Source: Amphibalanus amphitrite
Taxonomy: Eukaryota > Arthropoda > Thecostraca > Balanomorpha > Balanidae
Direction: 5' to 3'
Assembly: GCF_019059575.1 (NCBI RefSeq)
Contig: NW_024881707.1
Location: forward strand, 62,001-126,000
DNA length: 64,000 nt
In this document: one piece after another, positions 1-64,000 of the stretch
Position numbering within the stretch: position 1 is the first letter of the stretch
How the letters are laid out: every line of letters starts with the position of its first letter
The notes under the pieces: model-generated
The model's database searches: none
What the model was told of the DNA's origin: nothing
Seen by the model: only the letters and a program-made list of their open reading frames with translations
Made by a program: the position numbers and the translations under genes

Positions 1-758
1 CATAATTTTTTTTACGATAATCGCCATTTGTCCTTCCATCCATACAACTTATTAATTACCTGTTATCGCAGAGATAAAGAAGTTGTAACTGCCAAGTTGT
101 ACCTTTTCCACTTGCCTGAACATTTTTGTTATTGATTATGGGCCAACTATCTGTGTTCAATGTGTTTGTTGCTCCCATTTTAGCGCATTTTGAACGGCCT
201 ACGTGTTTGCTATTATCGGACACCCATCCGATATTACCCTATGGGGGGAGGTGTTTGAACCCCCCTCCCCCTCTTCTAACTCGGCTCCTGGGCCACGGAG
301 CGACACGCGGAAGGTGGCGTTTGAAAGAGCAAGAAGCCAACGCATAACTCGGGGACCAATATCAATATCAAGACTCTTGGGATCCATTTGGACGCCCGTC
401 CGTAATTTGCTGCTGCTGTCCGATAATACCCAAGTAACTTTTTTTCTTTAAAAAATCGCTGAGCTCCAACGCAACACCGGAACCTCAGCAGACTTTCTAA
501 AAACAAAGTTTTGGGCTATCTACATATATTTAAATGACTCCCAGTCACATAAAAATGATAACCTTCATGTTATGATGGCTTGAAGTTACCCGTCCGATAA
601 TACCCAATTTTCCCCTTTGTCTTTCAACTTATAGTAACGCAGATTGAATCAGAGAAATTTGCTGAGTAAGTGCGTGATGTATGGAAGTAAGCACAATGTG
701 TTCTGCTCCAGGCCATATTGTTCTGCATATGCTATAATATAGCGATGCTTTCTTTCAG
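1..758. other. no gene recognised at left edge
   Basis: AT-moderate sequence with short C-rich patches (around 255-275). No ORF here has convincing protein character and no repeat boundary is visible. The last 20 bases are a pyrimidine-rich splice-acceptor-like tract leading into the exon-like ORF that follows. Confidence 0.5.
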
Positions 759-919
759 GCTTTCATCAGGAGCGAAAGCTCCAGCTTGCAAGCAAGGGTC
801 GCTACACTGAAGACAGCAAACTGCAGAAACTCAAGAAGTCTAAAAATGAAAAAGCACCTGAATTCCAAGGGGCTAATGAATTTGAATGCCCCTTAGATTC
901 GAATGGGTTTGCCCCTTAA
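759..919 (+). CDS. orphan terminal exon-like ORF, unknown protein
   Basis: An open frame of about 53 codons begins right after a good acceptor (TTTCTTTCAG, AG at 757-758) and ends in TAA at 917-919. The same frame has a TAG shortly before the pyrimidine tract, so the open frame starts almost exactly at the acceptor, as expected of a real exon. The product is hydrophilic and rich in Lys, Glu and Gln (for example KLQKLKKSKNEKAPEFQG), then an acidic, Cys-containing tail ending in NGFAP. I do not recognise the family. It could be the last exon of a host gene on the strand opposite mbl, or the C-terminus of a transposon protein. No other exon of the same gene was found. Confidence 0.4.
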
Positions 920-1844
920 AAATCGTGTTCCGCAGACTTAAAAATAACATATTTCCGAATCAAGGCATTCCTCGATGTTGCGAGTCCCCAAACCAGTTAT
1001 TGCGAGGCAGGAAACCCAAGTTGACTATCTTAACTCAAACCAGCATGTAAACGTGTGATTCTACAGTGTACTCGTAAGTGATGACGCTCATTGCCTTTTC
1101 GCATGCGTTATTGCCCTTGCCCCTTGGGTCATCAGTGTCATCACTATTGTGTATGTAATGTGTATGTACCATTTTGAATACATGACCTACTTTCAGTAAT
1201 GCTGTTTTGCTGTAATAATGAGACTGCAGAGCGGCGACCTGCGATTTGTGGAGAAAACTGACGAATACAAGGGAGGTCTTTGTAAAACGTTACAAGCCTG
1301 AGACTAGTAGATTGCTTACAAGTACAGGTTTGCTGCACGTAGACATTACTATGCTAACTAAGATTTGCATTGATTTGACTTAACAAGTACACGGTTCAGC
1401 CCTGTTAAATGCAAACATGCGCAGGTCTTTACCTAGTAGCCGCATGATTATAACTAGGAACACAGTTGTTCACACAACAATGACAAAGCAAACCTTGGTA
1501 GCTAGTCTAACGAACTACATGTGAGTGGGTTGTAAGAACAACTACCATGACAAACAATAGGGTCGTTCGATGACATGGCAAAGGGTGCGGGGATTTGCGC
1601 TAAATAATTTTCCTTGTAAAAGTAACAAACGTTTGTTGAAATGAGTTTACAGTGTATATGGTGAGATTTCACACCTGTTATGACATAACAAATAATAGGT
1701 GCCTATGTATAATACAATATACCTACCTATGCAACATGTTGTAAAAGGTTCCTTTTCTACATCAAGGCCACTAATATTATTAAACCAAAATTCTGATCAT
1801 TAGATTTTTGGTACTAGTATACAATAAGCCAAAATAAAATAGGT

Positions 1845-2215
1845 GTAGGTGCTAGGTAGGTGGGTTGTATGCTTCGGAGCTTGTCGGTTGGCAGGTTTAA
1901 GGTAGGGAAGTTGTAACTTGTAGGTACAGGTAGGAGAACGTAGATAGGCTGTAGGTAGGCTGGTAGGTAAATAGGTGATAAGGTAGAAAGTAAGATTAGG
2001 TTAGGTAATGATGTTTTTCTTTCATTCATATTTCTTAAATACTTTACGCAAGAGTAAAAGAGTAGAAGTCGGAATGAAGGAAAACAATTAAGCCTGAACC
2101 AAACTTACATACCTACTAACCTACAACCTACCTACAACATACCAACACAAAACAGAAAACCTACCAGCCTACAACCTCCCAGCTTACAACCTACATACCA
2201 ACCTACAACATTTTT
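1845..2215. repeat. inverted GTAGGT / ACCTAC low-complexity repeats
   Basis: The left part is built of irregular GTAGGTNG-type units and the right part of ACCTACAACCTAC-type units, separated by about 90 bp of ordinary DNA. The two are roughly reverse complements, so the segment could fold back. A related ACCTACAACCT tract occurs at 7151-7290. Confidence 0.55.
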
Positions 2216-3348
2216 TCGGAGTCCTTGGACTGGTATACTTTTACCAGCTAATGAAAATTGAAATTCCTGCTCTTCTAGGGCTGAACAAATTAAAATCAAA
2301 ATGAAAAGTGTGTCAATATTAACAAAAAACACCTATTCATTGACAACTTTGGCAAGTGTTTCAAAATCAGGCAACAAATCCACACAGCCTTGCTTTTGAT
2401 GCCCACCGGACTAGCGTTGCTATATCCAACTTACAAGTACCTAAACCAGCAAAATTAGACAACCCAAGATTCCTTACTTCCAGTGTTATGTCCTGCCTTG
2501 CTTAAAACAGAAAAAATCATAACCACAATACAACTCAGCTCAGGGGTGTAGGATCGCAAAATAGGTTGGGGGGGCTGAACCCTGGACGCCGGTGGGGGCG
2601 GCGACGAAAGGTGCTGACCGGGGGGAGGGAGGAAAAAACCACCAGTGGAAAAGGTGTTGACCGCGGGGGGGGGGGGAGCGTGGACCGTGGTGGTGAAAAG
2701 CGGGTCTATGACTTGAGTGATTTGACTTAACCTCTCCTCCTGATCCAAGTTCAGGCTTATAAAATAAGGCGTAGGTATTGATATTCCGACTCAATGTTTT
2801 GCAACCACATTATGCAGTGTATGTTCCCGCTCTTTTTAAATGCAAAGTGATACCACTAAAACGGTATATGTATGCTCTTCTTATACTTAAGGCTGATGAG
2901 AGATTCAATTTCTTGATTAATTCAATATTTATATTCATGTCCCCTAGTTTGGCAAACTGTTTTAGGGGCTCCTTAGAGGGACCACACTTTCCTAAAATCT
3001 AGGTACCTACTCATTTTTCACCAATCATTCACTTCATTTCGGAAGGGTCAAGTTTTTGTTTAAAGATTGTATGGACTGTTTAATAGCTCCCTTTTGGCCG
3101 TTTCAGGGACCACCTCGACTACTTCTAGGGCCACGATAGCGGTATCGACAAAGTAGGCGATCGTGATCGGTAAAGCAGGACCGTCACAGAGCAATTTCTG
3201 TTGAAGTATTTCGCAAACCCCCGCATTCTGCATATCATTGGAATTTGGAAGCATAATCTTATTTTGAAAGTTGTATAGGTCGTGTAGCGACAAGAATGCT
3301 CCCAAAGTGCACGAAACAATTGCAGGCACGTACCTTTGATTTGGCCAA

Positions 3349-3460
3349 GGGGGGGGGGGGCGGAGGATCCCGGGGGGCCTCCTCTCTACAGAGGGCAAGG
3401 GAGGATCTAGGTGAACGTTTTGTGCGCGCGTGTGTGTGTGTGTGTGGGGGGGGGGGTTAC
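3349..3460. repeat. poly-G and (TG)n microsatellites
   Basis: A run of 13 G starts near 3349, and a (TG)n tract followed by about ten G lies at 3426-3458. They flank a short GC-rich stretch with a CCTCCTCTCTACAGAGGGC motif that also builds the minisatellite at 4526-5065. Confidence 0.7.
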
Positions 3461-3711
3461 AGGTCGGCCGACATGCCGGGTCTGATGGATGAATTCTGAC
3501 GACCGGGGGAGGGGGAGCGAGTATGTCGAGATCAAAAGGCATTTTGTCTTCGTCGTTTCTGAGATTTAGCTTTATTGTTATAAGTCACTCGGCTCAGTAG
3601 TTTTAGTTTAATCCACCTATACAAGTGCGTTGCCACGGATTTCTTACTGGGGGCGGAGGGGGGGGGGCGTATCGACCGACTTAAAAACCCAGAAGTTGAT
3701 ATTGTTACCGC

Positions 3712-4020
3712 ACACCGTTCCGTGCTTCTATCCTCAGGATACCGGAGGCCTTCTCCACGCCGCAACCCCCTTTCTGGCTGGACAGGCAACTTTATCTCAT
3801 GCGGGCTGCTCCCTTGGAGCGGCACCGCTGCTCCCGAGGGAGCGCACCCCGTAGCCGGGTGCAGTGAGTACCTTGGGGCTGGGTGGCCTGTCCTCTGGAC
3901 GGCTCAGCCCCGGTGACTCACTAGGGTGCCTGCCCAGACCAATGTCTCCCCCTATATCCTATCATCCTCTCGGCTCTGAAATGGTCCCATGGACCGAAAG
4001 GGCCTAACCCAACAAAACAA
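3712..4020 (+). mobile_element. SINE-like retroposon, copy 1
   Basis: This 309-bp unit starts ACCGTTCCGTGCTTCTATCC and ends in an A-rich tail (CCCAACAAAACAAA). It is flanked by a 13-bp target-site duplication, ATATTGTTACCGC, at 3699-3711 and 4021-4033. A second copy lies at 17934-18249 in the same orientation. Length, A-rich 3' end and variable-length flanking duplications indicate a retroposed SINE or a truncated LINE 3' end. I could not identify convincing RNA polymerase III A and B boxes, so its parent RNA is unknown. Confidence 0.75.
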
Positions 4021-4066
4021 ATATTGTTACCGCTTTTTTAGCCTAATGCATTAGTAGCATACAGTA

Positions 4067-4480
4067 GCGATCTCTCTGATTGACCTGTTTATGAATCGGC
4101 GGCGCGAAGCGCGGCGAAAATTTGCAAAAAAAAAACATTTGTCAAAACACAGCTCCAAAACACAAATTTTACGACCCTTTAGCATGCTAGTACAAGCCGG
4201 AGTTCCTTAACAGTACACATATGAATTTTGATTCAATTTGACACGTTAATGTTATTACAGTCACGATCTTTCTTATTGATTGGTGTGTGAATCGGAGGCG
4301 CGGAGCGCCGAGAAAATTTGCAAAAGCATTTGTCAAAACACAGCTCCAAATCACAAATTTTACAACTCTTTTAGCATGGTAGTACAAGCCGGAGTTCCTT
4401 CACACTCCACAGTACACACATATAAATTCCGATTCAATTTGACACGGTTGGTTGGTGTAATTACAGTCACAATCTCGTAT
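4067..4480. repeat. two tandem copies of a ~200-bp unit
   Basis: Two head-to-tail copies of a unit that begins CGATCT and contains a GAATCGGNGGCGCG block, TTTGTCAAAACACAGCTCC and GTACAAGCCGGAGTTCCTT. They start near 4067 and 4264; a third copy begins near 4465 (CAATCTCGTATTGAC) and stops at once. No coding potential. Confidence 0.7.
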
Positions 4481-4525
4481 TGACATGTACGTACAAAAAA
4501 AAATGCAAAAAAAATCAAAACACAG

Positions 4526-5065
4526 AGGGGCCTCCTCTCTACAGAGGACCACCTCTCTACTGTGGGCCTCCTCTTTTTACAGGGCCTCTCAACTACAGTG
4601 GCCTCCTCTCTACAGAGGACTTCCTCTCTACTGAGGGTCTATCCCTTTCAGAGGGCATCCTTTCTTCAGAGGGCCTCCTCTCTAGTCTTTACAGGGGACC
4701 TCCTCTCTACAGAGGACCTCATCTCTGCAAAGGGCCTCCGGCCTCCTCTCTACTGAGCGAGTCCTCTCTACAGACGGCATCCTCTCTTCAGAGTTCAGAG
4801 GGCCTCCTCTCTACAGCGGGCCTCCTCTCTTCAGAGGGTTTCTGCTTTCAGGCGGTCTCCTGACTCCTTTCTACAGAGGGCCTCCTCTCTACGCAGGGCC
4901 TTCTTCCTACAGATGGTCTCCTCTCTACAGAGGGCCTCCTCTCTACAGAGGGCCTCCTATCTACACAGGGCCTCCTCTCTACACAGGGCCTCCTTTCTAC
5001 AGAGGGCCTCCTCTCTAAAGGGGCCTCCTCTCTATAGAGGGCCTCCTCTCTACTGAGGAGTCAGT
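4526..5065. repeat. minisatellite, GGCCTCCTCTCTACAGA-type units
   Basis: About 25 degenerate copies of an 18-20 bp unit reading approximately GGGCCTCCTCTCTACAGA. The degeneracy is highest at the left and the units are most uniform at 4920-5060. Long ORFs through it merely reflect unit lengths near a multiple of three. It is not a CRISPR array: there are no unique spacers and the host is eukaryotic. Confidence 0.85.
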
Positions 5066-5169
5066 CTCTACTGTCTGACCCTAGCGGTCAGACACAGACA
5101 CTAGCGTTTATTCACAGGAGGCCCCAGGAAGTAAGAAAGGCGCTAGCTGTCAGGCTGGTCAGAGGCCCC

Positions 5170-5412
5170 AGTGGCGCGGGAACCGGGGGGGGGGGGGCTA
5201 GCGGGGGCTGAGCCCCCCCCAGCTTTTCGGCTGGGGGGGCTCGTAATGTATTTGAGCCCCCCCCCCCCCCCAGCTAGAGGAATCGAAATCGGAAATCTAC
5301 CAACATAATTTCATAGATTCATACATAGGCGTGGGAACCGGGGGAGGGGGCAGTGGGGGAAGCTTGCCCCCACAACTCTGCGGCCGTGGGGGCGGTGCCC
5401 CACAACGTTTCA
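5170..5412. repeat. G/C-run hairpins, TE-end-like
   Basis: Two copies of GGCGYGGGAACCGGGGG (5174 and 5329) are each followed by G-run/C-run hairpins, for example GGGGGCTGAGCCCCCCC. The architecture resembles ends of non-autonomous DNA transposons common in marine invertebrates, but no complete element with a target-site duplication could be delimited. Confidence 0.5.
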
Positions 5413-8400
5413 TGAGGCCAGGAACCGTTGGGCAGCTTGTCCTCCCCAAATTAGGGGTTGTGGGTCACAAAGGAAGAAAGCATGTAAGTGAAAAATCCAC
5501 CTATTTCACTGGCTCGGCAACTCATTTGGCAGATTAAAACCTTTACTCCAGGTTGCCAAAACGGTAGTTTCTTCACTAAGCTGAGACGGAATACCTCACT
5601 TTTTGAAAATATTTTCGTGTTTTTTTTTTGTTGTTGAAAAGGCCAAGGTCTGAAAAATAAGTGGCCTAAAACCGGTGAGAAAACTATGTAGATTTGGGGG
5701 TACTCTAGGTTGATTTCTATTATGGTTCAGCCCCCCCAGTCTGGAAGAAGTTCCCTCGCCACTGAGAGGCCCTGAATGTCCTGGCTTGATTTTTGGGATT
5801 CCCTTGAATTTTTTCGCCTCCGACGTGATTTTGGCCCCGTGGCCTTCGGCCCACGGGGGCCTCCTGAAAACCCCAGGGGGAGGGCGCCCCGTCCGCCCCC
5901 CCCCTTGGGTACGTCCCTGAACAACTGTCCTCGTCGTCCGTCCGTCCTACCGTCCGAGTTTCACCCACATGGCATATCACCCACCCCTAAACAAACGAAA
6001 CGAAGCTGTCGAGTGTCGCGCCTTTGTTTTGTTGTGTTTTTTTTTTCTCTTTCTGCGCCGCTTTAGCGTGCGCTCTGTATCCGGAAAATATTATCGTTTG
6101 GATATTCTCGGCCGGAAAATTATTTGTGAGCACCTATCTTCAGCCTGTCTCTTTATCACGATACCGAACGTAATCCCCGATAATTATCGCTGATCCCGGA
6201 TAATTTTCCCTGATTATCCGGATGCCGAACGCACGCATAGTAACATCCAAAGGTTTTGTGCTGCATCGTCAGCTGCCTACGATGGCGTCACATTCCGTGA
6301 AAAGGATTTGGCCTTCTTCTGAAGGCGGGACATAAGTGATATCTTAGAAAAAATATGGTAAAAAACAGTTAAAAGCTAGTGAACGTGCAAATTTCTTTCA
6401 CCAAAATGTTTTAAGATAATGCCTGCTTATTTTTAGTCATTATGACATTATCATTATTTAAAGATTTGACATAATCATAAACATAATCAGCTGACGATTT
6501 TTACCGATTTCACCTCTATTTAACTAGTCTTGTTACAAAAACGGTGTGAGTAACCCGGTTTACATAGCATTTTTGACGAGGCTCTAGCTCGTTAATTTGG
6601 CGATAATTTCGATGCAGTGGTCTTCAAATATTTAGAGGGGATCATTTTGTAAATTGTTAAGCACCATTGGCATCTTTTGCAACATCACGGACGGAGATAT
6701 AAGCTTGCAACAAACCCTATGTAAACCGGTCTAGTGTGACAACGTTCGGGAGGTGAGATAACAGATGCATTATTTTCGCGAAGGTTGTGTGTGCTCGTTT
6801 GTTTGCACGATCTGGAACTATTATGAATGAAATTAGTATTCGAGTGATATGCAGAATGCTTGATTCTTGTAAAATACCACAACCGAAATTGTTTGGTGAC
6901 GCCTGCTGTACTAGTGTTCTAACATGCTGACCAATTGACCAATTCAGGCTTGTTAAATCCACAGTTGATTTTTATGTGTACCTTCCTGGTTTTGTTTTGC
7001 TAGTATGTTCTTTCTAATGACTCGAAAGTCCTTTTATATATTAAATTTACTACCTCCATTGTAATGCACATTTTCAAAGTACCCAGTTAGTTTTAAGGCC
7101 AAAATTGGGTAGGCGTAAAGCAGAGAGGCGCTATACCCAGACTCCAGAGATGCTTTCTAATCGGACCAAACCAAACCAAACCTAACCAAACCTGACCTAA
7201 CCTCACCTACAACCTACAACCAAAAACCTGCAACCTACAACCTAAAACCTACCGCCTAAAACCTAAAACCTACAACCTACAGCGCCTCTCCTTGGTTGCA
7301 AAAAGAAGTGTGACGCCTGCTTTACTACCACCCAAAATTGTACCATTTAACCTTGCCAAGTTGAGCTTTCTTTGATTTGTCCATATTTTATAATGTTGGG
7401 GGGGCTGCCTGGCAAGTTGGGGGGGCTGACCAGCAAGTTGGGGGGGCTGAAGCCCCCCCAACTGTATAGGATCCTACGCCCCTGACTCAGCTTTCATCAC
7501 GGCGCCAGTCCCTTTCTTGAAAGCATTCAAACTTGTTTGAAAATTGGACAAGCGCTGAGCGCTACTCGCGAGAGTCCACTCCTGTTTTGCTACGTGTTCA
7601 TGATCACAGTATACCTCTCATAGACGTGCGCCGAAAAGGCCCGCTCAAAATCTTTGATGCGTTGGCTCCTGGGGACTACAAAATCCACAGTGAAGGCTCC
7701 CTGGCGGCTGGGGCGTCAGCTCAGCGTTGTCCCCTCGTGTCACCAGCGTCCGATTGGTTCGCTCAGGGTTATTCTCGCCGCGGATTGGCTAGTTAGTCTG
7801 TTCGCTAGCAGTGTGCGCAAACGCCGTCAACAAATGCGATGCAGTGTGTTCACCATTTTCGTGACTTTGTCACCAAATGTCTCTGGTGCCTGTCAGCTTC
7901 TGTCGCCTACAATGTAAGCGAGTAGGAAGTTTTTTTTACCTCTGGCAGGGCTGACGGCTGCTGTAATCTAGAGGACTAGTCTGGACTTGATATTTTGTAA
8001 CTCATGTAATGACTTTTCAAAACTACAGCATATGCGGAGTACTCCCAAAGTATTGAAATGCCAGACTATTTATTGCTTAGTGCTTAGTTGTATAGCCGCA
8101 TGGCCGATTGGTGTGACCTGCAATTTTAGCTCTTCTTGAAAGTTGAAATAATCTTCTTATATAGACATAACTTCCACTGGTATGATATTTCCGGTGGACG
8201 AGACTGTCGAATGTCCGTGAACGATTAACATTTAATTCACACCTACCATTTGTGAGTGCCTCCTTAGGGACTGTTGACGTTCATTTCAACAGTCGGCATT
8301 TATCTCATGATCTGATGACTGATTTAAATATTGTCCCCCATTTCAGGTTGTTCAAAATTGAATTATACACCGCTCGAAAATAAAGCCCAGATAAGCCATT

Positions 8401-8560
8401 TAAATACATCCGCTTGAATGCCAAGTAACAAAAGGAACATAAATGGCACGACAAGCCCGGTTTCGACGTAAGAAAAATGTCAAAAGCGAGCCAAACAATG
8501 TAATATAGATGCCACAGTCACGCAATGAATTCCAAGACATCCAGAAACCACCTAAGTGCT
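5413..8560. other. gene-free stretch left of mbl exon
   Basis: No further muscleblind exon (second CCCH pair) or other coding exon was recognised on either strand. It contains an ACCTACAACCT-rich tract (7151-7290) and a triple GTTGGGGGGGCTG repeat (about 7396-7450) that closes into a G/C hairpin and ends in AGGATCCTACGCCCCTG, a DNA-transposon-end-like sequence. Confidence 0.5.
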
Positions 8561-8563
8561 TTA

Positions 8564-8893
8564 AGGTGTCGTTTCTCGGCACATAATGAGGCAACGTTTG
8601 CCCAAGGGAAGCCAACGGCCGTCTGATTCCTCTGGAAACCGCATAAAGCAGGCACCGACCGGGTCACCGTCGCACCACACGATACCCGTACATTCAACTT
8701 TAATTCCATTACCCCCACACCCCGCCTGCGAGACTTCCATGGCCGACACACGCGCTGTAAACCACCCGCCAGCCCATTCCGATCGCGCTATAGCTGCTAC
8801 GTGACGCCGGCCGGCAGGCGGCGGGGCGTGGCGAGTTTCCGCCACCCGCCGCCAGCGGCGCCACCGTCGCAGGACGACGGGACCTATACGTAC
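8564..8893 (-). other. open read-through of mbl exon past its donor
   Basis: The reading frame of the muscleblind exon stays open for 110 codons beyond the GTACGT donor and ends at a stop at 8561-8563. The extension is Arg/Ala/Gly-rich and has no domain I recognise. Drosophila mbl makes truncated isoforms by using alternative 3' ends, so an intron-retention isoform is possible, but GC-rich DNA also gives long chance ORFs. Confidence 0.3.
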
Positions 8894-9052
8894 CGGTGCT
8901 GTAGCATGGAGGGCCAGGCCGCCCGCGGCCAGCTGCTGCATGAGCGCGTTCTTGAACGCCAGGTTGTTCTTGCCATTGATAAGCAGCTGCTCTTTGAGGT
9001 GCTGTGGCGGGTGGAAGTACTTGCAAGGCGGCTTCTCCCGGTTACATCGGCC
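8894..9052 (-). CDS. mbl: muscleblind, second visible coding exon (zinc finger 2)
   Basis: The 53 codons encode the end of the first tandem CCCH module of muscleblind. It opens with GRCNREKPPCKYFHPPQHL, which supplies the last two cysteines and the histidine of finger 2 (C-X7-C-X6-C-X3-H, with the first cysteine in the exon at 43192-43383). The conserved helix region with QLLING, KNNL and KNALMQQ follows, then an Ala/Gly/Leu-rich start of the linker. The acceptor is TTGTCTGTGCTCCTCAG ending at 9053, and the donor is CCG|GTACGT at 8893. Both ends are phase 0, so the exon is a symmetric cassette of 159 nt. Muscleblind proteins bind YGCY motifs in pre-mRNA and control alternative splicing in muscle, eye and neurons. 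No frameshift or lost ligand is seen. Confidence 0.95.
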
Positions 9053-9493
9053 CTGAGGAGCACAGACAAGGCCGAGGTCAGCTATGGGAGCACTCAGGAG
9101 CCATTCGGCAGCTTACTGGGGTGATCGTCAGTGCGGAGCCCAGAAAACTGCCCGCGATGAGCTCACCAGCAGACCCTCGTCTCTCAGTTTTGAGCATCGT
9201 CCCTGTCAGCCTGTCTGGACCGAGTGACATTACGTCACAAGCAGTTGGCCGAGTGGCAGACCATGTTCCTCGCACACGTATCGAGTGATCCCAGCGCCGA
9301 AACGTCACCGCGCTTTCCTCCTTTGGGCGGCTGGAAGCGTGAGGGGGCGGCTTATCGATGTAAAAATATTCAGCAGCTAGTTTCCTGCGAGAGTTCGCGG
9401 AAATCGCCCTATCTGCCAACCCAGGCGGCTGGCCAGTGCACTGAGAACGTATAAGGAGTGCGGCAGGGATAAAGTATACTTCAATGGTATTAA

Positions 9494-10410
9494 CCCTCGC
9501 CCATGTAGGGGGGTTGGTGCAACCCCCCCCCCCCCCTGAGGTTTTTCTTAGCTACACGCCGAACCGTTTCAGATAGCCTGCTCAAATTTTCAGTACCCTC
9601 TGGGGCATCCTTTGCGCAACTTTTGGTGTTTTTTGTCAAGGTCATGTCAGGTCACGGAGTTATGACGTCATAAAGGGAACAACCTCCGGCCAGATTTACG
9701 CTAAATTGGAGATTGCTTCACATTGGTATAAATGCCGACTGACCTGACACACTGATGGATTGTTTTAGAATCACAACTGGCTGATTTGACATTGGCACAA
9801 TGTCCGTTGACATTTTGAAGGTTACTAAAGGTCAAGGTAAGGTCAGTGACCTCGGTTGACCTGTAATGACTTCTTGCACTTGTATGCCTTTTCGGGGAAT
9901 TTTGATGCCCTGAATTCGAATTTGCTATCCATTTCAGGCATCGTCGGTTGTTTATTGTAGTTCATTTTGGGTCAGGGTTAGGTCAGTGACGTCACACGCC
10001 TGACGTGACCCAATGCACAAATGACCTTGCAGACTTCCGATGCTCCCAACGCATCATTTTTAGAGTTATGAGTTATGACATCGAAATACACACCAAACGG
10101 TAGAGAATTGATCAAGGATCCCGATAGTGAAGGTTTCAAGTCGATATCTCTTAGCGTTTTGCCGCAATCGGCGCGGAAATATGAAAAAGTTAGATTTTTT
10201 CCGAAAATTTTTCCTTTGACCGGTCATAAGTAGGTCAAATGTTGACCTAGGACCAAAAAATATACCACCAATCGCGAGATCTCGTTGAGTGCAATCCGTT
10301 GGTCTTTTCCGCTAGGCTCTACGACGCTCCGTTTTCAAACGCCAGGGGGGGGTCGCACCAACCCCCCCCCTGCATGGGCGAAGGTGGCAAAACACCGTTT
10401 ACGGGCGAGG
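9494..10410 (-). mobile_element. piggyBac-type TTAA element, copy C
   Basis: TTAA at 9490-9493 precedes CCCTCGCCCATGTAGGG, then a hairpin GGGGGGTTGGTGCAACCCCCC-like palindrome. The right end has the matching inverted hairpin (GGTCGCACCAACC inside long G and C runs, 10344-10371), GCATGGGCGAAGG, a short spacer and a second partial terminal motif ACGGGCGAGG ending at 10410. The TTAA target and a CCC-starting TIR are piggyBac-superfamily hallmarks. There is no transposase, so it is non-autonomous. The body holds scattered AGGTCA/TGACCT half-sites (9636-10000) and two full CREs (9663-9670, 9987-9994). The right TTAA is missing because the element is fused to copy D. Confidence 0.75.
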
Positions 10411-11292
10411 CAGGGGGTTGTTTTCATCCACCCCTCAGGTTTTTCGGGAATATCTCCGAAACCGCTGAAGCTACGATGCTGAAATTTTCTGACTTTTCCT
10501 AAAACTAAATTGGGCACATTCCTCGAAAATTTTCAAGTTCATAACTTGACCAGGGGCGGCTCCAGAGCACTGGGAATTGGGGGGTCCTATTCGTGAAGCG
10601 AGTCATTTGGGCGAAGATCACGATGCTGATGTATTATAACTGTATGCACCAGTTTTACGAACAGTGAATGAAAGGTATCATGTGATAACATAAACAAAGT
10701 TATTGTGCATCCTCTTTTGACACGTTTTTGCTATAATAGGCGGATCCAGGCGTCCAAAAAGGGGGGTTATGTTTTACCTCCCAACATAGGTGCCCTGACA
10801 CCGCCTATGCATGACCAATACAATTGTAGTCGTTCTCTCATAAGAAAATTGTAACATAAGAAGACCATTACCACCCTTTTTAGAAACAGTACCAACAAAA
10901 ACCTTATTTACTATACTTTTTGTGTACCCCCAATCTCAATGATCTGTATCCGCCTATGATTTTTGAAAATGCATATTTTTAGGATCCATATGAATTCCTG
11001 GTTCATTCTCTATCGATCGGCAAAAGTTGCGTTAAGATTGGTTCAGAAACCTGGCCGTGATAAACAGTCTAAAATGTATCTGCAATTTGCCCGTTTTTAC
11101 CCCCCTCTACCCCCCTATTGACATTTTTTAATTTTTATTTTTTAGAAATGTAGATCACGTTGAGCGAAATCGAATGCCGTTTGAATTTTGAAAATCAGCC
11201 CTTTAGATCTCGAGATATCAGGGGGGGGGGTCGTAAACAGCCCCCCCCCTGCCACTATAATAGGGGTAGCCAGGAGCCTGCCACTAATAGGG
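10411..11292 (-). mobile_element. piggyBac-type TTAA element, copy D, left end lost
   Basis: Near-identical to copy E (58321-59220) from the GTTGTTTTCATCCACCCC block to the right terminus CCACTAATAGGG, which is followed by TTAA at 11293-11296. The expected left end (TTAA plus CCCTATTAGTGG) is absent and copy C abuts directly. The central part (about 10760-10940) differs from E, indicating an insertion or replacement there; it contains AGGGGCGGCTCCAG and AGGCGGATCCAGGCG motifs that look like hAT-type ends. Confidence 0.8.
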
Positions 11293-14200
11293 TTAATTTG
11301 GACTTCTGTGCATACCCGTGCGGATGGATTCGCTCCACTCTCGTTTACTGCTTTTCCAAGTCGGTACTGTTGCACTGGTACAAATAGGATGTTGATGTAT
11401 ACTAAGACTGTGAACTGTGAAGTGCCCTAAGATAGGTGGCTGAAATGAGGCCTCCGCTGCTCTTCCGACAGGGAAGCGGTTGTACAGACCCGACAGACGG
11501 TCAAGGAGGTATAGAAAGGGTGGATGAAGAAGAGTAACCGAGAAGAAAGAATACGCCGATTAGGAGAAATGAAACATTTGCTGCGTAAGGGAACGATAAA
11601 CGACCTGTATTGTGTAATAATGTGTATACTTTGCTAATTGGTGTCCATTTTAAACATAATTAGCGATGCCATTGTTCGTCACAAACCATTAAGATAAAAA
11701 GACATGCCATACAGGCTACTGCTTCCACTTCCCAACTGAAGAAGTGTCAAAGGATAAAAGACACTCATTGCATGGCCATGGTCCCTCATTTTGGCATGCT
11801 TTTATTCCGCCATGGATATTGTGTGATCCCATCAAGGGGATGTAGGGAGCTGCACGGCATAAATGCTGTTGCTAATGTCCGCAACAGATGTTGACTGAGT
11901 AAATGCTAGAAACAAAACAGAACAAATATAGCTGCCAAGTCCCGGTAAGACTGGCGAATGAGAAAAGAAGGAATAATGCGAGGACAATGCTTTGGGTCGT
12001 TAACAGAAACAGAGAATATGAGATGCAAAATATGGAAGAAATGTTGATAAAATAAAATTATAGCAGGAAACTCTTATTGGCATATCGGTTTCAAAATAAG
12101 CGAAAAACGTTTATTCGTAATCAATGAGGAGTGAGTAGCGCAAAAAAAGAGGGGAGCTGCTGAGCGTCACTGCACTAAGACGCATTACACTGCAGGATCT
12201 TGAACTTGGTCAAAAGTGATGGAGCTACTTGCATGATCCCAAACTAATCCAGTTCGAAGGACTATCATGACATTTTACAAGACACCGCACGAGTCGTCAG
12301 AAGGCATGAAACCACCAAATGAGTACGAAGTCAACAACACGCGACCATCCGCATGGTGGAAATTTTCATGCACGCAAATTATGTTGGCTGCATTATGATA
12401 CAGGCCACTACAATGGCCATGGGAATCCTGCGGCTGTTCTAGCACCTCAAACCGTCCCGCTGTATGTGCTAGAGCGCAGTTTGGGGCATGATCCATCCTC
12501 TTTCCTACGGCGGCCGCCGCCGCTGCTGTGCCGACCAAGGCCAACAAGGTTTGCAGAACGACCGCCGCGCAGGAAACCTTCGCAGGGGCCCGGCCCGCGG
12601 CGGTGCAGCCCCCCTCCCCTCCAAACTGGTGGTGCAGAGGGGAGGTGGGGTACACACTACACAAGATAGAGAGTGCGGGGCTTTGTATATCAACATCGTC
12701 CCTATCGCAAGAGTCGCGTTTGGAAGATATATGGGGCACGTGAGCACGGGCAAAGGCGTTTGTTCATAACTTCACTCTATAGGAACTTCACACCATATTA
12801 TATAAAGGTAAACGTAATCAATGTAAGCCGGGGTGCAGAGTTAGACGTAAGTACTAAGTAAGGTTCTAAAACAGACAACAACAAAAAGCCACACAGAAAC
12901 GACGAGCCTTGCCCTTGACTATTGCCAATGCTATTTCTATGCAACCACCACCACTGTCCACTATCCGTATTCCGTTGATCATAAAGCTCTCACAAGTCAC
13001 AACCAGTCTGCTAGTGTCTCGAGACTCAAACTTATCTCATCAAAAATATCGATACAAATATAACGTGCCGTTTCACGGGCGAAATAAACTCGTTCGCTGT
13101 TTCAAGCTATGCGGTACAGTATATCTTCAGGCGCCACCACTAGTGCCATCTAGGGGGAGGAACATCAAACAGCCGCAGCTAAAGCGATTCGGTACGATCC
13201 ATCCAGTGATTTGTAATATGTTACCTACATATAACATAATGTTCTCGTATTAGACGTCCATGTTCATTTCGATTTTTGCTATATCGCCCGAAAGTCCCAG
13301 TCCCAGTATTACCACCACGTTTACGTGATTACGAAAGACGTAGGTAGGTACTAGGTAGGTATAGTCAGACATGCGATACCTTGAGCAATATAAGGCGCGC
13401 TCCTGTTTATAGTCCATATCTCCCAGTAGCAGTGGCATAAATGACATGCAAATTTAATTGAAATATTTATCACGTACTCATTTTAAATATAAAAGTAATA
13501 TGTGAAACTATGCAGAGGTCGCCAACCTTTCATCCGCAAAACAAAACTGGGACAGCATTCTTCAGCCACGAAATATCGTCACTGGTTCTCACCGTAGAAA
13601 ACACAAATTCCGCATACATATAACTATTTAGTGGTTTAGCGCACAGTGGAATGAGACGACCGATGTCGCTAAACTGGACCAACCAGTTTCTTTTCTTCGA
13701 GCACGTGAATCGCCCGTCGGTGTGCTGCATGACTGAGACACTTAGCACGCCTGCCCGAACCGACAATCGGTATCTATCTTTACGTTCCGTAAAGAGCTAT
13801 AAGCGCAGTGACAACTTAAGAATTACATGCACCGCTAGCGGAACAAACAATTCCCTTAGCATAGCGCTTGTGACTCCTCACATACCTACTTATATGCATA
13901 GCGCACGCAATGTACACTACAGTGGTGTCACGCTATAATTACTAACCGAAAAGTGAAAACTAAATCGGCAGACGAACCACTTACTGAAACTGGGATGGTA
14001 TTAATATCTTAAATGTGGTCTGTGGCATTTGTTTAATACCAAATGTCATGGTGACCATCTGTTTCTCTGTTTAATCAATGTATATCGCGCATTGATTTCG
14101 CTCGGCGACAGACAGCTGAGTCGGGCAGCTCTCGGAAAGCAGTCGTATTTTTGCCGTGCCGGTTGTCCTCCTGCCCGGTGCAGCCGTTTGGTATAGCTGC

Positions 14201-14749
14201 ATTCCGCGGGCACTGTTTGAGTTCCCGAGAGGTACCGGTGGTAAAATAAACACTGGCCAGAAGGAAGCGTCGCCGTGCCAGCCACCAAATGCACACGCCA
14301 TCAACATGTTTGCCGTTAGTGCATGGCGGAAAGGTGAACCGCAAATCATCTGCTATAGAACAAGACATTGCGAGACGCACCTGAGCTGGGCTAACCAGGA
14401 ATAACGTTTCTCGAAAATTGGGACGTGCGAGACAAAATATAGATAAAATTAATTTAATGACAAAAATGATAAATGTGTATTTTTAACAATAAATCAACAT
14501 CATTACCGATGCGTCAGATGGACAGGGCATTTCCATGAATACCAGATATTCTTCAGTGCAATCGCAAGCCTTTCAGTCAACATCTGTCACCAGAGATGCA
14601 TGATGATGCACCAGCAAATCCCTTGGTCGGTACTTCGATCTGCTTTGAACAAATGAACATTGAACACTGCTCTTCGGAGATTCAGCGTCATATCCAGCTT
14701 GCCTGCTTCAAAGGTGAATGTTGCCGGAAAGCATCAGGTCGGCAGTTAA

Positions 14750-16010
14750 CCCCCAGCCCCTCCCCCCCCCCCCCCCAACTGGGCCTATAGGGTATCCGGT
14801 AGCGCCGGCTCGTGTGTGCTCTGACACCGTGCTCCGCTATCCCCCCCCCCCCCACCTCGGGACGAGACAGGGGGTAAAGGACGACCCGCAGGGTCAATGC
14901 TGTGCTAGACACTCCAGCCCAGTGCCGACACACATCCATTGTCGGTCGTCTGGCACGTCTGGAAATCCAGCTGGCGTTCGGCTGATCTACGAGCGTCGGA
15001 AGAGGAACAGACCCAACCAAAGACCACTGACCGCAGGCCAGGCCCAGGAGAGTCCAACCACGACCGTGCAGAGTGCAGCTGGGAAGCGAGGGGCCGGGAA
15101 GGGGCAGAGAGGCCCGCTTCGTCTCACTTCCTGGGCACGTGCACGCCTTATCATCCATGCCAGGAGTGCAGAGTTGGCGTCTGTTTGGCGTCAGTTCATG
15201 CAGCTGCCCTGCATTGACGGCAGCTCGAGCCGTTGCCAGAGCTCTGATACCCACCGTTACCTGTGCCAGCGCTGGCCGAGACTGAGAGAGCGGTCGATCA
15301 CAGCCCACCGGCGGAAATTCGGCCCAGGCACGCGTCGCCGACATCTGAGAGTGGTGACATCACGAGCCGCTCGGACCGGCCGCTCGGCTGGCGGCCGCGG
15401 CTGCAGGACCGGCCGCCGGCCGTCCACTCCGATACGGCCACATACCGCGCGGATTTTTAGTCAAACGCCAGGAGGAAACTCGAAAAGCCGCGAGACCGGT
15501 TCCGCCGACCCACTCTCTGCAAGCAATCCACGCGAAAACGGCCACCTGTGCGTTCGGTAACTTCCCAGCACAAAACAAGCACCGATTTACACTTGTTTAC
15601 AATCGCCCGCCACTCTACCATCTCGACAAAAAACACACACGATCTCCGACCGTACAAAAACCGAGCACACGCCATCAGTATCGCTGGTACACGTGCCTGA
15701 TCGACAGGGCACGAGCCGCCAGGTGTTCCGTGGCATGATGAATCCGGCCCAGGGCGACGGCCGCGGCGGCACCGGTACGACGGCACAGACGGCCGGCGGC
15801 CACAGCCACGGCCGAGACGATTGCGCAGGACGACAGAGCGTGATTCGACACAACCGAGACGACGCCCCGGGCTGTGAGCACTGCAGCGAGGGTCGCAACG
15901 AGTCGTCACGGTCACTGAGGGCGCCTTCGGCAGAGGAAGTGACTTGCCACACCGCGCTGCAGCGTCCTTCAGGCAGCGGGACGGCACGGGCGGGCCCAAA
16001 CAGTCACGCG
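14750..16010. other. CpG-rich islands inside the mbl intron
   Basis: The segment is dense in CGG, GGCCG and CCGGC words (for example 15361-15430 and 15740-15830) compared with AT-richer flanks at 13200-14680 and 16860-17160. ORFs of 180-280 codons occur on both strands at once, typical of low stop-codon frequency in GC-rich DNA rather than of genes. Possible roles are an alternative promoter or a non-coding RNA start. Confidence 0.4.
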
Positions 16011-17371
16011 TTTGTTCTAGCGGATGTCACAATGGAAACTGTGACTTGCTCAGTCTGGTTTGTTTCGAATTAAATCTGCTATCCGGCTCAACTTTGATGC
16101 GCCGTTCCGTTGAGGGTAAAACTTCAGTTCAGTACTGTCGGAGGTCCAAAAACGGTTCGGTGCTAAAACGTTTATGCAGTTTGTCGACTTGCGTCTCGGC
16201 TGTCAACTTCCCATAACCGGAGAACATCTCTTCGTGCAGTGCTATAGCTATAATGCATAGAGAGCTACTTTTATCTGGATGAAGTACCTACTGGACATCT
16301 GAAAAACAGCATCGAGACGCAAAACGGTAAATCACATTTGTAACTTGTAATTTTGACTTGTGACACCAATGCATACAATCAAACATCTTCTCTCCTCTCC
16401 CAGATCTTGTTGACATGTCCTGTTTGCTCTCAAATTCGCCCGTTTCCAAGCCATTGCCTCCGACACAAACAACATCAGCATCCAAACGCCTCGAAAGTCA
16501 CACACTACCACCCTACACATCTTCGAACACGACTGACTCTCCTTGGAGCTAGCCATTGCCCGGCTTCAGGAGGGCTGCGACATGCATGGAAACAGTGGCT
16601 GCCTGCCTGCATCGTCCACTGTCTGGCGCTATTCTGCAGTGAGTCAGTGGATAGTGGTCGGTGCCTGTCGGAGCTATAAGCCGCCCGACTGTGGGTCCAA
16701 ACCCGGCGCCGCCACCATCGATTCGGGGGTGGCCCGCCCTGGTACGACGGGGACAGAGACAGCGGCGGCGGCGGCGGCACAACAGGCGGCGACGGAGTCA
16801 CAAAACGTGCCGACGCTTCCAGAGGGAATTTATGTGAATCCCACTTTTTCGCTATTGGAATGAGTCATGAGCTGATGAAACCTTATCGATGGACAATGCT
16901 CTTGGGGACTATGTTGCGGTGTTTTATTATAAATTGCGCATAGCTAAATCAACATTCAGCATTTATGAATAGTCGCACGCCTATACCTAATGATTATCAA
17001 TTTCAGTGTTATATTATATAAAAAAACTCAAGCCTAATTGGTGAAGGCCTATTTCCGAAGCTTAACATAAGAAATTTATATTAAAAGGAGTAAGAAAATA
17101 AGTCTGTCCAAGCGCGGTCATTTCAATTAACTAATTATATTTTCAGCTCGAGTAGGTATTGTTAGACCTAGCTAAATCAAGCAGATCGCTTCCAAGAACG
17201 ACACCTCACAGGTAGCAGCACGGTGCGCAGTGGGCGGGGTGTGCAGCCCTCGTTAAAGCATCACCTATACTCACAGGAGCCGGGCGCACTATGCACCAGG
17301 CGGCTTACGATAATGGATGTCCACCATTCCCGGCCGGCCATGTCCACAATACACGCTCGGGGGCCATATAT

Positions 17372-17390
17372 CGGGGAGGGGAGGGGAGGG
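17372..17390 (+). other. G-quadruplex-type motif
   Basis: Four consecutive G runs separated by single A residues (GGGGAGGGGAGGGGAGGG), a textbook intramolecular quadruplex pattern. In the mbl transcript the complementary C-rich strand would be present. Confidence 0.6.
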
Positions 17391-17933
17391 ACGCCCCGAG
17401 GGCAGGCACTGGGAGTTACGCCAGGTCAGTAGCCGTATAACCCATGTCTCTGTAATGTAGAGCCCGGCGCGTCATGCATCGACCACACAGTGCGGCCGCC
17501 GGACGTGACTGACACAAAGCACGGACCGACCACTGCCCTCCTCTGCCCCTCCTCCCCCCCCGCCCCCCGGCGCCGACCCGCCCCCTGGGATGACCGGCAA
17601 ACGGTGTGTGACCGCGGACTCCCATTATGCCGACGTATGTCGCCCCCCGTGGAACCCGCGAAAGGGCGCGCTGTGCCGTCACATGAGAGCACGGCAGGGG
17701 ATTCGCCCGCTGGGCGTTATGATCACAGGGTGTATCAATCACTGAAAATAGCCCGGTAGTGGGCTATGTGTATCGTGACATAATGGAGGTGATACATCCG
17801 GTAAAAAGTGGCAGAGTTGGCTGAGGCGTGCAAAATTGGTACGGCGAGCGAGTGGCGTGAAACCGACCAGAAACCCACCGTTTGGGAATGTTGAATATGA
17901 CAAAGAAGTGTTTGTTCATGTTAAATTCAATGC

Positions 17934-18249
17934 ACCGTTCCGTGCTTCTATCCTCAGGATACTGAAATCCTTCTCCTCCACGCCGCAACCCCCTCCGGGC
18001 TGGACAGGCAACTTTATCTCATGCGGGCTGCTCCCTTGGAGCGGCACCGCTGCTCCCGAGGGAGCGCACCCCGTAGCCGGGTGCAGTGAGTGCCTTGGGG
18101 CTGGGGGGCCTGTCCTCTGGACGGGCTCAGCCCCGGCGACTCACTAGGGTGCCTGCCCAGACCAATGTCTCCCCCTATATCCTATCATCCTCCCGGCTCT
18201 GAAATGGTCTAATTGGACCGAAAGGGCCTAACCCAACAACAAAAAAAAA
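17934..18249 (+). mobile_element. SINE-like retroposon, copy 2
   Basis: Same unit and orientation as 3712-4020, with scattered substitutions and small indels (for example after the shared CTATCCTCAGGATAC) and an A-rich tail of nine or more A. The flanks share TCAATG (17927-17932 and 18250-18255), a plausible short target-site duplication. The two copies differ enough that they are independent insertions rather than a segmental duplication. Confidence 0.7.
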
Positions 18250-18972
18250 TCAATGGTGTATACGATCAGATATGTAGAAAGTTATACCTACTGTGCTCGT
18301 CTGATGAGTGTGCGCGTGCGTTAGATCAATTAGAAATGCATTCTTAGTGACATTGATCATGAAAATTGATCATTTGATGATTTTTCATTTGGCTAATTTT
18401 GTTGAAAATAGCACAACTATCTAATAAAGGACATGCAACATAACATAAATCATGCATTACCACTCAAACTTTCAAGTTCTACGAAAAGTTGTCCCATAAA
18501 ACATGTGCCGAGCATTTCATATCTGGACCGATCAGCAGCGGGGGCAGATTGTCCCGAATACGAGCTCAGCGACCGGAGCGCTGCCATTAAACCTCCGCTT
18601 TATGCCCCTCTGCAGCAGGATAAAGCAAAGAACAAGGAAACAATGCGGACAATAGCCCAACAACTATGATAGGCTCGTCTGCATTTTCAGCAGCGGCCAC
18701 CGTAAGCGCGACACACAAACAGGAAAACGGAGCGTCACCGGAGCGTGGCTGGCGATCGGGTTCCGAGGAAGCGCAGGAGCCCGTCCATCATTGGGGCCTG
18801 AGCGTCTGGTAATACGGATAACGTGAACACGCGACCACATACCCCAGTGGCAGGCGGGAGGGGACTGTCGTTCAGCGTGCATTCGCTGTTACGAGATCAA
18901 ATCCCACTTCGTGACACATCAGGTGCTATTCGGTTTTTTATCTTTAACACGTCGACATTCCACTTGAGTTAA

Positions 18973-20148
18973 CCCGCGCCCCGCTGGGCTATTCAGCCAT
19001 ACGCGCCCTGCTGGGGGGGGGGCAGATTCTGCCCCCCCTGTCTAACTTCCGAACCGATGGTCGTAGAAAGACGGGGAAAACGGCAATCGAAAGCTCTCAA
19101 CAAGGCGGATCTAAAGAGCCCAAATTTTTTTGCTTAAGTAGGTCAGAGGTCAGGTCAAGGTCAGGTCAAAGGTACAACATGCAAGTTTCTACAGCATCGG
19201 CCTTGCACCGTAGTTGCCGAAGAATGGACTGAGACTGATTGCCCAAAACGTGTTCTTAGACTACCCAGACAATATTCGTTGCATACAATGTCATTCAAAG
19301 GTCAAGGTCAAGGTCAGGTCAGGTCAGGTCAGGTCACCAGAAACAAAATATAGAAAAGGGCATGTGCGACACATGTTTTATGGGTCATTTTACTCATATA
19401 ATTCAATAGGCACACTCAATTAGTGATATGGACCACCTCTGGATGAATTTCAGGTCGAGGTCAGGTCAAGGTCAGGTCAAGTGAGGTCAAATTTTGAAAT
19501 TGGTTGTTAAGGCCTAAAAAGGTGTCTATCTGATGCAGTTTTTCACGGCAAATCGAATGGTGCTATTTTTGTTTCCGTACGATGTCTAGAACTCCCAAAA
19601 AAATCATTTTTCAAAATTTTTGTGTGTCGTGACGTCATAAATTTTTGAATAACTCCCACATTTTTGAACCGATTCTTCTAAAAATTGGTATGTAGGTGCA
19701 CATAGACCACTTCTCTGACATATATTCCGGTTTTTTCGATACACTCAAAATTTTGGATTTTATAATTATTTTCCCAAAAAAATCAGTTTTTTGAAAAAAT
19801 TTGGGCCAAAATCCAAAATTTTCAAAAAAACGAGATAGCCATTTGATAGACAAAGTAAAATCACGTATAACCTTTTTTGTTACGTCTTGATTCCTTTAAA
19901 AATGAAGATATTAGCGGCGTTTGAAATTTTGCCGTTTTTGAGGCGAAAATGGCGAACATGACGTCATTAAAACGTTAATTTCTCAAAAATTTTCCAACGG
20001 ATTTCGCTCAAATTTTCAGGGAACGTGTCAAATTGATGTATGATAAGGTACTGAAAGCTTGACGTCGCTGGCGTAACGCGTTTAGAAGTTATTGGCGAAA
20101 AACGGGAGGGGGGGGCAGATTCTGCCCCCCCCCCCAGCGGGGCGCGGG
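18973..20148 (+). mobile_element. piggyBac-type TTAA element, copy A
   Basis: An 1176-bp element flanked by TTAA (18969-18972 and 20149-20152). The left TIR is CCCGCGCCCCGCTGGG and the right end is its inverse. The left end repeats the terminal motif after a 13-bp spacer. Just inside both ends is the same hairpin: a G-run, CAGATTCTG, a C-run. Three AGGTCA-rich blocks lie at 19137-19176, 19294-19335 and 19450-19488, several in the extended TCAAGGTCA form, plus two TGACGTCA sites (19630-19637, 19959-19966). There is no transposase. Copy B is the same family in reverse orientation. Confidence 0.85.
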
Positions 20149-20152
20149 TTAA

Positions 20153-23100
20153 AGAATGAGGAATGGGCAAGGGACATGTCACAAGGAATTTATATTCAGC
20201 AATAGAAAACGGCAGAAGTCATTATCACACTTTTGGCACCCATTTTCGAAGAAAATAACATAACTGTGCACTAAAACCGATGGTAAACTCGGTTCGCCAC
20301 CAACATCTCACCGCCGCACTGACGCTCGGACTCTGCCCCCCCCCCGCCCCCCCCCCTCGCTCGCCGTCTCGGCCGGACGCGCGGTGGCACTTCCTGCCCG
20401 CTTCCGGCTGCGGTGGTCGCAGAACGTCAGCTCCTATCAGTGCACGTCCCGACTAAGATCCGGCTCGGTCGTCGGCCGTGACAGTCGTCCGGTGTGGTCC
20501 CGAAACGCCGCAGGAAGCCACGGACGACCGGCGACGGGCGGTGGACGTTTTCCCGCTTCCTCAACGCGTTGAGAAATGATTCATTGTCGGCGTGCGAGCG
20601 AACTACGTGCGAAAGACGTAGGAACGACATCTACGGGTACAACAGATCTATGTATGGGCATAATGAGCGAACTCCTCAAGAGACGCTTCCAATCGTCAGA
20701 GCAATAGCAAAGTGACGGTTTGTGACGCTTCTCGTAATCGTACTACCATTGGCCACAAGCTCAAAGAATAATCATTGTCAGTAGTCACCAAGCTTCATTC
20801 ATAATCTTGCATCCTTAGACAACCGGCACTTGAACCGACTTCACGTGCGTTACCATCAGCCAGTTAAGAGTCACCTCCAATGGCGCCCCACTCAGGGCCC
20901 TCGTATGCCGCCGAAACTGGCTGAGTGCGAGCGTTCCGTTCACACCTGCCCCGACACCAAATAGCGGCGCCTATCGTGGCGCACCCGATAGGATATCGCG
21001 GCGCGGTCTTACAGTATTACCGGATCAGTGGTCGGCAGGCCGGACCGAGCGGCGAGCGCACACAATATACAAACGGGGCGCCGTGGCGAGCGTTCTGTGG
21101 CTAGGCCGGGCAGCGCTACAGGGACCCGACAAAACAAACCCGCGTGCAGTATATTCCAATGGGAAGCTGTACACCTTTGCGAACCTTTCGTGATTCAGCT
21201 GCATGCCTCATGCCTTTTTTATTTACCAGACTTTATGCGAATTTGCTAATGCAATATATGGCATTCTGAAGTGAAGATCAGCTTCACGTCGCAAACTCAA
21301 TGCATCATAATGCAACAGCCGTTGTAAGTACATACAATAGCGCCGGCTTCCTCCCTTGACCTTCAGGACACGTCGATATACAATATATCATCATTATCGT
21401 ACAACTGCTCGTAGCGTGCTAGCGAGTGTAGTTCAGGAAAGGAAACAACACGCTATCGGCATGAAGTGCTTGCTGTCTTTCGGAACATATATTGCAACAC
21501 ATCGCGTCGGTCTCCCGCGAGAAGTGTGAAGAGCTATGATAAGAACTGGCGCCACTCATAAATTTGTCTGCCGTCTGCCTGCAAAGTGTGTGGACTGTGG
21601 AGGCATGGCAATAGGAAACTCCGACATACCTAATCGCAAGTTGAGGACGTTATTTTGGACAGTTACAGGCTAAGGGCCCTCCGTTGTTTGTTTTACGTCA
21701 TTTTTTGTTATTTGTCTCTTAAATGATATCGATGTTTTCATGTTTTATAAAGTGATCCGGAAGTGAATGACACTGATTTTAGCTCAGGTAATGCGAAATA
21801 AAACGCAACAAAATAGAATTTGAAATCGCAACACTGAACGACCCATCAAATAACAGCATCCAACATCTTCTTCGCCACAGCCACCAGATACATCACCTAA
21901 TGTCAACAATGACGGGCCCCACGCAGCGCGTCCTCAACAAGTCGGCCCGTGACCGGCATTTCCTGTGGCCCGCCTCTCCCAGCTAGCCGGGGAACCCCTA
22001 ACTGCCACTGAGGCCCTATCGGGCACGCCGGCCTCGAGTCGCGCTTTGCACTGCCTATCGCTGTTCGCGTCCCACCCGCCAACGGTCAGCGTTAGCACGC
22101 TCCACCGGTTCACAGAACAGGCCTTGTGGAGGGAGCAGCCACCATGGGCGAGCGGCATGGGGCTCATGTCCGGCTAATTGGCTATTTTGTGACGGGTCGA
22201 TTCATACAACACCGGAAGGGGAAGTTGAAAATGCTGCAAAAATGCGCCATTATTTGTTTTACGGAAATACGGGTGAGTAAAAATGAGGCGGGTTTTGATG
22301 CGCGCAAGTACGGTGCGTTTATTTAGAAAAATGGGCGCAATTCTCCCTGTCACGTATTAGAGGAGGCGTCCGACCTCGTCACCGCCGCGGCCGGCTGCCA
22401 CTGACCAGCCCCCGTGGCGTCCGGCGGTACCGGCCCTGTCGCCACTGGGTTGTTAGCCACATAGCACTCGTGCATGGGGGCTTATATGGGCTCAACTACC
22501 AGTTGTGCCGCCTAAGTACCGCCACTGCACGGCCGCTGGAGGGGGCAACGACTATTGGGCAGCCGACGCTCGACGGCGGACCCTCGGCGGAACGGGCGTG
22601 GCGTGGCGACCGCGCTATCGAACACTGAGCTCTGCCCCTCTACCGGCGCCACCCTCCGCAAACGCTTTCAGCAGTTTGCCAACAGTTACTGCCGATTACC
22701 CTGGCGTTGCCCCGCGACTGGGCCCACAATCGCGCAGCTGCCCCCCCCCCCCCCCCTGCCCGTCCGGTACGGCGCAGTGGAGCTGCTCCCCCCCCCCCCA
22801 GACTCGGCTCGACTCGAAGCGTCTCGAGTCACGCCCGGCCGATGCTGTGTCTGATTCACCCCCTCCCCTCCCCTCCCCGCACTGGCCCATCCCCATCCAT
22901 GACATCACTGTCGGCTGATATCGGGGGAGGGGAGGGGAGGGGAAGCCTGCCATCCGGCCTCTGCAACACTGCAACAGAGCCCGGCCGGCCGGCTGGCTGG
23001 CGGTCCGCGGGTGGGGGAGCGGTTACTCATGGGACTGCGGGGTGCCAGGGCGTCTCCCGCCCCCACCGCCGCCGCCGCCACCACCACTGCCACCACCCGC

Positions 23101-25489
23101 CTCCCCCGCCACCCTCTCCCGTCACCAGCCACCCGCCATTGCTCCTACTGCAGTGAGGGCAGAGCGCCTCCACATTAGTTGGCATGAAACCGCTGCCATG
23201 TCATATCTCACGCACGAGGTGTGCGAAGTTATTGGCCCTGTGTTGCGTGTAGGATGGGCTCATTTGGGTTGAGATGGATGACAAAATTGGATTCAAAAGG
23301 TACTCTGTTGAACTTATCTGAAACTATTGATAAAAAATAGATTTCAAATGAAGTGATTTTATTTCAAGACCACGAAGCCATTCCACCGTTTTAGCGTCAA
23401 GCCTTCAAAATATTTTGGGTTGCAAGAAATAGCAAATAAATGTGTCCCAGTTTTCTATACTTTTTGGAAATATAGAAACTGGTACAGCCCCGAAAGTACT
23501 AGTATCATCTATTGACAACTAACTATGCAAGAGAAGGTGCGTGCATATAACCAAACACCAGCCGTCCCGTGACGAAACTAACCTCAAACCACACATTCTG
23601 ACACCTAGCCACACATTTCGCTTTGCCTGACTGCCCTCACAAAAGTCTGGACAGCTCTCCGACAGTCCACCTGACGTTCTGACAGGGTGTCGGACGGCTC
23701 CTGGGTCATTGTGGCAGACATTTCAGACAGCCGGCCGACAGCCTGTCTGCGTGAGCTCATTGCCCGCAGGCGAGCGCCGCCGCGCCAACCTAATCATCAT
23801 AACGGTTGCAGTGAGCCGCGTGCGGACTTCTGAGAACCTTGACCAGCGACACATGCCTCCCCAGTGCCTGGTCGCCGTACCGCACGTGCCATACGTGCCA
23901 CACGTGCCACATTGGGGCACGCACGTGTCGTGCAGGCGCGGATATATGCATGCATGCTGGTATGTAAGTACGGAGCCGCCGCGGACTACGGAAATGCCAC
24001 GGCACGAATGACAGTGACCAGCGTGTTGGTCGGGCATAGGTATAACTCGGCCATACGAGTATAACTCAACTCAGGTGGGCTGGGTGGCCGGTGACTAGCT
24101 GGGGAGCCGGGTGAAATGGCGGACATTGTTGACTAGAAACTAAGCTGTGCACGGTGCTTACAGTCGAGCGTTTCCGACATTCGGTCTGACACAAACATGG
24201 CAAACGCGCTGGGGCGTGATCGGAGCCCAGTCTGTGCGAGGTGAGGAGGAAGGAGGGCGAACAAAACTGGATATGCCAGGAATTAGGCACCAAAGGCGGA
24301 CGCAATGTTAGCTGTTGTGAAAACTTGCCAAACATAAATGTAGGACAAAGGGCAACGAACGCACACTGCAGGATGCAGCTGCTTGACGTTCGCGCACAAT
24401 TCGCGCAGCCATGCATGAACCTAAAACTAAGCTGATGGCAGCTGATGGCATACAAAGTGAGGACGGAAGGAAACTAAGATAGTCGAGGTTTGGACGGAAG
24501 AATGAAACGGCGGATGTCAAGATAGGTCGCCGGTCTGCCACGGCACATATGGTGAAAAATGGTGTCAAAAGCTGTGATACTGTGTCCATGACTTTATTTA
24601 GGAAGCTATATCACTGCAACGCTTATGTTTGCTAAGAAAAATACATAACATTTAGCCACCTAATACACAAGAAAGAAAGAATCGCCGCCGCGAGAAAGAA
24701 CTAAACGAAGTGCGAACATAACACCATCGACACGGAAATGCCTATTCAGTTACCGTTTTTGCCTGGGTGACTGTCTCTGAAGTGGCTGACATTGAACTAC
24801 GACCTTTGACGTAACGCTACCGTTACATATCAGGAAGAATCTCGAGAAGTGGTGCGATTTCTAGCTTTTAAGGTTGCATCAATCGCTGTTGTGGCAATTT
24901 ATCTTGATGATACGGACTTCGACTCGATATTCTAAGGACACGTATGAGCGTCTATTTGAAAACCGTATCTACAATAACTTAGAAACTTTTAAGCCGTAAG
25001 CAGAAGCCACGCGATATGGATTTTGTTTCATCTTACTCGTCTGAGCTACATATCACTGAAAACACTTTGGAAGAACGTTAAGAACGTACAGGGGTATTTA
25101 GACCCCTGTGGGGTAAAATGTTATGCCACCGTTTTTCAGAACCCCCATGGTTCTTCACGTAGACGGCTTTGCATTCTCATCAAAAGAATCCACACGATTC
25201 TTCCAAAGACTCTTATGAGGTTTAGGGTTTATAATAAGAGCGTTCTTAGCACCTAGATAAGAACCCCAAAGGGTCTGTGAAGAGGTCCCTGAGGTTTATA
25301 GGGAAACCACCCTGTGTTCTGAATATCGGTTGTAGAACCCTTTCAGTTCTATTGTAATACCGCAAAATCCCCGCTCATTCGTCTATTGAACCTCCCATGC
25401 ATGGCTATCGACCTGCGCCGTCACATCTGCTGCGCAAACACAGTATTTGATACACCTTAAAATGTATTACCTTCCTCTTTACTCTGAGC
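20153..25489. other. intronic stretch without recognised genes
   Basis: Mixed composition with GC/CpG-rich segments at 20320-20640 and 22370-23170; the latter has C-runs, (CCG)n-like repeats and inverted CCCCT/AGGGG arrays. No ORF has conserved protein character. No RNA gene was recognised. Confidence 0.45.
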
Positions 25490-25605
25490 AATCAGCCTGC
25501 AAGTCTCCAGTCAGGAACAACCAGCCCGCAACCAGCCCATGCGATCAGCCCGCAACCAGCCCGCATTCAGCCTGCGATCAGCCCGCAATCAGCCTGCAGG
25601 AACGC
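25490..25605 (+). repeat. 11-bp minisatellite, CAGCCCGCAAT-type
   Basis: About eight imperfect 11-bp units of the form CAGCCYGCRAT. The unit resembles the 11-bp CAGCCCRGATT subrepeat found at both ends of the 477-bp palindromic array 1.7 kb away. Confidence 0.7.
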
Positions 25606-25630
25606 TTTCCCCTCGGCCGTGTCACTTGCC

Positions 25631-26030
25631 TTACACATCCAAGCCAAAGAACTCCAGAGCCTTTCGGGCATGTTTAATTATTGAGGTTGATTCCTTCACG
25701 CTCAATGTTGCTTTCTGTACAAATATGAACACATTTTTAGCTTTAGCAAGTGGATGTTTTCCCAAACACAGTATGCGCTATCGCCCATGTCAGCAGCCGG
25801 GTGGCGATATCGCATTCTCCCAAATCACATACAGTTTTTCCTCCTTCCACCACCAGCTTCAAGCCAGCGTTTTCGACGATGTCGACGTCTCCGCGCGTCA
25901 GGACGCTCTCCTCAGACTCCAGGGCCTCAATCAGAGCGGAGATGGCCTCGTCCCCTAGAATGAAGAGTCGGGCGGATGCGTTATTCAACAGGCAGGGAGT
26001 AAAGAAACTTAGATTGACTTCAGAGACCAT
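25631..26030 (-). pseudogene. decayed coding fragment, unknown protein
   Basis: From the ATG at 26030 the frame is open for about 90 codons with protein-like composition, including ARLFILGDEAISALIEALE, a TRGDVDIV motif, VCDLGECD and RLLTWAIAHTVFGK. It hits a stop just after an AAAA run (25757-25760 on the plus strand). One base out of frame, coding character resumes for about 40 more codons to a natural TAA at 25631-25633, so a single inserted base broke it. An AG after a T-rich tract lies a few bases upstream of the ATG (26035-26036), so it may once have been a spliced exon. I do not recognise the family; a transposon protein or a captured host exon are both possible. Confidence 0.5.
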
Positions 26031-26041
26031 GAGCCTACTCC

Positions 26042-27327
26042 AAAAATAAAATAATGCACTTAACATATAAAGTGCAGCTAGATAAAATATTGCACTAATC
26101 AGCAAGAACATATGTTTTGTAAAATCAGCCAAATTTATACCTTAATCAGTTGATCCCAAAATGGAAAGCTGATTCATATTCCTGATTTATCTTCATTTAG
26201 AAGATTTGTCTAAATACCACATGCATAATATAAGCTATATACACATCAATACTTACTGCATTGATTGGTCTTGCATATGAATTTTCTTCATCCAATGCAT
26301 TCATCCATGCATTTGAAGAGCGTTGTGATATTGCTTATCATTGTCAATCACAAGTAATATAGATAATACACAACACTCGACAAGCCAAAAATTAACCTTA
26401 TTTCAGTTCTTCAATATTCGATTACTTGCCATTCACCCAATCTTGCACCAGCCGCTCGTCACTGCACAAAGCGTGATCCAACGCCGGATCGAAACATGGC
26501 GATCGCTTCCGGTGGACGCCAGAACGTGGTACCGCGGGCGTGGTCTTGATGAAAGCCATTACACTGATCAAACCACAACCCCTTCTTCTTAAACCCGATG
26601 CTAGTTCGTGCAAAACCTTCAAAGGGTTTATCTTTCGCGCGCTTTGTGTGACGTAATATCACGTGACTAGGGAGAACGAAGAAGAACCGGTGTTGGTCGA
26701 GTTGAAGTCCCCTGGGGCCGCTAAGACTGCACGCGAAGAAGCAGCACGTGTCTTCGGACTATGTGAAACACTGTGTGTGTTCTTCATGAACCAGACGTTC
26801 TGCTTCGCCTCTAAGCCAGTTTACCCTAATACCCAAAAAACCTAAGTGTGGAATATTTTAAGATGCTTTTGCATTACGTTCTTTCAACTTGTTTTCAGTG
26901 ATACTAAATCTAAAAGGTCTCGTTATTATAGCCTCATGCGGCCTTATTTAGAAGGGAAGCTCCATGTCACTGTCTGCGTTTAACACTTAAACTGTTCGAA
27001 GCCGAGCTATTAGGCGCTGAATTGATAGGGACTACCTATTTGAAGATTCAACCCAAGATTTGAGCATAAAAGAGCAGCACATTGCTCGCTATAGTGTAGT
27101 CTGTTTGGCTTAAAACTGCTTGCATCGCCAAGACGCTCATATGATCATCCATGAATTTTCCGTCCGATTAGCAGCTGCATTGACATGCAAGCAGCGTAAG
27201 CTGTTTTGTTGATCACCAAAACCAGCCCAGACGCCCGGACAACTAATGTTCTTACACTCCTGCAACGGTCGAGAGTTATGAGCCATGCTACGGCTACGAA
27301 CGCTGCGCCCAGGGGATGTTGATCAAG
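26042..27327. other. intronic, nothing recognised
   Basis: No conserved ORF, repeat boundary or RNA gene could be supported between the coding fragment and the palindromic array. Confidence 0.5.
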
Positions 27328-29744
27328 ACAGCCCATATTCAGCCCAGATTCAGCCCGGATTCAGCCCAGATTCGGGACACCTCCGATCAAGCTGAAAATC
27401 GCACACAATGTAGGCCATGACATGTCCAATCCACAGTCCAAGTCATTCGGCGGCACTCCCAGCCGTTTGACCTACAGAGGTCAGCAAAGGTCACGTGGCC
27501 CAAATTTGCACAGCAGATTGTGGCCCACCCAGTAGAGCTAGAGCGCTAAAAATGGCACCAATCGGCTCGCCAGCATCTAATCTTACTTTCCCAACACTCA
27601 TTTGACCTCTCAAGGTCATGCGATGACCTAAGGTCATTTGTGGGCTATGTCGAAAATAAACTTGCACAGCAGTTTTCGAGTAAAGGGATTGACCGAATTC
27701 CAAATCAAAGCACATCATAGGGTAGCCCATAGGCCGTAGTAACTTTCCTTTAAAACCGCTTTTCGATATGTGACCCCGTTTGACCTCGGCAGGTCAAAAT
27801 GTGCAAATAAACGACACTCCATACGTCGCAGCCCGGATTCAGCCCAGATTCGGGACATCTCCGATCAAGCTGAAAATCGCACACAATGTAGGTGATGACA
27901 TGCCAAATCCACAGTCCGAGTCATTCGGTGGCACTCCCAGCCGTTCGACCTACAGAGGTCAGCAAAGGTCACGTGGCCGAAATTTGCACAGCAGATTGTG
28001 GCCCACCCAGTAGAGCTAGAGCGCTAAAAATGGCACCAATCGACTCGCCAGCATCTAATCTTACTTTTTCAACACACATTTGACCTCTCAAGGTCATGCG
28101 ATGACCTAAGGTCATTTGTGGGCTATGTCGAAAATACATTGCACAGCAGTTTTCGAGAAGAGGAATTGACCGAATTCCAAATCAAAGCACATCATCGGGT
28201 AGCTTATAGGCCGTAGTAACTTTCCCTAAAAACCGCTTTTCGATATGTGACCCCGTTTGACCTCGCCAGGTCAAAATGTGCAAATAAACGACACTCCATA
28301 CGTCGCAGCCCGGATTCAGCCCAGATTCGGGACATCTCCGATCAAGCTGAAAATCGCACACAATGTAGGTGCTGACATGCCCAATCCACAGTCCGAATCA
28401 TTCGGTGGCACTCCCAGCCGTTCGACCTACAGAGGTCAGCAAAGGTCACGTGGCCCAAATTTGCACAGCAGATTGTAGCCCACCCAGTAGAGCTAAAGCG
28501 CTAAAAATGGCACCAATCGACTCGCCAGCATCTAATCTTACTTTCCCAACACTCATTTGACCTCTCAAGGTCATGCGATGACCTAAGGTCATTTGTGGGC
28601 TATGTCGAAAATACACTTGCACAGCAGTTTTCGAGTAGAGGGATTGACCGAATTCCAAATCAAAGCACATCATAGGGTAGACCATAGGCCGTAGTAACTT
28701 TCCTTCAAAACTACTTCTCGATATGTGACCCTGTTTGACCTCGGCAGGTCAAAATGTGCAAATAAACGACACTCCATACGTCAAAGCCCGGATTCAGCCC
28801 AGATTCGGGACATCTCCGATCAAGCTAAAAAATCGCACACAATTTAGGTCCTGACATGCCCAATCCACAGTCCGAGTCATTCGGTGGCACTCCCAGCCGT
28901 TTGACCTACAGAGGTCAGCAAAAGTCACGAAGCCCAAATTTGCACAGCAGATTGTGGCCCACCCAGTAAAGCTAGAGCGCTAAAAATGGCACCAATCGAC
29001 TCGCCAGCACCTAATCTTACTTTCCCAACACTCATTTGACCTCTCAAGGTCTTGCGATGACCTAAGGTCATTTGTGGGCTATGTCGAAAATACATTGCAC
29101 AGCAGTTTTCGAGTAGAGGAATTGACCGAATTCCAAATCAAAGCACATCATCGGGTAGCTTATAGGCCGTAGTAACTTTCCCTAAAAGTCGCTTTTCGAT
29201 ATGTGACCCCGTTTGACCTCGGCAGGTCAAAATGTGCAAATAAACGACACTCAATACGCCGCAGCCCGGATTCAGCCCAGATTCGGGACATCTCCGATCA
29301 AGCTGAAAATCGCACACAATGTAGTAGCTGACATGCCCAATCCACAGTCCGAGTCATTCTGTGCCACTCCCGGCCGTTTGACCTACAGAGGTCAGCAAAG
29401 GTAACGTGGCCCAAATTTGCACAGCAGAGTGTGGCCCACCCAGTAGAGCTAGAGCGCTAAAAATGGCACCAATCGACTCGCCAGCATCTAATCTTACTTT
29501 CCCAACACTCATTTTACCTCTCAAGGTCATGCGATGACCTAAGGTCATTTGTGGGCTATGTCGAAAATACATTTGCACAGCAGTTTTTGAGTAGAGGGAT
29601 TGACCGAACTCCAAATAAAAGCACATCATCGGGTAGCCCATAGGCCGTAGTAACTTTCCTTAAAAACCGCTTCTCGATATGTGACCCCGTTTGACGTCGG
29701 CAGGTCAAAATGTGCAAATAAACGACACTCCATACGTCGCAGCA
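27328..29744 (+). repeat. left arm of palindromic 477-bp array (about 5 units)
   Basis: Head-to-tail units of 477-478 bp; the TGACCTCGGCAGGTCA landmark recurs near 27780, 28257, 28735, 29212 and 29690 (the last with one change). The outer end starts with 11-bp CAGCCCNNATT subrepeats. Each unit contains TGACCTcggcAGGTCA, GACCTacagAGGTCAgcaaAGGTCA and TGACCTctcaAGGTCA followed by TGACCTaAGGTCA. Short ORFs repeat because the units repeat and 477 is divisible by three; no long protein is encoded. The arm ends abruptly at 29744, where the units flip orientation. Confidence 0.95.
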
Positions 29745-32700
29745 TTTGCAGACCTCTTCAGGTCAAACGGCTGGGAGTGCCACCAAATGACTCGGACTGT
29801 GGATTGAGCATGTCATGGCCTACATTGTGTGCGAGTTTCAGCTTGATCGGAGGTGTCCCGAATCTGGGCTGAATCCGGGCTGCGACGTATGGAGTGTCGT
29901 TTATTTGCACATTTTGACCTGCCGAGGTCAAACGGGGTCACATATCGAAAAGCGGTTTTAGGGAAAGTTACTACGGCCTATAAGCTACCCGATGATGTGC
30001 TTTGATTTGGAATTCGGTCAATTCCTCTACTCGAAAACTGCTGTGCAATGTATTTTCGACATAGCCCACAAATGACCTTAGGTCATCGCATGACCTTGAG
30101 AGGTCAAATGAGTGATGGGAAAGTAAGATTAGATGCTGGCGAGTCGATTGGTGCCATTTTTAGCGCTCTAGCTCTACTGGGTGGGCCACAATCTGCTGTG
30201 CAAATTTGGGCCACGTGACCTTTGCTGACCTCTCTAGGTCGAACGGCTGGGAGTGCCACCGAATGACTCGGACTGTGAATTGCGCATGTCAGCACCTACA
30301 TTATGTGCGATTTTCAGCTTGATCAGAGATGTCCCGAATCTGGGCTGAATCCGGGCTGCGACGTATGGAGTGTCGTTTATTTGCACATTTTGACCTGCCG
30401 AGGTCAAGCGGGGTCACATATCGAAAAGCGGTTTTTAGGGAAAGTTACTACGGCCTATCTGCTACCCGATGATGTGCTTTGATTTGGAGTTCGGTCAATT
30501 CCTCTACTCGAAAACTGCTGTGCAAGTGTATTTTCGACATAGCCCACAAATGACCTTAGGTCATCGCATGGCCTTGAGAGGTCAAATGGGTGTCGGGAAA
30601 GTAAGATTAGATGCTGGCGAGTCGATTGGTGCCATTTTTAGCGCTCTAGCTCTACTGGGTGGGCCACAATCTGCGGTGCAAATTTGGGTTTCGTGACTTT
30701 TGCTGACCTCTCTAGGTCAAACGGCTGGGAGTGCCGCCGAATGACTTGGACTATGGATTGGGAATGTCATGGCCTACATTGTGTGCGAGTTTCAGCTTGA
30801 TCGGAGGTGTCCCGAATCTGGGCTGAATCCGGGCTGCGACGTATGGAGTGTCGTTTATTTGCACATTTTGACCTGCCGAGGTCAAACGGGGTCACATATC
30901 GAAAAGTGGTTTTTAGGGAAAGTTACTACGGCTTATGGGCTACCCGATGATGTGCTTTGATTTGGAGTTCGGTCAATTCCTCTACTCGAAAACTGCTGTG
31001 CAAGTGTATTTTCGACATAGCCCACAAATGACCTTAGGTCATCACATGACCTTGAGAGGTCAAATGAGTGATGGGAAAGTAAAATTAGATGCTGGCGAGT
31101 CGATTGGTGCCTTTTTTAGCGCTCTAGCTCTACTGGGTGGGCCACAATCTGCTGTGCAAATTTGGGCCACGTGACCTTTGCTGACCTCTGTAGATCAAAC
31201 GGCTGAGAGTGCCGCCGAATGACTTGGACTGTGGATTGGGCATGTCATGGCCTACATTGTGTGCGAGTTTCAGCTTGATCAGAGGTGTCCCGAATCTGGG
31301 CTGAATCCGGGCTGCGACGTATGGAGTATCGTTTATTTGCACATTTTGACCTGCCGAGGTCAAACGGGGTCACATATCGAAAAGCGGTTTTAGGGAAAGT
31401 TACTACGGCCTATGGGCTACCCGATGATGTGCTTTGATTTGGAGTTCGGTCAATTCCTCTACTCGAAAACTGCTGTGCAAGTGTATTTTCGACATAGCCC
31501 ACAAATGACCTTAGGTCATCGCATGACCTTGAGAGGTCAAATGAGTGTTGGGAAAGTAAGATTAGATGCTGGCGAGTCGATTGGTGCCATTTTTAGCGCT
31601 CTAGCTCTACTGGGTGGGCCACAATCTGCTGTGCAAATTTGGGCCACGTGACCTTTGCTGACCTCTGTAGGTCAAACGGGTGGGAGTGCCGCCAAATGAC
31701 TTGGACTGTGGATTGGGCATGTCATGGCCTACATTGTGTGCGAGTTTCAGCCTGATCAGAGGTGTCCCGAATCTGGGCTGAATCCGGGCTGCGACGTATG
31801 GAGTATCGTTTATTTGCACATTTTGACCTGCCGAGGTCAAACGGGGTCACATATCGAAAAGCGGTTTTTACGGAAAGTTACTACGGCCTATGGGCTACCC
31901 GATGATGTGCTTTGATTTGGAGTTCGGTCAATTCCTCTACTCGAAAACTGCTGTGCAAGTATATTTTCGACATAGCCCACAAATGACCTTAGGTCATCAC
32001 ATGACCTTGAGAGGTCAAATGGGTGTTGGGGAAGTAAGACTAGAGGCTGGCGAGTCGATTGGTGCCATTTATAGCGCTCTAGCTCTACTGGGTGGGCCAC
32101 AATCTGCTGTGCAAATTTGGGCCACGTGACCTTTGCTGACCTCTGTAGGTCAAACAACTGGGAGTGCCGCCGAATGACTTGGACTGTGGATTGAGCATGT
32201 CATGGCCTACATTATGTGCGAGTTTCAGTTTGATCGGAGGTGTCCTGAATCTGGGCTGAATCCGGGCTGCGACGTATGGAGTGTCGTTTATTTGCACATT
32301 TTGACCTGCCGAGGTCACACGGGGTCACATATCGAGAAGCGGTTTTGAAGAGAAGTTACTACGGCCTATGAGCTACCCTATGATGTGCTTTGATTTGGAA
32401 TTCGGTCAATCCCTCTACTCGAAAACTGCTGTGCAAGTTTATTTTCGACATAGCCCACAAATGACCTTAGGTCATCGCATGACCTTGAGAGGTCAAATGA
32501 GTGTTGGGAAAGTAAGATTAGATGCTGGCGAGTCAATTGGTGCCATTTCTAGCGCTCTAGCTCTACTGGGTGGGCTACAATCTTCTGTGCAAATTTGGGC
32601 CACGTGACCTTTGCTGACCTCTGTAGGTCAAACGGCTGGGAGTGCCACCAAATGACTCGGACTGTGGATTGGGCATGTCAGGACCTAAATTGTGTGCGAT

Positions 32701-33724
32701 TTTCAGCTTGATCGGAGATGTCCCGAATCTGGGCTGAATCCGGGCTGCGACGTATGGAGTGTCGTTTATTTGCACATTTTGACCTGCCGAGGTCAAACGG
32801 GGTCACATATCGAAAAGCGGTTTTAGGGAAAGTTACTACGGCTTATAAGCTACCCGATGATGTGCTTTGATTTGGAATTCGGTCAATTCCTCTTCTCGAA
32901 AACTGCTGTGCAATGTATTTTCGACATAGCCCACAAATGACCTTAGGTCATCGCATGACCTTGAGAGGTCAAATGAGTGATGGGAAAGTAAGATTAGATG
33001 CTGGCGAGTCGATTGGTGCCATTTTTAGCGCTCTAGCTCTACTGGGTGGGCCACAATCTGCTGTGCAAATTTGGGCCACGTGACCTTTGCTGACCTCTGT
33101 AGGTCGAACGGCTTGGAGTGCCACCGAATGACTCGGACTGTGGATTGGGCATGTCAGCACCTACATTGTATGCGATTTTCAGCTTGATCGGAGATGTCCC
33201 GAATCTGGGCTGAATCCGGGCTGCGACGTATGGAGTGTCGTTTATTTGCACATTTTGACCTGCCGAGGTCAAACGGGGTCACATATCGAGAAGCGGTTTT
33301 GAAGGAAAGTTACTACGGCTTATGGGCTACCCTATGATGTGCTTTGATTTGGAATTCGGTCAATCCCTCTACTCGAAAACTGCTGTGCAAGTGTATTTTC
33401 GACATAGACCACAAATGACCTTAGGTCATCGCATGACCTTGAGAGGTCAAATGAGTGTTGGGAAAGTAAGATTAGATGCTGGCGAGCCGATTGGTGCCAT
33501 TTTTAGCGCTCTAGCTCTACTGGGTGGGCCACAATCTGCTGTGCAAATTTGGGCCACGTGACCTTTGCTGACCTCTGTAGGTCAAACGGCTGGGAGTGCC
33601 GCCGAATGACTTGGACTGTGGATTGGACATGTCATGGCCTACATTGTGTGCGAGTTTCAGCTTGATCGGAGGTGTCCCGAATCTGGGCTGAATCCGGGCT
33701 GAATCTGGGCTGAATATGGGCTGT
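29745..33724 (-). repeat. right, inverted arm of the 477-bp array (about 8 units)
   Basis: The same 477-bp unit in opposite orientation, eight full landmarks from about 29911 to 33260. The outer end (33625-33724) mirrors the outer end of the left arm, including the private variant ggacatg/catgtcc at exactly 93 bp from each end and gagaagagg/cctcttctc at exactly 827 bp from each end. The inversion point has no spacer. The whole 27328-33724 block therefore resembles a foldback transposon with long tandem-built TIRs, or an inverted duplication of satellite DNA. A clear target-site duplication was not found. Confidence 0.93.

Positions 33725-33727
<3 letters not shown>

Positions 33728-33815
<88 letters not shown>
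33728..33815 (+). repeat. (GA)n microsatellite
   Basis: About 44 uninterrupted GA dinucleotides directly between the palindromic array and the 3' end of the LINE. Because the LINE lies on the minus strand, this is a (TC)n tail on its 3' end and may be the element's own terminal microsatellite, as many CR1/L2-group LINEs end in one. Confidence 0.9.
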
Positions 33816-33819
<4 letters not shown>

Positions 33820-33855
33820 TGTATTTGACAGACTCGAGGTCCAGTACCAGTCACA

Positions 33856-36688
33856 TCACATCAAAATTGTACCACTGTACAGGGCAGAGCACCACGCTCT
33901 CCGAATCGATGAATAACATGCCAGATCACTTTCATATAGGGAGGATACGATTCGGTTGTCCGTCTGGCTCAGGCGAGTCATGAATCCATATACGGCCTTT
34001 CGATACATCGCCATAAAGTTATCGATTCTTTCATTCACAAACATGTCGGACGCACTACAGAAACGATGATAACCAAAGAACATTCTAGCTGCATTGTTGA
34101 AACAAACAGCAAATTTCCTTGACACAGAAGAGCGATAAGAATGCCACAGATGCACACCATGTACATTAGAACAATACGTAGAGTATAAGTACCGTTTTAC
34201 ATTATATGAGCACATTGCAAATTTCCTGATCAGGGAGTTTGCCCGACAACAAAGAAGACGATACTGATATTGGATTTCCAGATCATCAGTTTTCTTGGGG
34301 CTGCTGGTGATGTGGAAGCCAAGATATTTGTACTGATCAACATAAGCTAGAACATTTCCACACAGCACAATATCAGGCAGGATCATATTTCGAAACAGTG
34401 GAGGCAGAATCGACATACACACTGATTTCTTGGTATTGAACACAATATCATGATTCCCTGCATAGTCAGCACAAATGACAAATGTCAACCATTTTTTGCA
34501 GACCCTGTGGCGTAGGGGATAGGAGCACCATGTCATCCGCATAATATAGGTGGTTTATACTCCCCAGATAGTGACATCCTACACCACTCAAGTCCAATTT
34601 TTCTGACAGCTGGTCGGTATAAGCATTAAACAGGTACGGAGAGAGTATCCCGCCTTGCCTTACGCCATTCGTCACAGAGAACTCCTCAGAGAGGGTTTTA
34701 CCCCAAAGCACATGATACCTCTGTGAGTCTCGCCACCGAACGAGGAGCCTTACAACGCTATTATCCATTCCCCTACTCAACAGCTTATCAAATAGAGTCC
34801 AATGGTTCACGCGATCAAACGCCTTTCTAGCGTCCAGAAAACAGACAAAGACTGCACTCCTATTGCGCAAATAGTGGTCCACAATTTCTTTTAACGCATA
34901 CACAGCCATATCGGTAGAGTGGCCCTCCTTAAATCCAAACTGATGATCGCTAGTGAGAAGACTTGCTTTACATCGAGTGAGTATGACCCGCTCCAGTATT
35001 TTAGAGCTCACCGTGGCCAAAGCTATTGGCCTATAGTTATCCTTATCAGTCAATTTGCCTGTCCGATCTTTCACAATAGGGCGAAGTATCACCTTCGACA
35101 AAGAAGGAGGCAAGACGCCATGTCTCACCATCATCGAGAAACATAACGATAGATGCGTAGCACATGGAACACCCGCAAACTTAAAATGTTCAGCAGATAG
35201 ACTGTCACAACCTGGAGAGCGACCTGACGACAGCTCATGGATCGATTCTAAAACCTTAGGAACCGAGAACATATCAGCACCTTCACCATCATTACGAAGC
35301 TGATTCAGAACACCTTCTTTACAGTCATCGCCATCAACACTATTCAGAATATCAGCAAAGTGATCCTTCCACATGTTCGCTATATTTTTCTCTCCACTGA
35401 CGCTTCCAATAGACTGGGCCAGTGGCGGATCAGCGTTAAGCTTACGAACTTCTTTCCAAAAAGTTGCTAAGTCGCGCGGGTTTTTAGCAAATTTATCAGC
35501 TAGTGATTTTGCTCGCAGCTCTTTCTCATTCTTAAGACAAAAACGAAGCGCATACTTGAATTGTGACCTAGCCATTCGCAACTGACTGTAGATGTAGCCC
35601 TGACGGGGCTTTCCAACCAGGGACCAAAGGGAGTAAACATCACCGAACAAGGTGTGTTTCTCCTCCACAAACTCGGTCCAACCTGGGATTGTTCGCTTAC
35701 GGCTACCATGCGCTCGTTTGGCCACAGTAGTAAGAGTAGCACTCTTAATAGCATCAATTATCGCTTCATAATAACTATTGATAGCCTCTCTGTGGGCTAC
35801 ACTACAGTCAGTGGCAGCACAGAATATAGCCTCAAAAGGTACGTCAATATTAGACAATTGCTCCCTCGCAGCCATAGCAAAGTTGTTCAGACCAAGTTCG
35901 TCAACAGAAGACCAATCAACTACCCACCTAGGATCAGATTCAGCAGCCTCGTGTGAATCCGGGATAGGATCGGTGGTCATGATTTCCAGATCACAGCACA
36001 CTGGGAAGTGGTCAGAACTCATAATCGACACATCAACCCTAACAGCACGAACGAGAGAGTAAAGACTCTTTGTACAGACTATGTGGTCAATCCAAGATTC
36101 TGTGCAACTGCCATCATTAGTATGAGTGATTGAACTCTGGGGCAATAACAACACATCAGCAATGCGTAAGTCTGCCTCATGACAGAATGATTCAAGTTCA
36201 ATTCCAAAGTCAGATTGCTTGATGATGTCAGCATTAAAGTCGCCTACAATGCAGACATTGGGTGAGTCAAAATCATCGATGATTCCTTTGAGCTTAGCTA
36301 GATAGTACACGTATTGATCAAAGTTTTGTCTCGAGTCATACGGAAGATAAACCCCAACGAGAAGCAGTTTGTGGCCACCTAAATTACATTCTAATCCCAT
36401 AATTCTGTCGTCATCAAAGGAGATAGGTCTTACCCGCGGAGCCAGCTTACTCCTCCACAGGACGGCAACACCTCCATACGGCCTACCCAGAATTACACGG
36501 TCACACGGGTCAATGGATGAAGTGGCAAAAGACATGAAATCATTGTGAACATTATTCAAAAGGGTAAGTTCTTGAGGAAATAACCAGTGTTCCTGCAGGA
36601 ATACAACATCCGAGATATCACACAACTTCTTGATTCCAACTGCATTACGTTTAGAAGATTTGCAGTTATATGAGCTGACTCGTAACAT
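33856..36688 (-). pseudogene. LINE ORF2: endonuclease-reverse transcriptase, frameshifted
   Basis: Endonuclease domain at about residues 1-235 with its catalytic motifs intact: SYNCKS, LQEHWLF, GDFNAD, SWIDHIVC and SSDHFPV. The reverse transcriptase occupies about residues 500-740, with motif A FLDARKAFD near 615, motif B NGVRQGGILSPYLF and the catalytic YADD near 715. Shortly after YADD the frame runs into TGA at 34466-34468. The cause is a 7-bp tandem duplication (acaaatg at 34471-34477 and 34478-34484); the second frame continues to 33856 as a Cys/Tyr/Arg-rich thumb and C-terminal region of over 190 residues. Only this one break is visible, so the copy died recently. Confidence 0.9.
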
Positions 36689-36738
36689 GGTGACACGTTT
36701 GATTTAAGTAAACAACAACCAGAGTCAGGATCACTACC

Positions 36739-37110
36739 TTAGTAGTGCGCACCCGACCCAGCCGGGCGAATGTTCTCAGGTGGTGCTGATGTACTACTGT
36801 CCGATGATTGACGACTCGAGAAGAACCGGCGGATCACAAGACCCAGCGCCCAGAGGTCTGGATCCAGGACGTCATCACAGGATGGGTTCAAAATGTCAAG
36901 CCTATATGATTCATAGGTATCGTACCTTGTTTTCAGTCGAAGCACCTTCACATCATCAGCACCAGTCTGCTCCATGGCGTACTTCCTCACGGCCTCCTCT
37001 CCAGTACCAGGTGGAAGCCGCGAGATGAAGACCGGGACGCGTTTCACAGCTGCTACAGCTTTGATGGAGTCTGAAGTCCTGGAGCCAATGACAGCCTTCT
37101 TGACGGACAT
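36739..37110 (-). CDS. LINE ORF1, small RRM-like protein
   Basis: A 123-residue ORF 50 bp upstream of ORF2. The middle (about residues 25-95) has the look of an RNA-recognition-motif fold: VPVFISRLPPGTGEEAVRKY resembles an RNP2 strand followed by helix 1, and the stretch with DDVKVLRL then YRLDI resembles later strands. The C-terminal part is Ser-rich. ORF1 proteins of CR1/Jockey-group LINEs are RNA chaperones that bind the element RNA. This one is shorter than most, so it is either a compact ORF1 or the 3' part of a 5'-truncated one. No in-frame damage is visible. Confidence 0.65.
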   Translation of the reverse strand: MSVKKAVIGSRTSDSIKAVAAVKRVPVFISRLPPGTGEEAVRKYAMEQTGADDVKVLRLKTRYDTYESYRLDILNPSCDDVLDPDLWALGLVIRRFFSSRQSSDSSTSAPPENIRPAGSGAHY

Positions 37111-38843
37111 CGCCCAGGGGCCAGGCTAGCCGACTACGGGGAGTGTTCGCAATAAGGAGTCAGACCAGACAGACGGCAGGCAGACGAAGAGGGTTAGCTC
37201 AGCACATCGACGGGCTGAAACTTGCTTGGACCGAGTCAAACACACGATCTGTAGCCTGCACCATGGAGATCGAAGTGCCTACAATACGAAATAATGCAGA
37301 ACTGATGAGCTAACGGAATTGTTACAAGACAGATCTATATTATGATATTAAAAACTGCGTTTATGTGAAAGTGGTCACCAAAGTTGACACACCACCACTC
37401 GGACCGAAGTGTCACGAGAATTAAAAATAGATAAAGTAAGACACCACCGAGTTACACTGTTGTCCCTAGCAACGGGTGCCGGTTGACCGATCGACAAGGC
37501 TCGTCTTTATTTCACAGAGGGCGGCATTCCGAGGCGGTCTGCAGCTGTCACAGCAGACAAGTCTGGCGCCTGGCAGTCGATGCCGCCTGTCGGAGAGGCC
37601 GGAGGCGACAGGAAACCCCACAGTGTGGCAGGCACGGACCAGCTCCGCGCCACACTGACCGTGCAGAGACGTAGATCGGCCTGGCGACTAACTGGCGGCT
37701 AACGCGAGCCCCTGTGGGCCCCCACGGCACCGGGACACACACGATAGATGCTACTGCTGAGTGGGCGCAATGAGAAGAGGTCTACTGACGACGTCTGGTA
37801 AAGCATATTTAGAGCAGTAGCTGGCTAATGGGGGACCAGCAGCGTGTCGATTTTGTGCTATCCTTAGTTTCACTCGAACGCGCCGAAAACTTCATCGGGT
37901 AGCCAATTAAGTGGTCCACCAAACGGGATAGCGAAACGTGGCGATATTGATTATTTTTAATGGGACACAGACCGCGCCCTCAGCTCGTCACTATTGACCC
38001 ACCAGGATCTGCCCGGCCCCGGCACTCCCCCACGCCACCTTATCGACTCCCCGGGATCGGCGCGGGCTGACCCGGGATCGGCACCGTCTGACCCGACGCT
38101 GACCCGCGGAGTTGTTGTGTAAGCCAGGTCTGGCCCAGGAGACTGGTCCAGACGTGCCTGGTATTTCCGCGCCAGCCATGACACACAGCCTCATTCACAG
38201 ACGCAGCAACTGGCCGTTAGTCCGGCCGCGGCGAGGGCGGCCGCACACATCGGCGTCCTCTCCTCGTGGGGCGCCGCCCACACTGTCGTGTAGCCTCCTC
38301 AGCGGGCGTGCAAAGTAGCCTCTACATGGGGCGACTCCCACGTAAAACGTCAAAGACTGATGTCTACATGAAAGTCAGACAAGGGATCGCGTTCAGCGCC
38401 AACGCAAGAACGATCGAAGATCGAGAAACGCCCTAAAACTGCTGCTCGTAGGGAAAACAGTGCCTTATTTGGCGCACGAGTTGATCGGGCTGTGACGTAA
38501 CAGTGCGTGGGACAATAGTAGCCAATAGGTGTAAAAGGCAGAGGCGCACGGCTGCACCAACAGAAGCCTTCGGTTATCTCTGAACTTGTTTATAAGAACA
38601 ATGCTGGACACAACAAAACAGCAATGTGCAGTATGAATGCGACTTAAATAGAACATGTCCGAATTCGCACAACTACTTTCTGAGGGAGTGGCTCGACCGG
38701 AAATGTACCTCCTGTGACTAAAATATTGATAGGTTGACTCAGCCTGCCTTACCTTCGCCCATGTTCTAAACCAGTGAGAAGCACAAAACTGGACCGAAAG
38801 AGCTTACGTGCCAGCACATGAGGCGGCATACACTACTTTCAGG
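37111..38843. other. intronic, nothing recognised
   Basis: May include the LINE 5' UTR immediately right of 37110. GC-rich at 37470-38320, where ORFs appear on both strands without protein character. No gene or repeat boundary supported. Confidence 0.45.
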
Positions 38844-39298
38844 GTACATATTAGTGATGTCAATTTCAGAAATTTTGGAAACCAATACCAAACCGATACC
38901 GACCAAAACCACTGAGAGTATACCAAAACCGAACCGATTTTCAGAAACAGGGGGAAATACCGACTAGATACCGAAATCAGGGAATTATCAAACAAATGCT
39001 TCAAACTTTCTCAAGACATATGATAAGCCTTGAAAGGTACCTAATACTTTGAAATAAGGTAACAAAAACAAATCAGGCAATCTCTTAATCATTTGCATTG
39101 CAAAAAAAAAACATTTATAACTTATTTTGTAATTATTAACAAATATTCAGGTCAGTTATTTTACTGGAATGTGGATTCAAGTCAACTGCATGAGGTGTTA
39201 GGAAAATAACTTGAACCCTGAATCTTGTCCATGCCTGAACCATCAAACCTTCTTTCAATTCAAGTCATTCATTTCAAGTCCGGTCAAGACAGGGTTAA

Positions 39299-39765
39299 AG
39301 GGACCCTCCCACCTTCAAAAAAGTTAATGAATTGGCATGAAAGTGATGTCGCTCGGTTCAGAAAGAGCAAAAACGAATATCTACCAAATTTCATCGAAAA
39401 ATATTCACCGGTTTTCAAGATATTAGACTTTTACTTTTGTTTACTTTTTGGAATCTCCGCTGTTCCTGGCGACTTTATTTAAAAGTGCGGCATTTGTTGC
39501 GCGCAACGCAGCATATACCACCGCGTGCTACAAAACGTTTTAGTCAAACATTTAACGGACGTTCGAAAGCCTGATGACGTCATCAGATTCCCGTAATGGT
39601 TAAGAGATAGGGACCACGCTGGTCCCACCCTGCAAGTAAAGGGAAGAAATTTCTTGAACACCATAAAGCTGCGGGGGTTGCGACCAGGATAAATGGTGGT
39701 TTCTGAGCCTGGCCGCAAACTTGGCTATCTCAACTCAAAACTAATGTTAAGGTGGGAGGGTCCCT
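39299..39765. mobile_element. TTAA-flanked MITE, 467 bp, nested
   Basis: Perfect inverted termini AGGGACCCTCCCACCTT, flanked by TTAA at 39295-39298 and 39766-39769. It contains a 16-bp palindrome CTGATGACGTCATCAG (39571-39586) with a full CRE. Its TIR does not start with CCC, so it is a different TTAA family from copies A-E. Confidence 0.85.
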
Positions 39766-40540
39766 TTAAGTGTGTTATCATGATCCAAAAGTGGTGACCC
39801 AATTGACAATGATGGGCTACACCTTGGGCTGGCTACACCATTAATGTAAACAAAGCCCATGATACCTACAGTTAAACCCAAGTAGCATGGTGATTGGTGA
39901 CGATACTGACGCAGCCAATTTTTCTTCATAAACAAATGTGTAACACAACAAAACTTGATAAATAATTACTTACGAGGCACACTGATAGATAGCAGACACC
40001 ACTGTAATGATATCGCGATGAAATCTAAGTAAAATGTCCATAATTTTACGGAAGCATTGACACTCGTCACGTGTCATCTCTTCCATAATGGCGGCCTTAC
40101 AGGCGGCGGCCATTTGCATTAATGATTTAACTGTATAAAATAAAATTTTTCTTTTCTTTTTTGCTTAAGTCCACTTAAATCGAAATTCCTTGTATAAATT
40201 TTGACATCTTAAAATTAATTCAAGAAAGTTGTAGGCCACTTTTGCTGAAAAATGAAGTACCAAAAAAACATAGTTGTTCAATTATTTTCAATTAGTTTTT
40301 GAGCTATATCGGTTCCTCAGCCTGGCGCAGCTGCGACATTGAAATGTTTTTAGATGTGTTCAGTTTTGAAACTGCTGTGTGCGAGTCAAGCAAAAGCCAA
40401 TTATATTTTATGAGTGCTTATGATTAAATTGCTAGCGATCTGTATCTGTTGAGAGAGCAGGAAAGAGAACACTAATTGAAGAAAATAAATTATCCACAGG
40501 ATCATGACAGCATCGCTCACTACAAGGCTTTTTGAAGTTG

Positions 40541-40694
40541 GGACGCCGGTGAAAACAGGGCGCCGGAGGGCATATTAGTCACGTGACATTTGGAACTTCT
40601 CCCACTCCATGGGCCTTCTATATGCCAAACGTCACGTGTAAATTTCACGAACCTTGATCAAATCGCCCCAGGCGCCCTGTTTTCACCGTCGTCC
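40541..40694. mobile_element. MITE, 154 bp, 8-bp target-site duplication, nested
   Basis: The termini GGACGCCGGTGAAAACAGGG and the inverse of GGACGACGGTGAAAACAGGG frame a 154-bp unit; TGAAGTTG is duplicated at 40533-40540 and 40695-40702. Size and 8-bp duplication suggest a hAT-type MITE. Confidence 0.82.
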
Positions 40695-41368
40695 TGAAGT
40701 TGAGCGAAGTTGAAGATTTGTGGGGTGATGCGGGTGATGATGAAGTGACAAATGCTGCCTTAAATATTAGATGATAATGGTGAAGCTAGTGCTGTATTAA
40801 ACAGGGTTTTGGATAATGTAATTGCATTGCAGTAAAATGGAGAGGAAGACAAGGTCAAGATCAATCACAGACTCCTCAAAACAAAGTCAAATTTGTTGCT
40901 ATTAAATGCTTTGGAAATTTTGAGAAAGGTAGTTTAAGGATGTTTTCCAGCATACAGTGAGTTAAACATTAATTCATGTTTATGTCTTGCACATTGGCTT
41001 TCTTTGTAGGATAATTATCCTCATGGTATTGGAATTTGCTAACACTGATAAGTTGCCATTTAACATTGGTAGACTGATGTATTTGATATTACAGTTGATG
41101 TGTTTGCCCATTTGTTAGGACATCATGCATTTGGGAGAAATGTGTCATGATTGCCATTTTTCTTCATCCAGTGTCATTTAGCAAAATCAAATTTGAGTTC
41201 AGAAGGTTAATCAAAAATGCTTTCAAATATTTTATGACAGTAGTTGATTTTCATGATACCGACAAAGTACCAAATGCTTTTGGTATATAATACCGAATAC
41301 CGAATCGGTATTGGTTCGGTATCGGTATACCGAAATTTTGGTAACCGATTGACACCACTAGTACATAT

Positions 41369-42790
41369 GCAAGAAGATATTCCTTTTCTAACGGCAATAT
41401 TTGGTGAAATACCAAACATCATTCAGCATAAGTAGTTACGCAAAACCGGATGCCAAACATTCAAATAATCAACTATCGATCCAGCGACCAGCGGATGAAA
41501 TGACCTCTCGTTTCCAAATTGTCTCCCTGCAGGCTGTAGACGACCCGGATCGTCCGACAGACCGCAGCCAGACCCCGCTGTAAAACGGCGCCCCACCTCA
41601 TCCAGACTCTGAGAGCGGGACCGAAGGACCCGCTGGCTGAGTGAGGACCCCGTCAGACCGAGTCGACGCGCCCAGAGATGCTCTGCCACCGACAGGCCGG
41701 AGAAGTGTTGTTTGGCAGACAGACGTCACTCCAGCGGCGACTCCCAGCTGTTTTTAGTTGGGCCAAGACACGCCAGTCAGCCCCAGCCAGCCGATTCCAG
41801 TGGGACCGTCAGCTGTGCCGCCCTATTGACCAATCCACGGAGGAGAATGAATGCAAATTAGTCGTTCTTTATTCAGACTCACGAGTACTGGACTCAAAAT
41901 ACACACGCGCTGAGCAAGTGTCTTGACGGGAGACACGGAAGAATGTATTTGCACCAGAGCCGGTGAGTTTAAACTGTCTTCAGCCCATTTTTTTGCATTA
42001 ATCTTTTACCATTTACATTACTATAAAGAAACGGGCAAACGAGAGTATCTGATGCAAATCAAAATGATTTGTAGGTATAGACGGACCTTTATCTCTGCTT
42101 CTTTAATTGAAGGTGGCCAAAAAATATACAAAAAAAAAAACAGCGATAGGTACATTGGCTTATTGCTGCTCCAGTAAGCTATAAGAATTGAAATAGAACA
42201 GAAAGCAACCAGAAAGACATGTGCAGTCTATAAAAATGCATACGTTTCCTTTAACACTGATGTACCTAATAATACAATATTGAAATCAGTAAAAAATAAT
42301 CCAGTGAATTGAACTGCCCATATTCTTTGATTGAGTACAGGCTTTATGCGGCTCTTCGTTATCGCCATTCACCAAAAGCCTTCTAACCGTCTGCTATCGC
42401 ACAGCATGAACTATTCATTCCGCATTGTAATGGCTCACAGGCGTGACTTTCATAGACAATGCGCATGGAACTCGGCACTGCCGCCGCCGAACATGGGCCT
42501 CGTTCCTGGAAAGGCAGCGAATGAGGCGCCTCCGGAGACTCACTACGTATATTGATGTGCATGCAGAGTTTCGTCGCATTGGCCAACACTTACGGCCGCA
42601 TGTCGAATGATAGGCACGAGAAAGAATGCGGGGTTGGTTATTCAATGTTCAGCCATTGAATGAATGATGCAAAATGACAAGAATGAAGATGGATCAGCAT
42701 AGCTGACTTGAGAACAAATTTGAACGCATGTTTTTCCTGCAGCGCCGCTATGTACCTAACATACCTAAGTTTTGGGCTATTTAGTGGATT
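41369..42790. other. intronic, nothing recognised
   Basis: No coding exon or delimited repeat is supported between the hAT-type element and the (CT)n tract. Confidence 0.45.
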
Positions 42791-42862
42791 GTGTCACAAA
42801 TAAATCTGTACAAATTGTTTCATGTTAGATCCTCGCTCCCTCTCCCTCCCTACCTCCGTCTC

Positions 42863-42870
42863 TTTTTTTC

Positions 42871-42939
<69 letters not shown>
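42863..42939 (+). repeat. (CT)n microsatellite
   Basis: Mostly perfect CT dinucleotides with a few interruptions, about 250 bp inside the intron from the mbl donor. In the mbl transcript it reads (GA)n, complementary to the (UC)n produced by the tract at 33728-33815. Confidence 0.9.
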
Positions 42940-42942
<3 letters not shown>

Positions 42943-43105
42943 GGCTCTCTCTCTGAGTCCGCCCTCACCCATCACAGGCCTGCCCACGCATTTGTCAGGA
43001 CAAAGGCACGCATGTCGCATACACTCGGCGGGGTGTCAGGTCCGCGCACCTGTGAAACTGACACCCATTCCACGCACGCCCCTCCCCCATCCCCGCTGTA
43101 CCGCA

Positions 43106-43123
43106 CCCCGCCCCGCCCCGCCC
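43106..43123 (-). other. G-quadruplex / GC-box run near the mbl donor
   Basis: On the mbl sense strand this reads GGGCGGGGCGGGGCGGGG, about 70 nt downstream of the 5' splice site. It can form a quadruplex and also matches GC-box (Sp/KLF) sites. Confidence 0.6.
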
Positions 43124-43191
43124 GGTCCGCCGCCACGCCCGCCGCCCTGCCGGGGACGCCACTCGCCCGAGCGCGCGCGATACAAACCTAC

Positions 43192-43383
43192 CTTGATTGA
43201 GTCGAAGCAGGCGGTCACCTTTCCGTTCTGCACCTCTACGTGCGGCACGGGGTGCGCGAACTTGCACTCGGCGTCGCTGCGGCTGCACTTGTTGCGCTGA
43301 AACTCGCGGCATACCTCGAGTTGGAGCCAGCGCGAGTCTTTGGCCTGGAGGGCGCTCACCATGTGGTATCCGGGCACGGACAT
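43192..43383 (-). CDS. mbl: muscleblind, first coding exon (zinc finger 1)
   Basis: Encodes 64 residues from the first in-frame ATG at 43383; a second ATG at 43362-43360 could also serve. The [16 protein letters not shown] block and CKFAHP form CCCH finger 1 (C-X7-C-X6-C-X3-H). [16 protein letters not shown] follows, containing the first Cys of finger 2. The donor is AAG|GTAGGT at 43191, phase 0, exactly where the conserved muscleblind intron lies. The frame is open upstream to about 43629 but has no ATG there, so the leader is probably untranslated. The N-terminal tip differs from the insect MANVVNMNSLL type. In Drosophila the corresponding exon is the source of the abundant circular RNA circMbl. 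Confidence 0.95.
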
Positions 43384-43448
43384 GCTCGGGTCGTTTGAGG
43401 CGGTACGGCGGTACGGAAAGGCACACGGAACGAGACGACCGCTCACAG

Positions 43449-43531
43449 AGCACGCCCGGGGGTGATGTTGACGTAAGAGCACGCTGAGACACGTCGGAGC
43501 ACGCCTGAGTTCACTGGAGCACGTCCGAGCA
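43449..43531 (-). promoter_or_regulatory. UGCU (YGCY) cluster in predicted mbl 5' leader
   Basis: Five TGCT motifs in 83 nt on the mbl sense strand (plus-strand AGCA at 43449, 43478, 43498, 43518, 43528), each within a GTGCTC repeat. YGCY is the known muscleblind binding core, so the transcript could bind its own product. Whether this DNA is in the mature leader depends on an unmapped start site. Confidence 0.45.
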
Positions 43532-43589
43532 CCGGAGCTCTCCGCGGCAGGTCCTAGGCAGCAGTGCGCCCGCCCGTCACCGGTCACTG

Positions 43590-44030
43590 ATCGGCCTGCA
43601 GCGTGCCACAGCGTCCAACAGCGCACCACGCCGGCAATGAGTCACAGGGGCGGGGCGGCGCCGGCGCTGGAACACGACTGACCCTCCCGTGACGGCGACT
43701 GTGCTCCGACTGCGGCGAGGCGCGGCGCGCCGCGGCGCCGCTGCGACGCCGCCTATTGGTGCGTCGCTGGTGCGCGCTGCCACCGCTGGCCTAGCCAAGG
43801 TCAGGCCCGTCTGCAATGAAGGCAACGAGCCGGCGGCCGAGCGGGCCGCTGCTGGAGCGCGCGGGGCGCGGGCAGTGGAGGGCGGCCAGTGGCCCGCTGC
43901 CGCCCACACAGTATTGGGCCGGTGACGGATGCCACCCTCCTCCAGCCGCCCCCGCCGCCCCCGCCATGCGAGGCTGCCCCCGCCGCCGACCCCGTCCCCA
44001 GGACGGCTGCAGCTGGAGGGAGGTGGCATG
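43590..44030 (-). promoter_or_regulatory. CpG-rich probable mbl promoter region
   Basis: Very dense in CG dinucleotides (for example 43690-43760), directly upstream of the first coding exon. A CCAAT box on the mbl strand lies at 43759-43755 (GCACCAATAGGCGG). No TATA box is apparent. Promoter function is inferred from position and composition. Confidence 0.45.
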
Positions 44031-45499
44031 ATCGGTGACCGCGTGGGCGGGAGGCATACGGTGGGAAGACTGAGTAGAAAACGTAATTCTATTTGTACAC
44101 GAAGAATTGCTTAGAATGGGAGAGAGAGGTCATTACTTACCCCTTTTTAAATCATGCCGAGCAAAGCGCGGTGCTATCTACTGATCCGTTATTGGAGTAG
44201 GTGGTGCATCATGATACATTCTGAATGTCAATATCTATTATCCAGCTATCAAAAGACGGAATCAATCTATCCCATCTTCCCAGTCAGAAGCACTTTAGGA
44301 CGCTGGGGGCTAAATTGACACCTTCAATCAAGCGTCTCATTGAAGCGACGTGCTCCAACGGCTCACTGAATCGACTGTCATGCTGGACAGTGGACATGTA
44401 GGTTAGCTACTCTCAGGACTTCCATGTTGCGATAAGACTGTCTTAGTGCTGGAGTGAGCATTTTTGCCCACTGAAATGTCAGTGTCTATTTTTTACCTCC
44501 CCCCTCCCCCAGCAATCTCCAGCGTTCGCTTGATTCACCTTTTTACCTTAAAGTATAATCTTTTCGACCGATAAGTCTGACGTCAGGTGAATTTCTGGCT
44601 ACGTTTCCACCAGCTCTCTGCCGTCAGTTGTGGGCGGAAATTAGCAACCAGCCGCACAAAGGAGCCGGCTCGCCGCACAGAGAAGCCGGCTGGATATTCT
44701 GAGGTCAGATCGGCGGGCGGTACGCCCGCCGGTGTGTTTATACGTTGACGGTGATCCGCCCATCAGTCGAAATAGCCCGTGGGAGGAGAGAGCGTATATC
44801 TCCAGCCATCTGTGATATTGGCCGATATCACACAGGCGTACTTGTTGCTCTATTCTTTATAGCTCTATAGCGATCAACTTTTGCAGCTGAGAAATGTAAA
44901 CGCATCATTATCCAAAGCGTGTTAATAAAAATGCATCGAAAATCGTGAGTCGTTCTATAAGCAGAAAACAAAACAAAGGGGTCAAGAAACGATCGTTATG
45001 GTAATAGGACCGAACATAAAGTCGCTGCATTTGCAATAGTCACGCAACTCTCCATCAAATCATACCAGTCCATCTGCATCCGATTTCCCGATGCATTCGT
45101 ATCCACACGATATCGCAATCCATTTCGCTCGGAAGGGAGCGCGTACTCTGATACCATCGACGCACGGTCGGCCCCATTCACGCAGCGTCTCTGAATGGCG
45201 GCCGTGTGCGTGCGAACCCGCCGAACAATTGTAGCCATTATCCCCAATCTGCGGCGGTACGGCCGAGGGCCAGGAAGGTCAGTTCGCCGCTGCCGCGCTC
45301 TGTAACAAGCCCAGGTGAAGGCCACAGCGCCCATCCGCCATCCACTACCAACGGCGCCGGGCGCGCCGGTCAGCGCCGACCGCATTCATGCGCAATTTAT
45401 TCAATTTGTGCAGTTTGCAGAATAATTGGGCGGCGGGTCGCGCCGCGACGAGTCGCGATGGGCCGGTTGCGCCACGAGCTGCCGGTCGGGTCCATGGAC

Positions 45500-45545
45500 G
45501 GACCGGACCAGACCAGACCAGACCAGACCATGGACCGGACCGCGG
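45500..45545 (+). repeat. short (GGACC/AGACC)n repeat
   Basis: GGACCGGACCAGACCAGACC-type pentanucleotides, about eight units. Confidence 0.7.
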
Positions 45546-46299
45546 CGCATGGTCCGCAGACGGGCCGCGGGGCAGGAATGTGGCTCCGCTGCTGGCCGGT
45601 GCGGGATCACCGCCGGCGCCCAGGTGATCGGCCAAGAGGCCGGCAGGTTGCATGCAAAGTGTCCCGCAGCTGCTGCATGCTGATGTATAATGCAGGGAAG
45701 CGCCACTGCGCCGGGACAGGCACGGAAAGGAGGCTCCTAGCAGGCGGCGTCCGGTCATATATGGAGACCGATAGCGCCAACAGGCGACGAATGACGACGC
45801 AGCGGCACCGCAGGGACCGGCAGGACGTGAATACGTGTCCGGCAGGACGTGCAAACGTGTCCGGCCAGCTTTCTTCGCAGTGTCACAGACAGCTACATTG
45901 ACGCGGGACGGACCGGAGCTCTCAGAGGCCCGGAGAGATCCCGCGTGCCTACTAGGCCGGTCCGACGGAGCGAGCAGTCGAGCTGAAAGCAAACAGCGGC
46001 GAGGAATGTTTGCCGGTCGTGTCCAGGCGTCCTGACGTGGCCATCATAGGATTGTGCAAGAGGAGTGAGTCCGCCGAGCGCTGCTGTATAAACCTGGACT
46101 GACCATCGGGGAATCGCAGCCATATACGCATCACAGTGATAGGTGGACAGCCAACTGGACCGTGCAGGCTGCAAGTACACACAAAGTCAATCACAGCAGT
46201 GTCACCACAGGGGGAACACGGGGATGACACACGCAGGGTCGTCACAAGTCTCGGGCATAAAAAGGATAGTCTTCTGCTCACAGAATGGCTGTTCGACTG

Positions 46300-46400
46300 T
46301 CAGAGGGTCACCACAGATCATCACAGGGTCACTATACGGTCACCATGGGGTCACCATGGGGTCACAATGGGGTCATCACAGGATCACTTCAGGGCCATTC
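46300..46400 (+). repeat. GGTCACCATG-type minisatellite
   Basis: Irregular 10-13 bp units of GGGTCACCATG / GGTCATCACAG form, about eight copies. Degenerate and without coding character. Confidence 0.7.
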
Positions 46401-49400
46401 TGCAGGAATCCTTATGGAGCATCGTATAATCGCCGCGCCGCAGGGGCATGGACCCCCACGCTCTCTGCCGCAGCCGAAACCAGGTCATCGACGGGCGTAG
46501 TCGAACATCGATGGCTCTCTCCCGGCTCTGTTCATCAGTTCGGTCCGGCCAGCAGAGGGTTGCAGACGTGTAAATATTTATGACACAGTTCGCTGACTTG
46601 CGCTGGAAGATGGGAAAATACCACATGTCCTGTCCAGTTCTGTGGTATGTAGCCGATGTTCGGCTAAACCGTCATTCCAGTCCATATAAGGGGGCAACTG
46701 TGCCATTCCCGAACGAAATAAAATGATAGGTGCAGGCATTTGACGGTTTGTTTATAGAAAATCTGTGCATAGTTATAGGTAGGTTTCTTTCGAGACCTAT
46801 CACCTATGTAAACACAAATACATCCCTACAACTAAACCTATATCCAATATCCATCCCGATATTCAAATGAGGCACGGGTCCCAACGGTTCTACAACACTA
46901 AAAAGAACATGCCCACTGCCCACTAAGCATGTCCCCAAATGCTCTTTAGACGGTACTCCGTTCAGGTGCTGATGTGTGACTCAGTTGAAACCTCGACATG
47001 TGCTGAATAGGACTACCGACTAAGCCTTCCTTCCTGTTGGCTCCATGAGTGTTACTGTCGTAAAAGGACTGACGCACGAATCTATTTTTTTTGGGGGGGG
47101 GGGAGAGACGGATGTGGTAAAACGTAATTTTATTTGGCCAGCGATGTGTGTCGTATGACTGAATCTTGGCATGCGTGATCCGCATTTCATCGCCACTGTT
47201 TGTCTATGAGCCCTCCAACTCCAAACCATGCAGCTGACGAAATACTGCACCGAGCAGCGTGCACTTTGGCCGGCAGCCCGGCGGATCGGATGGTCCGCTT
47301 ACGACGCACTTGAATCTGCAGTTTGCAACCGTATCCCGGCCGCTGAGGCGGCACCCAGCGGAACCCGGTGTTGTGGGCTCGCGTCACAGGCCGCCACTAC
47401 ACTGCACGCCAGCTGCCCCCCCCCCATTGTTCACGTGAGACGGTCGTCTGTCATACTCTGTCCCGAGCGGGTCAGCGTAGTGCGCGTACCAACACAATGC
47501 ACGCTGACGACGGTGGTTTTAGAGCTTGGACCGTTGCCAAGCGTGCCGACTGCGAAAGTGTCAGCAGCAAAAAGTTAGCGCGCCTGTGCGCTGAGCTTGC
47601 CTTATCAAAATTATCGTAGCCATTGTTTGAGTTAGTGCGTGTATTAATCATCGTAATCAAAGAATGTCCTGACTTTTGATACATGCTTTGATTGGTGGAA
47701 AAATGTCACACTTATGAACCGATGTCCAACAAAACTGGTCTTTTCTTAGCAAAATCAGCATACCTACTTAGAATGCTTCAAACGAGATGAATGCTTAGAA
47801 TGCTTCAAACAAAGGCCCACAAAACCACATTCATGCATCGCATCCATGCTTAAAACAATGAATGACGACCTAAGGCTTTTTCTTGAGTCGCTGAAGACCA
47901 TACAATGACTCTTGTAGAATAGAGCCTGAGCAGCTATGCTCTGCCCTGAACAGCAAAGCACAGCTCCTTTCAGTGTAAAACAAAGAGAACTTTTGAAGTT
48001 TTTCGAAAGTTTTCACAGCATTTCCTTCTTAGAAATAAACTTCGATTCCGTTAGCTAGCCATGTTCCGCCGACAGTTGTCTGAAGTTTCGGACGGATCCT
48101 CTTCTCGGAGTGACGGCCCGAGTCGCGCCGGGCGTCACTGAACCCGTCTTGGCGTGTGCGACATGAGTGGAACGGGGGCCACCGGTTCCGGGAGCCCCGT
48201 CGACGGCTTCTGACGGAGCTCGTGCAAATGCAATCGGCACGGACGGTCAGCGTTCGTATACTTCGGGGCAAGGTATTACGCCATCTCGTCTCTCCTAATA
48301 TGGTGAGTGACAGTGGGCAATTCGCCACACAGATGAACCTCCAGCTCACATGAAGCACAGACGGTAAATAACAATAATTACAAGTAAATTTAAACTACAA
48401 AAATCATTGACTTCGTAGCGAGTAACCATGATGCATCAGATGCCATCCATGCGAACACAGCTGTTTTGATGGCTGACGAAGATGTTCCAAAGAGCAAAGA
48501 AGTGCAACGAGTGGAGATAGGAAAGGCATCCCTCTTTGCTTAAAATGTCTAGTTTGACCCTATCGAGTGCATCTGGTTTCGTACGCTACGTCAAGCTTCC
48601 TGAAAGTCTCCAGAATGTCTATCCCGCTTGGTTGAGCCGCCTTGTAGGCTGCAGCCAGACTCACATAATCTTCTATCACCGGCGACTCTCTAACGACGAC
48701 CGGTTTCATCAGTCACTCTCGCGAGCCCTCCGGCTCAAGATTTCCCGCCTGACCAGACTGCCTGCCGTCGCTGGAAGCATTCAGCAGTCTACCAGACAGT
48801 CTGCCGGTCACACCCCTCCCATCTGACCCGACTGTCGCTGCCCCCCCCCCCCCCCGCCGCGCCGTCCGGTCACGCACAGCCGTCCTCTGATTTCACAACC
48901 GGTCCGCTGGCACCGCCAGAGAGCCGGCCGGCCGGTTGGTTCTGTGGGATATGTCATCCGACCAGCAGAACCAGACGGCGAGATAGTAACTCGGGGGGGG
49001 GGGGGAGGGAGGGGCACTCCGCCGGTCTCACGCACACAGCGCGCACCGCTCTGCCACAATGGAGGTCTGTCTGGCTGGTGATGGGTAAGACGGGCCGAGT
49101 AGGGTCGGATGTAGAGTGGCGGGGAGGTGAGTTGTGAGGGAGAAGGGCGAGACTGGGGCAATAGGGAAGGAAGGGTAGTAGGATGAATGAACCTCTGATG
49201 CCCGTGAATCGTAATTATTTACGTAAATACTGTTAGGATTATACCTATTGCCAACTTACCAAAAATATGCAGCACGTGGATCAAACAGCTGTTTGGTTTA
49301 AATTTACTAGAGAACCTTGCGACCCATCTGAGATAAGAAATACATCCGATATTCAAGGCACAAAAAAATACATGAAACATAATCCTGCCATTTCACAAGC

Positions 49401-49670
49401 AAATGCATGGATCAAACATAACGCGGGTCCCGTCCGTCATGATGCTTTTACATTACTCAAAGAAGTAACTAGATCTTACTTTTTATATCCACAACTCTCC
49501 ATCACGCATTGAGTTAACCGAGTTTACGGGCGGCCTTTCATGATGTTTCGCCGTGAGTGGAATGTGCCACGCCTTTTCGGGGAGCCTGCAGCCGACTTCA
49601 CAGACACGGAGACATTACTGGATTAGCCGACTGTGACGGCTGTCGCCTCGCCACTCCATCGGCAACGTCG

Positions 49671-49770
49671 GGTTGGGTTAGGTTGGGCTGGGTTGGGTTG
49701 GATGGACGACTGGACGGGACAACTGGACTGGACTGGACTGGACTGGACTGGACGGCTGGGCTGGACGGCT
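49671..49770 (+). repeat. GGTTGGGTTAGG and (GGACT)n simple repeats
   Basis: A short GGGTTGGGTTAGGTTGGG stretch followed by about six GGACT pentamers. The TTAGG-like part is too short and irregular to be an interstitial telomere array. Confidence 0.75.
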
Positions 49771-51862
49771 GAGGCTCAAACGCTGATCGAACTGGATACG
49801 GAATCGGTCCGTCAGCCAGACTGAGTAACAGAGCGAAGGGGTGGCTTTGAGACTTGTTCGATGCTTTGTCGGATATGGACTTGGTTCATCTTGGATCGGC
49901 TGTGGGTTTGACTGAGTTGAACGGGCAGTGGCTGGATTGTACAATGAGCTGGACGCTGGAAAATGCCCGTGATGGACAATGGCTCGATGGGAACATCACT
50001 GAAAAGGGAAGATCGCGAATACTGGAGACGGTATAGCATGGAATTAGTAGGACGTTCGATGTGGATGAAGTGATGAGGCAAACTATTAAACACGAGCGCG
50101 TGCACAAGATGCGGAATACCTATGTAAGACACTCTGTCGGTTATAACCCCTCCAGTAAATCTACCGACTATGACCATTTGAACCGAATATCAAACAGACG
50201 GCAGTGCTGTGCCTCCTAGCCCACTGCGCCTCTGCCGTCGGCGCCATCGTCGCCACCGTCGTCTGGCTGGGTCGATGTGGTCGCGTGTCGACGTCGACAC
50301 CGGTGCCGCACGTGCCGCTGGAGCCTTGGCCCGCTTACTTAGCCCAACAAGCGGCGGCAAATCCCAGATGTGGGCCGGTCATTAGTGCCAATGTTGGACG
50401 GACGGCCCGCTCCAGTGTCCAGGGATGGTCCGAGTTGGAGCCGCCCAGTGTCGGGGCTCTGTGTGATTATCGCGGTCTTGGATTGGTGAGGAGTGGACAC
50501 CAATTAGTTGATTGTGGATTTGTAGAGTTAGTGCGATACTCCTTTGTCTATCGTACACAAAGGAGTATTCGGACATTCCTCATATCATACCGAGTTGTTC
50601 AGCTTGTCTTCCTAATTCCAACCAACTTCCAAACAAATCAAAGTAAGTCAAGAGGACAGAAGACCAAATTAGCTTTCCTCAGCATGCTAGCGGTCCCATG
50701 CCATCGCGATTACAGACATCCATTTTCCACCGAAATACATCAAAGCTATCGCACCACTGGGGATTTATAAGAATGTCTTCCACCTGGATATCGTTGCGTG
50801 ACGAATCCGCCGCGCCGGGACACGCTGCGCTGGTTCGGGGCCGGCGTCAGTGGTATCGGGGGGGGGGGGGGGGGGGCGGGGGGGGCAGAGAAGTGGGACA
50901 CACTTAGGGTTTGATCAAATTGGGAATCGTTCCAGCAGTTTCGATAAAAAGAGTTAGATGCCTTGAGCGAGCAGCACATGGACTACATTTCTCTTTCTAT
51001 GTAGTGTAGGGGAGACCCGGGAGTTATGGGCCGGTTTTGTGAAAAGGCAATTTTCTTCCAGTGGGCAGTGGCTATAGACCCGGGTTTTCACTTGTGCACG
51101 TGAAATTGCCTTTCGCCTGCAAAGTGTGCCTACTGCCTGATATTAGGCATCTGGGACCAACTATTTTGTCTCGAGATAACTTTCAATAAATAATGTGCTT
51201 TTTCGATCCATCAAAATACACCGGGAGGTATGGGCCATGGCCCGGGAGGTATGGGCCGTTGCCATGTTTCATATTCTTTTCTCGACAATGAGAACAATAC
51301 TCGTAGCTGGTATCTACCTTGATCTCTCTTAGAGCCCAGGAACCGCATAAGCGGCCAACAGCTTACTTCACGGAGGTCACTTGGGCACATATGTATTTTG
51401 GTTAACTCAATCATGCACCATGAAATAAAATTAACAGTATTTTTCTGTTCGAATGAAATTTGAAGTGAAATTTTCAACCTTGCACGACAAAAATAAAACG
51501 TATTGAAGATGTGACTCAATCAAAGCATCTTTTTATTGAAATAGGCTCAACGGGGGTGAGTGGCCCGAACCTCCCGGTTAGGACGCCAGAATTTGCGTAG
51601 CATCTCAGCTCATAATCTTGCAAGAAAGCTTGAAATTGTCTATCCAGTCTTAATTTGCATGCTTCAAACTTAATGTTACCATTGGTCTGACATCATAAGA
51701 CGAGCCTGGTTCAAATTTATCACGACTTTTCTGTCTGTGCAGTATTTTACTCGAAGATGGCAAACATGCTTTATCACCGCTCATTGCCAAAGAAGACTGA
51801 GGAAGATTTTGAAAATCACGTGGGTTGTATAACGGAATGGCTGCTACCAGTTTACGCGGTCA

Positions 51863-53826
51863 GAGGCCTGTTTCACTAACAAATAATGTTTGTAATTACA
51901 AAGAAAAAACTTGAGTTTAAAAGAAATAATTACCAACATTTGAAATTTGGATTTCACGAAACCTCCGAACATTAATTTTGAGTTTACAATTTCCCAACTT
52001 TTTTACAAGAAAAAAGTTTGTAAGAAACATCGGAATCGCAAACTTTCTGTTTCACGAAGACCAAAAACTTGAAAGAAAACGTTGTACTTACAAACCCGAA
52101 ATTCCAGTGGCCCTGACGTTTGAAATTTTGTTACTTTTTGTGCAATAATGCACAGCAATCAATTATTTGAAACAAATATGATATGCTGAGTCATTATATG
52201 CTCTTTTTTACTTAACCCGCGCGGGGCTGGGGGGGGTAAATTTTACCCCCCCCCCTCGCGAATTTTTGCAATATCTCAAAAACGGCGGCGCGCAGCGCCG
52301 CCAAACTTTCAGTACCTTTTCTTACATCAATTTGACACGTTCCCTGAAAATTTGAGCGAGATCCGTCGGAAAATTTTTGAGAAATTGACGTTTTAGTGAC
52401 GTCATGTTCGCCATTTTCGCCTCAAAAACGGCAAAAGTTCAAACGCCGCTAACATCTTCATTTTTAAAGGAATCAAGACGTAACAAAAAAGGATATACGT
52501 AATTCTACTTTGTCTATCAAATGATTATCTCGGTTTTTTGAAAATTTTTGGATTTTGGCCCAAATTTTTCCATAAAACTGACTTTTTTGGGAAAATAGCT
52601 ATAAAATCCAAAATTTTAAGTGTATCGAAAAAACCGGAATATATGTCAGAGAAGTGGTCTATGTGTACCAACATACCAAGTTTTAGAAGAATCGGTTCAA
52701 AAATGTGGGAGTTATTCAAAATTGTATGACGTCACGACACACACAAATTTTGAAAAAATGACTTTTTTGGAAGTTCTAGACCTCGTACGGAAACAAAAAT
52801 AGCACCATTCGACTCGCCGTGAAAAACTGCATCAGATAGACACCTTTTTAGGCCTTAGCAACCAACTTCAAAATTTGACCTCACTTGACCTGACCTTGAC
52901 CTGACCTCGACCTGAAATTCATCCAGAGGTGGTCCATATCACTTATTGAGTGTGCCTATTGAATTCTATGAGTAAAATGACCCATAAAACATGTGTCGCA
53001 CATGCCCTTTTCCATATTTTGTTTTTGGTGACCTGACCTGACCTGACCTGACTTTGACCTTGACCTCTGAATGATATTGTATGCAACGAATATTGTCTTG
53101 GTAGCCTAAGAACACGTTTTGGGCGATCAGTCTCAGTCCATGACTCCATTCTTCGGCAACTACGGTGCAAGGCCGATACTGTAGGAACTTGCAATTTGTA
53201 CCCTTGACCTGACCTTGACCTTGACCTCAAACTTAAAATTAAGTACATGTTTTTAGTTGTTCGCGATGAGATCTTTCGATTGGCGTTTGAATTTTCCAAA
53301 TCGGACCATTAGTTCGGGAGATAACAGGGGGGGGGGTAAAATTTACCCCCCCCCAGCCCCGCGCGTTCGGCTGGAGACCCCAGCCCCGCGCGGGTTAACA
53401 CAATTCCTATGAACCAGCTACGAGCAATATTTAAGTATCGTCATGTTTTGTCATTCGCGCGCCATAGTTGCATTCAACAGTCTTCTGCTGTCAAATGTTT
53501 TGCGTGTTATTTTCTTTCAATAAAAGGATATTGTGAGCTATCATTTATATCATTTTGCAACAGCATAATTATTTTTAATTTAATTATGCAATTTTTGATA
53601 TGAATAATAGACAAAATTTGATACAAAGAAACAAGATATGTAACATTTTATAGTTCTTGATTAAAAACAATTTTACTGTTTACAAGTTTATTTGCAAACT
53701 CTTTTTATCGGAGGTGCCGCTGCTGTTGAAGTTTAGTGAAATCCGAATTTACATAGTTTGCAAAAATACTTATGAATTGTAAAGTTCAAAAACTTGCAAT
53801 TGCAAGTTTTTAGTGAAACAGGCCTC
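51863..53826. mobile_element. middle element of the nest, Harbinger-like ends
   Basis: Inverted termini GAGGCCTGTTTCACTAA and GGCCTGTTTCACTAA, with a possible 3-bp TCA target duplication (51860-51862, 53825-53827). GGCCTGTTTCA-type termini and 3-bp duplications are typical of PIF/Harbinger MITEs. Exact ends are uncertain by one to three bases. It is interrupted by the TTAA element. Confidence 0.65.
52216..53394 (-). mobile_element. piggyBac-type TTAA element, copy B
   Basis: An 1179-bp element, reverse orientation relative to copy A, flanked by TTAA (52212-52215 and 53395-53398). TIR CCCGCGCGGGGCTGGGG. Both ends carry the same hairpin, a G-run, TAAATTTTA, a C-run (52229-52256 and 53328-53354). 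The right end repeats the terminal motif after a short spacer. TGACCT runs lie at 52878-52915, 53030-53065 and 53200-53230, and CREs at 52397-52404 and 52727-52734. No ORF. Confidence 0.87.
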
Positions 53827-53910
53827 AAATGTGTAAAAATACGCATAACTTCTTCAAAACTGCGATGGCCCATACCTCCAGGGGGCCCCATACCTCCCGG
53901 GTCTCCCCTA

Positions 53911-56687
53911 CTTCAAAAGGCATACCAGACGCAGTCGCTGTCCGATCAAGGTATTCGCGATTGAGAAATGACAAGGCGCATTCGAGAGGATATAAGAAAT
54001 AAGATGATTGAACATTCTGAAACAGAATGTACGCCGGTAGTGAGTGTATAGTACTTCTCCACAATTATTATAGCGAATAAAATGCATCAAATTCGATCAT
54101 GTCAAACATGATAAAAACATTTTTTTATGTGGTTTTATGTAAAAACATTTCTAGCTTTTGAAAATCAAAAACATGTTAATTTATTCAAACTTGATGATGG
54201 CGTAATGCCGAAAGCTTGTTTTACTGTTTTAGATATTTATTTTGCCTAAAATAAAAACACTTTGACATGCGTGAGATCATTTCAAGCCTCGTTGTATTAA
54301 TGATAAAAACATATTGGAAATATCGTCATGGAAACGAGATGGTTCATATCCTGTCCAATTTCTGGTCAGGCCCAGTGAATTAGGGCGGGCTGCGATCAGA
54401 TACGTGGTCGTTGGGGCTCCGTAATGACGCATGCAGGCATGTAAATTACAAAACAGGCCACGGTTTAAAGGCAATTATCGAGGCTTGGCCATGGCATCCA
54501 GCCATATATGTCCACCATCATCGGAACGCTAATTGCACTATTGATTGATCCATTCTGAACCTACCTAAGCTTAAAACGGCCGACTTTGTCTTGAACCGTT
54601 TTGTCTTGACTATTATTTCGGTAATATGAAGCCAGCTCATATGACATTAAAACTGCTTTGATATCTCTCCCGACCTTATAACAGCGGGGACATGCATTAA
54701 ACAATACCTGGCTCAGCAGTCTCATTTGCACCAGTTTCCTCTTATCGAGCGGTCCTTGCACCACATTTCTGTATTTATAATTAAAGAGTTGTGAGTTGCG
54801 ATGGTGATGTGATAGAAACTTAATCAATACCAACACACATGCAGCCCAACTTTATGCATAAGGTCTGCCAAACCGTTTGACCGTTCGTTTGACTCAAACG
54901 AAGCGACTATCTAGAACTGCGACGGACGCCCATCGCTGGTTCATGGATGGCTCACATTGAAAGCGCGTGGGCGGGACCGATTACCAAAGCTGCACGTGCA
55001 CACCAGTGCACAGTGCACATCATGTGGGTGGCGGCTGAGTCCCTGCCCCTCTCCCTGCCTTTGAGACACGTGCACGCCGCCCACACAGACGCCTCCGTCA
55101 CCATGCAGCACTGACGCTGGTGTGGTCTGGTGATCACCGCCCAGGGGAGCCCCCCCCCCCCCGACCGATATGTGTGTGACTAAATCGCTCACAGCGTCTG
55201 AACGCACCGAGACAGGCCCGGGAGTCCTGAGAGATACGGCAGCCGTCAACCGGGGACCGCGAGTCAGTAGTGACTGAAGGGGCGGCCGCGGCGGTGAGTC
55301 ATGGGGGTGAGTCATTCAAAAGACTGCGGCGCGACCATGCCGAGCAACGCAGCAGTGAGAACGGCGGCAGACCGGAAAACATGGCGGCGTGAGTTCGTGA
55401 GAGATCATAGGTGGTTCACGGTTGGGCTGATTGAGATCATATGACGTTATCATTTTACTAAATGTGGGTTTCGCTCTTTTTACCCCAGTAAAAAGGGGAA
55501 TGCATACACATCGCAATGGCAATACGCAATCCCACTATCACAGAGCTTCGTAACTCATATTCGAAACTTCGACCCGTTTCGCCCCGACAAATCCAGAACC
55601 AAACGTCCATGCCTCCAGCGAGGCCCTGCCTCCCACGAGCCACTCCACCACGTCTGTCTAATTTCGGCCGATTGATATCTGCACGTGTGCCACATCGGGT
55701 CAGGTCGCGCCCGGTGACCTGTACGCCGATTCGGACTGACATTTGACTTATTAGATCGGCCGGCGCGGGTCGGATTAGTTCCGGTCCAGACGCGTGCGCG
55801 GCCGGCGGAACCACTCTTGGATGGCACAGGCCGTGTGACGTCACGTCCGTCAACCGCTCACGCCATCAGGATCAGAGCCGCACCGGCTCCGGCAGCCGCC
55901 CACTCGGCTAATGAACGGATCCACTGAATTACCATGGCTGCCAGTCTAATTACATTTGGACCATTGTCGCTTGCCGAGTGCAAATAGTTGGGACTTACCT
56001 CCGCTGAAAATGTTTTAAAGAAAAAAAAAAACGAATACAATGAAGTAAATGGGTTTTAACGTAGAGCTAAGCCTTTGCAAAAAGCAGACTTCAGAAACAT
56101 TGCCTTGAAAAATATACAATAGCAAGGACAGACTCTTATGAATTAAATACAGACCACCCGGCACGATATGTTATCCATCAAGACCAATACTCTTTTTACT
56201 AAAGTGACATCGAGAGTCAACGGTTACCATTGACGACGATAACTGAAAAGCACATCTACACTATTTTTCATTTTGCGTATTCATTGCCAGATTTTACACA
56301 GTAGACGGACTCGAAGCCGCTATCAGTCAGCGACGCTTGCCGGTTCAAATGCTGCTAGTTGAGCGCCCCGTGTTGTTGACTGGGTCTGCTCCCCAGTGCT
56401 GACACAACATAAATTACGAGAAGGTCGGATTCAGACAGAAGAGCTGCACGATAAGAAATGACCTGGGTCGAGCTTCTCGTACCGACTCAGCTGTATTTAA
56501 AACGTTAGACAGTAGCTGGCTACAAAAAAAAGAAAGCCGTAATTCTTCTACCGAAGCACAACGGTACAATGCTGCTATCCGACTATTATGCGTTTACATT
56601 AGACTGAATAAGGCGGATGATAACGAATCTCCTGGCGCAAAGACGTTGACTAGAGTAGATTTCAGAGGTGAGTCAGATAAAGGAATA
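53911..56687. other. no gene recognised
   Basis: Contains a hammerhead-core-like motif at 54190-54216, a C-run at 55149-55162 and GC-rich DNA at 54950-55340 and 55560-55900, but no supported exon or complete repeat element. Confidence 0.45.
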
Positions 56688-56778
56688 ATTAACAATGAAC
56701 TATGTATGTTCTACAAATTAGAAATTTGTATTTGAAATACAAATTCTTCTGTAAATTAGAACATAGTTCATTGTTAAT
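56688..56778. repeat. imperfect 90-bp hairpin
   Basis: The outer arms ATTAACAATGAACTATGT are perfectly inverted, then mismatched AT-rich inner arms enclose ATTTGTATTTGAAATACAAAT. It could be a small MITE remnant or a cruciform. Confidence 0.75.
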
Positions 56779-56867
56779 AATGACTGTTTTTACTAAGAAA
56801 ACACACACATTCTCACAGACGAATAAAACCCGGTATTTGGGAGCGGTAATGTGACTTAACAGTAACT

Positions 56868-57107
56868 GATTATCAGGAGTATGAAAAATAACCTCTTGCT
56901 CATATCTGAAGGAATTAAAAAATTAAAGACCAATATATATTCGGGCGTGGCCCTTCCTCAGTGATACAGTGTTACAATGGAACAACAACAACTTCCATTG
57001 TAACACTGTATCACTGAGGAAGGGCCACGCCCGAATATATATTGGTCTTTAATTTTTTAATTCCTTCAGATATGAGCAAGAGGTTATTTTTCATACTCCT
57101 GATAATC
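56868..57107. repeat. perfect palindrome, 115-bp arms, 10-bp loop
   Basis: Arms 56868-56982 and 56993-57107 are exact reverse complements with no mismatch seen, around the loop CAACAACAAC. The arm carries a CTGAGGA...GGGCcacGCCCGAA motif and an AT-rich tract. The identity implies a very recent inverted duplication or strong gene conversion. The arm may derive from the end of a retroelement. Confidence 0.93.
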
Positions 57108-58316
57108 TTATCAACAATGCTCAACTCAACGTTTCAATACCTGAAATAACAGTAACTGTTTATATTTGTTTGTATGCACATTTGATTGAAATATTTCGGG
57201 GTGATGCGTTACACGATGCCTCTCCACCATGTCAAAACCAATAGTGCCAGCCTCCAGTGCCTACATACAACTTAACATTAATGACTATCTAGAGCTACCA
57301 GAATTATTTTAGTGTGCACATGCAAGAGCCTCTCCTGCATGGAACCACGACTGCAGGAGACACTGAAACAGGCCCTGCAAGGAACAGGCGTCCGTCGTAT
57401 AAACCGCCGAGTCGACAGGCCTCCAAGGCCAGATGCCGGTCCGTGGGCGGCGAAGAAGGCTCGAGTCATGACTCTGACGGCTGTAAGTGGCGAGTCGTGT
57501 CCTTGGCTCGTGGGCGTATCGAGTCAACGATCGAGTCATGTTATTCATGACTCGGATCGCGTGACATACCAGACTCGGTTTGCGACTACGTGCTGGATTC
57601 TTGGAGAAACCAATGGAAGAATGGAGGCAGATGATATCGGAGGTTCATCGGACAGATTCAAATTCGCTAAAATTCAATCAGTGGATAATTTAATGTCCAT
57701 ACTAACGACCTTGCATTAGCCAGACACTAGGCATTAGGCAGAGCCACATATAACTACCCTGCCAATCGGACGTTTTGCTGCATGTGAGATCTGGAACTTC
57801 AGTACACCATTTTTAAGTTCCTAGAAAAATAATACGCTAAACATCGATAACATGGTGAAATGGCAGACCGGTAGCCACCTTGGCCATTTGCGGAACATTC
57901 TGGTCCGGCCGTCAACGATACCTACATCCTGATCGGTAAATCATTTTTTGGCGGTATCAGGTATGATCCATTACAGCTGTCAGCCTATCACAAAACTCTG
58001 TGATTGACAGCCGAAGACGACTGTCACTGACAGCTCCTCACGGTACAACAACGATATGCGAGCTCAGCATGCCTGTCGCTCCTATACTAAGTTCGAACAA
58101 TACCAGCTAATTTACGGAATCTGATCCATCTTGTTAAAACAGGGCTTGCTCTTCTCAGCAGAGTCAACGCTTAGCTTGATGCGGTAATAAGATTAACGGG
58201 TGAGTCACAAAGCCAAGTCAGAAACATCTTCATGTTGTCTAGCGCAAAGTGAGATAATGTAAGCAAAAGATACAGAACGATTCAAAAGTCGACACTAGTT
58301 GATTCGGTTGCAATTC
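57108..58316. other. no gene recognised
   Basis: An ORF at 57312-57719 is open over 135 codons but lacks recognisable domains and overlaps ORFs on the other strand. Nothing else is supported. Confidence 0.45.
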
Positions 58317-58320
58317 TTAA

Positions 58321-59220
58321 CCCTATTAGTGGCAGGGGGGGGGGGGTTGTTTTCATCCACCCCTCAGGTTTTTCGGGAATATCTCCGAAACCGCTGAAGC
58401 TACGATGCTGAAATTTTCTGACTTTTCCTAAAACTAAATTGGGCACATTCCCTCAAAAATTTAAAGTTCATAACTTTACCAGGGGCGGCTCCAGAGCACT
58501 GGGAATTGGGGGGTCCTATTCGTGAAGCGAGTCATTTGGGCGAAGATCACGATGCTGATGTATTATAACTGTATGCACCAGTTTTACGAACAGTGAATGA
58601 AAGGTATCATGTGATAACATATACAAAGTTATTGTGCATCCTCTTTTGACACGTTTTTGCTATAATAGGCGGATCCAGGCGTCCAAAAGGGGGGGGGGGG
58701 TTCATACTGAAATGTACAGTACCATTTGATGAGCGGTTTCGTAGTAGTTACATTGCCAGAAAGCGATCAAATGCACCATACCATGTATTTGTGAACACTT
58801 ACAAGCGATGTTTTCCCCTAAAATCATAGGCGCGTCCAGGTGCTGAATATTGGGGAATAATTAGTAATTACATCTGTATCCGCCTATGATTTTTGAAAAT
58901 GCATATTTTTAGGATCCATGTGAATTCCTGGTTCATTCTCTATCGATCGGCAAAAGTTGCGTTAAGATTGGTTCAGAAACCTGGCCGTGATAAACAGTCT
59001 AAAATGTATCTGCAATTTGCCCGTTTTTACCCCCCTCTACCCCCCTATTGACATTTTTTAATTTTTATTTTTTTAGAAATGTAGATCACGTTGAGCGAAA
59101 TCGAATGCCGTTTGAATTTTGAAAACCGGCCCGTTAGATCTCGAGATACCAGGGGAGGGGGGGTCGTAAACAGCCCCCCTGCCACTAATAGGGGTAGCCA
59201 GGAGCCTGCCACTAATAGGG
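58321..59220 (-). mobile_element. piggyBac-type TTAA element, copy E
   Basis: A complete 900-bp element flanked by TTAA (58317-58320 and 59221-59224). TIR CCCTATTAGTGGCAGG; the right end carries the terminal motif twice (CCTGCCACTAATAGGG) around a TAGCCAGGAG spacer. It is near-identical to copy D outside the centre. G-run/C-run hairpins lie inside both ends. No transposase. Confidence 0.88.
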
Positions 59221-59397
59221 TTAAGACAACTTTAATGAAAGATGCATTTAAGAGTCAATCGAAGGGCGATTTATGCAGCTCCGAGTAATCATACAAAAAC
59301 GCCAAAGCGCACCTAAATCACAGGCCAGTGTAGGAGGACTGGCCGATGCGAACTATCACGCATGTTTACGGATTGGGCTCGGCAGCTGGCGGGCGGA

Positions 59398-59657
59398 TCA
59401 CGTCATCCACTTCACGTCATCACCGACCAGCCCACAGGTGACGTCATGCCACAAACATCCGCCGCCGACCAGTGACGTCATCCTCTGCAGACAGCCATTC
59501 TGATTGGTTGCGACAGAGTGACTGACTGACTCATCGCCTGGCCGACGGCTACTGCGCCTCTTCTCTCGGGGAGGGTCCCCTGCATGACGTCATGCCGTGT
59601 TCTTTCTGTTTGTGATTGGTGGGTGCACTGCAGGATGAGGAGCGCCGGTCCGATTGG
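59398..59657. promoter_or_regulatory. CRE and CCAAT-box cluster
   Basis: Three full TGACGTCA sites (59439-59446, 59473-59480, 59585-59592), two TCACGTCA variants (59398-59405, 59412-59419), three ATTGG (inverted CCAAT) boxes (59503, 59615, 59653) and an AP-1-like TGACTCA near 59525, all in 260 bp of non-repetitive sequence. This is the composition of a CREB/ATF plus NF-Y responsive promoter or enhancer. On the minus strand it would read toward mbl, 16 kb away, so it could be a distal mbl promoter. No TSS evidence. Confidence 0.5.
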
Positions 59658-59719
59658 CTCGGATGACGACACGGTGTGCTGGGTGGTAAATAAGTGAATA
59701 GCTGTGTCCGAGATGTGAG

Positions 59720-60510
59720 ATCGGCCACTCTGAGGGGCGTCTCCTGAACACAGCTGATGGGGAGGTCACGACCGATGGAGCTGAATGGACGCCGCGCCAC
59801 ACCGGATTCCGGACTCATTGGTTAGCTGTGGTGACCAGCCGGAACTGAGTCATTCGTGTCAAATGGATCGGAAACTGTCAGAAGTTAGGTCCGCCAGCAG
59901 CGATAAAGCGCAGGTGGCTAAAGCGGGAAAAGTCAAGGAACTATTTTAAGCGCGCCTATATATTGCACGCCTCGATTATTCGCTGTCTAGGTAGCAGGCG
60001 ACGCCGACCCGTAATTGATGTCGCGAAAGCATTGTGCACATGCGAAATCACTCACACACACCATCGCAAGAACCTAAGGGTCACTCCTGCAAGAAATGTT
60101 AACATGGTTGTCTTAAATCATTCATTGCAATGCCTCAGGCCTCAGACACCATGCAATGAGTTCACTGATCAGGGAGGGGAGAAACCCTGCGAATCAAGTT
60201 CGGACTGAGCTGGACAAAACCAGTTGAACAGCGAACATCTGGTAAGATTTCAACAATGCTCGATAAGTAACGTTCTGTGTGAGGGCCGCCTATGATGTCA
60301 GATTATATCCAAGGCCGTAGGTAAGTAAGACGGAAGCCAGTTTAACAAGGGAATTGCATCAATCACTTAGGTAACCGTGATTGTTATCTGTGACGTATTA
60401 TCCACTGAGCAGCAATGGAAGTTGCATATCATCAATCATGTTCTAAAATTCATAGAAAAAGAAACAGCTAATAAATACGATGACATCGCCAATTTTCTTC
60501 GTAAAACATT
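59720..60510. other. no gene recognised
   Basis: No conserved ORF or repeat boundary between the CRE/CCAAT cluster and the hAT-type MITE. Confidence 0.45.
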
Positions 60511-60524
60511 GTAGGTAGAGGAGA

Positions 60525-60817
60525 CAGGGGCGGAGCTTCCTATTCAGTTGGTGGGGCGGCTGCCCCACCAACTTGCCGTTTTGCCCCACCAATAAGCGCT
60601 TTGCCCCACCAACTCAAGCTGACTTTTAGGATTTTGTTGCATAGCTAACCAATCTTTTTCGCATTGGGGAGCTTTGAAATGTCTGTCTGATGTCAAACAT
60701 TATCTCTGTAATGAAAAGAATCGAGTCAGTGTTGCACTTTATCTAGCTCAACAATTGGACACTGTAAGTTTGACTACTTTATGCCCCACCAACTTCCCTG
60801 GAAAAGCTCCACCCATG
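60525..60817. mobile_element. hAT-type MITE, 293 bp
   Basis: Termini CAGGGGCGGAGCTTCC and the inverse of CATGGGTGGAGCTTTTCC are flanked by the 8-bp duplication AGAGGAGA (60517-60524, 60818-60825). Internal GCCCCACCAA motifs repeat. The plus-strand ORF at 60674-60988 runs across the element end and is therefore not a gene. Confidence 0.87.
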
Positions 60818-60825
60818 AGAGGAGA

Positions 60826-62034
60826 GTACCGTGATACGCTATATGAAGAAATAAGAGAAATAATACCAAATCGAAAAGAGTCTGCTATTCGACCTGGCGC
60901 GTCATCACCAGGCTATTTGTGTGTGGAATTTAACGGGGTCGATCTTAACACCATGTCGTTCACACCCATTATACCATCATGTGCATAGCTACGAAAATAA
61001 ACCATCATACTCGTATATAAGCACATACAAACGACTCTGACAAGGCCCATCAAAACTGCATCACATTTCATCTCGCGGTATGTTAAATGGTGCGGGCCGC
61101 GCTCATTAAGCCATCGTACGTGCCGGAATGAACATGGTGCATAAAGTTGCATCACGTCGGCCGCGGGGCGCTACGTTCGTCCATGGCCCGGCAGTCGTTT
61201 GAGATGCAAACTGCGGGCCAACCCGGCACTTAGTTCGCGCCTAGCTCGCATATCTCGGCTGCTGAAGCTGATCACTGATCAGTGATAGGAGCCAAAGACA
61301 TGATCCGGGCAGGTCTTCCATCATGTGTCACTATCAGAAGTGCAATCTCAGAGAACATGATTGGTCATTATATAGGTGTGCTATTCAGTCCCTGTGTAGG
61401 GCCAAAGACAGGCCCAGCACAAACGAGTTCGGCTTCTCTAAATCGAGCTATGCCAACGATAGGAACGTTTACAGAGCATGACGAAAAGACGCATCACAAG
61501 TTAACGATGTTGAAAGCGGCAACGCGAACGAATCGTCCTTCTATACATTTAACGGGCAATATTATAGGTCACGCACGGTAGTCAAAACTTAAGCCAGACG
61601 CACCCCGAGAAACTTTGTCCGTTTATTGCTTCGCCCGCCGGCGGCGACGGCGGGCACCCGTTTTACGACGATGTTAATTGCGTTCAGGCATAGACAATGC
61701 AGCAATAACTGGGCGTATCGATCCGTCTGCACGCGGCTTTATGGCCTGGGGCGCCCTCGGCTGTCTCATGCTCTGCAACCTGTCCTCCACTAACGGAACG
61801 GGAACCGGCCCGATCAATACAGAGACAGATTGGGCAGTGGGCAGTGTGTAAGGCACATGGCTTGGCATGGGCAAAAGGAAACAGAACAAGGACAGGGGGA
61901 AATGATGCATTTGGGGCAATTTCTTCTGGAGTCTTAGGTAAGTGAACCTGATTCGCTATATGCAATAGGGACCAGGACGGTGCACTATCAATTTCGAATA
62001 GAACCTGAAGCGAATCAGAAAAAAATCACCTTAA
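60826..62034. other. no gene recognised
   Basis: Ordinary-looking sequence with short GC-rich patches; no coding or repeat signal I can support. Confidence 0.45.
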
Positions 62035-62246
62035 TGGCTACGTTTCCATGGCACAAGCTAAGCCGATTTTGAAAAATGGACTTGCTCCATCATAGCATTT
62101 AGGCATAATTTAAAAATGTAAATATAGGATTAGGTGCTAGCTAAAACCATATATACGCTCATTTTTTGCATAAGATAAATAGTTTCCGAGAAAAACGCAC
62201 GTGAAATTTCGCTAAATCGATTTAGACGTGTCATGGAAACGTAGTG
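62035..62246. mobile_element. MITE with GGCTACGTTTCCATG ends
   Basis: The left end GGCTACGTTTCCATGGCAC and right end GTGTCATGGAAACGTAGTG are inverted, giving a roughly 210-bp unit. A target-site duplication is not obvious, so the superfamily is uncertain; PIF/Harbinger-type MITEs often end in similar sequence. Confidence 0.6.
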
Positions 62247-64000
62247 TATAATTAATTTCGAGTTTCGACCTAACCAGAGTGCCTAGCCATTTCCGATGCC
62301 ACATGCACTCAACTACGTATTTTTTCGCAAACAAAAGTGAACAAAATCCGAACCAACAATACAAACGATACCTATAAAAAGTTAAACGTGCGATCAAGCT
62401 TGACGTGACTGATCGAATATGTTCACAACCAATGATCAGTAAAATAGCGGAGTGGCCTCATCCTCCACGGCTCAACAATCCGACGTTCTTACTGAACTAC
62501 CGATACGGATACTCAACCGTTCGAAACCCATATCAACATTCCGACGAGCCCCGAATATCGAAAGTTAGAGTTTCGTTGGCAGGCAGCACCAGTGCACATC
62601 CGGCAGCCGAGCCGGTCCGGCGGAGCCGGTCCGACTGGACGGTGTCACCCGGTCCGGCGGGAGGGGAGCAACAGTAGACGAGAAACGCTGAATGACGCAG
62701 AGCCCGGTAGACGGGACATCATGCGCGAGGGAGCCACTCCCTCCCACTTCCTCGGGTCCAGCGAGCGGGAGAGCATGGAAACGCGAGAGACAAATGCTTT
62801 TAAATACATATTTATGATTCCTGTTACATTGTCCATCACGTATTACTGTTGTTTTCTTGAGCTGGTTACCTTCCAGAAAGCAATCGGCTAAAAGTTTGAA
62901 ATTCTGAAGGAGTATTACACCTCCATTCTGGCCAGTCATGACTGTATACAGCTGACTGGCAAACGCTATGTTCGTGTCAGATGTTCGGTACAAACCTATG
63001 CCAATCATTCGCTATACTGTTCCAGAAATAAGGCTATCGGAGGTATTAACAACAACGCAATACTTTTCCACGGACAAATCCTGCCAGTTCTCTGAAAGCA
63101 ATGGCGTTGCTCGTCGCTAGTGACATGCATTAGGACCGTGCTTAATGGAATAAACACAGTCTAAGCTTCTCAGTATTAAGAATGCGTCGTCTTCTGGTAG
63201 ATAGGTCATAGATGTGAAGGTCGGGAAACCCCTAGTTCCAGAATAGGAAGGTCAGTTGCGGCAGGTCTAAGAAGACACCCGAATGTGGAAACATAGACAT
63301 CATGGGCGTGTGGTATAAATAAACCCCGGATAAAATTTATAAGACGAGAATACTGAGATGATACGACTGCTCGTATTGTATCGAACATGCCAAAAATCGT
63401 TTTTAAAAGGCTGATATATTTTAATATGCATATGTAGCTTATAAATATGTTCCAATTAGCATTTCATAACACTGCCACACAATCACTGTGTACGATCACC
63501 GGGTAAAATAAGCATCATATTAGTTAGCCGCGACCATAAGGCTCCCTTCAATCGGTCCTGGTGTTATCTCTGCAGCTTCCCGTGGCTACTGGGTGTATAC
63601 GGACCACACATATTGAGACCACACGACGGCCGGTAAAACCGAGCCGGAACACAACACAGACATCCATCTGACACCAGCGACCGTCCCAACATCATTATCC
63701 GTTCGATAGCAGGCACACACGATCCTCTAAATCACTGGTATGCACTGATGGCTTATAAATAGGTCCCCGACCTCCATACCATCCCGATTCTCCACACATC
63801 ACACAGTCATGGTAAAACTTTGATCACGGAGAGCACCCACCGCCATGATCCGAGGCCGTTTGTTGTTATGGACGCCAAGACACGCCAGGTCTCGGCTGAG
63901 GTTAGCTCCATTTGAATGGGGACAGCGCGGAGAGCGTGGAACCGACCGAGTCCATTGTGGAGTTGACCGCCGGCGGTAGCAGCTGAAACGGGACATGTAA
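62247..64000. other. no gene recognised at right edge
   Basis: ORFs at 62565-63008 overlap on both strands and lack protein character. No repeat or RNA gene is supported. Confidence 0.45.

What the first reader, a model, noticed from the sequence alone, without database searches (positions are those of the whole stretch)
27328..33724. Palindromic 477-bp array with position-locked mirror ends (foldback-like)
About five units run one way, flip with no spacer at 29744/29745, and about eight run back. Private variants sit at identical distances from each outer end (catgtcc/ggacatg at 93 bp, gagaagagg/cctcttctc at 827 bp), and the outermost 11-bp subrepeats match. Ordinary satellites do not keep mirrored unit order, so the ends probably originated as one inverted duplication. 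Foldback transposons with tandem-built TIRs are the closest known type.
Basis: partly seen in the sequence, partly recalled or inferred. Interest (0 to 1): 0.75.

Follow-up and report, generated by a model that had tools for sequence, protein, structure and literature searches.

The report
Tandem-armed foldback transposon, split by LINE
A jumping DNA element made of two head-to-head runs of a 478-letter repeat sits in an intron of an animal muscleblind gene, belongs to a large family in that genome, and bears signs that its two ends have been copied from one another.

Summary
In detail: five 478-bp units run rightward, flip at 29744/29745, and about 8.3 run back; outer units mirror each other (L1-R1 98.5%, L2-R2 97.7%). 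It is a foldback transposon, probably mobilised by a Mutator-like (MULE) transposase. The true ends are 27316 (ATGTTGATCAAG) and 37110 (CTTGACGGACAT), flanked by CGCCCAGGGG. A LINE (33725-37098) inserted 12 bp inside the right end and hid it. The motif at the arm's outer end has 439 matches genome-wide. Sixteen copies read across the centre all flip, each at a different place. Of 17 loci with both ends, 14 have 9-10 bp target duplications; mismatched pairs, 0 of 272. No unit order is shared between copies. Mirroring is significant in 3 of 11 elements tested and there covers only the outer ~1.45-1.67 kb. C145 has a whole end-A arm joined 29 bp inside an end B. Mirroring therefore looks like repeated end-anchored copying between arms, not one ancestral inverted duplication. 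No transposase was tied to the family. Closest known: Tm1 and Tetris.

The parts
27306..27315 (.). left copy of the 10-bp target-site duplication CGCCCAGGGG
27316..27327 (+). terminal 12-mer, end type A (ATGTTGATCAAG)
   Evidence: same 12-mer at many sibling ends
27328..29744 (+). left arm: 11-bp subrepeats then five 478-bp units
29744..29745 (.). flip between the arms, no spacer (unit position 478 joined to 133)
29745..33724 (-). right arm: about 8.3 inverted units, ending in 11-bp subrepeats
33725..37098 (-). LINE inserted inside the right end: (GA)n tail 33728-33815, endonuclease-RT ORF 34466-36703, upstream ORF from 36739 without a Pfam match. Secondary insertion, not part of the transposon
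   Evidence: near-identical copies of its 5' part on four other contigs
37099..37110 (-). terminal 12-mer, end type B (ATGTCCGTCAAG on the minus strand)
   Evidence: same 12-mer at sibling ends
37111..37120 (.). right copy of the target-site duplication CGCCCAGGGG

Best explanation
It is a non-autonomous cut-and-paste DNA transposon of the foldback type. Shown: two defined 12-bp ends (in 13 of 17 copies one A and one B), 9-10 bp target duplications, arms built of a 478-bp unit, and no core in the copies read. Inferred: a Mutator-like transposase supplied from elsewhere recognises the ends (perhaps also repeated internal sites in each unit) and moves it. Inferred: breaks in the unstable palindrome are repaired by copying the outer part of one arm from the other and re-joining the middle by end joining. 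This gives mirrored outer units, unequal arms, a different flip point in each copy and almost no spacer. Here the element inserted in an intron of a muscleblind gene, and a LINE later landed 12 bp inside its right end.
For: 439 matches to ACAGCCCATATTCAGCCC with <=1 mismatch (217 forward, 222 reverse) against 1 for the reversed control. Of the 100 places listed, 34 pairs are convergent within 25 kb (1.2-16.2 kb, median 6.2 kb), none divergent, one adjacent pair has the same orientation, 32 places were left unpaired. TSD: of 17 loci with both ends, 12 exact and one with one mismatch by script, where I placed the window's right flank behind the LINE; C145 is exact when its outer end is used (by eye); C72, C5 and C36 fail with 3 mismatches; cross-pairs 0 of 272. 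A with B in 13 of 17, B with B in 4, A with A in 0, two near-B variants counted as B; random pairing p=0.021. Flips: 16 of 16 copies read across the centre, each at a different pair of unit positions, Rayleigh p=0.47; match pieces overlap or are separated by at most 8 bp in 14, by 26 in C42 and C100. Mirror tract: C145 1 mismatch in the outer ~1490 nt, then many; C72 2 in ~1670 nt, then 1-2%; window 37 in 1450 nt, then about 4-9%. C145's left end reads end B, 17 nt, then a complete end A. Inner non-array stretches share no core.
Against: No transposase was linked to these ends. PF10551 has 111 matches in the genome; none lies inside a copy whose place I know (compared by eye; seven contigs hold both, nearest 6 kb outside), but only 100 of 439 end places were listed. 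Mirror register is not significant in 8 of 11 elements. In several of those the units are nearly identical, so the test has little power; C10 and C36 are more diverged and show no mirror, but with only 2-3 units per arm. In C72 the first left unit equals R1, R4 and R9 alike, so its register is weak evidence. Outer-arm identity exceeds every cross-element comparison in 9 of 16 elements and not in 7, one of which (C13a) has an insert in the arm; such an excess shows likeness within an element, not register.
Confidence: 0.75

Rival explanations
1. Foldback transposon whose mirrored ends come from a single inverted duplication of one arm at the birth of this family.
For: All 16 copies read across the centre are head-to-head; mirrored outer units here, in C145 and in C72.
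Against: No order shared between copies; mirror tract stops near 1.5 kb while the arms go on; the two termini differ (A and B) in 13 of 17 elements; very different arm-to-arm divergence of the outer 1450 nt (0.07% in C145, 2.55% in the window).
Confidence: 0.08
2. A dispersed satellite or other tandem array with a chance inversion, not a transposon.
For: 478-bp tandem units with higher-order repeats, for example every fifth unit in C537.
Against: Defined 12-bp ends, 14 of 17 target duplications, no divergent pairs among the listed ends.
Confidence: 0.01
3. The palindrome is an assembly or hairpin-read artefact.
For: Palindromes are a known long-read artefact (recalled).
Against: Different flanks on the two sides joined by target duplications, different arm lengths and unit sequences on the two sides, 16 separate loci.
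Confidence: 0.02
4. The reverse-transcriptase region 33725-37098 is part of the element and helps to mobilise it.
For: It lies inside the target duplications, and its upstream reading frame is open to the terminal 12-mer, which reads MSVK.
Against: Of 52 ends examined, 51 have an end 12-mer directly at the arm, if variants are counted, and only the window's right end has an insert there. Among the 60 loci then held only L024 (C1072) has similar sequence, 70% and inside an arm. Near-identical LINE copies lie on four other contigs, whose surroundings I could not read. A (GA)n tail suits a LINE 3' end (recalled).
Confidence: 0.03

Closest known systems
Tm1, Mutator/Foldback family of root-knot nematodes (PMC3169594; passages read, part of the abstract among them)
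   Same: 9-bp target duplications; arms of tandem repeats in different numbers at the two ends; asymmetric short end motifs, generally one kind at each end, outside the inverted repeat; non-autonomous copies.
   Different: Units of 13-15 bp, not 478; Tm1 copies have sequence between the arms and one kind encodes a putative Phantom-type MULE transposase; no mirrored-unit analysis in the passages I read.
Tetris of Drosophila virilis (PMC4079207; abstract, results part 1 and discussion part 1 read)
   Same: Foldback arms built from long (~220-bp) tandem units; TSD 8-10 bp; no transposase found; its authors suggest Mutator from the TSD length.
   Different: Tetris has a flanking domain of up to 866 bp and a middle domain; only three structurally complete copies; here the copies read are arms only and there are hundreds of end motifs.
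Drosophila FB/NOF foldback elements (recalled; FB named in passages)
   Same: Long internally repetitive inverted arms; frequent rearrangement and template switching in FB4 arms (PMC8277862, passages).
   Different: Short units and, in some copies, a NOF core (recalled).
Galileo (PMC3573991; passages read)
   Same: Long, internally repetitive, length-variable arms; copies made only of arms; exchange of sequence among copies.
   Different: P superfamily transposase; P-type TSD is shorter (recalled).
Rehavkus (PMC6446971; passages read)
   Same: 9-bp TSD; contains minisatellite.
   Different: Minisatellite before the 3' TIR only, TIR 26-400 bp, PHD-finger transposase.

Membership tests
Foldback-type transposon | Long inverted arms made of tandem repeats, length variable between arms | tested here: met
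Foldback-type transposon | Dispersed copies with constant ends and target duplications | tested here: met
   439 motif matches; 14 of 17 target duplications
Mutator-like (MULE) superfamily | Target duplications of 8-11 bp | tested here: met
   9-10 bp in 14 of 17; range from PMC6446971
Mutator-like (MULE) superfamily | MULE-type DDE transposase acting on these ends | tested here: inconclusive
   111 PF10551 matches in the genome, none inside a known copy; only 100 of 439 end places listed; one nearby match read and no element end found in 3.6 kb
Rehavkus | PHD-finger transposase, short TIR plus minisatellite before the 3' TIR | tested here: inconclusive
   Anatomy differs, since both arms are minisatellite; no transposase found in the stretches read
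P superfamily (Galileo) | P-type transposase and 7-8 bp target duplications (recalled) | tested here: not met
   9-10 bp duplications; P transposase not searched for
Helitron/Helentron with tandem repeats | No target duplication (recalled) | tested here: not met

The most novel reading that the evidence does not exclude
Each time such an element moves or breaks, about 1.5 kb from one end is copied onto the other and the palindrome centre is resealed at a new place. The arms would then be rewritten as inverted copies while the distinguishing 12-bp A and B ends are kept. In parallel, the family may spread and maintain dense arrays of nuclear-receptor-like sites: nine AGGTCA half-sites per 477-bp consensus unit (shuffled mean 0.23), 106 in this array, with about half the divergence of the rest of the unit (shift test only 0.046).
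Probability: 0.3. Interest if true: 0.65.

Novelty: new member of a known kind. Interest (0 to 1): 0.45.

Why it matters
How foldback arms stay alike while carrying repeats that ought to drift apart is an open question as far as I know, and I saw no study of mirrored unit order in the listings and passages seen. This family offers hundreds of end motifs, readable unit order, one copy (C145) that looks caught just after arm replacement, and mirrored tracts of graded divergence, so arm-to-arm copying can be tested by sequence alone. It also shows how a later LINE insertion can hide the target duplication of a transposon.

Tried and rejected
Looked for a shared core or transposase inside copies: 15 non-array stretches from 13 loci (the window LINE among them) compared with one another. 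They share only a LINE relative (C1072 with the window), two pieces of one retroelement in C108 and two weaker similarities to C5, so they look like separate later insertions; some may lie outside truncated copies. The MULE match on C6, 6 kb outside a foldback end, was read over 3.6 kb and shows no element end. First units do not split clearly by end type: A-A 96.95%, B-B 96.38%, A-B of other elements 96.60%. The 12-bp frame MSVK at the LINE junction was considered as a sign that LINE and element belong together; left as rival. Host species not determined. (a script) failed and was rerun.

Not answered: a LINE 3'-end search, whole-genome counts of ends A and B, and of the LINE junction. The genome search answered only; its other calls came back 'busy'. 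The paper searches for foldback families listed none that I could recognise by title or abstract as this element; no sequence search of published repeats was possible.

Full report
Setting. The window is G000:C210:62001-126000 of an unnamed 807.55-Mb genome in 2644 contigs. Minus-strand exons near 43.3 kb and 9 kb match adjacent parts of muscleblind-like proteins (residues 3-59 and 57-88 of the same PDB chain 5u6h_A, E 1e-21 and 9.3e-9), so the finding lies in a roughly 34-kb intron of what looks like an animal muscleblind gene.

Observation. The two arrays, their 478-bp period, the flip at 29744/29745 and the mirrored variants are all present. Five whole units lie left of the flip and eight whole plus a partial unit right of it. 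The outer three pairs are similar in mirror order (98.5, 97.7, 95.8%), the fourth is not (92.4%). Mirror order beats permutation with p=0.015.

True ends. Fifteen sibling copies were read across their centres, seven of them to both ends, and 30 end loci were cut. Ends of the family begin ATGTTGATCAAG (A) or ATGTCCGTCAAG (B), 12 bp outside ACAGCCCATATT, with some variants. In the window end A is at 27316. End B is at 37099-37110, and CGCCCAGGGG stands directly outside both (27306-27315 and 37111-37120). Between the right arm and end B lies a minus-strand LINE: (GA)n tail at 33728-33815, RT E=1.8e-28 and endonuclease E=2.4e-13. Four other contigs carry 99-100% identical copies of its 5' part, three over all 249 tested bases and one over 185. 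TCAA occurs at both LINE junctions and may be its own short duplication (by eye, inference).

Transposition. Of 17 loci with both ends, 12 have exact 9-10 bp duplications and one has a single mismatch by script; C145 has an exact 9-bp one outside its outer end (by eye); C72, C5 and C36 do not (3 mismatches). Cross-paired flanks give 0 of 272 (there C145 and the window entered with their inner flanks). The arm-end motif has 439 matches with up to one mismatch, control 1. Of the 100 places listed there are 34 convergent pairs, 0 divergent, one adjacent same-orientation pair, 32 unpaired places. End pairing is A with B in 13 of 17, B with B in 4, A with A in 0; random pairing p=0.021 (near-B variants of C365 and C2b counted as B, C145 by its outer end).

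No core, and flips that differ. All 16 copies read across the centre (window included) have a head-to-head flip; C1072 has a tail-to-tail one as well. The pairs of unit positions joined differ in every copy and the positions are not clustered (Rayleigh p=0.47). The blast pieces at the flip overlap or are separated by at most 8 bp in 14 of 16, and by 26 in C42 and C100 (with longer pieces C145 has a 21-bp gap). Non-array stretches found in copies differ from copy to copy and share no core.

What the mirror means. Between copies, units at the same position are no more alike than units at other positions (96.36% of 2545 pairs, 96.43% of 10462, first six positions), so no inherited order is seen. 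Within copies, C145 has units 1-3 of both arms at 100, 99.8 and 100%, then 96.0%; along the arms there is one mismatch in about 1490 nt, then many. C72 has two in about 1670 nt, but its units are nearly uniform and L1 equals R1, R4 and R9 alike. The window has 37 in 1450 nt and about 4-9% beyond. The tract is anchored at the outer end, about three units long, and differs in divergence, hence probably in age. The C145 left end is end B, 17 nt of arm, then a whole end A and its arm: the mark expected if the A arm was copied onto a broken B arm. Against this, 8 of 11 elements show no significant register, and 7 of 16 elements do not exceed all cross-element comparisons of outer-arm identity. Nearly identical units reduce the power in several; C10 and C36 are more diverged and negative, with 2-3 units per arm.

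Mechanism. Best reading: a foldback transposon moved in trans by a MULE-type transposase, whose palindrome breaks and is repaired from the other arm. Target duplication length (8-11 bp in MULEs, PMC6446971, passages) and the likeness to Tm1 and Tetris support MULE, but the enzyme is not found: 111 PF10551 matches, none inside a known copy, with only 100 of 439 end places listed. Template switching in repetitive FB4 arms is proposed in PMC8277862 (passages). Published work on Galileo and Tetris suggests that internal repeats carry extra transposase sites (PMC3573991, PMC4079207); the same may hold here (inference).

Half-sites. The 477-bp consensus of 225 units holds nine AGGTCA/TGACCT half-sites (shuffled mean 0.23, maximum 3), eight of them in four inverted pairs 4 or 1 bp apart; the window array holds 106. 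Divergence in them is 0.0090 against 0.0193 elsewhere, but the shift test gives only 0.046. Whether they bind a transposase, a nuclear receptor or nothing is open.

Verdict. The structure is real, the foldback reading is right, the single inverted duplication is probably not how the mirror arose. It is a new family of a known kind, with one very clean case (C145) and two weaker ones for copying between arms.

Noticed in passing
window 56868-57107: A 240-bp stretch is 95.8% self-complementary (a near-perfect palindrome).
   Followed up: no
window 18964-20152 and 52212-53403: Inverted 1.2-kb repeat pair, 87% identical, containing AGGTC-rich short tandem runs.
   Followed up: no
window 10413-11296 and 58342-59224: Two direct copies, 96-98% identical in two blocks of about 355 bp.
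   Followed up: no
L059 (C108 copy): An 8.1-kb insert in a foldback arm has an RT domain (PF00078, E=1.6e-7) and a second ORF that looks like a tyrosine recombinase by eye but has no Pfam match at E<=0.001; a 1.2-kb part recurs in a second insert of the same element at 96%.
   Followed up: partly
L024 (C1072 copy): Insert within an array holds a LINE about 70% like the window's over 623 columns; the copy also has an extra tail-to-tail flip.
   Followed up: partly
L020/L021 (C537 copy): Left arm repeats nearly every five units, so arms also grow by blocks of several units.
   Followed up: no
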